In this document: piece by piece, positions 1 through 64,000 of the stretch
Layout: the number at the start of each line of letters is the position of its first letter
How positions within the stretch are numbered: position 1 is the first letter of the stretch
From: Paramecium tetraurelia
Taxonomy: Eukaryota > Ciliophora > Oligohymenophorea > Peniculida > Parameciidae
Assembly: GCF_000165425.1 (NCBI RefSeq)
Contig: NW_001799011.1
Location: 187,933-251,932 of the forward strand
DNA length: 64,000 nt
Reading direction: 5' to 3'
Translations under genes and position numbers: made by a program
The notes under the pieces: model-generated
The model's input: the letters and a program-made list of their open reading frames with translations, nothing else
What the model was told of the DNA's origin: nothing
Databases searched by the model: none

Positions 1-1951
1 ATAGATTACTCTCCTCATTTATAGAATTTCCTGATTCTTTGTTAAGTTTAAGTCATTAAATTCCCTCATATCCATATCTAGTTTCTTAATCATTAAAGTT
101 CTGGCTTAATTCATAATAATAGTATCAATTTCATCAGGATTGTTAGCTTTATAAAATTCTAGATTATTTTAAGAATAATTCATATTTAAATTATTGTTAT
201 CCAATAATAATTCCTCTTAACAAAGACTCAACTCTTATATTTGAATTACATGTTTCAATGGTTTAATTATCGAGTTTTCATCTACTGTAATTTAGATAGG
301 ATTCTAAGAAACCTTATTTTATTTTGTAATTTCTGCATTTTCTGATTATGGAGATATAGCCTCCTTCTTTTCAGGAGTAAGAGTTTATTAAGAGAGTGTT
401 TCTTAACTACTATTTTTTAGACTATTTCTATTAGAAAAATTCTCTTTATCTTTATCTTCAATATCCTTTTGCTAGTAATTAAATTGATTTATAATTTAAG
501 GTTTAGGTTTTTAAGTGGGAGTGATTTAAGTGGGTTGATTAGATTTAGTGTTTGGATTAGCCTTTTTTAAATGGAGATCCTGAGAACTGGCAAATTTTCT
601 TTAGGTCTTCTTTCGTTGTCTTTTTGGTGCTGTGATAACAACCCAATTATCTTCATCATCATTTTAACCACTTAATTCATTTTCATTTCGATCTATCTCT
701 TGAATCAACTCTGTTATCTTAGTTGGCTCTAAAATATTGGTATCTTTTTTATGAAGATCAGCAGTTATAAAATCAATTTGCTTATGATCAGAGCAAGGAC
801 TTAAAGTTAAAATATATGATACTTTGAATGTCTATTGCATTCACATTCAGTACAATGTACATCATCTTAAGTTGTATCTTATTTATCATTCATTTCAACA
901 CTATTACATTTATCTTGATTTGAGATCAGATTTTTTTAAGAATCATTTTCATTTTTGCTTTTTTATTTCTTCTACTTTTTAGATTTCTTTTTTTGATCTT
1001 GAGTCTTCTTTTTTTCTTTGCCTTCTATTTCTTAAAGATCTTTGACTAGTTTTTCTTTAAATTAATCTCTAATCATTCTCAAAATTCTCTTTTCACAATA
1101 AGATGAAAGCAAACTAAATCTTTCCAAAGGTTAACAATAGATATTATCAAAATTGTTATTTTCAAATAGTTAGTTGATTTCCTTCTCATTTATTTCTAAT
1201 GATGCGATGATGTTATTGATATCATATCCACCCTATCCATCGTTTGTTTACATAGGCTTTTTCATCAACAATTATGCCCATAAAATATCTTCCTACTTAG
1301 TATTTTTCTTTTTTGGAGCATTCTTAAATTCCTTGCATATTTAAGGAATTTAATTTAGTATTTTTAATTTAAAATCAGCATTTTACATCCAATATTTTTT
1401 AAGATCCTCATTTTAGATTGAATTGTTGTCAGTTAAATTTCCTTATTAACTTTGATAATATCTAAGAAGTCATATATCAAATTGTACATTAACGCTATAG
1501 CTTTTTCAAACTCATTTATAACCCAACCAGCGCATGTCTAATACGTTTTAGGATTGAACCAGATGGCATCATTCACAATATATTATTTTGCAATTGAGTT
1601 TAGAGTGACCTTTGGTTAAGAAGAAAATGCTAATCCATTGGAACATTCAATTAACAAGTTTATGATATCCTCTAAGGAACCTTGAAGACAAAATTTATCG
1701 AATATATCATCTTAATCAATGATACAAATTTTGGAAAGTAATTTCTAATCGATTTTATAATCAATTGAATACCTATTCTAAATGCAATTTCTCTTCCTCA
1801 TGTGAACGCCTTTTACGAACCAAGCACACAACTTTTATATCTTCGTTTATTGAAGGGAATCTTATCTTAGTATAGCTTTATACTTTGGGTTTTCATCTTT
1901 TAAAGCGTAGCTAGACCTTTCAACAAGCAAATCATGGAGATACATACGCAT
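1..1951 (-). CDS. hypothetical protein, 3' end outside window
   Basis: I do not recognise this gene. Read on the minus strand with TAA/TAG as glutamine it stays open from the chosen ATG (MRMYLHDLLVERSS) to the window edge, once two introns are removed: 26 nt near 1470-1495 (GTACAA...CTTAG) and 29 nt near 833-861 (GTACAT...AATAG). The product is over 600 residues. The first 200 residues are mixed polar and hydrophobic, then comes a lysine-rich stretch (KEKKKTQDQKKKSKK) and a long S/N/Q-rich acidic tail, so the C-terminal half is probably disordered. A further exon may lie upstream (ATG at 2214, MLYNIPKYLTKYNN), but I found no canonical intron joining it in frame. The stop lies beyond position 1. 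Confidence 0.6.
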
Positions 1952-2214
1952 AATAAAGGTAGTTATCTTTTTCGAATTGACAGCAATCTCATTTATATTT
2001 TATTTCTTAACCCTAAAAATTACCACAATTAATAAAATATATATATATCGTAAGAACAAAAAGCAACACTTAGAGCATGCTGCTTCAAGAAGTGATTTAA
2101 ATCAAATCAATACCATTGAATAAGGTCATTTTTGTAAGTATTCTCAAATGATTCAATTGTTTCACAAGCATGATTGTTGTATTTTGTCAAATATTTAGGA
2201 ATGTTATAAAGCAT

Positions 2215-2650
2215 GTATATTTGTAAATTTTATAATTTATTAATAATTGTACTCTTTAAATTTAAATAAAAAAGGCATGCCTCATTTTAACAGAGCTTAT
2301 TTACTGCAATATTAAAAAATAACTGGATAGTATTTAAAAAATTATTGCTAATGAATTTAAATAAAATTATTTCTGTTTTATTTAAGTTCATCATCTTATT
2401 TTCCAATTAAATTACAGATCTTCATCACATTCTCTAATTAAATTATCCATATTAAACTAAATCCACCTTTTTAAATTCAGTTTCATATATAATCCATAAA
2501 TTCCTTGATATTTAAATGCAAACACCACCACCCCACATATACCATATTGTTATTTGTAAGAAACAATTACAAGATTTTAAAACTAGAATGAAGAAGAAAA
2601 GAATAAATAAATTTTATTATATAATAATTTAACTATAAATAAATTCATTA
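2215..2650. other. AT-rich intergenic region
   Basis: This is the divergent region between the unrecognised minus-strand gene and the plus-strand coiled-coil gene. It is very AT-rich and shows no supported coding frame. An in-frame ATG at 2588 could extend the downstream gene by 21 codons, but the added residues look like translated AT-rich DNA. Confidence 0.5.
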
Positions 2651-4879
2651 ATGTCAACTCATGTTAAAAAAGATTAAAAGAAAGCTTCAAATCAGTTCTT
2701 AGATTTCGATTAATTGGCTCATAAGAAGTATCACTTTGATTAAAAGAAGGCGAATGAATAATCTATTAAACAAGAGTAGTATATACTTGATCTAAAAAAA
2801 GCGTAGTTTATATTAATAATTAGTTATGATCAATAAAAATTAGAGATTGAACCTTTATTTTAGAAAGTGGAATTGCTATAGATCGAAAGAAAATAATTGA
2901 TGGATGAAATCGAATAATATAAAATTAGTTAAATGGAAATTCTCAAGAAATATGAATCTGAATACTAAGAAAAGGATAAATTGAACAAGGAGTGTGCAAA
3001 GCTCAAATAATAAATTTAAGCATAAGAGAAGATGTAAATGCCAAAAGAGTTCTAAGAGAAATAATGTAATCAATTAAAAGAAACCCTATTTGTTACAATT
3101 AAGGATATTATGCATGATTTCTTGGACAACTACAATCATATGATGGGATGTGTTGATGAGAGTGGAAGTATGATTATATTTTAGATATTTTAAGTTTCTG
3201 GCAATTTGTTAGATGAGTTACTTTAATAAATTGATGATTCAATCATAATGTTTGTAAATTGTATTGCTACTCAATAAACTAAATAATTTGATTCAGAGGA
3301 GATTCAACATTTGAAAGATCAAATTGAAAAAACTCTTTAAACGGTATCGAATTTATCGGCTGAGAACTAAGATTTAAGTACAGCCTTAGATATTGAAAAA
3401 TAACACAAAGAAAAAATAATCAATTAAAGAAACTCCCAATAATAATTGATCAATCAATTGCAAAATTAAATTGAAACAATCAATAATGAAAAGAAAGTTC
3501 TCGAACAAGAAATGTAGGAAGTTTAAATGAAAAATCTAGAGTTTCAACATGATATAAGTAGAGTAAATGAATTCAAAGATGAAGAGAATGAAAAATTAAA
3601 AAGTGAATTTATTGATTCTATTAATGAACTTTAGAAATAAATTTCTAAATTACAATTCGAAAACACGAAGTTGACTTCATTAATTGAAACTAATACTAAA
3701 CAATAAAATAAAGATACAGAATTGTTGAGTGAGAAAGTTAGAGAATTAGAAAGCAAATTAAATTAAGAAACTATAAAATTTGAATAGAAATCTAGAGAAG
3801 TAATTAAAAAATATTATAATAAATTAGATGGTTAGAATTGAAAAAGAATAGAATTAATATAAGGTTGAAGCAACAAAACTATTTGAAGAAAATAATTATT
3901 ACTAATCTTAACTGGAATTGATTAAAGATAAAAGAAAATAAGATAAAGAAGTTTTAGAAAAGTAAAAAGAAAAATGCAAGAAACTCGAATTGTAAATGTA
4001 ACAATCAGAGATAGATTTGTAAACAAAGATTGTTTAACTGGAAGAATAAATAAAACAACTTACTTAATTGCAAGACAAAGATAATAATTATATACAATAA
4101 ATGACCTTACAAACTGATGCTTTAATGGAAAAAGAGATCTAATTAACTAAATTAGATTAATAAGTTTCTGAGTAATTATTATATCAATTATTTAGATCAA
4201 CTTAGAAAATATATGAATAGAAGCAATAGATTGTTGAAATGAAGATTTAAATTAATTCATTAGAATAAGAGTTATAATAATAAATATCGACGAATTAATA
4301 ACATTAAGAGAGAAGGGCAAATGCTTTTAGTGAGATAAATCGATTAGAATAACAAAATTAAATTTAAAAACAAGTAATAATTTACAACATAATTAATAGC
4401 GTATTAATGATTAAGAATAAACAATTAAATAGCTACAATCTGAAGTACAAGAATTATTGAAATAAGTAAATGGAAATTCTCAGTAAACTAACACACCAAG
4501 TCATAATAAAAGTGCAAGCAAGACTTCTATGTTTGATGTCAATAATTTAGATTCATCAAGATTATCTGATGCTGACAGTTCAATCTCGAAGACTGCAAAA
4601 GCTGCTTCTATAATTTTAAATGGCTTGAATTATTTTAAACTTAGACCTTAAGGTATTATTCAGTAGGCAGATGATCCTGAAAGAAAACTTGCTGAATAGG
4701 CATTATAAAATTAAGCAAAAGAGCTGAAGTCAAACTTAGAATAATTATACAAAAGTTACTTATCTACTGTATTCCAAAATCAAGTTGATGATGAGAAATT
4801 TTTGAAGTTTGAGAGACAAATCAATGAATGTGTTAAAAAGACATAAGATTTGAATGACAATATTGAGGATTTTTTTTGA
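2651..4879 (+). CDS. large coiled-coil protein
   Basis: A roughly 717-residue protein starting MSTHVKKDQKKASNQF, rich in E, K, Q, L and N in heptad-like arrangement over most of its length, as in structural coiled-coil proteins of basal bodies or the cortex. I infer up to three introns: 21 nt near 2800 (GTAGTT...ATTAG; its removal keeps frame, so it is optional), 28 nt near 3801-3828 (GTAATT...ATTAG) and 26 nt near 4375-4400 (GTAATA...AATAG). With these removed the frame is open to a TGA at 4877. Residues from about 590 on (SSRLSDADSS) are serine-rich, followed by another helical tail. Coiled coils match many families, so I assign no function. Confidence 0.75.
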
Positions 4880-5369
4880 TTTTATGATTAATTCATGTAG
4901 ATTAATACTTTAAATGATTCTCATCATCCAGATTCGGATAAATTACGTGATATATTTTTAATTTGGAAATTCATAAAGGTAATGGAAATCTTCATATTTT
5001 TTTGATTCTATTTTGAAACCTATCAGATTTTATCATATTTAAATCTGAAAGATGGAATGGCAAGATTGACATAAAAATAATGATTATTAGGTATAAAATA
5101 GAATAATCTTTTTTTAGGAACAAAATAATAATTCTTTTTTATCTCATTTATTTAGCAATTTAAGGTTTGTAAAAAATAGTTGCTTAATTTGAAATTTTCT
5201 TGAATTAGTTAAGTTAATCTGATATAAATAGGAATTAATTTAATGAAATAAAATTATGGTGTTAGATGAGTTGCTTTCTAGAATAAAAATATGTGATAAT
5301 GATAACAATTAATTAAAAAAATACACATACGTGTATTAGAATAATATTAAAATCTTTAATTTTAATAAG
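4880..5369. other. intergenic region, no gene seen
   Basis: About 490 AT-rich bases between two plus-strand genes. I see no convincing coding frame, RNA gene or repeat. It presumably carries the 3' end of the coiled-coil gene and the promoter of the DoxX-like gene. Confidence 0.5.
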
Positions 5370-5954
5370 ATGAGTTGCTGTTCATTGATTGGAAGAGTCT
5401 TGTTGGTCATCATTTTCATTGGTGCTGGAGTTGATAAATTCTTGTAACCACACGGTTCTGTTGGATTGTTGAATGCCAGATACCCAGCCTTCTATAAGAC
5501 TTTGGAAACAAGTGCAAAATAATTCAATGTTCCCCTTCCAGTTTAAATTGTAAGATGTAGCCTTAATATTTTTAGTCACCAACCTAAATCAAGTAAATAT
5601 CATAAGAAATTGTGTATGGAGTTGGAGGTGCTGAAATAATATTGGCTCTTTTTGTAATTTTGAACTAAAGATGGGCTGGAAAATTGTTGTCTTTTTTGAC
5701 TTTATCATTTGTTGCTGTAATTCACAACCCATTCATTCACGGAACAACATAAGAGTAATTTTAATAAAGATATATAAACTAGTGAAAAATTAACAGAATC
5801 CATTCAAGGATTATGGACATTAGGCATTGCTGGTGCTTTATTGATCATCGGTGCTTCATCAGCCCAAACTTGCGCTGCCACATCATAAACAAAAGCAGAA
5901 AAACCAAAATAAACAGCACCAGCCGCCCCCACTAAGAAAGCCAAGAGAAATTGA
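5370..5954 (+). CDS. DoxX/SURF4-like four-helix membrane protein
   Basis: A 176-residue protein with four hydrophobic helices: residues about 5-22 (GRVLLVIIFIGAGVDKFL), two in the middle (EIILALFVILN and KLLSFLTLSFVAVI) and one near 130-150 (GLWTLGIAGALLIIGASS). The first helix followed by GVDKF and a proline resembles the DoxX/SURF4 superfamily of small membrane proteins. The C-terminus is an A/P/K tail ending AKKAKRN. Two introns, 26 nt (GTAAGA...TTTAG) and 28 nt (GTAATT...ACTAG), are needed to keep frame. The family call is by topology and the first helix only; the role is unknown. Confidence 0.65.
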
Positions 5955-6032
5955 GAAATTTAAATAATATATATGATAATAAGAGCATTTCGAATATTTT
6001 TTTAAAGTCATTTTCCAAAAATTAAATATTCA

Positions 6033-7493
6033 ATGGGATTAGATATCAATTTATTAAGAGAAGACAAAGGTGGAAACCCTAATTTAGTGAAAGAGTGGTG
6101 CTAAAAGAGATTTTAGGACCCAGCCATCGTGGATAAGGTTGTCGCTCTAGATTAAGAGTGGAGAAAAGGTACTAAAGAGTGTTTAAGCTTTCTTAGCCAG
6201 ATTTAATCTTGATCAACTGAACAAAGAGTATGGTATTGCCAACAAGAAGATTGCTGAAAAGAAGAAGGCCAATAAACAAGACCCATGTGTTGAGGAAGTC
6301 GAATAAGCCAAAGCTATAGATCTTAAAATCAAAGAGGCTCAAAAAGTAAGACATTTAATCATATTAATAGGTTGAATAAGAGTAAGAAAATATCTTAACC
6401 AAAACCCTCAACAAAATCGGAAACTTAGTACATGAATCAGTGCCTGTTTCCAAGGACGAAGCTGAAAACAGAATTGAAGTAACATGGGGCCAAATTCCCA
6501 ACATTCAAGTCAATAGTACTCCAGGCAGATGTCACCATCATGAGATCTTGTTTATGATTGATGGTGTTGACCTTAAGAGAGGCTCCAAAATAGCAGGCCA
6601 TAGAGCCTATTTCCTTAAGGGACCAGGACTCCTATTAAATCAAGCTCTTGTGAGCTATGGAATTCAATTCCTCAACTAAAGAGGTTACACTCCTGTCCAA
6701 ACACCATACTTCATGAAGAAAACATGTATGGCAGAAACAGCTCAATTGTCTGATTTCGATGATCAATTGTACAAGGTATGAATAACAGTATTATTGTATA
6801 GGTTACTGGAAATCAAGATGATGAGGATCTCTATCTTATTGCCACATCAGAATAACCAATTTCTGCTATGTATAGAAAAGAATGGTTAGAGGCTAAAGAT
6901 TTACCAATAAAATACGGCGGTAGTTCAACTTGTTTCAGAAAGGAAGCTGGTGCTCATGGCAAAGATGTTTGGGGAATATTCAGAGTTCATTAATTTGAAA
7001 AGATTGAACAATTTGTTATTTGTCCTCCAGAAGAATCATGGAAATTCCATGAAGAAATGATTACTGCTGGATAAGACTTTGTGAAATCTTTAGAATTACC
7101 TTACAGAGTAGTCAATATTGTTTCTGGAGCATTGAATGATGCTGCAGCCAAGAAATACGATTTGGAAGCTTGGTTCCCAGGATATAAGGATTATAGAGAA
7201 TTGTAATCTTGTTCAAACTGTCTTGACTATTAATCAAGGGCTCTTGAAATTCGTTATGGTGCTAAAAAGGCTGATGAGAAGGAGAAGAAGTATGTCCATA
7301 TGCTTAATGCAACATTGTGTGCAACAGAAAGAACTTTATGTTGTATTTTGGAGAATTATTAAACAGAAACTGGAGTTAAAGTTCCAGCTGTTTTGGTAAC
7401 TGATTTAAATTACAATTTTAGTAACCATATGTTGGCAAGGATTTCATTCCCTACGTTAAACCATTGCCTAAGAAGGAAGATCTAGGTGCATGA
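6033..7493 (+). CDS. SerRS: cytosolic seryl-tRNA synthetase
   Basis: A class II aminoacyl-tRNA synthetase that charges tRNA-Ser. The N-terminal arm ([16 protein letters not shown]) leads into a lysine/alanine-rich antiparallel coiled coil, residues about 40-110. Motif 2 is visible as [20 protein letters not shown] followed by QFEKIEQF, and motif 3 as [18 protein letters not shown] after the [18 protein letters not shown] segment. The C-terminus ends [10 protein letters not shown], as in eukaryotic cytosolic enzymes. After removing four introns (28, 25, 26 and 26 nt, all GTA...TAG) the product is 451 residues, close to the usual length. The start follows a short leader and gives the conserved SerRS N-terminus. 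This is one of the clearest calls in the window. Confidence 0.95.
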
Positions 7494-7540
7494 AGAATAT
7501 TATATACAAAATAATATATTTAATAGATTTCAATATTCCA

Positions 7541-8057
7541 TCATTGATCCAATGGTGCGTTATTTTAGTTATGTAGTTTAGTTTTTTTAATTCTTATTCT
7601 TCTATCTGATTTATAATATTGAAATTCTAAAATTCTTTCTTTAAATTTTTTAAATAGGTTATTTTCTAAATTTATCTTCAATACCTTATCATAAAATATT
7701 TGATTCAATTCATATAAACCATTCAAATCTACATACTTTTTTCTATTTATTTATAGATAAATTATATTCATCATTTTTTAAATCTTAGCATATTTTCTTA
7801 ATAAATATATCATATTGATTCAAAATTAACTTCAATCTTTTTATAGTTTGTATTATTAACTGATTGTAATAAGTTTAAAGCTTAAGTAAAATATTTGAAA
7901 TTATTGAAATACTATGATGATTATATAAGAGTATTGATATAATTAATATTAAGCAAAAATATATTAATAAGATCTTAATACGCCTCTTATTCCCTCTTTT
8001 ATCTATTAATATAATCAAACAATTCTGAATTATTGGGATTTTAATTAATGCTCTCAT
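7541..8057 (-). pseudogene. possible small gene or gene remnant
   Basis: A weak minus-strand coding signal. The last 66 codons (YVDLNGLYELNQIFYDKVLK, ending NNAPLDQ before TGA at 7541) look coding. The upstream parts lie in other frames and join only through a 32-nt GTA...AAG intron, an odd 34-nt GTT...AAG intron and an unexplained one-base shift in a run of six A near 7748. It could be a decayed gene or a small gene in poorly assembled sequence. I recognise no family. Confidence 0.25.
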
Positions 8058-8253
8058 GAGATGAATTCGAAAAGTTGATGCAATACAATTAGGAATTTGT
8101 TACATGCACCATTCTTTAATTAGTTGTTTAATGGAAAAATTTTTTTATATATTAAATAAATAAATATTCATTTATTAGTTGAACTTGAACTTTAACCAGA
8201 GTTTTCTTGAAAATTTCTACTCTGTTATTTGAGTGTCATATAATCAGCAAGTA

Positions 8254-8850
8254 TCAACTTGAGCCACTTCCAAGTCTATTTAAGTGAAGGTTGTTCTCGA
8301 AATGAATTGTCTGGATGGCAACTAACCACCATATGCAAAAGAGATTCTATAAATTTATGTTCGTGGGAATATTTAGATCTTCCTTAATATAATAGTACTT
8401 TAAAATTTGCAATTCTTCAGACATATCTTAATTTAATTTATTTGTTGTGATTACTTCTTATTCCAATTTTAGTATAGTTTTTTTCAATTCGATATTTATC
8501 TTCTGTAATTACCCATTGTGCATAATTTCACTATGCAATTTATCAGACATTTGCTACAGTTCCTTATTTAATTCATCAATGTATTTCTGATTTCTATTCG
8601 AATTTTTGAATTGTTCCTCCAACTAATGTTTCAAATCCTTGACTTAATTGAGAAGCAATTATTCGACCTTCCTTAACTACACGATGATATCGTTTAATTT
8701 TTATATCTCCTAATCTAAATTATGTTATTGTTTGGGCAATGATCGACTATATGATTTTTTTTAAACATCAGAATTTAAAGATTTCCTTCCTGTTTATGAA
8801 TCTAAAGACAAATTTGCTTCTGCATCAGTCTCCCTAATGGAATATAACAT
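8254..8850 (-). CDS. small coiled-coil protein
   Basis: A 198-residue intronless reading frame starting MLYSIRETDAEANLSLDS and ending HLNRLGSGSS. Residues about 50-140 are a strong coiled coil with E/K/Q/L heptads (IVQLRKVEQLLLNQVKDLKH). Several in-frame TAA/TAG glutamine codons lie in it. The final 40 residues are more hydrophobic (LFCIWWLVAIQ). It sits 64 bp from the stop of the trichocyst matrix protein gene on the same strand. No family is recognised; coiled coils alone are not diagnostic. Confidence 0.6.
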
Positions 8851-8914
8851 TGAAATTTTAACGAAATTTAATTATAAATATATTATATTTTAAAGGGAAT
8901 TATTGGTGTTTATA

Positions 8915-10080
8915 TCATTATCTAAATATGCCTCCCTTTTTTAAGGCATTTTCAGCATCCTTAATGGCTAATAACTCATTATCGTATTATTAGATCAAGG
9001 TATTGTGTGATGCAGTTCTTAAATTCAAAGAATATGATACCTTTCAATCCATCTATTTTGAGTGGCAGAGAGATTATCTTCAGCATCAGCTAAATTGAGT
9101 TTTGCATCATTCAAAATTGCATTGAGTGCTTTGATTTCTCCATCTTTGGTCTCAATTTCTGCTTACAACAATGGAATCAACACATCTCTAATTCCAGTGA
9201 TCTTGGCCTAGATTTCTGATAAAATGTCTTATTGTAATTTAGATTGTGCATCATATTGATTTTGTAATGAGGTTTGTCCATCAATCAAAGATTGTCTTAA
9301 TTGATTCATATAGTTGATGACTTTGTTTAAGTTCTCTTAATCAACATAATTGTTTTGAGCAATTTGTGTCAATGCCTTAACCAATGGTTAATAAAACACT
9401 CTCTTTGAAGATAATTATTTAAGACTAGAAATATAGAATGATGAATCATACTGGTTATGCATCTTTTAAGAAACATCCTTGATGTTCTCTGCCTTTTACA
9501 AGAGTGAAGTTTCGTCTTTGACTTCATTCAACAATGCAATAGCTTAATCTAAAACTGCAATGGTGTCAGCATATTCGTTGAACTATCTGGTGAAGACTGA
9601 CTTGTCTGAATTGATTTAGGCCTCTTTGGCATTGAATAATTTGGTTGCATCATATAGATCTTATTTAGCATCTGCCAAAAGTTATTGTAATCTGCCTCTT
9701 TCATCTGTCAAGTCTTTAACGTCGACTTCCAATTAGGCAATCTGAATGTATAGGTTGCCACTATTACCTTGTTTTTGAAGTCTGTTATTTGATTTTAATA
9801 GTATTGAACATCTGCTTGATATTATTGATATTCTTATTCGTAGAATGCGTTTTCTTCGTTCTTTCTTGCCTTGAAGGATTCAGCCAATTCATCAAGAGCA
9901 ACGAATAGTTATTGGAAATTGAAATCTTTCGATGCCACTTTTGATAAACCCACAATAACTGATTGGAATGCATGTACAGATTCTCCAGTTGCTGACAAAA
10001 TTCCTTAGCTATATGATCATGAGTCTTATATACTTGGCTAATGTCAAATACAAAAGAGACAATGTGATGAACGCTTTCAT
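8915..10080 (-). CDS. trichocyst matrix protein (TMP family)
   Basis: A 363-residue secretory protein that forms the crystalline content of trichocysts, the exocytotic organelles of Paramecium. It starts with a signal peptide (MKAFITLSLLYLTLA) and is otherwise almost wholly alpha-helical coiled coil with D/E/Q/A-rich heptads, for example FVALDELAESFKARKNEENA and the C-terminal block RTASHNTLIQQYDNELLAIK. This architecture and the AIKDAENAL-type end are typical of TMPs, which are usually cleaved into two mature chains. Introns of 25 nt (inside the signal-peptide region), 26 nt (GTA...CAG) and 23 nt (GTA...AAG) restore one frame. Family membership is by pattern recognition, not alignment. Confidence 0.85.
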
Positions 10081-10139
10081 TTATTTAATTATATATCCGT
10101 TTTTATATGCATTGTGATTCACGATAATTTATTATTTAA

Positions 10140-12298
10140 TCACTTTGATTTTTCATTCCTACTAAGCATCATCTCTTAATCTACACTCATTATCAAATTA
10201 ATCTACAATCAAATCACTTCTCTTACTTTCTATAAGTCAGAATAAAACATTCCTATAAAAAATGAATTCATCAAATATAAGCTATATGACAGTGTAGAGT
10301 ATATCTCGCTAACCATGTTTGCTATAAAGTCTTCAGACGCGCTTAGACCATCATTCAAACTTGGTTCTCCTTAAGCCATTGGCATTCCCATAAAAATACT
10401 TATAAAATTCACAGAAATAACTAAAATAGATTAAATATCTTGTCAAATACAAGCAGTAAATAAAAAGCAAATTACTGTAAATAAGGCTGCCTTTATTTGT
10501 TAACTCAAAGAAAATGGTTGTAATTGATTTTTTAACTTTGATGGTTAAGAACCCTACTTATAACACATGTAATAGCTGATGAATAGGAAGTTCATTATAA
10601 ACGAAAATGTTAATAAAATTCTGTCTTCAGTGTCTAAGATTATAGGGATGGATTTATAATACATAGGAAATTGGATTGGTTTTTGTATTCAATAGGGAGC
10701 AAAGCAAATGCTAGAAATGCTAGGTGGGATAAAGCTCCACTTAGGAATATCTAAAATGAAAAGATTTTATATGGAATCTATTTGGCTGAGTATAGCTTTC
10801 TAATGGGTTTTGATTGATTGGCTTAAAATACCAAATAATAGATCATGATTCCCATCAAACTGATTAACGCATTTCCAATCTATAAAATATAATTTATTAA
10901 ATATAATACCGTAAATAATTAATTCTTCTAAAAAGGCAACTCTAAAAACAAAGGGAATGTTTGAGCCCTTGCGTATTAAAACTGGCTCAAAATAGCTGCA
11001 GACAAAACTATTAGCGACATTGATAAATAAATCGGTGGCAACATCTTGATTTGCTATTTCAAATTAGTTTAGGTTTGAAGTGTTTGATCTTTATCAGTTG
11101 CACTAATAAATGATTGTTGTTCATCATCTCTTGAAATCTCATTCAATATCATAGGCACCCTTTAAAAACGAATAAAATATATAATAATTATATTAAAAAT
11201 CAAACCTTATAATTCTTGTTTTAACTCTTAGCATGACGACTATAATTTTCTAGATATTGGCTGTCTAAAGTAAGATTCTTATAACCAATAGAAATGTCCA
11301 ATTTTTTACTTTTAATTGTAGACTCTCTCATTTTAGGCCTGGTTATTTAAGAATGAATACCTGGAATTAGGCACTACCTAATATTACTATAAACTAATTT
11401 CAGGTTCATCCTGTTCGGTTCTAATTCTGATTTCCTGGAAATTCTTTTTGCCATTGACTACGATACTATTATTTATATTTGAATTGATGTTAATGTAATT
11501 GTTGTTGACCTAGGGAGTCTTTTTATAGAAGGTCCCACCTACGCTATAAATCTACTATGGAATTACTTTTAATTATTCATGCATTTTTATTAAGTAATTT
11601 TCAAGATTTATTGAATTTATTTGGATTTACTTTTCTTTTCAGAAGACAATGTAGGTGTGGCTCTGAAACCCAGATTAGATGGTGGTTTCGTAATCACACT
11701 CTCTCTGCCTTGGCTTTGACTGGCTGCGTTGACAGACAACTCTGTGGGTTTTGTGATTGATGTATTGGATATATTGGTTCCACGCAACTTCTGCATTCTA
11801 AATTATAAATATCTTAAACCTGGAAGACTTTAAATTGGGGGCATAATTAAATTGCTTAGTTTTTGTTTGTGGTTCATCAACAATCAGATCTGTTAATTTC
11901 ATTAATCTCTCATTGAGAGCCTTCATAAAATGAGGTTAAGTAGCATCAGTCAATCGATCCAAATTATCGCAATTTAAGTTATAGGTTGTGACATCTTTCA
12001 AGGATTGCAATGATGTATCCGATGAGGATTCATAGTTCTCTTTCGGAAATTTAAAAGTGTGGTTAATTTTACAACTCTTAAACCTAGAATTGATATGGCC
12101 GAATAAGTACTTCATTTCTATTTCGAGTTTGAAATCCTCAACTTCAGAATCTTCATCTGGTTATGTTTTCATAATCAATTCTGCTGGCACTTAAGGTTTG
12201 ACAATTTTCTAAAATATCAAATATTTCATCAAATCTTTGTCTATTATTTTCGGTTATTGAACTTGTGGACTTTTCGACTTCTAATTTCTGTTGGACAT
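10140..12298 (-). CDS. multipass membrane protein, unknown function
   Basis: A 666-residue protein starting MSNRNQKSKSPQVQQPKI. The N-terminal 330 residues are hydrophilic (PDEDSEVEDFKLEIEMKYLF, then S/T/Q-rich). The C-terminal half has about six hydrophobic helices, e.g. IYLSMSLIVLSAAILSQF, ISLMGIMIYYLVFQA, LIGA-like segments and FTAFISVNFISIFMGMPM. It ends MLSRNEKSK. Six introns (22, 23, 30, 29, 30 and 24 nt) are inferred, and the spliced length is an exact multiple of three. One of them (30 nt, GTATTTGACAAG...TTTTAG) removes an in-frame TGA. Two halves that first look like separate genes share one frame across 11,150-11,220. No family is recognised. Confidence 0.7.
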
Positions 12299-12404
12299 AA
12301 ATCAAAATTAATAATAAAAATAAATTATTAGACCAAATCATTATTAACTCTAACTCCTAAGTTTAAGTATTTATGTACTTCACTCCAATTACTTATCAGA
12401 ATAC

Positions 12405-12563
12405 TCAATTCCAACTATTAGTATCTTTGATAATCCCTGTTTGATTGAATTCATATATATTCCTATTCAATTTTGAATTGTATGCTTTAATGTTTGTAGT
12501 ATAAACGCTCCTAGATGATAAAATGCTTCCTCTTCTTGCTGATGAATCAATAAAATTATCCAT
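12405..12563 (-). CDS. possible small ORF, 52 residues
   Basis: A short minus-strand frame starting MDNFIDSSARRGSILSSRS and rich in N, S and R. The residue composition looks protein-like rather than random. It could be a small gene or a remnant upstream of the membrane-protein gene; no intron joins it cleanly to that gene. The following 390 bases up to the carrier gene show no further gene. Confidence 0.25.
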   Translation of the reverse strand: MDNFIDSSARRGSILSSRSVYTTNIKAYNSKLNRNIYEFNQTGIIKDTNSWN

Positions 12564-12956
12564 TTCTTTCCCTAGTAGAAATCTATATTGTAGTATTAAA
12601 GAGGATATCAGTAAAACTATTAATTTTTTTTCTCTATTTTATTTCCAATTAAACAAATTAAACAAACCTTCGATTATGATTAATAACCATCTATGAGCTT
12701 GTAATTACAATGGTATTATTTTCTATATTATCTCTTCTCCAAACAACAATTAATAATAATACAGATTGTCTACATTTATTATTGTATCTATTAATGTTGC
12801 TCTTTTTAGAATTCAATTGCAGTATTATTCCTAAGTCACTTGACTATATTAAAGTAGTTTAGTTACTCATATAGATTAGGATCTCATAATGTATGCATTT
12901 ATTTTATTCTTGCGAGTAATTATTTTATCATTAATATTTATATTTTAGATATTGAA

Positions 12957-14058
12957 ATGTTGAGTGGTTTATTGTACAGTCCAAATTGGACATTTGTAGA
13001 CAAAATCTTAAGAGACCCTCAATTAGTAGATCTTGAATACTTTGTCGGAGGTGGACCAGGTCATGATTGGTTAGCAAAGACAGTTAGAGTTGATCAATAA
13101 AAGTAATAATTGTAATGATTATTATAGATACTTGGGTCCAAGAGCTAAATTTGAGAGATAATTCAATGAAGAGCCAAAGACATGGGAAGTCGTAACGGAC
13201 AACTTGTATCGTTTAACCTTACTTGCTGGAGTTGAGAGATTACTCACATTAAGATAAGCATATGGTGGTTTAAAGACGAGATTCACTTTTGGAGATTCAA
13301 ATACGTACGAAGTCATTTAATATATGAAAATAGAGCATGCTTACAATAGATATTCAATCAAGGATTATTTAAGGGATATTTTAGAGGTGCTTTATTGAAT
13401 GCTGCTCAATTCTTGACTGTATGGGCTCATCCATTAGTATATAGTAGAGGTAATGGATACGCCTCTCATTATCTTTATTCTTCCTTATTTGAATTGATCA
13501 CATATCCAATTGACACAATAAAGACAATCATTTATTCTGATGTTCAAGGCAGATATAAGGGAGCATTTGATGTCATTGAATAGGTTAAATCATAGTGATA
13601 AATAGGTGTATGCAAGAAATGGATTCAGTCATTTCTACAGAGGAATAGTATTTAAGTTGGCCTTCAATGGAACCCTCATCTATCACCTTAGAAATATCTA
13701 TGAATAAGATTATATTCAATAAGTAAGTGCAATTTAATTATGATAGTTAGTATCAGTTCCATTACTAGCTATTGGTTATGGATTTTTGACAATAAAGACA
13801 AGATTGTAATTGGCAAGCACCGATTTGAGTTTCTAAGAGACTCCATAAAAGGGAAGAATTGCTGCCAATCTATTTGCCTAAAAGACTCCATTCAGCATTT
13901 ACAGAGGAGTAATTCCCTTCTTGTTGTTGACTGATTTCTTCCATTACAAATTATTTGCACTTTACTCATCAACTGCACAATCAAGAACATTGGATGAATT
14001 CCTTGTTTAATACAAGCATCATATTGGAAGTCCCAAGGATGAAAATTTATGGCAATGA
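12957..14058 (+). CDS. mitochondrial-carrier-like protein
   Basis: A 333-residue protein of the mitochondrial carrier type, expected in a mitochondrial or other organelle membrane. The best evidence is the signature PIDTIKT after a hydrophobic helix (SLFELITYPIDTIKT), followed 25-35 residues later by ARNGFSHFYRGIVFKLAF, the usual G-x-x-x-Y-x-G pattern. Other repeats are degenerate (QETPQKGRIAANLFAQ; TPFSIYRGVIPFLLLTDFF). The N-terminal 60 residues (MLSGLLYSPNWTFVDKILRD) are not typical of transporters. Four introns (25, 29, 22, 24 nt; GTA or GTT to TAG) give an exact open frame. A divergent SLC25-type member or a carrier-derived outer-membrane protein are both possible; the substrate cannot be predicted. 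Confidence 0.7.
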
Positions 14059-14277
14059 TTATTAAATAATAAATAAAATAAAATATCCCTCTCTTTTGTT
14101 ATATAATTATTATAAATATATTGTGTTTTAATTAATAAGATACTTAACTTAAACTAGAATTTTTAAAGTATTTCTTTTATTAGCATCTCAATTTATATAT
14201 GAATGTAGAGAGAATAAAATTTATGGAAGTCATGCCTTTAATTTTTCACGAAATTTAAAATTTTAAATAATTTAAAA

Positions 14278-15395
14278 ATGGAGCAAAACTACACATTTAC
14301 AATTGAATCCAAGAAATAAAATATTGATGCTCTTACTGAAGAATAATAATAAGAATTCAAAGCTAATTCTGAGAAATGCGAAATCATAGTCTTAAAAGGC
14401 AATAGTTACTCTAAACAATTTTTCCATCAATTCTCAGAATTCATCACAACCTCCAAATAATTGCAAGTAATCAATGTTTAATAAATTAGAAAATCAATGC
14501 AAATGATATCTTTGTTGGCAAAGGAAAAGATGAAATTCCTCAATCGTTAGAGGTACAAATTGAATCCCATATTGTAGATCTTAGGAAATAGTCTAATTGG
14601 ATTAAATATCTTAAGTCTTGATCTGTCCAATAATGCAGTCAATCCATTTGGAGCAGAGGCCTTGAAGCCTTTCCTCAAATAAGCTCATTAATTATAAAGA
14701 CTCTTCTTGAATAATTGCGGTCTTGGTATCAGAGGAGTTACCTAAGTCTCAGAAGGATTGTAAGAAGGAGAACATAATTTGCAAATATTAGCCATTGCAA
14801 GAAATAGAGCTGAATGTGATGGCGCAATTGAAATATCCAAAGCATTCCCAACATGCAAGAAGTTATAAGAATTGCATATTTATTAAAATGGAATCAAATA
14901 AAAGGGTATGATGGAACTCTTATCATCCTTAAATAAAAGCTGTGCTGAATTAACAACCATTGATATTAGAGATAATTTTGTACATGAAGCAACAACATAA
15001 GTCTTAAGCGATCTCATAACAAATGCTGCTCATTTGACAGCAATCAACATCTCAGATTGTAACATCTAAGGAAAATAGAATAAACAAATATTGGAATCTC
15101 TAAGCAAATTAGTCAAAATTGAAAGATTGGGCTACAATTATGCTGAATTAAATGATGTCTAGGGAAATGAACTATACGAGATTATTGTTAAATAAGTTGA
15201 TAATGTCACAGTATTAATTATTTAATATTAAAGAAATTGGAATTGAAAGGAAATGAATTTAAGAAAGCAACAAAATAAAAGTTTAAGGAATTATTCGCAA
15301 ATAAAGAAAAAGTACTTGGAGCATTTGATAGTGATGATGAAGATGAAGAGGAGGCAGATGAATTGTAAAAACTATTCAGTTAATTGGTTATTTGA
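14278..15395 (+). CDS. RanGAP1-like leucine-rich repeat protein
   Basis: A 348-residue LRR protein. The repeats run from residue about 80 to 290, each with the ribonuclease-inhibitor/RanGAP pattern (NILSLDLSNNAVNPFGAEAL; LQRLFLNNCGLGIRGV; LQILAIARNRAECDGAIEI; LQELHIYQNGIKQKGM). The C-terminus is a short acidic block (DSDDEDEEEADEL), a feature of RanGAPs, which activate GTP hydrolysis by Ran in nuclear transport. The N-terminus (MEQNYTFTIESKKQNIDAL) is also compatible. Introns of 23, 25 and 23 nt are inferred; the last ends in AAG. Other cytosolic RI-type LRR proteins are the main alternative. Confidence 0.75.
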
Positions 15396-16078
15396 AATTA
15401 TGAATAACAGTGTTATTTAAGATAAATTTATATAATTCTAAAAATACAAGGCATATTCATCTATGATGATTATATTTTAATATAATCTTTTTTAATGCTC
15501 TATCTCTCAGATATTATTTAGATACTTAAACCATATCTAAAGATATTAGTGTTATTATCATTAAAATAGCATTTAAGCAATTAATAAATTAAATAAACCT
15601 CATAAATTTGAGAATTTAAAGGCTTATTAATAGAATTAAACTATTTGAAATATAGAAGGGAATTAATACAAAGTTTTAACTTTTGGTCCAGTATATAGTA
15701 TATTATTGATATATAAATTTCCTGAAATTAAAAGCAATTAATATCGATATAATCTAGATATCTCTGTTATTTGTGGGTTGATTAATTGACAGAATCGAAT
15801 TGAAATCAGGTGGTTCTATTTAAAGTTGATCTTTATAAAATTAGATCATTCTATTTATTATATTAATAATAAAATTAGAATAAATGAGATAAGTAGATTT
15901 TTACATTGATATAATTAATACAATCAAGAAAATAGGTAATATATTATTTAATGTTAGGAACAATAGAAATGTTACAGAAAAGTATATTATTTTGATCTGA
16001 TTCTAAAACTTACTTTGCAATCTTAAAATGGTTAAGTAATACATTTTATTTACATTTTCATATATTATAATAATAAAA
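15396..16078. other. intergenic region, no gene seen
   Basis: About 680 AT-rich bases between two plus-strand genes. No frame shows sustained coding character with either stop usage, and I saw no tRNA-like fold or obvious repeat. Confidence 0.5.
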
Positions 16079-17306
16079 ATGGATAGCCAATCTAACTCAA
16101 CGTCCAAAATTTGTCCTCTCTCTGAACCTGAGTATAGAAGATCTTTTTGTTCAGAGGATGAGGCTGACATAACTCCGATGATTCCCAAAATAGCAAAACC
16201 TTCTAAATTTTCCAAGGGGACACTCTTCCCTTCCAAACTGACGATTCTGATAACACTCCAAAATAAATACATACTCCCACATCTCCAAAAGGGCAAAACA
16301 AGTTGTCCAAGTTCAAATAGAAGGATCATCACATTGAGAAGGATTCCGACATACAATTTGATTCTGAGGAGGAGAAAAGAAAAGAAGAAACGAATAATTT
16401 CATAACCGACAGCAAGACGTCTCAAGATAATGATGGGATGGGAATACAATTCTAATAAAAATATTCAACACCAAAATTAGAGTATTTACATCCACCGATT
16501 TCCAAATCCAATTCCTCAAAACAAGTTGTTTCAAGCAAAAACTTTAGTATCAAAGATCACCCCTTCAAACATCTTGTATATGGAAGACATGTGAATTACA
16601 ACACTTTTATGAGATTCCTATAAATTGTGCAAAGTGGTTTGGTTTACGCTTGTAATTCATTAAAAGGTCCTTCTGATAGATTTTTGAAAAGCAGATTTGT
16701 CAGACTCAAAGAATCAAACAATAGAAAATAAAAAATCCTCGTATTAGATCTAGATGAGACATTAATCCATAGTTGCACACATAGAGATTTCCCACATATT
16801 ACTATTACAATTCAAGACAATGATGAACCAATAGACGTATTTATTCTATTTGTAAAATTTAGATAGCTTTTAATGTCAGACCCTATTGTAAGGAGTTTAT
16901 AAAGGAGATGTCTAATTACTATACGATCTACTTATTCACAGCCTCTTCCGAAATGTATGCCAGGGCAATTGTAAATCATCTAGATCCAAAACGATAATAC
17001 ATTACAGATATTTTGTGTAGGAACAATTGTTTTGAGACTAAAAATGGTTTCTTCATAAAGGACTTAAGAATAATTACCAATAGGGACTTAAAGGATATTG
17101 TAATAATAGATAATCTTCCACATTCTTTTGGTTTACAATTAGAAAATGGAATTCCAATATTAGAATGGACTTAAGACCCAAAAGATGAAGAATTAAAATA
17201 TTTATAATCATATCTTATTGAATTAAGTAAAAAAGAAGATGTAAGAACTTGTAATAGAGAGAAATTAAAATTACTTGATTTAGTTGATTTTAAACTTATA
17301 ATTTGA
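16079..17306 (+). CDS. CTD small-phosphatase-like protein (FCP1/SCP family)
   Basis: A HAD-family serine phosphatase of the SCP/Dullard type. The catalytic motif is VLDLDETLIHSC, followed by IAFNVRPYCKEFIKEMSNYY, the YTIYLFTASSEMYARAIVNH block (motif II, TAS), KDLRIITNRDLKDIVIIDN and GIPILEWTQDPKDEEL. The N-terminal 200 residues are S/K/E-rich and look disordered. One 26-nt intron splits the domain near 16,839. The first 45 codons lie in a different frame from the rest; no intron bridges them, and a one-base change in the GGGG run near 16,216 would. The domain call is firm; the true N-terminus is not. Confidence 0.85.
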
Positions 17307-17349
17307 TTTCATATATACCATCAAATAAATAGTTCATTCTTCAAATACC

Positions 17350-17797
17350 TTAATAAGTGCACCTAAAAGTACAGAATTATAAGGTATCTTATTGAATTTT
17401 GTATTACATATTCTTTCTTCAAATTAAATATTTAAGATAAAGTTCCCTCATGATTACAAATATAGCTCTATTAAAATTGGATATGCTGTGACAAATCTTA
17501 AACTGCTTGATTATTTGTATCAAAAAGATAGTTTATTAACTAACTAATTAAGCATAGTCAAGCTTTAAGAGAAGGACAACTAATCGAAAGTTAAACACTT
17601 GCTTTAAGATTATGAAGATTATAAGCTTGATAACTACTTTGCTTTCTGAAGGACCCATTTGAATCTTAAGGTAATAACTATATTCCAATTCAGTTTAATT
17701 GCAATAGTAATGCTTATATCTCCTTCTAAATGCAGCCAATCTCATCGATCAACCTTTGGGTCTATCTTTATTGAAGGTTCCTTGCATATAATAATGA
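17350..17797 (+). pseudogene. Skp1/BTB-like remnant or unresolved gene
   Basis: The last part reads FLKDPFESQVQLQQQCLYL, then LLNAANLIDQPLGLSLLKVP, across a 23-nt intron (GTAATA...TTCAG). This resembles the conserved 'FELLLAANYLDIKxLLDLxC' helix of Skp1 and related SCF adaptors. The preceding open stretch (SIVKLQEKDNQSKVKHLLQD) is compatible with a Skp1 N-terminal half but is joined through a one-base shift near 17,648, and I find no ATG start. A decayed Skp1-like duplicate, or a gene with assembly errors, are both possible. Confidence 0.35.
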
Positions 17798-17856
17798 GAC
17801 TGTAATTAAAGCATTGGATAATTAAACTCCCAAAACACTATAATATTAGCCATAAA

Positions 17857-18156
17857 ATGAATATTATAAAAGTAACTCAATAATTCTTAAGTGGGAAACC
17901 AAAAGGGTTTTACCTGTAGCTTTTCGTTAAACCAAAGTCAAAGTCAGAGATGCTTGAATTTTCAGAAGAATTCATTATTGTAAAGACCAAGGCCCAACCC
18001 ATTGATAATGCAGCCAATGAAGATGTGATAAGAATGTTGAGTGAAAAATTGTCTATTGATTAAAGTTCAATAAAAATAGTGAAAGGATAATAAAGCAAAT
18101 ATAAAACTGTGTTTATTGAAAATGAAATGCAAGCCTATAATAAATTAAGGAATTGA
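17857..18156 (+). CDS. DUF167 (UPF0235/YggU-like) protein
   Basis: A 99-residue intronless gene. It matches the DUF167 fold: a first beta hairpin with KPKGFYLQLFVKPKSKSE, then IVKTKAQPIDNAANEDVIRM (the family's conserved P-x-D-x-x-A-N), and QSSIKIVKGQQSKYKTVFIE, the diagnostic IVKGxxSxxKxV/I strand. The family occurs in bacteria and as C15orf40-like proteins in eukaryotes; its biochemical role is not settled. The ATG at 17,857 gives a complete domain. It lies 42 bp before the PDI-like gene on the same strand. Confidence 0.85.
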
Positions 18157-18197
18157 GATATATATTACTTACGTGTTATATTTTTATTATTTAGAAA

Positions 18198-19838
18198 ATG
18201 CTCTTGATATTCACATTGCTATTCTCTCTAGGGTAGAGTGAATTGGTCTATCTGGGATACAAGAACTATACAATGGCAAAGAAGGAACAATAACCTTTGA
18301 TTGTCTTCTATTATGGCGATGACAAATAATCTAAAAAGTTTCTAGATGATTACATAGCCATCGCTACGGGATAACACAGTCTTTAAAAAACAGGCACATA
18401 CCCAACAAATATCAATTTTGGACTTGTTAACTCTGTAGAAGAAAAAAAACTCATGGAAAAAACCTAGATCCAAGTCACTCCATCCATCTTTCTATTTTAT
18501 GCTGACACTTAAAAATAAAAGTATTCTGGAGCCTTCAATGCATAAGCCTTCCTAAACTGGCTCAAGAAGACTTACAGAGATTCTCCAGAATTAAGTATTA
18601 ATAAAATCTAATATCTAGATGAATTTTATCCATCATCTCAACTTCAAAAATGGGATCAATTTGTTAACAAAATTAACAGTTTCTAACTGATTGCATTCTT
18701 AGCCACTCCAGAATATAGAGTCTCACCATTGAAAGCCTTTGTCTAAGCTGCCAAATAAATACCTTAAGGAGTATGTTATTTAATACAATTCTTAGTATGT
18801 CTTCTGTCACATCTTTAACCCAGATCTGTATTAACATTTAGGTTTGAAAAAGGAAGAAAGTGGCCTAGTAATTTATAGTAAATTGGAGGATCTAGAGGAT
18901 ATCAGTGAAGAAAAAACTAAGAAATATTAAACCTATTTACACAGATTTAAGGGAGACATTAAAAATACTGACGATATCCTTCAATTTTTAAAGATCTATG
19001 CTTTTAAAAAAGGATTTGTTTATGTGGATGATACTAAATTTTAGAAGTTATCCAGAAGAGTAGACTTATTGCCATCAGTTATCTTATTATACAATAAAAC
19101 AAGTATTAATGTTAAGAAATTCTAATTAGACCCTGAACATGAACAATATGTCTAATAAATGCAAGATGCCAGATATCCCTTATTAAATAAAGCTATTGTA
19201 GGTGTTCTTGATGTTAATGGGGATTGTGAAGAAAGATTAGAGAGAGTATATGAAATCAATGTTAATACTACTTAATTACCATAATTGATTGCTATGAAAC
19301 CAATAGATGATAACAGATTCTACAAATATAAAAATGGACCATCAGATCCCATTCAATTTTATGAGCAAATTTAATCAGGATAGATAAAAGCCTTCTACAG
19401 AGATGAAGGCATCTTATAAAATTTATATGATGGAGCAGGAATCTACAAATTGACTAGATCTACTTATTATCCATTCATCAAAGAATAAAATGAGAAAGGC
19501 ATTGATGTGGTTGTTACATATACTGCCAAGAAATGTTAGCCATGCAAAGATTTTAGACCTGACTATAATGAGGTATTTAAGAAGGTATTTTAACATATAT
19601 ATAAAACAATTAGCATAAACAAGCTATTGAAGGCAAGGTCATTTTTGCAAGATGTGACATTGAAATCAATGAGATCGATGATCTTCATATTGATAATTAT
19701 CCTCATGTCAAATTGTATGCAGCTGGAAAGGATCATCCATTTACATTACATTTACAAAAAACTGAAGAGAATTTAACTTAATGGTTAAGTGAATAAAGCA
19801 ATTATGGAAGCATTTTCAAAGTTAAAACTGATTTGTGA
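18198..19838 (+). CDS. PDI-like secretory thioredoxin-fold protein
   Basis: A 528-residue protein with an N-terminal signal peptide (MLLIFTLLFSLGQS). The first thioredoxin-like domain lacks the Cys pair (LIVFYYGDDKQSKKF in place of the active site). The C-terminal domain keeps it as TYTAKKCQPCKDFRPDY (CQPC), followed by VIFARCDIEIN and NYPHVKLYAAG with the expected cis-proline. The middle 250 residues fit two further inactive domains. This is the a-b-b'-a' layout of protein disulfide isomerases with one lost active site, acting in the ER lumen. The C-terminus (FKVKTDL) is not a clear KDEL signal, so ER retention is uncertain. Introns of 25 and 29 nt. Confidence 0.75.
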
Positions 19839-20021
19839 AATTAATTATAATTTATGTTAAAGTAAATCACCACATTTATTGCTAAGACCAAATTAAGCAA
19901 TTATATCATGTAATTTTATTACCATGCTTTTATTTAAAACATACCTGAAGACAATTAAATCCAGGGATCTTTTGAGAACTTCAATTTATCATAAATAATT
20001 AGGTCTCTGTGATTAACATCA

Positions 20022-22404
20022 ATGGATATATTGACGTATGGATAAAAGGAATTGAAAGACGTAATAAACCAATTAGAAGAACAACTAAAGACAGTTTTTA
20101 TGCCTTATTAACAAACAGAAAACAACAAAAGTGCAAAAAAAATGCACAAATCTGAAATCAAATTAAATGATTCTGATGTATACAATAATCCAAAAAAATA
20201 AAGAGTAGATAAAAACAAATGTAGAAAGTGTAAACTATCTACTATTCCCACTATTCTGCATTTGCTTTAACAAAATGATAACACTGATGCCAATTCCAAT
20301 ATGACAATGAAATCAATTAGATAATAAATTGCATAACAATCTCATAAAAAAGAAGAATAATCAGATTAAAAAATTCCTTACATAGCCTTTGATTATTCAC
20401 AGTAAATTGTTATTTGTAAAAGATGCAGATTCAAATTTCACTCAGAATGTGTATAAATTTAAGGAGCCTTAAATGAATGGTTGTGTGATTATTGTCTAAC
20501 CAGAATTGAGGAACTCAAGAACTCAAACTTATGGGATTATAAAAATTAAAAATAAATAAAGCAATTACCAAATCTATCATCAGAAAACAAGAAACTCAAT
20601 TTGAAGATAATAGAAAGAATCTAAAAGAAAAAATAAATATATATAATATCTGAGTTCAAACCTACTCCCAATAAACAAATTCATTAGATTTCTGAATTCC
20701 TCTCAAAATATCCTTTGTATAAATCCACTGCTGGAAATGTGGCTTATCCTATTTCAGAAATATTAGCAGTAGATTACCCAGAACTTCTGAGCATTAAGCC
20801 AAAACCTAAGCCACACATGATAAAATCTAGTATGGTAGAACAAATTTTGAAGATTCAAACAATTTATCAAATTCTTGTGCCAAACTCAAAAGCACCTGAT
20901 ACTTTTACTTAAGAGTATATAGAGAAATAGTTCTATGAGATTTTAATACACCTACTTAATTAATATTTTGATGAGTTCATTCTAAAAGATGATCAATAAT
21001 TTTAACAATATTGTGATTAAGCTAATGCAATTACTACTTCCTATTTATATTTGATGAATTATTTACTACATAATGAGGAAGATAAAAATTAAGATTTGTT
21101 AAAGAAAACTTGGAAAGAATGTGTTATTTAAATAGATTAAGTAATTAATTATAATAAAGATTCAAAAATAGATTAGTTAGATTTCAATGATTTATAGTTC
21201 TAAGATAAAATCTGTGTATTGAGTAGTTTATCTGAAGGTTTATATGACTTGGATATAATGAAGGATTTGTTAAAAAACAAAGAATAATTCTTAAATAAAG
21301 GAACCATTAATCAACTATAATTAACATAGGCAGATCTTAAGGTTTCACTATAATAGAATTACTCTCTATTTATGAATGGTGGAACTTATTTGGGTTAAGA
21401 TGCCCATACATAATAATATTTTTACTTCACATTTTTTCCAAGTACAATCTTTGTTCAAACTAAAAAAGGCTGGGGTCAATATACCATCTCAGATTTAACT
21501 GAACTGATGAATTCATTAAATTAATAAGGTGTTAATGAATTAGATTTGTTATAAAACCTTGAACAAATTAAATCAATTGAATTAATTGATTCATCCACTC
21601 CTATCAAATAAAAAAATAAACTAACTTAAAGTATAGATTTATTTATAATTAGAATAGTAATATCAGTTAGATACCTAAGAAGTGATCGATAAGTTTTTAA
21701 TGATAGAAAATTCCTACACCTAAATATTGTAAAAGAAAGATCTTTGCTGGATTCGTAATAATGAAAAGAACTCATTCTTTAACTTAATTAAAGACCAAGA
21801 TGAAATAAAATAGGTATTATCTGCTTTGAAACAATTTTTCTGTGGGTTAATTTAACCGATCTCTATTAATGGGGAATTCGTTAAGCCATTTAAAATATTT
21901 AAAAATCATTTTATTTTGATTAATCAATTAGCTGTTTATGTGGAGAATGCTGATTCCCTATAGAATATCTACATTTCATTGTAGGTTTTAGAAAGAATAT
22001 TAGATGATAAATAATAACATAAGAAACAAAAAGAGTAAATGAAAGTTATAGTTGAAAAGGTTAAAAAAAACAAAAAAGTCTTAAAAGCAGAAAAGAAAAA
22101 TTAACAAAAACATTCAAAGTATAATTATGATGAAGACTATTAAGTTGCAGCTTAGTAAATTAAGAAAGTAGAAAATATGTCTAATTATTAAAAGTATTAA
22201 TTATATATTTTCATTTATAGAGTAACAAGAAAAAGTAAAAGTTTAGGTCAGATTATTTGTTTTTCCTGTTAGAAAAATTTTGCAAATTCAGAATAAAGTT
22301 AAAAATGCCCAAAATGCTTACAAGTGTTTCATAAAGACTGTTTAAAACAAAATAAGAGTTTATGCTAGAGATGTTACTCAAAGAATAACAGAAGTTTTAA
22401 ATGA
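20022..22404 (+). CDS. PHD-finger chromatin protein with DDT/WHIM-like region
   Basis: A 777-residue protein starting MDILTYGQKELKDVINQLEE. Residues about 60-160 hold a Cys-rich zinc-binding module (KCRKCKLSTIP ... VICKRCRFKFHSECVQIQG ... WLCDYCL) of PHD type. A helical region follows (ISEFLSKYPLYKSTAG onward) that resembles DDT and WHIM domains, with FMNGGTYLGQDAHTQQYFYF and later LCWIRNNEKNSFFNLIKDQD. The C-terminus is a second PHD-like module, IICFSCQKNFANSEQSQKCP, then VFHKDCLKQ and LCQRCY. This order suggests an ISWI-partner or BAZ-like nuclear protein. Introns: 22 nt near 21,632 and 27 nt near 22,193 (the latter preserves frame). The zinc fingers are firm; the DDT/WHIM assignment is inference. 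Confidence 0.75.
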
Positions 22405-22530
22405 AATTTCATTAGTAATTTAATTTATAACTATATTCAAAAAATAAAGGCAATAATAGAGTTAATCTATATGATTAAATAAATATCTTCAAGGAATCAA
22501 ATAAAAAGATTATGCGTTAATTAAATAAAT

Positions 22531-23944
22531 TCAATTATCTGAATCATTAGGAGGAGTAGCACGATTAGATTTTTTAGAACCTTCTAATTATCTTTTAGAT
22601 TTAGTTTTCTATTATATTTCAATTATATTTATTTCTACAGTTGGCTGAGCCTACTAATTTATTTAATCTTGGTATTCTTAATGCAATAATCTCTTCTACA
22701 ATTTTTCATTGATCTAAATATATGAATTTATTTACTTAATCAATAACAACTAAACTTTCTTACAGATATTTTGGTGGAATAAGATTAGGAATTGACATTT
22801 CGATTCTCTTTTAATATCTTCTATTTGTAAATTTTTATTGTCTTCTAAATGTTATCTTTGCCTTCATTTTATTTTAAACTATCTCATATCTATTCATAAT
22901 TTCTGTTTTAAAATCAGCCAAATTAGAAATAGACCCTTCCATCCATGGATGCTTTTTAATTTATTCTAATGAAATTCTCTTCTAAGGATTTTCTTCCAAT
23001 ATTTTTTCAATAAGATCTTTGAATTGATTGGATATGTTATCGTTTAATTCTTAGAACACTTGCCAAAACTTTTATTTATCTTATTTTAAAAGAGAATAAT
23101 ATGGATCAGTATTTTTAGAAGTTTTAAATGGAGCAGACCTCATTGCCATACTAAAAAGGATGACTCCGGATGCAAATATATCAGCTGATTCAGGTATATA
23201 ATATTTTTATTTACCAACTTAAGGTTATAAATATACTCTTACTTGCATTTGATAGTTCAGGTGGATTATATTCTGGAGATCCTAAATATTATTGCACTTC
23301 AAATTAGACTTTGGCTCCAGTTTCATCCACAGATTTGGCACTAAATCCAAAATCTGCTAGCTTCAAGATTCCATTGCTAAACAAGATGTTTTCAGATTTT
23401 ATATCTCTATGAACTATTCCTTTTTCATGTAAATATTGAATGCCTATACTAAGTTTTGTTGAATAAACTACCCTTAATCAATTAAGAAAATATTCTCCTT
23501 AGGAACTTTTCAGAGAATTAATGAGTTTATTCAAGCAATTCAAATAATTCGCCTTAATCTGCCAATTCCATCACAAAATAAGATACTTAGCATAATCTAC
23601 CATCCACTTTCCTGTATTTCCCATTGATATTGCACTATTTATTGAGATCTCAAAATACTTGAATAATCTTAATTATATTATTATGTTCAAACTCCGCTTA
23701 CTTGAGTTACCTCATTTATAAATTGTTATAGTTTATTCTGATTTGTAGTTGGATCAATCTTCATTATTTTTATTGCATACTTTTACTTATCTTGTACATC
23801 GATAGCTAACTTCACTCTAAAATAATCAGAATAGTAGAATTACTTTGCATATCTGCCCACACCAATTGTATCAATAATATAGTACTTATCGTCTAGAACT
23901 GAAGCATAATCAAAATAATCACTTTAAATATCTAAAGACATCAT
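22531..23944 (-). CDS. serine/threonine protein kinase, CaMK-like
   Basis: A kinase of about 427 residues. The N-lobe has [15 protein letters not shown], with KYAIKIMKI as the ATP-binding lysine region. The catalytic loop is [14 protein letters not shown], the magnesium loop LADFGFSAK (DFG), the activation segment ends [13 protein letters not shown], and HPWMEGSI closes the C-lobe. The tail is short, basic and Q-rich. Introns of 24, 28, 25, 22 and 30 nt are inferred; the 28-nt one (GTAGTT...GTATAG) restores [13 protein letters not shown]. Near 23,690, before the HNNIIKI segment, one extra base breaks the frame and no short intron repairs it without losing helix C. Otherwise the kinase looks catalytically complete. 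Confidence 0.8.
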
Positions 23945-24094
23945 TTTTTATAATGAAATATTTTTTTATTCTGATAATTTAAATGGTTATTATTTAAATT
24001 TCCCATCATCGTAACTAAGAATAGAATCCAATAAGAATTCATTGTTGAATAATATTTTAAATGGAAACTACTATTTAAATATTGATTAATAACT

Positions 24095-24496
24095 TCATTA
24101 AACCTTGCTTTTTATATTCTGGATGTTATTTTTAGATGAACAAAAATATAATTATTAAATAATTTAGGTATTTGATTAAAACATCTTTATTATCATTCCT
24201 TCATTCATTTCCTATTGGTTTAGCTCTTTTAATTACTTTTATTATATAGTTTAATAATTTTTCTATATAAATTTTCATTCTATCATTTCTACTTATTTTT
24301 GAAAAATTGATAAATGTTCTTTTATAATGTATTTCTAAAGGGTTTAATTTATAGATTAATTTTCTCTCTTTTTTATTTTCAAAAAAAGTTGTTTTCTATC
24401 ATTTTTCTATGTACTAAATTAAGCATTGTTGATTATTTATGGCTAGATTTTTATGCACTTAAATTTTAGCTTATTCAATTTCAAATTTGATGACAT
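24095..24496 (-). CDS. small Q/N/K-rich protein or 3' exon of next gene
   Basis: A 123-residue frame starting MSSNLKLNKLKFKCIKIQPQ and ending NNIQNIKSKVQ, with one 30-nt intron (GTAGAA...TATAG) removing an in-frame TGA. It lies in exactly the same frame as the adjacent upstream reading frame (24,497-25,375), from which it is separated only by a TGA. It may therefore be the 3' part of that gene. I recognise no domain. Confidence 0.4.
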
Positions 24497-25375
24497 TCAA
24501 TTATAAATATATAGTCGTGATACTTCATTAATTGATCTTGTTTCTAAAAGAAATATACATGAAATATAGTAATATATTTAAAAATTAGTTAATATTAAAT
24601 TCAAAATAAAATTATTCCATCTACTGATGTTTTTCTAAGGCTTTTGAATAAAGGGTTATTTGTCTTTCTATTAAATTTTATCTTTAATCCGTCGTTAATT
24701 ATTCTATGTTGAAGATAGAATTTCTATTGTATTATTATTGAAGTCTTGAATAGTGTATTATAATTTATCAATTAGGCTTGCCTTAATTTTTAATACTGAT
24801 ATTTTTTGCAATTCAGGTTTATTATTTTTTATGGAACCAAAATTAGAGATGGAATTATAGATGTTAAATGGACTTTAAACAGGGGAGTTATTGCTTGAAT
24901 AATCTCCATTGGTTTTAATAAAAACATTTGGGGTATTAAATTATCTTTTATTGCTTTTCACTCGATCAGTTATTTAAGTAATTAGTCTATCATTCAAGTC
25001 ATGAGTATTATTGTAATTGTTAGACAAGGATCTTTGAGTAACTGTTTGTCTTTGAATCTTAGAATTAATGGGAGATTGGTTTTAATTAAGTGGTTAAAGG
25101 ATATTGATTGATGACAGAAATCTTGATTACTGTTTTGAGAGGTATTTTTGTTTTGATATCAAGATTAAGTTATCAGAATTCTAGGTTTGTTAACTTTAGT
25201 TTGAGAGCAATGAAAGTGATCCAATGGTCACAATGAACTTTTTAATTTCCAATTCTTTGGTTTACTTATTATCCAATAACTATCTTAGCTCAGTTAGTTT
25301 GAGTAGAATTTAATTATCTAAAATATAATTTGAGAGTATTTGGATCAAATAAGAAAAAGCTCCTTTAAGTTCCAT
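24497..25375 (-). CDS. hypothetical S/N/Q-rich protein
   Basis: A 292-residue intronless frame. Residues about 1-60 are helical (MELKGAFSYLIQILSNYILD, then LTELRQLLDNKQTKELEIKK). Residues 60-200 are rich in S, N and Q (NDRLITQITDRVKSN; YSSNNSPVQSPFNIYNSISN) and look disordered. The last 45 codons are AT-rich and hydrophobic (LNLILTNFQIYYYISCIFLL) and may not be genuine. Its start is 35 bp from the start of the divergent pseudokinase gene. No family is recognised. Confidence 0.45.
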
Positions 25376-25410
25376 TTGAATATTATAAGTAAAATTAATT
25401 TAGTATAAAA

Positions 25411-27021
25411 ATGACTTAATTATTAAAGAAGAATATTGAATTGCTGTACCCTTAATTTAGTGTTATAGAAATTTTAAGATAGAATGTATACAAGAAAACA
25501 ATAATTTTGCGAAGAGGCAACAAAAATTATATTTTGAGGTTGTTTAATTTAGAAGGAATTAATAAGGAAAGAGTAACTTCAATCATCAAAATATTGAATA
25601 AGCTTTCCATAAAGAACAATCCTCATGTAATTAAATTTTATGAAGCTTCGCATGACGTTGACAATACCTATTTGGGGTATACAATCAAATGTATATTAAA
25701 GGGTTATCACTGAATACATAGAATGTTAATATTAATGTCCAATGTAGGAGAAAGATATATTGATAATTTTGATTCAAGTACAATCATAAAACTTACATAG
25801 TTATGCTCAGCACTTAGTTTATTTCATCCAAAAAGGGCACATGGTAAAATACTGTTATCAAATTTATTTTGTATTGAGAAAAATGCTATTTTGGGTGAGA
25901 TGAACATATTGTTTTATTTGCATCAAGAAGAGTATTTGGATATCTATTTATTGGCACCAGAATTTGCTAAATCCAAAATATACGATTGCAAATCTGATAT
26001 TTGGATGCTTGGTTTTTTAGTTTACTAGCTCATGTTCAAAGAAGCTCCTTTTAAGGCCAATAACATTAATGTGCTACATAAATAAATCCTAAAAGGATTG
26101 AAATTTACATATAATCCTTAATATAGTTTAAATATGAATAATTTGTTAAGGATTATGTTATGTTATGATCCTGATTTAAGACCAACAATCGAATCTATAA
26201 GATCATTTGCAGAAACAGCTTTAATAAGCTAAGAGAAAATAGATATCTTTAAATTACTACCTAAATACAAATTAGAGTAAATTGTATTACACAAGAAAAG
26301 AGAAGAAAGAAAACCCTAATAAATTGATAATTCAATTTACTTAAATGAAGATTTGTAAAAGTATCCCTCATTTCGACCATCAAAAGTATTGAAAACCTTC
26401 AAAAAAATTCTTTCCCAAAGTCCATCTCCCAAATAGGCAATTTTAAATTTTACAGAAAAGAATGATAGTTCAATTAATAATCCAATATAATCACCATAAC
26501 ATCATTTCTCCTATTTGGAATAAATTGATAGCAAGAAAAATTTATCGACAGGTAAAAACTCTCATTAATCTTAAAAATAAATTAATTAATCACAAGGAAA
26601 CTCTCATTCATACCAATAAAGTTAACAAAATACCCTTTATTCTGTTTAATTGCCAAAAGTGCTAAAATTTTAGTTTAGTAAGATTAAATTCAGGCAAGAA
26701 ATGACTCCTAAAAAGGAATTTGATGAATCTAAGTATAATAATATTATTACTTTACCATTTTAGTTTAGAACAACCAATAGCAAAATATGCTTAATTACCT
26801 TAAAAGATTAATCCAATTGCAATTAAGAAATTCCCTCCAAAAATGTTATTTCATTAATATCAAGACTCAGTACTCAGATCTTTCAGTTAAAGACAATGAA
26901 TAAATATAATATTATCTACTTCAGAATTATAAATAATTAGAATAGGTAAATTGTAATTTAATGTTTTGTTATATTTAAAATTTAATAAACAAATCTTATT
27001 TAATACATCACTTTTTACTGA
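25411..27021 (+). CDS. divergent kinase-fold protein (probable pseudokinase)
   Basis: About 520 residues starting MTQLLKKNIELLYPQFSVIE. A kinase fold is visible: KKTIILRRGNKNYILRLFNL in place of the ATP lysine strand, PHVIKFYEASHDVDNTYLGV then ITEYIE, and in the C-lobe LLAPEFAKSKIYDCKSDIWM, then LGFLVYQLMFKEAPF and LCYDPDLRPTIESI. The catalytic HRD is replaced by RAHGKILLSNL and DFG by ILGEMN, so it should be inactive. Introns of 25 nt (GTA...AAG) and 23 nt (GTA...TAG) restore the frame. The 200-residue tail is Q/K/S-rich. The last 80 codons are AT-rich, and the stop overlaps the convergent gene by 14 bp, so the true 3' end may be earlier. Confidence 0.6.
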
Positions 27022-28490
27022 ATTTTGTTTACTTTAAGGTTTATCCAGTTTATTAAGGTTATTTTTATAATAATGGTGACTATTGAGGGGGTTTCTTCTA
27101 TGTTTATGTTAATTGTCTAGTAGATTGAGGATGCTACTTAGCGAATTGCTATTTGGAAAGTTGGACACTCTATTTTTTATTGGTTGCTGATTATGATTAT
27201 TATTACACAACTTAATGGTCAACTTCATCAATCTGTTACAGTTATGTTTAGATTTTAGGTCTAATTAAAGTATAAAATTACTTATTAGTAGCAGTGCTTA
27301 AGGTATTTTCATTAGTAACAAAAGGATGGTTTAAGAGTTCTATTGAAGTGATTCTTTTCTTTGGTTCTGGTTCCAAGGCACGATACAAACAATCCAGACA
27401 ATTTTGAGAGAGCTTGTTATTGAATTCATGAGGAATGTTGACTCTCCCCTCTGAAATTTAAGCAATAATCTCTTTATTGGTGTTACCGGTAAATGGTAAT
27501 GTGCCAAATAGCATACCATATAATATGATACCCATTGACCATACATCCACTAGAGGGGAGACTGCCTTGTCCATTCCTAATAAGATATTTTTGGAATGAA
27601 AATACCTTTGAGCAATTCAGGAGCCATATATCGAAGACTGCCTGCATCTGCATTTTCTGGATTGTCATTAGATGCAAAGCCGGAGATGCCAAAGTCAATA
27701 CATTTGATGATGCCAGAATCTTTGCTGGTCAACAATAGGTTTTCTAATTTTAAATCTCTATGAATTATCTTCTTCTGATGACAATATGATATTGCACTGA
27801 CCAACTATTTAAAATAATGTCTAGCCTCATTCTCCTCGAATCTCCCTTTGGTTTACAAATATTAAAGCAATTCACCGCCCTCCAAATATTCCATAATATA
27901 AACAGTTTATAAATTCTGTAAAAAGAAGGCATTATAAATTTTGACTATGTTATCGTGTTTTAGAGACTTGAGTGCTCTTGCTTCTCTGAAGATCATATCC
28001 ACATCCTCATTATGATAAATGTTTACTTAGGCATTTGTCATCATTTACTTAACCATGTTTGATAGCTACCTTCTCGCCTGTTTGCTTGTGTCTTCCCAGT
28101 ACGACCTTTCCAAAGCCTCCTTCTCCGATATCTTACAATTGTTCATACTCTGCCAATTAAAAGCTTTCGTCGAATTCTTCACCTTTAAATAACTTACACA
28201 TGGACTCTTACCTTTGGATGCAAATAACACAGTTCCATTTTTTATATAATCCAAATCGTCCTCAGTTATTTCTACGCCCTCCTAATTGAAGAGTCTCAAG
28301 CGATTAAACTGAGTGTCCCATTTTTATTGCAAAGATTTACGTATTTCACTAAATTTAGTATTATCTCTGATTGTTAAGGTGCAACATAAATTGGAATTGC
28401 CATTACGATATATTTTGATCTAGTTTTAATATTGCATTCTACATCTTTGTTGTTTGTTGTTGGTTAATAATCATCATAAAATTGATCCAT
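27008..28490 (-). CDS. doublecortin-like protein kinase
   Basis: A 457-residue protein. Residues about 18-90 fit a doublecortin-like (DCX) domain: IKIYRNGNSN ... LQQKWDTQFNRLRLF, then NQEGVEITEDDL and YIKNGTVLFASKGEEF. The kinase domain follows: IGEGGFGKVVLGRHKQTGEK, VAIKHVNIYHNE, YLEGGELLQYL, IIHRDLKLENLLL, CIDFGISGF, GSLRYMAPELL and VWSMGIILYGMLFGTLPF. All catalytic motifs are present. The Q-rich tail (residues 360-457) looks disordered. Introns are 23, 29, 28 and 29 nt, two ending in AAG; the 28-nt one restores VAIK. DCX-kinases bind microtubules and occur in ciliary or cortical structures. Confidence 0.85.
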
Positions 28491-28651
28491 ATTTATAATT
28501 AGATTTTAATAGCATATATATTGAATTAAATTTCATATTTTGCCACTGCTTCCTCTCACTTCAAATTTGAATCTCACCACCACTCTCTCCTCATTATTTT
28601 TAATATATTATTCTATGATATATTTACTAAATATTTTATTAAATCATTAAA

Positions 28652-29315
28652 ATGAAAGTGGATTTTTTAACGCGTTTTAAAGGAAGGACTTCTACAATGA
28701 ACAAGCGTGAAGGAGTCATTGGCATCATTAAATCAAATGGAACTCCCATTGAGAAAATGCCTGCCTCCTACACCTTTAGTTCATACATCTCCAATTAGAA
28801 TGCCTATAACTATTCAGATATTGAAAAGCACTCACAACCCTCCAACGACGTGACTCCAACAAGCAAAGACCCAGTAGGTCATTACCAACATTAAAACATT
28901 CAACAAAAGTAGAAAATTATCACATGCCTCTCCATTGAAACCTGGAACCAATATGTCCAGACCATGTATAGATCACAATTTGTCCCCGATAAAGAAATGT
29001 ATTAATTCCCACTCTCGAAAACTGGGTCGGTCAATTTAAACGATTATGAATTGATTGCAATACCTAAAAGTGTGTTGTGTATATAACTATTTAAAATTAT
29101 TAGAATATGGTATTAGAGTAGAACATCCAGATGGTGACCAACCAAAATCAACTGTCTTGCCAAATATCTCAAGACAATACTACTCTAAGTCCCAATCCCT
29201 TGATTTACAATAAGATAGACCAATGGTCAAATCAGAAATATTAAACTAAGGTTCCTATGCAAAACAAAAAGAAAAAAGAAGTCTTCTCATAGCCGGAATG
29301 AATTCAATTAAATGA
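28652..29315 (+). CDS. hypothetical protein
   Basis: A 212-residue protein starting MKVDFLTRFKGRTSTMNKRE. It is basic, with many S, T, Q and P, and one 25-nt intron (GTATAT...TTTAG) near 29,079. Segments with better-than-random composition include CLSIETWNQYVQTMYRSQFV and YGIRVEHPDGDQPKSTVLPN. A 36-nt GTA...AAG stretch near 28,880 could be an intron but is in frame and readable. No domain, signal peptide or membrane helix is visible, and I recognise no family. Confidence 0.55.
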
Positions 29316-29433
29316 TTGCCTTTTTTTCTGATATCGGAGGAGTAAAAATCTTTGATGTTTGAAAATTATTAATAAAATTATACTCACACTAAATTATTCA
29401 AAGCTATACGAATCATATGAGAGTACAAATCCA

Positions 29434-30422
29434 ATGAAATCTAATAATAAAGAAAATATATTTGAAAGTTCGCCCTCTATCAAACTAGATTAAATGAGAA
29501 ACTCTTATTGTGATTCGTGAATAGAGAAAGAGACAAACAATTATATTAGAAATAGTAGAAGATCACATATAGAGTTGTTAGGAAAAATACATGCTCTTAA
29601 AGCATGTAGAGATATTTATCTATCAGATGTAAAGAACAATATAAGTTCATTTTCCAGCAGTTTGAATATATATTAACTTAACTGGATTTAAAGATACTTG
29701 ATAATTTGCTGAATTTAAAAACAAACCTTATATCAGTTTCTTAAAATTCAGTTGAGAGTATCTACACTTAAAGAGTAAATATTAATTATCAGAACAGAAA
29801 GAACTAGGATTAAAAAATAATATTTGTACTTAGATTTCTTAATATTCTTAGCTCTAGTAAATTTAAAGAAATTTTTATAAAGCTTATATCATTAAAAGTA
29901 AACTGCACATATGTTAATAAACAGATTTGATAAAAATAAGATGAGAGTTTAAGGATAAAAAACTTAAAATCTAAAGTTGTATGAATCATTAGATTCATTC
30001 TGAACATTTATGCTTAATTGTTAGATGCATAAATTTATACAAATAGATTAAGGATGATATTTCAAAGAATTAAACTAATTATGATTATTACTAATATTAT
30101 TTTCGTTTATTTTTACTTTCTTTGTCTACAGAAGGGTAATGAACTTGATGTATGAAGAATTTAACAGTCTTTTTCAAGTGATTTACTCTGAGACAACTTA
30201 AAATCAATTTTAAAGAAATTAAGTAAGCAACCTTTAATGAATGAAAGGGAGAAATTCTAAGTAAATAAAATGCTAACGTATAACGATATAACTAATCAAA
30301 AATCAAAAATATAGAGAAAATCACATTCACTCCCTACTTTATAATATCTTATCTAATAAGTGTTTTTTTATTAATTTTCTATTTTCCTTAGATAAATATA
30401 AATATTATCATTTCTAACCTGA
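29434..30422 (+). CDS. unresolved multi-exon gene
   Basis: A region with clear coding character in successive frames but no single proven splice pattern. Readable pieces include MKSNNKENIFESSPSIKLDQ, QYKFIFQQFEYILTQLDLKI, then LKTNLISVSQNSVESIYTQR and FLNILSSSKFKEIFIKLIS, and downstream DDISKNQTNYDYYQ and KQPLMNEREKFQVNKMLTYN. A 29-nt GTT...AAG and a 22-nt GTA...AAG intron join some of them. Lone TGAs remain near 29,518 and 30,193. Family unknown; the boundaries are estimates. Confidence 0.3.
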
Positions 30423-30550
30423 ATGATTTATATGTAATATATGTCTAGTATGTGTAAGATCAATCAGTGCAAACTCAAGAACAGAATATCGTAATATAAT
30501 TATAAAACAATTTAATATATGTGTACTATTTTGCGCTTTCATTTAATCAC

Positions 30551-30916
30551 TCAAGCCTATAATTCTTAATCGATTCTTGCTTTTCCATCTTAGGTAAGTT
30601 GTAAACTGACAACCAATTTCACTCTCTTTCTTCCATCAATATCAGCTGTGAATGAATTAATTTTAGTTATTGTGACCAAACCTTTACATATATATTAAGT
30701 TATACCTTATCTTTATAAATTTTCAGCAACTCTAACACTGATTTTAGTAGCTTCACCTAAAGCATGCAATTCAACATTTTGGAATTTCTTCAAAAATATT
30801 TTTGAAATGAATATGAATTCTCTTGCATTCTTCTTAGAAGAGATGTGTAAATTATTATCTTATGGATCGAGTTTTTACTTTTAACCTCTTGATTGCTATT
30901 AGGTGACTGTGCTCAT
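30551..30916 (-). CDS. Alba-like nucleic-acid-binding protein
   Basis: A 113-residue protein with the Alba fold pattern: NLHISSKKNAREFIFISKIF (strand and first helix), FLKKFQNVELHALGEATKIS (the conserved v-E-L-hAlGeA) and VRVAENLQRQGLVTITKIN. The C-terminal part (RKRVKLVVSLQL) is the last strand pair, and the protein ends ARIDQELQA. Alba-family proteins in eukaryotes bind RNA or DNA, for example in Rpp25-type complexes or translation control. One 24-nt intron (GTATAA...TAAAG) separates helix 2 from the final strands. Length and motif order fit the family closely. Confidence 0.85.
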
Positions 30917-31194
30917 TTTTATTTAAAAAATAAATATCTAATTTTAATATAAAAGGAAATTATTTCATGTTAATTCAATACTTCCAAAATTCAATAGATA
31001 TTCATTTCTTGACTATTCTTTTTTGATAAATGCATAAATATCAATTCTTCCCCAAGCAATCAACTTTTATCCATTAATCAAGAATTCTAAAACCCAAATT
31101 TTTTTTAATTATTAAAAATAATTGCACATTAAAAGTGCTCTATTTATGATCTAATTAAGCAAAAAATAAACTTAAACTTAAAAGCTCAAAGTAA

Positions 31195-31563
31195 ATGAAT
31201 CAGAAAATTAATGAGAATGATAATTAATCTATAATTCTTAAGAATAGTCTCCAAAATCAACACATTAAAGTAAAGGTTACAAGATAATTATATAATAAGT
31301 TACTATATAGGGTCGTCAAACTTAAAGTGCAAGATTCCTATAATATTCCCTCTCTAAATTCAATACTATATGCTTATATAATATACTTACCTTAGATATT
31401 ATAATCTAATTTATAATTATCATATAAGTTAATCCAATAAATTTTATTTACCAGAACTACTTTTTTTTGGTTAACCTAATTAATTATAAACATGTTTGTT
31501 CTGATTGCAAGATAATCAATTATGAAGATGCTTGATAATCACGTTATTTTTGTTTAGAAATGA
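31195..31563 (+). CDS. possible hypothetical protein, 122 residues
   Basis: An intronless open frame starting MNQKINENDNQSIILKNSLQ that later becomes hydrophobic (FFWLTQLIINMFVLIARQ). In the same frame beyond the TGA the reading continues protein-like (LQFREHLDVIFQSGHSNLKF) to about 31,890, so the TGA may lie in an unrecognised intron. Open frames of this length can arise by chance when only TGA stops, so support is weak. The 280 bases upstream show nothing clear. Confidence 0.25.
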
Positions 31564-31916
31564 ATTTTTAGAATTAGATATTACATTCTTAATGTTATTA
31601 CTCTTCAATTTAGAGAACATTTAGATGTGATTTTTTAGAGTGGTCATTCTAATTTAAAGTTTAAGAGAAAACCTATCATAGATTCAATAGAACCACTAAA
31701 TAGAAATAAAAGAGTTGAAATAGAAGTCTAACATCATTATTTCTCAAGAATCTCATAAAACTCTGTCATAAACATATTTTGTTTTAATATTTTAAGAGAT
31801 CAAAACACAATTTATTAAAGTTCTTTGTTTAATTCAAATTATCTATTAACAATAAGAAATTATAAATAAACGTGTAAATATGAAACTTAATTATAAAAAT
31901 TAAAAATTAAAAATAT

Positions 31917-31988
31917 GGAGCAACCGAGCTTCGATCTCAGCGCCTCATGCATGCTAAGCATACGCTCTACCAAATGAGCTATTACCCC
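31917..31988 (-). tRNA. tRNA-Ala (AGC)
   Basis: A 72-nt cloverleaf on the minus strand. The acceptor 5'-GGGGTAA pairs with TTGCTCC, the D-stem GCTC/GAGC encloses ATTTGGTA, the anticodon stem TATGC/GCATG holds loop TTAGCAT with anticodon AGC, and the T-stem CTGAG/CTCGG encloses ATCGAAG. No intron. AGC reads alanine GCN codons. Confidence 0.95.
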
Positions 31989-32298
31989 ACGTTCGAAAAT
32001 AAGGTTGTGCAAAACTATTTATTCACCTCTAAAGTGATTCTAATAATAAAATCAATTAAATTAACACAGCTAAGGTAAATACAATATGGTAATTTAGTGA
32101 AGTTTTTAATATCAATTGTAGAATCAAAAATGATTTTAGGTTGATAGTCTGCTGCATAGAAGAAATCATCCAATAGCTCTTGAGAAAACTAGTATCAAAT
32201 ATGTCATTTGCAAATAATATGATTTAAAAACTTTTTAATTATTAAAGTCAATTATTACTAACTTTATTATCAGTTCTATTTCTATAATTTCGATAATA
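31989..32298. other. intergenic region
   Basis: About 310 bases upstream of tRNA-Ala and beyond the stop of the convergent minus-strand gene. No gene seen; it may hold an unrecognised 3' exon of the gene ending at 32,299. Confidence 0.4.
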
Positions 32299-32772
32299 TC
32301 AAAATTGTGATAAATCATTTTCTGAATCACGAGTTTCATCATTATCAATAGTATATTGGCTATGCTCTAAGTTGGGTAATGGCAGGTTTTCTAGTATGCT
32401 AAGCGAACTATTAAGACAGCCATATTTTTGTCTCTGTTATAACACCAGCTCCGCCTCTTCCATGAAAATAGGCCTCACTATAGATTGCGTTAAACGACTT
32501 ATTCTATCATTAAAGCGCAAATGAACAGAAAAAGTATGTAACCTCCCTTAAAGAGCCAGCCATAATTCTCTAACGCTATCTAAAAGTGGTTTATTTCTTA
32601 GATCTGGAAAGTTTTCATTTAATTCTTCTGGACTGAATTCTCCTTTTTTATCATAGAAAAATTCTAAAAGGGCAACTGAGTAGAACATGATATCCTCGCA
32701 ATACATTTTGATATCCTTACGCACATCATCATTGTTGAAGTAAAAACACTTTCTAATAGTGTTATTTTTCAT
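32299..32772 (-). CDS. hypothetical protein
   Basis: A 157-residue intronless frame starting MKNNTIRKCFYFNNDDVRKD. The first 80 residues look folded and helical (IMFYSVALLEFFYDKKGEFS; LRNKPLLDSVRELWLALQG). The second half has RISRLTQSIVRPIFMEEAEL and an acidic end (DNDETRDSENDLSQF). It is divergent from, and only 33 bp away from, the next plus-strand start, so the two may share a very short promoter. No family recognised. Confidence 0.6.
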
Positions 32773-32805
32773 AAAATAATAATATTAATTTTTACAAATC
32801 AGTGT

Positions 32806-34434
32806 ATGAAACAAGATAGCAATATTCAAAGCCATAAAAAATCTTTTAAAACCAATCATCAGATAATGAGGGATTGTTTTTTAAGGAAATATTTCTTGAA
32901 GAATACTTTCTCAACAAGAAAATTTAAAGAAGGTTAGATTGGAAAATCTATATTTAAATATGCATTAAATTATCATTCGTGCTACGATGAATTATATACT
33001 AATTGCCAAGATTAACAAGTTTGATTGTTAGATGCCCATCGTTGAAAGAACTATTTAGAAAGAAATATAAATAAAAAGAAAAAACTACTATTCAGGATTT
33101 ATCCTAGACAATTAAAAGAAGTTCAATTAGGATAAGAGTAAAAGCTTGAAAACACATAAAAGTTTCAAAACTGCATAAAATATATGAAAGATATAGAATT
33201 TTCCATGGATTATCTTAGAAGGTAAGCAATAATATTGTTTACCTCTGTACTTAGCCATCCAGTATTACGTATGGTGGTTTTTATAGTGGTACTGGCATAA
33301 TTGTTGTATTTCAAAATGATAGTTTAAGTACTCTTAAAGTTCAATCCATTTACAAAGATACCAATATTATACACTTAATTTATTCATAAATTTGATTACA
33401 ATAAAAATATAAAAAAAGGAAGAATGTTTAAAACTTTTGAACAAATTCCCACCCTCATTACTGACAGATATATTAGTAACCATAGTAAGAGATCTTTCTA
33501 CATTTTGTGAGGGAGCAATAATGAAATTTATGTTAGGATGATAGATAAAACGGGTCAATCGTATGTGAAATAACTACAAAGCTTTATGATTCGACTAGCA
33601 GTTTCTAAATAGGAGACAATTCCAAGATTTTTTCGCGTTTCTCTTCCAAAGGAGTTGAAAATCTTTATCTAGATTGCTGAGGTGAAGAAGTGAAATACAA
33701 AATTTTAATATTAAACAAACTGCTCTAATCGGAAAAATAGATTGAAGTTATGAGGATCTTGAGCTAAAAGATTAAAGAATTCATAGACTGCTTTCACTGA
33801 TTATAGCAGATGATTTGATAGATGTTGAAAGATTAAACAGTACATAGATTTAAGTATCATTCAATTTTACTACTTGTAGATATTAAGAACAATTGAAGAA
33901 ATGTAAAAAAAATGAAATATTTTAAAATTCAGGTGCAATCGGCGTGCTTACTATCATAAGAATTCCATAAAGAAATGAAAAAAGTTAAAAATCTTAAGTT
34001 TGCTCATAAAGTATATTAACGATACTTTTTTATCGATGAATGGCTAAATTGAAATAGACGAAAAAGAAAAGCGGTAAATATAGAAAAAAAACATTTGTAA
34101 TATAATGGAACTCAATATAGAAAAATACTCGGCATTGTAAGATAAAATGGAAGAACAAAAAAAAGCAGCAGAAAGGACAATAACAAGACCCGAAGTGAAT
34201 GTCTATGTTACTAGAAGGAGTTGGATAGCAAATTTAAAGAGAGAGACAGCTACAATACAAAAATCCCAAAGACTTTTCAGAATCATTAAATTCCAAAAAG
34301 GATGTAGCATCGAATGAGAATACAAGATCATCCCAAACTAAGTTTGTTCATAGAATGAAAGTGATTTATAGAGTTTTCCATAGAGGAACAAGAATGAAAT
34401 TTAAGAATTTTATTATTAATAATTATACAAATGA
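32806..34434 (+). CDS. unresolved multi-exon gene
   Basis: Coding character runs along the plus strand from MKQDSNIQSHKKSFKTNHQI to an end at a TGA 3 bp short of the convergent V-ATPase gene. A 30-nt GTT...AAG intron near 33,021 links the first two exons (KYALNYHSCYDELYTNCQ to NYLERNINKKKKLLFRIYPR). A 33-nt intron follows near 33,221. Later pieces read LLNKFPPSLLTDILVTIVRD, then FNFTTCRYQEQLKKCKKNEI and DFSESLNSKKDVASNENTRS. A 23-nt GTG...TAG intron near 34,360 places the stop. The middle exons are not settled, and no family is recognised. It may be a fast-evolving or decaying gene. Confidence 0.35.
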
Positions 34435-34437
34435 TAC

Positions 34438-34974
34438 TCATGATTATGATAAGATCAATGACACAATTAAACCATACAAGGCCAATGCTTCTGCGAAGAT
34501 GAGGATTAAAATCAATCCTACAAATAACCTTTCTTATTATGCATTTCCCCTGACACCAACATCTCCAACAATTCCTATAGCAAATCCTGCTGCAATACAA
34601 CTACATCCACAACATAATCCAGAGGCCATGTGAGCAAAACCAGATTTATAAGAGTATTCTAAGGGATTTTTTACTATTTTATAATCCAATTGGATTAATA
34701 CCTTTCTATGAGAGCAACACAGCAACGATCATACCATAGATACCCAAAATACCTGCCATAACTACAGGGATCAATGATTTCATGATGATTTCAGGTTTCC
34801 ATATACCAATGGCTGCAATTCCAGCTCCAGCCTTAAATGTTCCATATCCTGCTCCCAAATCTATAATAAATATATCGATAATATGTCAATACTTGCTAAT
34901 ACCAATGCCATAGTGACTCCCATGAAACCAAAGAATGAGGATGCACTGATAGAAGTAGTATCAGAACTCACCAT
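34438..34974 (-). CDS. V-type H+-ATPase proteolipid subunit c
   Basis: A 158-residue, four-helix proteolipid of the Vo rotor ring that carries protons across vacuolar and contractile-vacuole membranes. Recognisable blocks are [78 protein letters not shown] and [20 protein letters not shown]. The last holds the proton-binding glutamate in [10 protein letters not shown]. Introns of 32 and 28 nt. The ATG at 34,974 gives the usual N-terminus ([10 protein letters not shown]); an ATG 21 bases upstream would add MLFILDT. Length matches the family. Confidence 0.95.
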
Positions 34975-35096
34975 AGTATCAAGAATAAAAAGCATTTTAT
35001 TTTATTTATTATTCAATATTTTATGGAGAGAAATGTTAAAAAAGTATTATTAAGGAATATCAAATTCAACAAATTAGAAATTATTTTGATAATCAA

Positions 35097-36619
35097 TCAT
35101 CCTTCTTGTCCGAATTCACTTGTCCAATCTTCGTATTTTTTAAGATCACCTTAAGAAACAGATGGTCTACACTTAGGAAGTACACTTAAGAAGTCATCCT
35201 ATTAAAATCATGAAAACTAATACATATTCGATATGAGGTAAATATAATTGTCCTCCTTTGATATCATACATTCTCATCTGTTGTCCTTCAGGATCAGAAG
35301 GAGAACAAGCCATGTATTTCATTCCCTGTGGAGTCTAGGTTTATTTGAAATGAGTAGCCCTTTCGGTTTTTCTTAAAGGTTCAAAACAAGCATCTCTTAC
35401 TAAAGTATTCATGTCAGACCCTGAATATCCCTCCAACATCTTAGCAATATCTTCAAATTCTGCTGGGGTTAAATTATTAGGAGTGCTTTTCATTTTGTTT
35501 TTCAACAATTATAATCTCCCTTATACATCAGGCAGGGGGATATAGATCCTCTTTTCAAATCTACAAATGGTATTGTAAATGACTTTACCTTCTTCTAATG
35601 GCTGGATCTAAGGACCATGGCAAGTTTGTGGCACCCAAAACTAGAACTGACTCATTGTTATTGCCAACCCCTTGCATTTCCACTAAGAATTGAGTCTTCA
35701 CTCTGGATGAGGCTTCATTTCCACCTCCACTCTCTCTATTTCCAGTCATTGAATCCACTTCATCTATGAATATAATTGTTGGTTTTGATTCTCTAGCCAT
35801 ATTAAATAACTCTTTGATCAATCTCTCTGATTCTCCTACGAATTTCGATATTAAATCAGCAGAAGATACAGAGAAGAATGTACCTTCACATTCTGTTGCA
35901 CATGCTTTTGCTAAAAATGTTTTCCCTGTTCCTGGAGGCTAAAATATTTCAATGTTGTTGTACTCCGTATAAGAGGATTCCCATCCAAGGTTTGCGTGCT
36001 CCTTAAAAGAGTTCTGGGAATCTCATCGGCGTTATTATTGCTTCTTTCAAAGAATCCTTAGCTTTCTCCAAGCCAGCAACATCATCCCAACTGACGTTAG
36101 GCTTCTCTGTGACTATAGCTGTAGATAGATTATTCCTCAAAGCTTATTGTCCTTCGACAAGTCTTATTATTAGATAACACACTTTACTTTGATTTCCCTT
36201 GATCTTGAACGTCTTATGGGTTTGTGCTTTTGTTCATTCCATTGTTACCATTCGAGGGTTTTTATTAGGAGGGTTACGGATTTTATGAGAACTATTATTA
36301 TTGCTATAAAGGCTGAAGTTGGGATTGCCCCTACATGCTTGCTTTGTAATTTTCTAAATAAGCCTTCATGTTTTGCATCTCAGTGGTAAACTCATTTAAC
36401 TTTTAACTGGCAATTTGACACAACTATTAGTTTGTCTCTTGTCTGGCATATTTTACTAACTCTTAGCATCCCAATTTCATTTTATCATAACCTCCCTATT
36501 TTGCTTCTAATGTAGTTCCTGCCAAGTATTCATTTTTACCTACAATCAATATTCCAATTACCTTGTGCTATCAATTAGATTGCCTAATCACGTATTTTGT
36601 TTAAAAATCCTTCTGACAT
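35097..36619 (-). CDS. VPS4: VPS4-type AAA ATPase
   Basis: A 465-residue ATPase that disassembles ESCRT-III filaments. The N-terminus ([20 protein letters not shown] and a helical repeat to about residue 75) fits the MIT domain. A Q/S/N-rich linker follows, then the AAA core: [40 protein letters not shown] (Walker A GPPGTGKT), [19 protein letters not shown] (Walker B), [20 protein letters not shown] (sensor and arginine finger), [20 protein letters not shown], and the C-terminal helix ([20 protein letters not shown]). Introns are 22, 25, 25, 28 and 25 nt; one lies between LLYG and PPGTGKT inside Walker A. Spliced length is an exact multiple of three. Confidence 0.95.
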
Positions 36620-36764
36620 TAAAAATAATAACAAAATATTCAATAAAAAATGCTCTTGAAAATATTTTGAAATCATAAATCCCACATTAATCTCCATATG
36701 GAATCATTTTGTAATAAATCAAAATTATAACACAAAAAAAATTTCAATGATTTTTCCCTTCTAA

Positions 36765-37054
36765 TCAAAACACAAAATTTATCCATATTTAGGTATTCCA
36801 TATCGACATCTATGAAGCATCCAAAAAATAATTTCTCAATAATGATCCATAACCTATTTTACATTCCATAAGTTACTAATTCTACTTCTAATTGATTTAA
36901 TTTACTTAATTGAATTTTCTATCGATTATACTAAAGAAACCTATCTTTCCTTTTGAGATTTGAATATTCTTCTGATATTTATTGTACTCCCCTTGTAGAA
37001 TGAACCTATTATTATATAAGTATGTTAGATAATCTTTGGATATTTTATATGCAT
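36765..37054 (-). CDS. possible small protein, 88 residues
   Basis: A minus-strand frame starting MHIKYPKIIQHTYIIIGSF, basic in the middle (SQKERQVSLVQSIENSIKQI), with one 23-nt intron (GTAACT...AATAG) after SRIS. After it, YGSLLRNYFLDASQMSIWNT looks coding. No family is recognised. It fills most of the gap between VPS4 and the MazG-type gene. Confidence 0.35.
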
Positions 37055-37170
37055 AAAGATAATATTAGAAATTTTGTGTATTATAAAATTCATGTGCGAT
37101 ACAATTAAAATCAAATTGACTCTTACCAATATATTCTAGCATGAATTCAATTAATATAATATTTAATTAA

Positions 37171-37770
37171 ATGCCACAAATATATGATTGCAGATCAACT
37201 ATTCTCAAACTTGTTCATAAAACAGGATTGCTATCAACTGTCTTTTAATGGAAAGGAAATCATCCAATTGTTAATGAGCAAGAAATACAAAAATCCTAAT
37301 TAATTTTAAATGAATTGAAATCATTGATCCTAGAATTAGAAATAACATTAAAAGAAGAGACTTAAAATTAAGTTGTTGAGTTCGTTTTACCTGAAGTAAA
37401 TACTAAATTCAACTAACTTGAATTTGAAGATTTAAGAAAATAAATAAATGATTGGTGTCATCAAAGAGATTGGGAATAATACCATACTCCTAAAAACATA
37501 GTTATGGCATTGATAGGTGAGGTTGGAGAACTAAGTGAAATATTTATTGATGGAGAATTTTTACCTGGATTACCAGAATTAAACTAACAATAAAAACATC
37601 ACACAGGTGAAGAAATAGCAGATATTTTACACAATTTAATTCGCCTCTGTGATAGATGCAATATTGATATTGTGACAGCCATACAAATGAAAATTCAGAA
37701 GAATTCCATCAAATATCCTATTAATAAGGTAAAAGGTTCAAACTTAAAGTATGATGAATATTAAAAATGA
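37171..37770 (+). CDS. dCTP pyrophosphatase/MazG-type NTP hydrolase
   Basis: A 199-residue all-alpha NTP pyrophosphatase. The C-terminal two thirds match DCTPP1: INDWCHQRDWEQYHTPKN, IVMALIGEVGELSEIF (metal-binding E-x-x-E on helix 2), HTGEEIADILHNLIRLCDRC (the E-x-x-D of helix 3) and MKIQKNSIKYP. These enzymes hydrolyse dCTP or modified dNTPs to monophosphate and pyrophosphate, cleaning the nucleotide pool. The N-terminal 70 residues contain KLVHKTGLLSTVFQWKGNHP and look like the central part of a second, degenerate MazG unit. No intron. Confidence 0.85.
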
Positions 37771-37832
37771 TTGATATTCATTTTCAATATTGTATTGTTA
37801 ATAAAATTTTATTGATATAATTAACAGCTTTA

Positions 37833-38766
37833 ATGATCTATTCTCAGCATCCCTATGAATAACCTATAAAGTAATTTCGAGTATTTATAATTCAGCTACA
37901 TTCCCTAAGGATATCCCATGTATTATGAGCATTACTAGCCCTACTAACCACCTTTTGAACACTATTAAATTCTATCAAATGTGATTCCTATCACAGAGCC
38001 CATACAATCAACCATCATATTACCAAAAGAAACAGTAATTGAAAGACATGTCCCAGTATAAAAGCCTAAATAAGCCCAAATTGAAAATCCTTAAAAAGAA
38101 AAAAGGAAGAATTTTTTTAATTTAGATAACAACCCTTATTTGTTCTCCTCGGCTAGAATTAAAAACTATTAATAATAGTAACCCACCTAAGGATATCAAT
38201 AATCTAATGATTTGCACTAAATTTAATTATAAACAAACCGTTTGGAAAGCACTTAAAGAGTTCAAGAACCTTAAATTTAATCAGTTTAACAGAAAAATCT
38301 AAGAGAATCATAATCAGCAAGAATATTTTATCCACCCCAACCTATTTAATAGCAATCAATTTATCACTAAATTGATTAGAATCCATAAACTACTTAATAT
38401 TATCCTACATCAAATATACAATAGTCTAAAATATTAGAATAAAAAGACTATATTATTTAATAATAGAAGCCTCTTATTAATGAAGAAGTGCCTCCTATAT
38501 AAACTTAGAGTCTGCATCCTTAATATTAAGCTACAGCACAATTTTAGCAATAATTATCCAAAAGTTTATTTGACTAGCCTGGAAGATAATTGAAAGAATC
38601 AAAATCTCATATTATTTAATCAACTATTGTAATTTAAAATATAAATTGATAGGAATACAATGCACCAAAACAAAGACCAGGAATAAATGTGGATTTGAAT
38701 TTATATAAATCATCAAGTTAAAGCCTTTCACAGTCTAAGTTAAGAAGATCTAAAATTTTTGATTGA
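37833..38766 (+). CDS. Q/Y/P-rich protein, possible cytoskeletal
   Basis: A 294-residue protein starting MIYSQHPYEQPINYIPQGYP and very rich in Q, P, Y and S. The segment PKETVIERHVPVQKPKQAQI resembles the proline-valine-glutamate patterns of alveolin-type cortical proteins, but there is only one such stretch. Introns are 25 nt (GTAATT...TTCAG) and 24 nt (GTAATT...GATAG, removing an in-frame TGA). The end (SQSLSQSKLRRSKIFD) is basic. Low complexity prevents a firm family call. Confidence 0.6.
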
Positions 38767-39331
38767 CTATATAATTAACGATTAATATGTAATTTTTCTA
38801 GTTTTTCTATATAACCATAATTAAATTATAGAGAATTTGCCTTAAATATAGTTTAAAAGCAAAGTCTCATTATCCTTTTGTTCAAGTAAAATTTTTTATA
38901 TAAATATTTGAAAAACCTTTTCATTTATAATTGATTTATCTCAAAAATTCTTATCATAAATTAAATTCACTTGATGGATATTATTAAGTTTTTTTTAATT
39001 TTGTAATCGATTAGTTAACTTAATCAAACTAATAATTAAGACTTTGTTATTCATATTTTATAAACAAATTAATTTTAGTTCTTCGGTTAACAATTATTCA
39101 AAATGAATTTTAACAAATTAAATTATTTCTCAATCCATTCTTACTTATTACTTTTAAATACTTAGTTCTTGGTTAAAACTCATTTAGTATTTAAAAATGA
39201 TATTAATGTAAAGTATGGTTAGGTGTTTATTTTGAACTTTCAAGTTATTTTTAGAATGATGTTTTAATAAAAAAATAATATACTTTATAATCCCTTATAT
39301 TATATGATAAAAATTTATATAGTCAAAATTG
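38767..39331. other. AT-rich intergenic region
   Basis: About 565 bases between convergent genes, with many runs of T and A. No coding frame, tRNA or repeat is supported. Confidence 0.5.
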
Positions 39332-39754
39332 TCATTCTTCATCGGTCGTTTCTCTATTTAAGGCAAAGTACTTCCTCATTATTTATTTACTTCTTAAAAT
39401 AGGCTATCTTGAGTCTTTTATTCTATTTTTGAAGTATTTCTTCTTACTATTCTTGGTTTCGAAGTTCTAAGGATTGAATTTTTAATGATGTGATCTAGAT
39501 CTTTATAACAAATACCTGCATTAGCTTGGGGATCTAGTTCCTATAAACTCACTCATTTTCTTAAATAATGGTTGTCCTTTCTTGTAAGAGTCACCTCTAG
39601 CATTTGATAAAAATTCTAAATATATGGAATGTTCATTGTCGTCCCAATGACCATTTTTTTACTTGATGCAAAGATTTCCTTCTTATTATTTAGAGATATT
39701 TACAGAAGGATTAAGATAATCCTCGCCTTGTAAATCAGAGCCATTGATATTCAT
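39332..39754 (-). CDS. Myb/SANT-like protein (SHAQK-type)
   Basis: A 133-residue protein starting MNINGSDLQGEDYLNPSVNI. Residues about 38-85 match a single Myb/SANT repeat: NGHWDDNEHSIYLEFLSNAR, then LFKKMSEFIGTRSPSQCRSH and HQKF. This is the SHAQKYF-type signature, here SHHQKF. Such proteins bind DNA. The C-terminus is basic (KNSKKKYFKNRIKDSRQ) then acidic (NRETTDEE). One 21-nt intron (GTATTT...TCTAG) splits the third helix. Confidence 0.75.
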
Positions 39755-40393
39755 TTCAAATTATATCTTAAATTAAATTATGTAAATCTAACAATTAATA
39801 TCTGATTTATATGTCTCATGCTAATAATATGCTACAGAATTGAGAAATATATATCATCTTGACTTATTTATTACTGAACTTAATTAATTATTACTTTTAG
39901 CAGAACTTTTTTTTTCCATTGAATTATTTTAATTTTGATTGGTTCAATAGCTCAAAAAAATATTTGTTTCTAATAATCAGAGAACTTAAATTATAATAAT
40001 TATATTGTAGATTTATAACCATCTAAAATGTACTGATTAATTTATATCCACATAATCTAAGTATCCAGCCTTAAGAATTACTTATTTGAATGTAACGGAA
40101 CATTTATTAAGGTCACTAATCAAGGAAAAAAAAAATAAATTTCTATCGACCTTTCAAATAATAAATATTGACCATAAAAATATTTATTATAGGCTCAAGA
40201 GAACCTAAGTATTCAATCAAAAAATTCCTTCTTGGTATTCTCTGGATTGAAACACAAAAAAAACTATCAAAAAAATATGAACTAACTATTTAGCTCTAAT
40301 TTCTTTTTTGATAAAAATACCCAAAAATCATCTAATCGAATAAAAACAACTATGATAAAAATTAAAAAATTAATAACTAAAAGATTAAAAAAA
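39755..40393. other. intergenic region, no gene seen
   Basis: About 640 AT-rich bases between the Myb-like gene and tRNA-Val. I see no supported gene. Confidence 0.5.
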
Positions 40394-40466
40394 TGCGATT
40401 GCCCAGTTTCGAACTGGGGACCTTCAGTGTGTGAGACTGACGTGATAACCACTACACCACAACCGC
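40394..40466 (-). tRNA. tRNA-Val (CAC)
   Basis: A 73-nt cloverleaf on the minus strand. The acceptor GCGGTTG pairs with CAATCGC, the D-arm contains GTGTAGTGGTTATCAC, the anticodon stem TCAGT/ACTGA holds loop CTCACAC with anticodon CAC, and the T-arm CCCAG-TTCGAAA-CTGGG is canonical. The discriminator base is A. No intron. It reads GTG valine codons. Confidence 0.95.
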
Positions 40467-40811
40467 CTTCTAATTTTTATAGCATAGTTCTTCTTAATTT
40501 AGGCTATCAAATTTATAAAATTTTTGATTAAAAATCTTTACTCAAGATATATTAACAACCAAAATATAATCTAAGAGCAAAATTGACTTTTAACATCTAG
40601 AATAGAATTAGATTTAATATGAAGACATTTAATAATTAATAATAGTAGAATTTTATTTCAACCCTTATGCTTTTATATAACATTTATTTACGGATTATGT
40701 TTATTATGCTTAAATAATCTGTTGGAATTCTCCTAATTATTACCTAAAAATATAATTGAAATATAAGTGATTATTAATTATATGTGTATATATATATAAT
40801 AATAATATATT
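40467..40811. other. intergenic region
   Basis: About 345 bases of AT-rich sequence, including an alternating TATATATA stretch near 40,790. No gene seen. Confidence 0.5.
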
Positions 40812-41586
40812 TCAATAAAGCTGTTATTACTATTAAGATTAAATCTCTTTCAATTTTGAATCATAATGCCTTTAAGCATTATTATAGATTTATTAATATT
40901 ATTATTTCTCCTCCTTTGATCTTTCTTAATCGTGTATAATATATTTGATGATATCACTTGCTCCCTGAGTATCCCCTTGCTTTGCCTTGTCTTGTCCTTA
41001 TTTTAAGAGATACAGAATTTGCTTAAAATTAATAAAAGTGCAAAAGTACTTGCTATCCAGGGAAGATGTGCTCCATATTAGTTAATATCATTATAAGTAT
41101 CTGTTAGGTAAGATCTGCCTATAATTATTGTTAATTCATTTATTTCATTTATTATTACATCTATCTAATGGATAGTCATATAGAAGCTTTACTAGTATTA
41201 ACTTTATAAATATGGCATTGTGTTTAATTCACCTTCCCCATGTGCAAAAGTACAAGTGGGTCCATTTTTGCATTGGCCAGTTTATGGATTGAAATGCTTA
41301 CATAATTATGCTAAATCCATGATCTTGATGATTTACTTTTGTAATTCACAATCATAGGGTTGACCCCTTGAACCTTATTGAAATTGTTGGCAGGAATAAC
41401 TTATTCAACAAATCCAGGTTATAAACTGTTGGCTCTAAGTTCCTATGGTCCATGAGCAAACTAACATCTTAACCCTAAAGCGCAAACCCCATTTGATGCT
41501 ATATTATGACTCAAACACTTACTAAAATGTCTACAGAGTTGTGTTTTGTACTTTTAATTCGGATACTAAGTTGCCTATTGGTACAT
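40812..41586 (-). CDS. CCCH zinc-finger protein
   Basis: Starts MYQQATQYPNQ. Two zinc fingers are spaced about 60 residues apart: YKTQLCRHFSKCLSHN ... VCALGLRCQFAHGPQEL, and, after a 26-nt intron, YKTQLCKHFNPQTGQCKNGP with TCTFAHGEGEL. Both end C-x5-C-x3-H, and each is preceded by the YKTQLC lead-in typical of TIS11-like RNA-binding proteins. The downstream exon (LLKQGQDKAKQGDTQGASDI, then QERSKEEKQQYQQIYNN) is helical and Q-rich and ends at TGA 40,812. Splicing between the second finger and that exon (about 41,040-41,210) is not settled, so length is uncertain. It probably binds AU-rich or similar RNA. Confidence 0.75.
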
Positions 41587-41791
41587 AATATTAAATAATA
41601 TCTCAATTAAAAGAAATTAATTTATTCATTCTAATAACAAATGTGATTATTAATTAATTCTTTTCTATTTAGAATTCTCCTTCCATTATTCTTAGTGATC
41701 AAATATTGGACAATCTATTTATGTTTGACTACAATCTCACTATAAATGTAAATTTATTTTTATTAATAATTTCATTATCATTTTGCTATTT

Positions 41792-42163
41792 TCAGCTGGA
41801 TTTCACTTTGGATCCACCTCTGCAACTTGGAGTGGGGTTAACTTCTGTAGATTACTGCCATTCATTGGATGTTTTTGCTGTTATTTAGATTGCATGAATT
41901 TTATAATCATTTTTTAGCTATCATAATATATAGTATCAAACATTATCAATTGATTAATAAATAGATCTATGTCTTTGTATATGACTTTTATTTTCAAATT
42001 CGTTGCTAACAATTGTAATTTTAAAATGAGTTTCCGAACCCTTAGGAACAGAATGAAGATTACTCTCATTTATAATACTTAGATGTTAAGGAGTAAAATC
42101 TGAAGTGAGCTTTTGTAAGAGAAGGTTTCTGACTGTGCAAAAACTATATTTAATTTAATTCAT
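41792..42163 (-). CDS. BolA family protein
   Basis: A 115-residue BolA protein, a partner of monothiol glutaredoxins in iron-sulfur cluster handling. The core reads HLSIINESNLHSVPKGSETH, then FKITIVSNEFENKSHIQRHR, the canonical BolA beta-alpha-beta segment. After a 24-nt intron (GTTTGA...TGATAG) it continues DYKIHAIQITAKTSNEWQQ, the conserved IHA-l-x-x-k helix and strand. The N-terminal extension (MNQIKYSFCTVRNLLLQKL) is basic and could be a mitochondrial presequence. The tail ends PSCRGGSKVKSS. The spliced length is an exact multiple of three. Confidence 0.92.
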
Positions 42164-42322
42164 AAATAAATAAATAGATTTTCTTGCATAATTAATTATT
42201 TTTAATACTTGGCAATTCTTGCATAAGAATATGTTTTCTAGTTTTATAGGTTTGCTTCTAGTTTAACACAATGAAAATGAAGTCAAATTATCTCTTATTT
42301 TATTATACTTGTGTAATATATA

Positions 42323-42997
42323 TCAGAATCTCAATTTTGAGAACAGGAATCTTGATTGAGCTTTCTTATCAGCCAAACTTCCTGCTGGCAATGTTCTATA
42401 TTTTTCAGCTAAATATTTTCTCAAATTCTTTCTCAAGTCCTTTCTTTTTTCAACATTCTTCAATTCAGCCTCTTTTACTCTTTCAATTCTATCTCTGACT
42501 TCCTTTAAGGTTGACTCTTCTAATCTGTATCTAGAAACAATCAATATTTTTAATACCTTGTTGGCATAATGTGATTAAGATTTAATTATTTAATGAAGAC
42601 TTTCAATGTTGTTCGCTTTCTGATTTACTTTTATCCCATTCTCTTGGTAACTTTTCTTGGATATCTTTAAATACCAACAACTAAACCATTTGGGAATTTT
42701 GCATCCTAAAAAAATCAAAATTTTGATTTACTTTAGTTGATTCTTCATTTGCTTTAATCANNNNNNNNNNNNNNNNNNNNNNNNNNNNNNNNNNNNNNNN
42801 NNNNNNNNNNNNNNNNNNNNNNNNNNNNNNNNNNNNNNNNNNNNNNNNNNNNNNNNNNNNNNNNNNNNNNNNNNNNNNNNNNNNNNNNNNNNNNNNNNNN
42901 NNNNNNNNNNTGGTTCCTGCTTATCTGCCAGCAAGCAAAACTACTAGACGACCTGGTTTCAAGCTAGCTATATTACTATTGCTTACAATTTTCCCAT
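42323..42997 (-). CDS. eL27: 60S ribosomal protein eL27
   Basis: Ribosomal protein of the large subunit. The N-terminus (SLKPGRLVVLLAGRQAGT) precedes a 150-base run of N. After the gap and an intron (GTAAAT...TTTTAG) the frame resumes DAKFPNGLVVGIQRYPRKVT, then KRMGQKQIRKRTTLKVFIKQ, LNHIMPTRYRL and the C-terminal helices. A 26-nt intron lies inside MPTRY. The start at 42,997 gives MGKIVSNSNIASLKPG, slightly longer than usual; part of it could be another intron. The residues lost in the gap would bridge AGRQAGT to the DAKFPN block. Confidence 0.92.
42761..42910. other. assembly gap (150 N)
   Basis: A run of 150 unknown bases inside the eL27 gene, almost certainly a scaffold gap rather than sequence. 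Confidence 0.98.
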
Positions 42998-43311
42998 TTA
43001 AAAATACTAAATAAATCTTTTAATAATTTATTCCAAATTTTTTGTTACTAATAATCTAACTCATTGATTGAGTACACATAGAACTTATCAGAATCCAAGT
43101 GACAAAAAAACAAAATCATTAATGAACAAATTGATAAGGTTTATTCAATTATAATGATTAAATCCAATTCTATCTTATAAAATGTATTAGATGGAATAAC
43201 CACATGATTAAACCTCATTTAAAATTTTATAGTCTTTTTTTACAAAAGAATGAAAAATAAAGTTTATTTGATTTATAATATTTTATATTGTACGATAATA
43301 TCTTGGAATAA

Positions 43312-43928
43312 TCAAAAGACTAGGTCGTGTGGTCTAGTTGTTTTGCCAATGCTGAAACGTGCACCAAGATATTGTTTCAAGAGTGGTGTTTTCTTAACAG
43401 CTGCAATCAATGCATCATCAATTGATTTTTAAGTCTTTCTTTTACCTTCCAATCTTGTTTTTTCTGCTGTTTATTATTCAGCTGTGAGCTAAGCATAAAA
43501 TAGTCACTTTACTTCTCCTCTCTTGGCCCAGAATCCTTATTCATTTTTACGTCTCTAAGCTTATGTTCTCTTGAAATATAAGTCATCGACTTAGCCAGCA
43601 TTCACTCCATTGACATCTACTTTAGTGGATGTTGGAATAACATATGCTGAGTTGACTCTCTTAAGTGGGACACCATTAATTTTGAATGGACCTGTTACAA
43701 GCAACAATCCTGATTTAAGCTGCTTTAAGAATACTACTCTCTTTCCTTAGAATCTTCCAGCCAACAAGATCAATACTTGTCCTGGTATCAATCTTTCTTA
43801 ACTTAGCTGGTTTTGGTGCCTTTTTTGATTTTATTTCAAAATACTTTTCTCTTTCTAATGAAATGGACATTTTCATCATCACTCTTGTACCAATTACCAA
43901 TTCTCACAGTTCTCTTTTTAGCAGGCAT
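43312..43928 (-). CDS. eL6: 60S ribosomal protein eL6
   Basis: Large-subunit ribosomal protein. Segments: [84 protein letters not shown], and the end TRPHDLVF, which matches the conserved PHKLVF terminus. Introns are 25 nt (GTATTT...AAAAAG) and 24 nt (GTAAAG...GCTTAG). Between AKLRK and LIPGQ the frame slips by one base in the AGAAAG motif near 43,787. Removing one A gives KLRRLIPGQ. Because the rest is intact this is probably a sequence error or a recent hit to a duplicate copy. Confidence 0.9.
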
Positions 43929-44429
43929 TGATTATATTTTAATTAATTTTAAATCTAATTTTAAAATTTAATTATCCTTAATCACTCATCTCTTATACTT
44001 ATTTATAATACATCAAATATACGAATCCCGTGAGAAGGTAATGATAGCAATAATAGAGTTCAATTCTTAATTTATATAAAGACTTTAAATATAAAAATAT
44101 TTTGAACATGCTATTTTTTAATACTAAATTCCATTTAATAAATCAAAAACAATGATTGAGCAATGAAGGGAATTTTAATTTCAAATAAAATACAACTTAA
44201 ATTGTTGCAGATAAAATAATTGCAATAATTTTTATTAATAATAGTGAATTTGCTCGAGTCTAATTCTATTAATATGGTTAAACTTAAAATAATATTCCAG
44301 CATTTAATATCTATTTTTTTTTATTTAATGGATAAGGAGGAGGTATTCAGACTATCCTAAGAATTCTATTATATCTATATGTGTGCTTATGTTGCATTTT
44401 AATTGAAAATGTATTAATTAAATAAAATA
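43929..44429. other. AT-rich region before the left inverted repeat
   Basis: About 500 bases with no supported gene, between the eL6 start and the outer end of the left inverted-repeat arm. Confidence 0.5.
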
Positions 44430-45765
44430 AATGAAAGGATGGTAGAATTAGTATGATATCGCATAAAGAGTGAATAGAGAGGACGATTATTATGATAGAA
44501 TAAATGCACTTTGAAAAAAAATGATTATTAAACAACATACTTAGTCTAAAGATCTTCTTGAATATAAATTTCCTTAATCTGAATGTTTTAGCTTAGGGTA
44601 ATTAATTGAGTCATTGGTAAATTGAATGTATTATTTAGAATTACAATTTCATCAAGATCTATAAAGGTTAGGTTTTAATTATTATATTGGAAATCTTAAA
44701 ACATCTTTAATAATTACATTAATGTAAAATATCACATGGATAATTAATACCTTAAAACATTGTTATTAAATTAAAAAATGATAAAAATAATAAATTAACC
44801 ATCATATAAACTAAATTTACAATACAATAAGTATATTTTATTAATTATAGACTTATTGATGATTGTGAATATTAAATAAATTACTAACAAGATGTTCAAT
44901 AAATAATTGAATGTTTAATTTAAATAATTTAAGTATATTAAGATTAAAAGTGTTAATTATTAATCTTAATTTATAATCTATTGAATGAATATAAAAATAA
45001 TGAAAAAGAAGATGATTTAAAAAAAATGATAGAATTTTTTAATCAATTAATAAATGAGTATTTAATAATTTTATTTTAGTTTTGTTGATTAAAAATAGCA
45101 AAAACTAAAAAAAGGATCAACTAATTTATCAATCAACTAAAACGATTTAAACACTTAACTTGTTAAATATTAAGAAGGAGATGAATATGGTATGTTGACC
45201 AAAAGATGGCGAACGTAAACTGTATTCGAAAACTTTTTAGAAAATTTAAATTCGCAGAGCATTACTTGTAAATTATAATACACAAAGCATTATTCTGTTT
45301 CAGATACTGAGCAATTTTTAGATATTTCTGCATTAACTTAAGATGAATTATAGATATACAATGTTGTTGAATAAATTATAAAGTAATAAATGATCAAAAT
45401 AATTTGGAATCAGCTCGGAGCCTTCTTTGAATCTTGGGATGAAGAACTAGATTCTAAATTTAACGCAATCCTTAAGGATATTAATAATACGAATAAATTA
45501 ATTTTGAAAAATCAATTAAGTCTTCTTTTGGAAGAATATAAAAATATTAATTAAATAAACACTCAGATTTAAGTAAATATTGAAACAAATTATAAATTTG
45601 ATATTTAATATGAAGAATAGAAGGCGCAACATATATTCCTTTAAGAATTGAAGGTCTAGGTATCAAATTACTCATTCAATGATTTTCAAACCTTTGTTAA
45701 TACAATCAAATCTAATGTGAAAGTAAGAATTAACAAATTATTACAATCAAATTGTAATGTTAGAG
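44430..45765 (+). repeat. left arm of a 1.34-kb inverted repeat
   Basis: This segment is repeated in reverse complement at 51,778-53,119. Matching begins at AATGAAAGGATGGTAGAATT on the outer side and ends near ATTACAATCAAATTGTAATG on the inner side, with long exact blocks and scattered substitutions and small indels. By eye identity is about 90-95%. The outer flanks (44,340-44,430 against 53,120-53,160) and the inner flanks do not match. It contains the coding region 44,521-45,785. Confidence 0.95.
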
Positions 45766-45785
45766 ATTTTAAAATTAATAGTTGA
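44521..45785 (+). CDS. kinase-like/coiled protein, left copy
   Basis: Coding blocks read MIIKQHTQSKDLLEYKFPQS, then, after a 22-nt intron, NYNFIKIYKGQVLIIILEIL, KHLQQLHQCKISHGQLIPQN and IVIK. This has the spacing of a kinase helix E and a degenerate catalytic loop (HGQLIPQN for HRDxxxxN). Further blocks (QDVQQIIECLIQIIQVYQDQ; DDLKKMIEFFNQLINEYL) fit a C-lobe. The last 190 codons, from about 45,190 to TGA 45,783, are helical (IIWNQLGAFFESWDEELDSK; KLILKNQLSLLLEEYKNINQ). Splicing near 45,070-45,200 is unsettled and at least one join is unexplained. It is probably a pseudokinase related to the gene at 53,180. Confidence 0.5.
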
Positions 45786-45831
45786 TTTAATTTGATATTT
45801 CAAACTAAATAAATATGAATATGTAATATTT

Positions 45832-47807
45832 TCATTATGGAGTCTGTAATACATCGCCTTTAACTGATAACTTTTAATCGCTTTTAACATCTTGTAAATT
45901 TGCAGATTCTCCATGTGACCCAATATCTAGTTCTTAATGTTCTTTCTTCTCATGATGCTTTTTTGCACCATGATGATGACCCTTATTAAAGGAATGTTTT
46001 AATATTATTAAATCTAATATTATAGTAACTGAAAAGATGACTAAATTTGCCAGGTTGTAAGACCAGGCAAAATTAGTTAGATCACTTTCTAGGTTTGTAA
46101 AGAAGTAATCGCTAACAGGATCTGAAACACAGTTATTTTCATTGATATCTTTAATTACTAGTCTTTTTCCATCTATAATAGAGAATGAAACACAAATAAC
46201 AATAATTTCAGCTATTTATAATGCTATCTTAAAGGCAATTTCAATTATAAATATATAATTATACTAAGAATCCGGATGAGCTAAATAATAACAGATTATT
46301 GTTACTTGTCATACAAGACCAAGCAAAATTGCAGGCAGTCATAGTTCCTACAATATTGAATATAAGACCAATAACAATAAAATATGTTATTGTGACTGCC
46401 AATTAAACTCTTAATGATACATAAACAAAAAATAATGTACTTCCCTCATGAATCACATCATCAAATAATTCTCCTCTACAATTTGGAGCCCAAGGAATAT
46501 AAGTCTTAGAATGAATGGTCCAATTATATTTTGTATCTATGTTGAAATAAGGCAACTTTTCTTTTAAATAAACGACATTATTGGACAAATAAAATTATTC
46601 TTCATCTATAGAATGGATTAATTTGAATAAGGGATCAGTATTTTCACATTATTTTCTTCTATCTATCATGAGAGGATAGTCGATTCTATTAGGAGAGATA
46701 TTTTAATTTAAATTCCTCCTACAAACTTTATCACTTTCAGTAGCTCTAAACTCAATAACTGGTAGATTTGAAGTATTTTTTAAATAATAAAAATAAAACC
46801 CTTTTCCTAGATCATAGATATTTCCTTTATTAGTATCATTTAATTTTTGCAAGTTTTTGAAAGTAGAATTTGTAGTAAATCCAATTTCTGAAATAGGACA
46901 ACTCATATCAGGTGGAACACAAAATATATTATCTCCTGTTCCGCATACTGTTTTGTTTTCTGATTCACAATAACTCTAATTTGTTTGTAAACTTATCCCA
47001 GTCTTTCTTCTTGCACATAAAACAAAGGCTAAAATCTCTAGTTATATAACTTACGTCTTCCATAGGAACCATCATTCCAAGAATTAAAAACTTTTGGTTA
47101 TTATTCATTCACATTATGACATCCTTTTGCCAACATTTCCTAACTGCAAACTCTTCCAAGCATAAACGATTGTTTAAAAAACTCCTCTATATTTACAAAA
47201 TTTTAATCTTATAATAATGAGAAGTTAAATCCTTAGCTACAATCACATCCAATCATTGTTCCTGACCAGTAATATTCATATAAAGAAGAATACTATATTT
47301 TGAAATTATTATTACTTCACTTCCAAATTAACTCTTACAATTTTTATTTGTATAAGTAAATTGAATATCATCTATTACATATGAACCCATATTATCCAAA
47401 AATTATTTATAATCTCCTTCATACACTGTTTGATCTCTGTAAGATAAAATGCTTAAAGTCAATACAGCTACGCTAACTATGAAAAAATATGCTTAATATG
47501 CCAATCTCACCTTATCAACAGGTTTTTTACGCAACAATCTCTTTAGCCTTCTTGCTGAAATTAATCGTTCTTTTTTTGCTTATTACTTTCTCTTTTTCAC
47601 TAAATCCCTTTTCATCAACTTAGGATCTTCATCATGATAAACTTGATTTAACACACTACTCATTGGATTAGTTTCACAGTATTTTTAATTTTGCTATTGC
47701 CCATCTTGATCAAATATTTGATCATTCACTTTTTCTGGATTTAATTGATATTGTTCTTAATCTGGCAGATATTTCTGATTCTCTGTATTCATTTCTTGGG
47801 CAGCCAT
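45832..47807 (-). CDS. multipass membrane protein with Cys-rich ectodomain
   Basis: A 629-residue protein. The first 130 residues are cytosolic and charged (MAAQEMNTENQKYLPDQ; KKRKQQAKKERLISARRLKR). TM1 is QAYFFIVSVAVLTLSILSY. A Cys-rich extracellular region follows with GTMIGCDCSQGFNFS, KGCHNVNEQQP, CARRKTGISLQTNQSYCESE and DNIFCVPPDMSCPISEIGF. Three more helices close the protein (VQLAVTITYFIVIGLIFNIV; ALQIAEIIVICVSFSIID; NLVIFSVTIILDLIIL), then a His-rich tail (HHHGAKKHHEKKEHQ). Introns are 23, 26 and 37 nt; the last is longer than usual. It resembles ciliate-specific transmembrane proteins, function unknown. Confidence 0.7.
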
Positions 47808-47833
47808 TTAATAAATTAAATAATATCATAAAA

Positions 47834-48241
47834 ATGAAAGCAAAGATAAGTATTGGTAAAACTGCTACTGAATTCTTAATTTAACTTCCATTTTACTTAT
47901 AGCTAATAAATGTTATTTATAAAGAAGTAAAAGAAGATTATCATTAAAACAAATATTATAAAAGTAAAGACATCCAAGTACAAAACTATTTCATGAATTA
48001 TAATGGAAATAAAATATATTCAAAAAATTTAATTTTCCTTTTTAACATCAACATAATAAAATATATATATTTAGTTAATTTTCCTCTAAAATTTATTATT
48101 GATCGCAGTCTTTAAGTTAATTCAACTGATGAGCTTGGGCCTATGATTGTTCCTTAAACTATATTAAAATTTCATCATTAGATCATTTTTTATTATTAAG
48201 TTTTTAAAATACAATAAGTTTTTAAAATACAATAATAATGA
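47834..48241 (+). CDS. possible hypothetical protein, 135 residues
   Basis: An intronless plus-strand frame starting MKAKISIGKTATEFLIQLPF and ending within a short tandem repeat (VFKIQQVFKIQQQ). The middle has YKEVKEDYHQNKYYKSKDIQ and a hydrophobic stretch. It lies divergent from the membrane-protein gene. Its composition is only modestly better than random, so it may be noncoding. Confidence 0.3.
48198..48235 (+). repeat. short direct tandem repeat
   Basis: Two adjacent copies of an 18-19-nt unit (TAAGTTTTTAAAATACAA). Probably replication slippage in AT-rich DNA. Confidence 0.8.
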
Positions 48242-48503
48242 TTATAATAATTTTGAATTCAATAAAACTGAAAATAAATTAATTGTATATATTAGAAGCA
48301 AAATTCTATTAATATAAATTTTAAATAAATTATTCTCTATAAATGTGTCTTTTTTTATTATTGTTGTGTTTGGAATGGCATTTTGATTTTGAAGAATTCT
48401 AGCTTTAAAACAGTGTTTCATCTATATTAAGATTTGCAGCATTTAAATGAATCATTATGCACTAAGCTTTAATAATCAAATAATTAGTATTAATAGTTAC
48501 AAA

Positions 48504-49594
48504 TCACTTTTATCCCTGCATCCATGATGGCATCAAATTTTTTAATGGTTATCTTCCAAAGATATTCTCTTCTTCTGGTGTAAACTACCACAGTAGATTT
48601 GGCACTTCCTCATTTTTTATTTCCCTCAAATCATTAAAAAATGGATGCATTAAAGCCATAAATGGTTTAATTCTTTACTACGGTTAATATCTATTGTAAT
48701 AAAATTGCATCATTACGTAATCATCTTTTTAATCAAATCAACAAATTATGGGTCCGGCTTATATTTAAGAAAAACTTTTGACCACGGATGTCCTTTAACT
48801 TAAGGGAATTTAAAATCTGTATTAGAGACATTGAATTCAGCAATATCAGCTGCTGTAGGTGTCCCCAAAACCTTCATTATCTCAACTAATTGATCTACTG
48901 AACTTTCTCCTGGAAACAGTGGCTCCAGGAGAATAAGCTCAGCGAAAACACAACCCAAAGACCATATATCAATGTTTGTTGAATAATCAGTGGCTCCAAA
49001 TATGAGTTCAGGAGCGCGATAATTTCTGGAACATAAATAAGAAGTGTTAATTTATCCTCCTGAAATGATCTTGGATGAACCGAAATCGCAATATTTAACT
49101 GTCATTCTATCTATGAGAATATTCTATGGTTTAATATCCCGATGAGCCATTCCTTTTCCATGAATAAATGCTAATCCTCGAAGTAACTAATAAGTTATGC
49201 ATTATAATTCAATTTATGCTAATTGTTTCTTTTGTTTCTTCAAATTCTTGATATAATCTGATAAATTCTCAGGAATGAACTCCATAACGAAATTTATAAA
49301 AACTTCCTCACTTAATTCATATTTAAAATACGTTATACTTTTAACCAACTACATAAAAGGCGTCTTTGAGAGGTATAATATTTGGGTGATCTCCAAGCAA
49401 CTTCAAGTTTGCAAGTTCTCTATTTTTATATTTCTTGTCAAGGGGTGCCTTTTTAATTGCAACTCTTTCACCAGACTCCTAAACCGTTGCTACAAAACTA
49501 ATATTAATATTAAGATTTTATACACTACAGCAAAGGCTCCTTCTCCAATCCTTTTTTCTACAGCATAGCTTGAAAGACTCTCGTTATTTTTCAT
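48504..49594 (-). CDS. GSK3/shaggy-type protein kinase
   Basis: A 336-residue CMGC kinase, intact after three introns (26 nt GTA...TAG, 28 nt GTA...AAG, 26 nt GTA...TAG). Motifs in order: [40 protein letters not shown] (catalytic Lys), [96 protein letters not shown] and the C-terminal HPFFNDLRE. The [12 protein letters not shown] and [15 protein letters not shown] blocks are diagnostic of GSK3; the regulatory tyrosine is kept as RNY-R. It lies wholly between the inverted-repeat arms. Confidence 0.92.
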
Positions 49595-50867
49595 ATAATT
49601 TATATTAAAGGAAAAAGAGAATTTAATAAATATAAATCGCTATTATTATACTATGCTATTATTGTTGAACATTATAAATACTTCTTTTTGGATGAAACCA
49701 CAACTAAAGAAACAGATCAATAAAATATTTGAAATTGAAGGGATATTTACTTGAATGAATGGAAGAAGAAAAATTATAATTGAATTATAGGGTTGTTTTA
49801 TATTTAATTACGGTCAATAAATGAAAAAATCAAGGTTTTAGACTTAATAATTAAATAATATGTAAGCTAGATTAGTAATTAATATTATATCCAGCATATA
49901 TAATTCACTTTCGATCCGAAATATTTTACACATTATATTAATTTTTATTATGAGATATTATTAAGAATTAATAAAAGAACAATTTCTCCTTCTTAATTAA
50001 TTTAGTATTATTAATGCGCTGCTGCTAAAGGCTTAAGAAAAGAACCCGGTTTTACTCAATAAAACCATAAATTAATTATTATAGTCTAATTCAAAACTTT
50101 ATGGTATTGAAGTAAGACCGTTGTAATTTATTACAGAGAAAGTTGAAAAATAGTTACGAAGGGTTTCAAGATAGTTGAATTTAACTTAATGGAAGTATTA
50201 TAGTTACTAAAGAAGCAAATGAAACTCAGGAAATCTTATAATTTGAGAAAAATTTCATGATATCATAAGTAAAAATAGGAAAAGTCTAATACGCTAAGAA
50301 TATAGAGCTATTCTCTAAACTTATTAAATGACACAGAAAAATTTTAGATGTACTTGGCCGTAATTAGAATTTTAAATAATAATATTTTATTTAGTCGATT
50401 TCTTTCAGCGTTCTTTTCATATATTGTTATATAATCAAAATAAACAATATTTATTTTTCTTTTCATATGATTTCATTAAAATGGTTAGAAATAATGAAAA
50501 AAACCAACTAAGAATAAAAATAATTATCAATAATGTAATATAAAAATGTTAAAAGAATCTTTTGGATTATAGAATGAATTTTTTATAAACAAGAAGTATA
50601 AAAGAACAATGAAAATTAAATATTAGTATATTTTAAAAATAGAATAATTTTAATCAGATGTATTAAGACTATCTGGAATGATATAATTTTTTTTCAAAAC
50701 ATCAAATAATAAATAATTAAATGATCTTTATTGAATAAGAAATATTTAGGAATTGCTAAAAAATGTTCTAGATATCTTTTCCATAAGAATTAATGTGATG
50801 AGAAATATGTAATAATTACAATTAATTTTCATATTCAATAATTAAACGCTTTAAATAACTAAATTAA
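49595..50867. other. gene-poor region between the repeat arms
   Basis: About 1.27 kb with no gene I can support, unusually long for this window. Weak open stretches at about 50,010-50,340 (MVLKQDRCNLLQRKLKN) are interrupted by TGA in all frames. It may hold decayed coding sequence. Confidence 0.5.
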
Positions 50868-51650
50868 AATATGAGTTAAGGATCATAAAAGTAAAGAACT
50901 TCATCTCCTTAATTTGGAGTAAAAGTTACATAAAGGGAAAGCAGCGTAACCAATGAAAAGACGAAACCAAATACAAAGCTTTTTTGAAAAATATTCATAC
51001 CTTTTAGGTAATTGGTGAATTAGGATTTATGTATGTTTATACTCATTTTCTATATTTCACCATCAAATAAAAAACTTAGTACTGTTCATTAAACGATCAA
51101 GAAGATATTGCAAGTCATAATTCTTTAGGATCATATTTACATGAATTTAATGATGTCTTTAAAGGTTGGGGTATTATAAATGCTAAATTAATCTTTAACA
51201 TTCAAGGAAGAATTCCATAATGTCCAGAAAACTATAATTATTTTTTTAGTGAATTTTAAACTGAAATGTGTTTAACCAATATACAATCAAGGTAATATAT
51301 TGGCTAATCTATAGGATGTTACTGTTGTTTCGGCTACAATTGATAGATTATGTAAAGAAAGAAATGGGAAATTTTAAGTTTATATATCACCATAATCACA
51401 ATCTCATTTGATAAATTGAATTTTAGATGAGAAGAAGGAAGCGTCAAATGGGTATTAGAAGTTGGTAAAAAGTAAGGATTTTTTACAAACGCTTGTTACC
51501 ATACAGAGGAATTGAAAATACAAAAGATAATTAGGATACTCTCTTTACTAATTGTGAAAATATAAAATATAAGATCATCGCGTAGTTTCAAGCGAGGAAA
51601 ACAACAAAAGAGAAATCTTAAATAATTGACCTCTTTTGTAGCAGTTACTC
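50868..51650 (+). pseudogene. worn or unresolved membrane-protein gene
   Basis: The region starts MSQGSQKQRTSSPQFGVKVT. A hydrophobic helix follows (GELGFMYVYTHFLYFTI), then an ectodomain-like part (DIASHNSLGSYLHEF; LIFNIQGRIPQCPENYNYFF; GQSIGCYCCFGYN). After a TGA the same frame continues with a second helix (WEILSLYITIITISF), and a basic tail in another frame (MRRRKRQMGIRSWQKVRIF). The N-terminal part joins the rest only through a non-standard splice or a T-run shift near 50,984. GCYCCFGYN is reminiscent of GCDCSQGFN in the gene at 45,832, so it may be a decayed relative. Confidence 0.35.
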
Positions 51651-51777
51651 ATATATTTAAAGACTTTCATATATATAAGGGGGGAATTTATCCCTTAATT
51701 AAATATTAATAATAATTATTTTTTTCAAATTATTTTTTAATTTATATCAAACAAAATCAAATTAGAGTTTAATGATT

Positions 51778-53029
51778 TCTTACATTACAATTTGATTGTA
51801 ATAATTTTTTAATTCTTATTTCACATTAGATTTGATTGTATTAATAAAGGTTTGAAAATTATTGAATGAGTAATTTGATGCCTAGATCTTCAATTCTTAA
51901 ATGAATATATGTTGCGCCTTCTATTCTTCATATTAAATATCAAATTTATAATTTGTTTCAATATTTGTTTTAATCTGAGTGTTTATTTAATTAATATTTT
52001 TATATTCTTCCAAAAGAAGACTTAATTGATTTTTCAAAATTAATTTATTCGTATTATTAATATCCTTAAGGATTGCGTTAAATTTAGAATCGAATTCATT
52101 ATCCCAAGATTCAAAAAAGGCTCTGAGCTGATTCCAAATTATTTTGATCATTTATTACTTTATAATTTATTCAACAACATTGTATATCTATAATTCATCT
52201 TAAGTTAATGTAGAAATGTCTAAAAATTGCTCAGTATCTGAAACAGTGTCATCCATAATGCATGTAATGTATTTTAATTTACAAGTAATGCTCTGCGAAT
52301 TTTAAATTTTCTAAAAAGTTTTCGATTAGAAATTACATTCGATATCTTTTAGATAACATACCATATTCTTCTCCTTCTTAATATTTAACAAGTTAAGTGT
52401 TTAAATCGTTTGAGTTGATTGATAAATTAATTGATCCTTTTTTTAGTTTCTGCTATTTTTAATCAACACAACTAAAATAAAATTATTAAATACCCATTAA
52501 TTAATTGATTAAAAAATTCTATTATTTTTATTAAATCATCTTCTTTTTCATTATTTTTATATTCATTCAATAGATTATAAATTAAGATTAATAATTAACA
52601 CTTTTAATCTTAATATGCTTAAATAATTTAAATTAAACATTCAATTATCTATTGAACATCTTGTTAGTAATTTATTTAATATTCACAATCATCAATAAGT
52701 CTATAATTAATAAAATATACTTATTGTATTGTAAATTTAGTTTATATGATGGTTAATTTATTATTTTTATCATTTTTTAATTTAATAACAATGTTTTAAG
52801 GTATTAATTATCCATGTGATATTTTACATTAATGTAATTATTAAAGTTGTTTTAAGATTTCCAATATAATAATTAAAAGCTAACCTTTATAGATCTTGAT
52901 GAAATTGTAATTCTAAATAATACATTCAATTTACCAATGACTCAATTAATTACCCTAAGCTAAAACATTCAGACTAATAAAATTTATATTCAAGAAGATC
53001 TTTAGACTAAGTAGTTGTTTAATAATCAT
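51778..53029 (-). pseudogene. kinase-like/coiled protein, right copy (degraded)
   Basis: This is the second copy of the coding region in the left arm. The ATG at 53,029 is kept but a base is missing a few codons later (KQL for KQH), so the frame shifts. Long parts of the downstream frame remain readable (EEYKNINQINTQIKTNIETN), with other small indels, for example near 52,250-52,290. It is more damaged than the left copy and is probably a decaying duplicate. Confidence 0.6.
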
Positions 53030-53119
53030 TTTTTTCAAACTGCATTATTCTTTCATAATAATCATCCTCTCTATTCACTTTTTATGCAATTTCATACTAA
53101 TTCTACCATCCTTTCATTT
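51778..53119 (-). repeat. right arm of the 1.34-kb inverted repeat
   Basis: This is the reverse-complement partner of 44,430-45,765. Long identical blocks include the 'AGTCTTCTTTTGGAAGAATA' region and the 'TCAAGATCTATAAAGGTTAG' region, separated by scattered differences. About 6.0 kb lies between the two inner ends. Confidence 0.95.
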
Positions 53120-53179
53120 TTTTGTATAAATATAAACTGATTTTATTTTGAAATATTAATTTAATAGAATTAGAACTAA

Positions 53180-54590
53180 ATGCAAGGCTTATAGACCATC
53201 TACAAGTTTACTTATCCAAAGAAATAACCTCTCCCGGAAGTACACTTTATTTGTAAAAGAGAAGATGAAAATTGTTTTTTTTATCAACTTGAAGCATCAA
53301 ACTATATTTCCCTTGATGTACTCCTAAAAGCTTATGTAAAAATTTTATTTAACATAGTTAACTCAAATTATACGATTGAGTATTGGCTAATGTTTAATAT
53401 TGATAAAATTAATTTATGAAAAGGTTATTGAAGTTTATAGAAAGGAAGGAAAAACATTACCTAAAATAACATTGGAAAACATATGGATTTATACTGATAA
53501 TGGATTTAGTGGAGAAATTAGACCATAAAAATCAATGAAGATTATATTTTTGAATTATTAAGATGAAAATGTAAGTATAGAAGAAAATTTGAATCAACTT
53601 TAATTTATCAATCGTAAAATAAAAACAATTTGTGCTAAGACTGAATTTAAAATAAGGGCGATTGATGGTAAAAATAGCCATCTAATATAATAAATAACTA
53701 ATGTTATTGATGATATGTTTTATGACATAGAAATGTGTTTGTACTAAAGTCCAAAAGAAATTAAAGATAGAATCAAAAAATACGTAAATGAAGACACTTA
53801 GGAAACTGATTATGAATATTTGCAAGTTGATGAAGTTTCATATATTCAAAAGAATTTTGAGAATGTAATTAAAAAATTAAATGAAATATTCAAAGTGGAT
53901 TGCTAAAATGAATTGCAATTACATAGAAAATTGTTAACTTGGTAATAAACATTATTTGATGAATTTATTGAAACAACTTGGGATAGATAAGGTTATGAAA
54001 TAATAATGAGGATTTTAGATAATTTTGAAGATAAGATTAAAAATGACGAAAATATGACAACTGAAATTTTTCATAAATTCTTTAGAAAGTTAGAAGAATA
54101 AGGATTTTTGAATTTTAATTCAAAAAAATTACTTACATCCTCAGAAATAAAATTTAATCGTGAATTAACTTTATCATTGCAAAACGAAAAGAGTAATCGG
54201 GAGAAATAAGAAAAGGATAAGGATGTTTTAGTAGGGGGTATTGAATAGATGTTTGCAGAACGAGTGTTGGAGGAGAAAGAAGACGCTAATGATTTTGCAC
54301 AGTTTAAATTAAAAAAACCCATAAGGGATAAAAATTTAATAATATTGAAAGATTTTTATAAATAAAATGCTCAAAATAGATATAAGTTGTTTGATAGGTT
54401 TTATTACACTATTAATTTTGAAGAAAAATGGACAAATTATATAAAAGTTGAAGTTTTACCAAGAGAAAAAAAAACAATTCAAGTCGATGACGAATAGTTA
54501 GATAAAACCTTAACTCCCTTATTTGAGAAACTATTAAGAGAGAATAAAATTGGCAGAAATAACCAAGAAGAAAAACCGAAGTATATTTGA
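53180..54590 (+). CDS. divergent kinase-like protein
   Basis: A 462-residue protein with one 22-nt intron. Residues 1-60 (MQGLQTIYKFTYPKKQPLPE; FFYQLEASNYISLDVLLKAY) and 60-140 (LTQIIRLSIGQCLILIKLIY; LPKITLENIWIYTDNG; MKIIFLNYQ) follow the order of a kinase hinge, helix E, catalytic loop and beta strands. The loop reads LPKITLENI instead of HRDLxxxNI and there is no DFG, so activity is unlikely. The rest is helical and charged (FENVIKKLNEIFKVDCQNEL; EIIMRILDNFEDKIKNDENM). It lies 60 bp outside the right repeat arm and appears related to the arm-encoded protein. Confidence 0.6.
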
Positions 54591-54721
54591 TTATTTTATT
54601 ATTACAAAATTAATGCGATCGAAATTTATGATTTTATGTTGTGATCATAAATTTTACATCCAAATATATATTTTTAGGGTTATATAAGGATTATATAATA
54701 TTTTTAATAACATAATCAAAA

Positions 54722-55231
54722 ATGGGAAATGGTCAAGGAATGGAGGAGTAGATGGGTACATTCTAACCTCAAGAGATTAAAAGACTTTACAAGAGATTTC
54801 AATTCTTAGATAAAGATGGTTCTGGTTAGTTAGAACCATCTGAATTGTTTGATGTTCCTGAGCTATCACAAAATCCATTAGTGAAAAGAGTGTTTCAAAT
54901 ATTTGATAAGGATAATGATGGTAAGATAAGTTTTGCTGAATTTATCACTGGACTGTCCAGCTTGTATGGTAATGATGAAGAGGAGAAGTTAAAATTTATG
55001 TTTAAAATTTATGATATAGATTAAGATGGATTTATTACAAACGGAGAGTTATTCAAAGTGCTTTAAATGATGGTTGGAAATAATTTAACTGATGTTCAAT
55101 TACAACAATTAGTCGATAGAACTATAATCAAAGCAGATGAAGACTTTGATTCTAAGATTTCCTTTGCAGAATTTAAGAAAATGGTTAAAGACTTAGATGT
55201 TGCTTCTAAACTCTAAATGTAAGGAGTTTGA
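54722..55231 (+). CDS. calcineurin B-like Ca2+-binding subunit
   Basis: A 169-residue intronless gene. The start MGNGQGM fits N-myristoylation. Four EF-hands are visible: [39 protein letters not shown] and the last ([14 protein letters not shown]). The [19 protein letters not shown] linker and the [16 protein letters not shown] segment are typical of calcineurin B, the regulatory subunit of the Ca2+/calmodulin-dependent phosphatase. Length and layout match. Other four-EF-hand proteins such as CHP are the main alternative. Confidence 0.9.
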
Positions 55232-55486
55232 TCGATATATATACAAAATATATTACATTCAATATAATAATCCTCATTCAAGATCAGATGGACAAAATAT
55301 ATGATAAACTATTATGCAACTTACTTTAAGATGCAAATCATCTTTAAGTCAAATAAGTCTTTCTGTAATATCGTTTGTTAAAGCCCTATAATAGTAGTGA
55401 AAGTTTTAAGTTAAAAATCATACGTGAATTTTTTTATTTCATAATAAGGAAATTTCTAAAGATCAAAGTTTTACAAATCTTCTGTA

Positions 55487-55969
55487 ATGAGTAATCCAAA
55501 TCATACAAGAAAATACAAGATTTTACCAATTGAGAATAATACTTAATTATAATTTATTATCCTAAAAAAAGAAAAAAGAATAGTTTTCTAAGAATTTAAT
55601 TTATTTCTTAATTTGATTACGATTTTCATTTCATAAATTAAGTTCCCTTAAAACATATTATTTATTTAAGAAATGATAAGAATATCGACTTGCAAAGGCG
55701 ATTAAAGCATTGATCAAGATAATGAAATCAATTGGTGTTTTGAGTAACTGTAAACAGAAGTTAGTGCTAAAAGACATGAAACTAAAATAAGAACAGATAA
55801 AAATAACAATGAAATCAATGGTTAGAACAAAAAATTCTCAATAACCTTTAGAGACGAGATTTTTCCAAAAGAAGGTCTTGCAGATGTTTAAATAGTTGAA
55901 AATTGGAAAATTTATAATGTAAATTAAGAGAGAACAGCAGCAAATGATTGTTCGTGTTAAATCTCATGA
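55487..55969 (+). CDS. hypothetical protein
   Basis: A 160-residue intronless frame starting MSNPNHTRKYKILPIENNTQ. A hydrophobic stretch (FNLFLNLITIFISQIKF) lies at residues 38-55 and may be an unrecognised intron or a membrane segment. The C-terminal 90 residues look folded (NEINWCFEQLQTEVSAKRHE; KKFSITFRDEIFPKEGLADV; QIVENWKIYNV) and end CSCQIS. No family is recognised. Confidence 0.5.
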
Positions 55970-56242
55970 ATCCTATTTATTTATTGATTTTAAATTTGAA
56001 TCTAAACTTATTTCATTTCTCTTTCAAATTAGGTAGAATTAGGTGTTTTTGTCATTTTTTTAAACTTACTAAACCTTACTATTTTTTAATACTGTGCCTT
56101 TTTCTAAAAATAGTGATTGAACTGTATGAATATTCAATCGATGATAGTTTAAGATTATAAAATATATACCCTTCAACGATAAAAAATATAAATTATCTAC
56201 TCTTCAAAACACACAAATAATTAATGATCATAACATTATATT

Positions 56243-59200
56243 TCATTTTTTGTTAATAGTTAAAATACTAGCCCGAACTTATTTCATCTGACGAAGCTAA
56301 CTAATTTCGTTAGCTATAAAACTCTTTTTAGGACCTTTATTTCCAGGAACTTCTAGTTTTGTTGGGTCTTTAATAGATTATCTTGGTAGTATAGGTTTTA
56401 ACACTGATTGTCTTTAGGCTTCTTTTGGAGGTGGTTTAGGTCCTTCATCTGCTCTTCTTGCTGTTAATGGTGTACTTTTCAACATTTATCTTTTTTTTAG
56501 TGCTTCTTATCTTTTTGCTCTTTCTTCCCTTTATAATTTCTCAAATTTTTATCTTAAAATCTGTCTGAATATTTTTAAAATTTTATCACCAAATTTATCT
56601 GAAGGGTCTTTTGGATTTTCACCATAAAATTAAGCACATTGTTTGTATTCTTCCTCTAAAAGATTAATCCTCTTGTCTAGTTCCTCAATGTCCTTTGTAA
56701 TAGATTCATACCCATCCTTGAATTTTTATTATACTAAATCCTATTGATCATCTGTTTATGATTCCATAGCCTTTTTTATAAAACTACAACCTTTTTTGAT
56801 GTCTCCCAAATCAACCACTAATTAATGGACTGGTACTCTCTAAAGAACTTCAAATGCTTTCATTTCTAACTTTCAATTACATAATTACTTTCTTCAGAAA
56901 TAATTTCTCCTCCTATTATTTACTCTGTTTTTTCGATTATGTACAACAATAAATTATTATTTAGATTATCTGATGTTTTGACTTCAGCACAAATGTCAAG
57001 AGCCTCTATTTTGAAACCCAAAGCTGTGCCTCTAGGAGTCTTAGCTACATTTTAACAATGTATTTGTACCATTTAAAAAGTTTCCAATATTCAACGTTAT
57101 CAATAATATCTTTTATAATCCTTATAAATTTCTTATTTCTTAAAATCTTGAAGTTAAAATGGTCATTTTATCAATTAAATCTTATCTATAATCATCATAA
57201 ACTGATTTAAATTTTAATGATCTAATTCTAAATTAAAATCCATTCACTTATCTAATGCTGTCAATAAAAGTTTCAACAACTCCTAGCAATTCCCTTTGAC
57301 CTTAGAATTCACTGATCTAAAATTAATTACAAAATTCTTACAGTCTTGATTTCTTCATCAGTGGGGATTATGGTATCAAGAGAATCTATTGCAGAATCAG
57401 TCAGTATATTTAAATCAATTGATAATAGAGATTTCATAATCAAAACATTTGGTATCTTAATTTTTCCTAAGACTAATTCAATATTTTTGGATCTGTCTGT
57501 TGCGATTAATTGTATTTTAGTTTACACGACTTTCTTAACAATCTAATTTTCACTATTTTGGGTTTAAGAAGATGAAGCAGATTAAATCTTATAAAAGTAT
57601 GTTTCTAGGTATTTTGTATCTATGTCATAGGATTCCTAATAAATCTATTCATATATTGTATTTTTCATATTCTAAGGTTATATCAAAATCCAATTTAAAG
57701 GTTTAGTAGGAACAGATGGAATAAGTTCTTTTTTATTGAAAGGAAATGGAGAATCTGATGGTTTTGGAGCTTATTAAGCACCTTTTAGAGGAGGTGGCGG
57801 GGGTGGAGGAGGACCACCGCTTTTTAAACTTGGAGGTGGTGGTGGTGGAGGAGGAGGAGGAGAAGCTACATTTATTTTAATTGGTTCAGCAGGTGGAATA
57901 AGTTATTTATCCTTCTGTTCTTAAGCGGTTACCTAAGTAGAAGGATTAGGTGGAAATTCAAAAGTAGTTTAAACTTCTTTAGTTACATAGATTTTTTGAA
58001 TAGTTTATGATTCAGAGTGGATCATTTACTTTTTTTCAATTATAATTTCATTCTTTTGTTCTATTTGTTTATTTTAATTATTATTAGCATTTAATTAGTT
58101 CTAATTATCTTAATCTAATATATCCTTTTGAGGTATTTAATTTTATTCTGATTTATCAGTTTATTTTTCTTATTTTTCAGATTAAGAATCTTCTTTGGAT
58201 TTTGTTTCTGGTAAAATTACTTAGGTATCTTTATCAGTATTCAAAATAGCTGTTTAAGACATCTGTGTTTCAGTTTATTGTTCATCAACTTTATCTGAAA
58301 TAGGCATTGAGGCATATTGGTCAATATATCGTTGTAATAAATCAATTTATTATTTCTAGGTTTGAACTTTTGTTCTTTCCATTTCAATTTAATTTATTAG
58401 CTAATTTTCAACGAAATTCGAGTTTTAAACTTAGTCTTTCAATAAAGTCAACTCATCTGTTAATGAATTGATTTACAATGAATGTTATTGTTTAAGAAAC
58501 TCGATTTATTCTTATACTAAATTGTTAATTTAATCTTAATTTTGACTTGTTGAAAGATATATCAGTTTTTCATTTTATTCTTCAAGTTTTTTAGTTTTAT
58601 CCTGTTCATCAATCAATTTGAGTTATAATTCTCGGCATTATTTTTCCATCTCTTCATATTTAGAAAATAGAATTTAATGTTTTTCTTCTAATGCATTGTA
58701 TTCTTATTGTAAATTAGCATTAGCATATTTGATCATATTGCCTTAATTTCTAAATTAATCATTATTCTTTATTTTTGAAAAGCTGACCAGTCTGTTATCA
58801 TTGTCTTCTTCCTCTTCTTCATCAACTTCAGCCAAAGTTTACATTTCATTAAAGACATCATTTGGATTAGAAATAATTTCGGTTTGTTCCATTTCATCAT
58901 TTTCAATTTAGATTAAGATTGAATCAATGTTTAAAATACCGTCCATGAGTTCAAAAATTTGAACTTTCAAAATGCTAAATAATTTAATATCATGCTATTC
59001 AAAATAGAAGCAATTCTCAAATTTAATTCTCCCAGTTTCTTCAAGATCAAATTCAACATTAGGTTTGATAGAATCTTTGGGAGGCTTTTCTGTAATGGTT
59101 TTGAATCTCGACATTGAAAAAAATTCATTATCTTGATTTAATTTTTCAACAAGGGGATGTTAGAATTGAGCCAATTTTTACCTTACGCCTTAATAAGTGC

Positions 59201-60268
59201 ATTCTTCAATTTAATAATAATCTTTAACAATTCTAATTTTCACTTATTGAAATATTTCATCAATCCTCTTCCCATTTATGACTGTTTCCAATAATTCTTT
59301 ATTTAATGCATCAGATTCAGGTTTCTCAACTGAAAATAAAAAGTTAAACAAAAATTAAAGCAGATGATAAATGATAATTAAATTCTTCGTATAGTAAATA
59401 CTTCGGATTATTACATCAAATCTATAGTTTAATACATTTAAGTTACTTAGTTTATAATCTGTGATTATTTTAAAACTCAGTCATGGCATCAAGGATGTTA
59501 TCCAAACATTCAGGTTACCAACATAAGCCAGACTTACCCCCTAATACTTATAGCATCAATCCTGTAATTTCTGGTTCTACAGGATGAAATGTACTAAACA
59601 TGATTTAGAAGAAATTAGATGTGTCACACAATAATTAGACACCTATTGAATAATAATTGGCATATCAAGAATACCTGATTCATGGTGTAACAGCTTTTCA
59701 AATATTTTGATAATAACAATTTAATCTCTAAAATTTTTGGAATTTCTGGATAACAATTCCTAAGTTTTCAGTTCTACCACTAATTTTGTAATGAGATCCA
59801 CTTTGGCTATCAAAGTTACTTTATGTTCAAGAAGTTCATCATTAGTTAAGTTTCTTGACAATGCTTAAATAGTTGTATATGAGATGTACCTTCTAATGAT
59901 ATAACATCTTGTTGAGATAACACTTTCTGGATTAGCTTATCTGTTTCCTGCATAACTTTCTATTTATATTATTCTCCTTTAGTTATCTCTTACATGATTT
60001 AATCATGTTTGCAACACAACCTAAATTTGTATTTAAGAGGAATTCCTTTCAGTTTCTCCTTTTCCCTTCTTCCAATAACAATCTGTTTTAATAAAATAAT
60101 GCTTACTTTGCTCAGCCATTTTTGAAACATAGTCTCGATATCTTTTTCCCTCGGAGGCACTTTTGGAAAGTTTTGCTTTCCCTTTAACCCTTTAAAAGGA
60201 AGAAGTATTTCTTAGCCTTGGATGGTGGAGTAGCACAAAGTCTGATTAATCTCTATAGAATTTCCCAT
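56243..60268 (-). CDS. formin (FH1-FH2 actin nucleator)
   Basis: A protein of about 1,280 residues. The N-terminus starts MGNSIEINQTLCYSTIQGQE (possible myristoylation) and continues through a helical FH3/GBD-like region. A long Q/E-rich coiled coil follows (QQEYNALEEKHQILFSKYEE; QINSLTDELTLLKDQVQ). FH1 is a run of prolines (SPPPPPPPPPPSLKSGGP and more). FH2 then begins KPLNWILIQPQNM and includes NIELVLGKIKIPNVLIMKSL, then FYGENPKDPSDKFGDKILKI. The tail is basic. Introns of 24, 26, 32 and 25 nt are seen near the N-terminus; those in FH2 were not all placed. Formins nucleate and elongate actin filaments. Confidence 0.88.
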
Positions 60269-60440
60269 AATTTATTAATTGATTTTAATTAGAGTGGGAT
60301 AATGAAATTATTTAAATCTTTATTGCTGATTCTGATATTCTATTAAAAGTTGAGAGTATCTGAAATGCTTGATATACTGATTGTTTATATGATAACTTAA
60401 TTTTTATAGATAAAGTTAATTAATCAATTTACAATTTTGC

Positions 60441-63400
60441 TCACATTCCTAACCTGTTTAAATAATGTTAAAATTCAACATCTATTAAATACAAAATCAA
60501 ACTTACTTGTTTCGCAACTTATAACAACTTTATATAAGGATCCATCCATCAAACTAGCTAGTAGAACAAAAGATTCATTCTCCATATCTAATCGATATTC
60601 AAGAGAAATTACATTAAGTGAATGTCTTAATTCCGACATTGGATGTATTTTGATACAAGTGGAAAAATATAGGGGGTTGATCCGGTAGACTAGCTATATC
60701 CTAAATTATAAGTATCTCTCCCTTAAGAGTGGACACCAATAGGTGAGACTATTAGTATATGCTGATTTCAGTTATAGTGCCCATGTTGTTGTAAGAATAT
60801 CTCTAAATATTCAAACCATTAACTCTAAAAATGATATTGCTCAGATAATACCTGGTTGCTATAATTTAATTTTTGCTTGTATATAATACAATTAACCCAT
60901 TCCCATTGGTGACAATATTCTGTACTTTTTCTCCATCCATTAAATCAAGTTTAATATCATTCAGGAATAATCCAGAAATGATAGAGTGAATTTATAGTTT
61001 CCCAATTTTATCCAAACTTATGACAACTTACAAAGTATCATCAATATGAACGCATTTGATGGTTCTATCATGTCCATAGAGTATTAAAGATGGGGTGGAG
61101 AAGAACGAAATTAACTTATCATTTGAATGAATGGCCTTCCATATAGTCACTCTATTGTCTTTTGCTCCTAAACATAATATTTTCAATTTAGGGGAATATG
61201 ATAAACAAGTGACTCTCTTTTTATGTAATTTGATTTTATGACTAATCTAAGCTGATTAAGATTTGTCTGCAATTAAGTTATATATGTAAACTGCGCCACT
61301 TAAATACCCACAAACAAATAGAACATGGTCATCGAACTGAAATTATAATTCTTTTGAATGCAGTTTCTCATTTCCTCTAATAGAAAATGATGAGGCATTT
61401 GCCAATTTGTCATCACTTTCTCTTCTCTCTTAATTACTATTAAATCTAAAATATTTAAAATAAATACTTTAATTTGTACACTTATTTGTCATTCAATAAA
61501 ACATATAAATTTTCACTCTCCTTGTAGATTTTTATAGCTACTTTTTTATCAAACTTCATAATTTTCTTAGAATTGAGAGACTTTCTTTCACTTAGGAGTT
61601 TGATTAAGTTTATTGGTGTAAACTAAAAGGACTCCTATTTTTGTTTAGGCCAATGAGGCTTTGTAAATAGTTGAAATGGCACCTAACCAAACTACTATAT
61701 TTAAGCTAAATATCCCAATCTTTCTTAACTTGGTAATTTCTCTATGTATGTTATACACGAATCATAGGTTAACCAATGATATAGGTTATCCTTTTTCTTT
61801 GCCTCTTCACCATAGGCATAAGGCCCAAAAATTAAATTAATCCAATTATGCAATTTCTCACTTACATAACTAGACTCAAGAGCCTACCTATTAATTTCAA
61901 TAAACTCCTCGCAACTTGATGCCCATGGAGGTAATACTACATCATCTACTTAATCTTGATTCTATCTCTGACCAAATTATATCTTATTAATATTCTTCAG
62001 AAATTCTGGCAAATAAAAATACTCAGGAATGAGTTCTCTATAATCTTAATTATCATTTTAGCAAGATTCCCAAATGTTTGAGATTGAGAAAAATATTCTA
62101 TCAGGTTAATCTAATTTACCATCTTGTAATTCGCAAGACAATGTTGTAAATGGCTCTATTCTCACTAGAGTATTAATTATTTAAGCAGCAACGCTATAAT
62201 GAGATCCAAATAAAAAGAATTCATTCTAAGTTTATTTCAAGGATTCAGACCTAATTTTACAGTTTTTCAGTCTCTCCTCATTTTAGGAACTAATCATCTT
62301 CTCTAAATCCCTGTATATCTCTCTTTTTGTCTATAATAATATTAATTAATTTAAATTACTAAATCAATAGTCTTGCTTTTATAGTCACTAATAACCCAGG
62401 GGAATATTGGATACTAATTCAAATCATTAAAAGATCTTCCAGAATATTTGTTGATTAACATTAGATACTCAAAATTGGACAACTTGCCTTTCACCCATTT
62501 CTTAGTATATTCCTTTGCTTGAAATTCTAAAATTAATCTAACATTTACCTCCTCTTTTGTCTATCACAATTGTGAAAAAATTGTTCTACTTGATTTAATT
62601 CAAAAATTGCGTTCTTCTCTCTTAATCATATAAAACGAAAAAGTAAGATTTAGTGTTTTTGCAGAATATCTCAATAGCAATTTCTTTATGTGAGTATCTC
62701 CTAGTTTGAATTTCCAAAATTTAAGAGGTGTTTATAATTTTCTTCTTCTTCAATTTTTTTAAATTATAAGGCTATTAATATTATTATATTATGTAATACT
62801 ATTGTTCCATATATATAGAATTCCTTATCTGGACGTTCTTAGCCATCACTTTGGAATTGAATGACTTTGCCCTTTTCTAATAATTTTAATTCACCATATA
62901 CTTGCATCTTTACCCTAATCCATTCACAATGATATAAATTAGAATCCAATAGCATTGATTCACTCTATTATTGATGCCACTCGATATTTTTATCACTCTA
63001 TATTTCAGCCATATTTTATAAATTCTTGGTAATTTATATTGCATGTTTAGCTGATATATTACAAGTTTAGTTTCTTGTATTTCTTCTTCCAATAAATTAA
63101 CTTTTATCTTTTCTGTATATGCTACTCTATTCTAATGCTAACTTCTCATTCTAAGAGACATAATTTTGGATTTCAATCTATGGTGCCTCACCTGGAGAAT
63201 TCCTTCTGAACTCAGAACCATTTGATTTCATAATAAAAGGAGATTACAATTCCTAGGAGAATGTGTTTTGCACCTACATAATAGGTATGTTGAATAATGA
63301 AGTCTAATCCAGGTATTCTACATTTTATTATGTAGCAATTTGATTTTGAGGAGCTAATTTTATTGAATTAGTGTTTGAATTTGAACCCTCTGATTCCAAC

Positions 63401-64000
63401 TAGATAAAATTTTATCTTTATTATTCTGGAGATTCCCCTTGGGATATCATAGAACTGTTTTATTTCATGAGATTCAGTTGAAATTGTTGGCAATTTATGT
63501 AGTCATCTCTGCATTTTCTTAAGTCCTTCACAAAAAACAATGATCTTGATAAGGAATCGAAGTAATTTGTTCTCTTATACACTCCTTTGCTCGAAGTAGA
63601 ACCATTTTATAATACAACCTTAACACTTCTTAACTTACAAGATCTCCTTTCTTATGGTTCTATATCGAAATAAGTTTAGGTTGTGATGGATATGATGAAT
63701 AGGATAATTTCAATATTCTCTAAACTTAAGAAAACTTCAGCCAAACTTGTATCCTCAATAATATTGGCCCCTTAATAGATTACTTTAGCCTCTTAATTTA
63801 ATTCATAAGTTATCTTATGTTATATCTACTTCTTTATCATGTTCATTATGAAATTTGAATCTTGTATGTTCTAAGCTCTAATAACCTTCAAGACATCTTT
63901 GATTTCAGCAATTTAATAACTGGACTTAAATTTCTCAAAATCTAGGTACTGCATTTCTCTACCTATAGAATAATAATCAATAATACTTTAAATTTCATCC
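60441..64000 (-). CDS. BEACH-WD40 protein, 5' part outside window
   Basis: The gene runs off the right edge, so its start is missing. A PH-like region precedes BEACH (IRVKMQVYGELKLLEKGKVI; EFYIYGTIVLHN). The BEACH domain contains [99 protein letters not shown] and VPFQLFTKPHWP. C-terminal WD40-type repeats occupy about 60,470-61,550. BEACH proteins (LYST, neurobeachin, LvsA) act in lysosome and vesicle traffic. A 29-nt intron splits the BEACH domain near 62,345. The end at 60,441 assumes a 25-nt GTA...TAG intron; without it the stop would be 60,475. Confidence 0.9.

Follow-up and report, generated by a model that had tools for sequence, protein, structure and literature searches.

Two closely similar genes, lying tail to tail and separated by about 5.9 kb of other genes, very probably form an inverted pair that is older than the duplication of the locus in which it sits and that has been kept alike since by repeated gene conversion within each duplicate. 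The stretch of DNA analysed (the window; 64,000 nucleotides) belongs to the scaffold that we label C58; the duplicate locus is on scaffold C138, of which 17 kb around its own arm pair was compared. The left and right arm genes are referred to as wL and wR in the window (A-L and A-R in Table 1) and as cL and cR on C138. Long reading frames open under ciliate code 6, in which TAA and TAG encode Gln and TGA is the sole stop; the G+C content of the window is 22–33%, the genome measures 69 Mb, its loci occur in duplicated sets and the arm-gene introns are only 22–23 bases long. These features would match a Paramecium of the aurelia type.

The first-pass annotation described two reverse-complement arms in this region, and a blastn comparison confirms them with slightly longer limits (Table 1). 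The only other self-match of at least 100 bases in the window (at E 1e-5) covers 119 bases at 73%; chance is out of the question as the origin of the similarity. Among 162,002 bases sampled around the loci discussed here, which is not a random sample, the only self-matches of at least 200 bases (E 1e-10) are three arm pairs.

Table 1. Features of the inverted repeat, its interior and its right-hand neighbour in the window.
Feature	Position	Strand	Remarks
Left arm of inverted repeat	44415..45815	+	blastn, 1413 columns, 93.8%
Left arm gene (A-L)	44431..45795	+	Introns 44617-44638 and 45058-45079, 22 nt each; N-terminal half pseudokinase-like, C-terminal half without known relatives
Gene with hydrophobic stretches	45832..47807	-	Convergent with left arm gene; counterparts on C138, C157 and C156
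Protein kinase gene, presumably GSK3-type	48504..49594	-	Pkinase E 7.7e-41 over 48,710-49,354; ends read by eye
Shortened papain-type cysteine protease gene	50868..51650	+	Longer counterpart on C138
Right arm of inverted repeat	51731..53132	-	blastn against left arm, 1413 columns, 93.8%
Right arm gene (A-R)	51747..53117	-	Inverted copy of A-L gene; introns at about 52934-52913 and 52493-52472
Open reading frame	53265..54590	+	Head to head with right arm gene; no Pfam family above cut-off

Each arm in the window is a single gene, running from an ATG (44,431 and 53,117) to a TGA (45,785–45,795 and 51,747) and interrupted by two 22-base GTA..TAG introns. The frame is broken by one-base insertions in three of the four copies at C58 and C138. 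In A-L an in-frame TGA at about 44512 follows one such insertion, and two more within 36 bases, up to about 44537, restore the frame; there is a further one-base insertion near the end, and the gene's own frame stops at 45785, the stop aligned with those of the other copies being at 45795. A-R has a one-base insertion near 52300 that shifts the frame, and the right copy on C138 also carries one. The left copy on C138 is open over 441 residues; its first intron is odd in having 23 bases, and would end in AAG rather than TAG. All of the lesions are one-base insertions and may be sequencing errors; should they be genuine, the copies are losing the constraint that has kept them alignable.

As first annotated, the arms encode a kinase-like protein and not a transposase. 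The open left copy on C138 scores 18.7 bits against the Pfam Pkinase model (gathering cut-off 31.7) over the catalytic-loop region of the N-terminal half, and the best phmmer match between kinases in the PDB and the arm gene has an E value of 0.0025. The Pkinase model gave no match in the right copies on C58 and C63 (a third pair, described below), and no Pfam family matched the C-terminal half. The HRD motif, the aspartate of which is the catalytic residue, is replaced by HGR, HGK, HGQ, HSQ or HGN in each of the seven copies read, so that the product is predicted from its sequence to be catalytically dead. With a score below threshold and this aspartate missing, the arm gene falls outside PF00069. 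For the left arm, a predicted structure of the third exon alone is uninformative (pLDDT 34.8). A transposable element with long inverted repeats was considered and rejected, as the arms are kinase-like and the DNA search placed arm sequence at two loci only. Pieces of the interior searched against Pfam returned the kinase, the counterpart of the protease or nothing sound.

That DNA search, made with the left arm, gave four places: the two arms of the window and C138:217,506-218,838 (+) and C138:223,655-224,988 (-), the latter two being alike at 94.3% over 1,430 columns. C58 and C138 have in common the order and orientation of the left flank, the left arm, the gene with hydrophobic stretches, the protease, the right arm, an EF-hand gene and what follows, and they are collinear over all 17 kb compared. 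The 80 bases downstream of the left arm match between the loci (z 8.3). Past the stops, the 80 bases of wR and those of cR show no match (z -0.9), so that the case for positional orthology of the right arms is made by the protease, the EF-hand gene and the sequence beyond it. A comparison of the 80 bases upstream does not discriminate (z 2.5 and 1.3 by position; 1.0 and 2.1 within a locus). The duplication that produced C58 and C138 would most likely have been the last whole-genome duplication of Paramecium.

The duplicate also bears on two suggestions made in the first-pass annotation, that the structure might mark an assembly junction and that its interior might flip. A misassembled or misjoined copy of the left arm could be suspected from a gap of Ns nearby (about 42,761-42,913) and from the one-base insertions, which may be errors, but the inverted pair recurs on C138 with a distinct sequence and distinct differences, and C63 has another pair; we find this explanation scarcely credible. 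The interior has the same orientation at C58 and C138, and no net flip separates them. The arms, 1.4 kb long, inverted and alike at 94%, could in principle recombine, and their concerted evolution (see below) suggests that they do meet. They might form a recombinational switch, with crossovers in the germline or the macronucleus turning the 5.9-kb interior round to the benefit of the cell. Against this, interior and flanks are collinear on the two scaffolds, so that no net flip has become fixed (pairs of flips would leave no trace), and by our reasoning a flip between tail-to-tail genes would merely swap their 3' parts and leave the promoters in place. We consider a switch very improbable.

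Between the arms, the interior was said to contain a membrane protein and a GSK3 kinase. The kinase is confirmed by its Pkinase match (Table 1), its assignment to GSK3 being presumptive; the product of the gene next to the left arm is a putative membrane protein, the hydrophobic stretches having been read in its translation, and Pfam found nothing in 46,241-46,906 of that gene. The kinase gave no match at E 1e-5 in the 17 kb of C138, although 53 bases of it do match there at 79% (E 3.8e-4), perhaps a remnant. The right interior gene, which had been taken for a second membrane-protein gene in mirror image to the first, is a shortened cysteine protease, since a 79-residue piece of its counterpart on C138 matches Peptidase_C1 (E 3e-16). 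The left and right interior genes each match their own counterpart on C138 and have no tblastx match to each other at E 1e-3. Between the left and right interior stretches blastn at E 0.01 gave one match, which spans 36 bases (E 0.007), lies towards the outer limit of the stretches compared and falls outside the parts that match C138. The two genes are unrelated, and the idea of a larger original mirror-image duplication is not upheld. The open reading frame beyond the right arm (53,265-54,590) found only itself in a genome search and has no match within the 17 kb of C138. It was tried as a relative of the arm gene and rejected, with nothing sound from blastp or hhalign (E 1.4 for the C138 arm gene; E 0.003 over 37 residues for that of C63), and it resembles the neighbouring gene of the C63 pair only weakly (blastp E 0.009, hhalign probability 0.9%).

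The arm genes resemble each other by locus and not by position. Identity is 94.8% between wL and wR (1,361 sites) and 95.1% between cL and cR (1,371 sites), and 68.1–70.4% for the four pairs across loci. Of the 1,380 columns of the coding region, 894 are invariant, 337 divide the copies by locus, three by position and none crosswise, with 124 showing other patterns and 22 gapped. The tree that groups the copies by locus is ahead of the two alternatives by 762 log units, and both are rejected (AU p about 4e-7). The first-pass annotation envisaged recombination between the arms, and from the site patterns and the tree they seem to exchange sequence. Since the arms have the same neighbours and the same orientation at both loci, yet group by locus, the pair would predate the duplication of the locus and would have been homogenised since. 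It has in this way the properties of a concerted inverted pair: its members are paralogues in opposite orientation, they are older as a pair than the split of the loci, and similarity within a locus exceeds similarity by position.

Synonymous distances are 0.079 and 0.081 within the two pairs and 0.68–0.80 between loci. Seven stretches outside the arms were compared in the same way between C58 and C138: four gave 0.76, 0.99, 0.99 and 1.14, and the remaining three were all lower than the arms, at 0.44 (40.8-41.0 kb) and at 0.20 and 0.08 (43.2-43.8 kb). The arms are therefore about as old between loci as four of the seven stretches, and within a locus they look about tenfold younger. By our reading, 43.2-43.8 kb is a ribosomal-protein-like gene, the 0.08 stretch being read on the opposite strand. 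The dN/dS ratio between loci is 0.44–0.47 (bootstrap limits 0.33–0.63), which is high for a constrained gene; it shows long-run purifying selection on the arm gene, though weak. Within pairs the ratio is 0.57–0.69, with upper limits of 0.98–1.27.

In the arms, uninterrupted identity runs for 197 and 178 columns, further than expected if differences were spread evenly (none in 5,000 shuffles; P 0.0044). Such blocks are what conversion tracts would leave, and uneven constraint could also contribute. The small and similar synonymous distances within the pairs, the C63 pair included (0.065), would also suit a separate and recent inverted duplication on either scaffold once the loci had split. The second copy would then have had to insert twice over between one and the same pair of neighbours and in a matching orientation, and identical blocks beside more divergent stretches fit conversion better than a single copying event of even age; we judge independent duplication to be quite unlikely.

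The similarity between arms ends close to the ends of the coding sequence. Upstream of the ATG, blastn extends it by 15–16 bases on C58, 53 on C138 and 21 on C63, in A+T-rich sequence, and past the stop by 0–20 bases on C58 and C138; the 80-base flanks show no clear match between the arms of one locus (z -0.1 to 2.1). The homogenised part thus extends hardly beyond the coding sequence, as in Drosophila Amylase. On the conversion reading, the ancestral locus would already have contained two tail-to-tail copies when its duplication gave rise to C58 and C138, and the copies within each locus would afterwards have exchanged sequence repeatedly by ectopic, non-reciprocal gene conversion, leaving them about 95% alike within a locus and about 70% alike between loci. 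We favour conversion over other homogenising routes, and it would take place in the germline micronucleus. Telling against this reading are the frame-breaking insertions, if genuine, the high dN/dS between loci, the lack of a clear signal in the upstream flanks and beyond the right-arm stops, and the three neighbouring stretches whose synonymous distances are below those of the arms. Exchange may stop near the start codon since flanks that are not under selection diverge until pairing fails, while the coding sequence stays similar enough for pairing.

Derived changes are more numerous in the right copy than in the left in both pairs: 17 to 29 (P 0.10) and 13 to 27 (P 0.04), left to right, or 30 to 56 when pooled (P 0.007). 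Leaving out the last 90 columns gives 15 to 24 (P 0.20) and 12 to 21 (P 0.16). The C63 pair, for which the outgroup is rough, gives 14 to 25 (P 0.11). The sites left unpolarised numbered 25, 26 and 20 for the two pairs and C63, respectively. Branch lengths in a tree of seven copies lean the same way (0.008–0.012 for left copies, 0.041–0.043 for right copies). A master-and-slave relation, with the right copy the more derived, is suggestive only.

The third pair, on C63, occupies 22,841-24,164 (-) and 28,171-29,493 (+) and is 95.3% identical over 1,326 columns; it lies head to head, and both copies are open over 420 residues with one intron sufficing. A single diverged copy is present on C69. 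Three of the four family loci found thus have an inverted pair, tail to tail on C58 and C138 and head to head on C63. The other matches in the genome searches, to C91 and elsewhere, are poor (E 0.0045 or higher) and resemble ordinary kinases. The gene beside the left copy on C63 has relatives on C69 and C177 (70–71%), and C69 shares two long matches with C177, at 87% and 80%; C177 itself yielded no arm gene, either in the 10 kb examined (best E 0.49) or by genome searches. Outside the arms, C63 and C58 share one weak tblastx run (C63 36.4-38.0 kb against window 33.1-36.6 kb, 32–46% identity) and scattered matches.

Two further close copies of the putative membrane-protein gene, more distant than the one on C138, are on C157 (77%) and C156 (68%). 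On C157, a 57-base match (96.5%) to 43,938-43,994 starts 1,027 bases beyond the match to this gene, an interval of 1,877 bases in the window; by our reading, 43,938-43,994 sits just upstream of the gene to the left of the arm. No arm gene is recognisable between these matches on C157 or, in the 3.7 kb examined, beside the C156 copy. At this place the arm gene therefore either arrived after the older duplication or was lost there, and was paired before C58 and C138 parted.

The inverted layout of this fast-evolving gene family might itself be kept by selection, each copy serving as a template from which conversion repairs its partner. The pair would then be the ciliate equivalent of a sex-chromosome palindrome, and one that had outlasted a genome duplication; we regard this as unlikely. 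It draws on the facing pairs at three of the four family loci, in two opposite orientations and so perhaps made twice. The anatomy offers nothing for a hairpin RNA: both genes would give sense transcripts, and 5.9 kb lies between them.

In the palindromes of the human Y and X chromosomes, as in the present arms, arm-to-arm conversion keeps the arms similar. Their arms are described as more than 99% identical, whereas here identity is 94–95% and each arm holds one gene only; sex-chromosome palindrome arms also include noncoding DNA. The inverted pairs of Caenorhabditis (Zhao et al., 2007; PMC1803023) are alike in comprising divergent and convergent paralogues, in a structure that outlives its sequence and in the proposal of conversion. 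According to the parts of that paper used here, their arms include intergenic sequence and two of the spacers are 126 and 414 bp, whereas here the spacer measures kilobases and the arms end near the coding ends. The palindromic Amylase and Hsp70 pairs of Drosophila are linked inverted paralogues in which copies within a species are closer than orthologues, and in Amylase the homogenised part is confined to the coding sequence while the flanks evolve apart, as far as the cited portions of the account go (PMC3924832). Those studies compare species; here, duplicated loci in one ciliate genome are compared, with a 5.9-kb spacer of unrelated genes. In a partial coverage of the literature we met no account of conversion acting on inverted gene pairs in Paramecium; such pairs are already known in Drosophila and Caenorhabditis, of which the Paramecium pair is a further member. 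In the sections of the work on Paramecium that we cite, conversion between ohnologues after genome duplication is reported to be common, and recent single-gene duplicates to be extremely rare in the aurelia species, with a median of 28 per genome (PMC10195154). The former runs between duplicated loci, whereas the pattern described here is confined to each locus, with no sign in the arms of conversion from one locus to the other. A synonymous distance of 0.08 could pass the pair off as recent, though it is apparently older than a locus duplication at 0.68–0.80, and some of the recent duplicates counted may likewise be old inverted pairs refreshed by conversion. Having the locus twice in one genome also provides an internal yardstick for conversion.

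The match to the GSK3-type kinase in the sequence comparison with C138, the scaffold carrying the duplicated locus, is a single 53-base piece (79%); of the duplicated loci, the window locus apparently retained this kinase and the C138 locus apparently lost it. The C138 counterpart of the papain-type cysteine protease is longer and has a Peptidase_C1 match (L005/L006).

Features of the window in and around the inverted repeat
Feature	Position	Remark
Ribosomal-protein-like gene	43200-43994	gene identity by reading of the sequence; the span includes the 57 bases upstream of the gene
GSK3-type kinase	48504-49594	between the repeat arms; present at the window locus
Papain-type cysteine protease	50868-51650	shortened
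Open frame, 441 residues	53265-54590	the right arm gene is its head-to-head neighbour

The 441-residue frame gave no family above the cut-off in a Pfam search, one match in a genome search and no counterpart in the C138 stretch compared. On C63, the scaffold with a third inverted pair of the arm-gene family, the right copy also has a head-to-head frame (L031:2711-3901), which is weakly similar to it (E 0.009). In the self-comparison of the window, 24082-24193 matches 52415-52525, within the right arm, over 119 bases at 73%; this match may be A+T-rich low-complexity sequence.

The assembly has an N run at 42761-42913, seen as X in translated frames and as a break between matches in the alignment. 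Synonymous distance to C138 is unusually low at the ribosomal-protein-like gene (0.08-0.20, two stretches), and C157, the more distant scaffold, is 96.5% alike over 57 bases just upstream; these likenesses may reflect biased codon use, constraint on the promoter or interlocus conversion.
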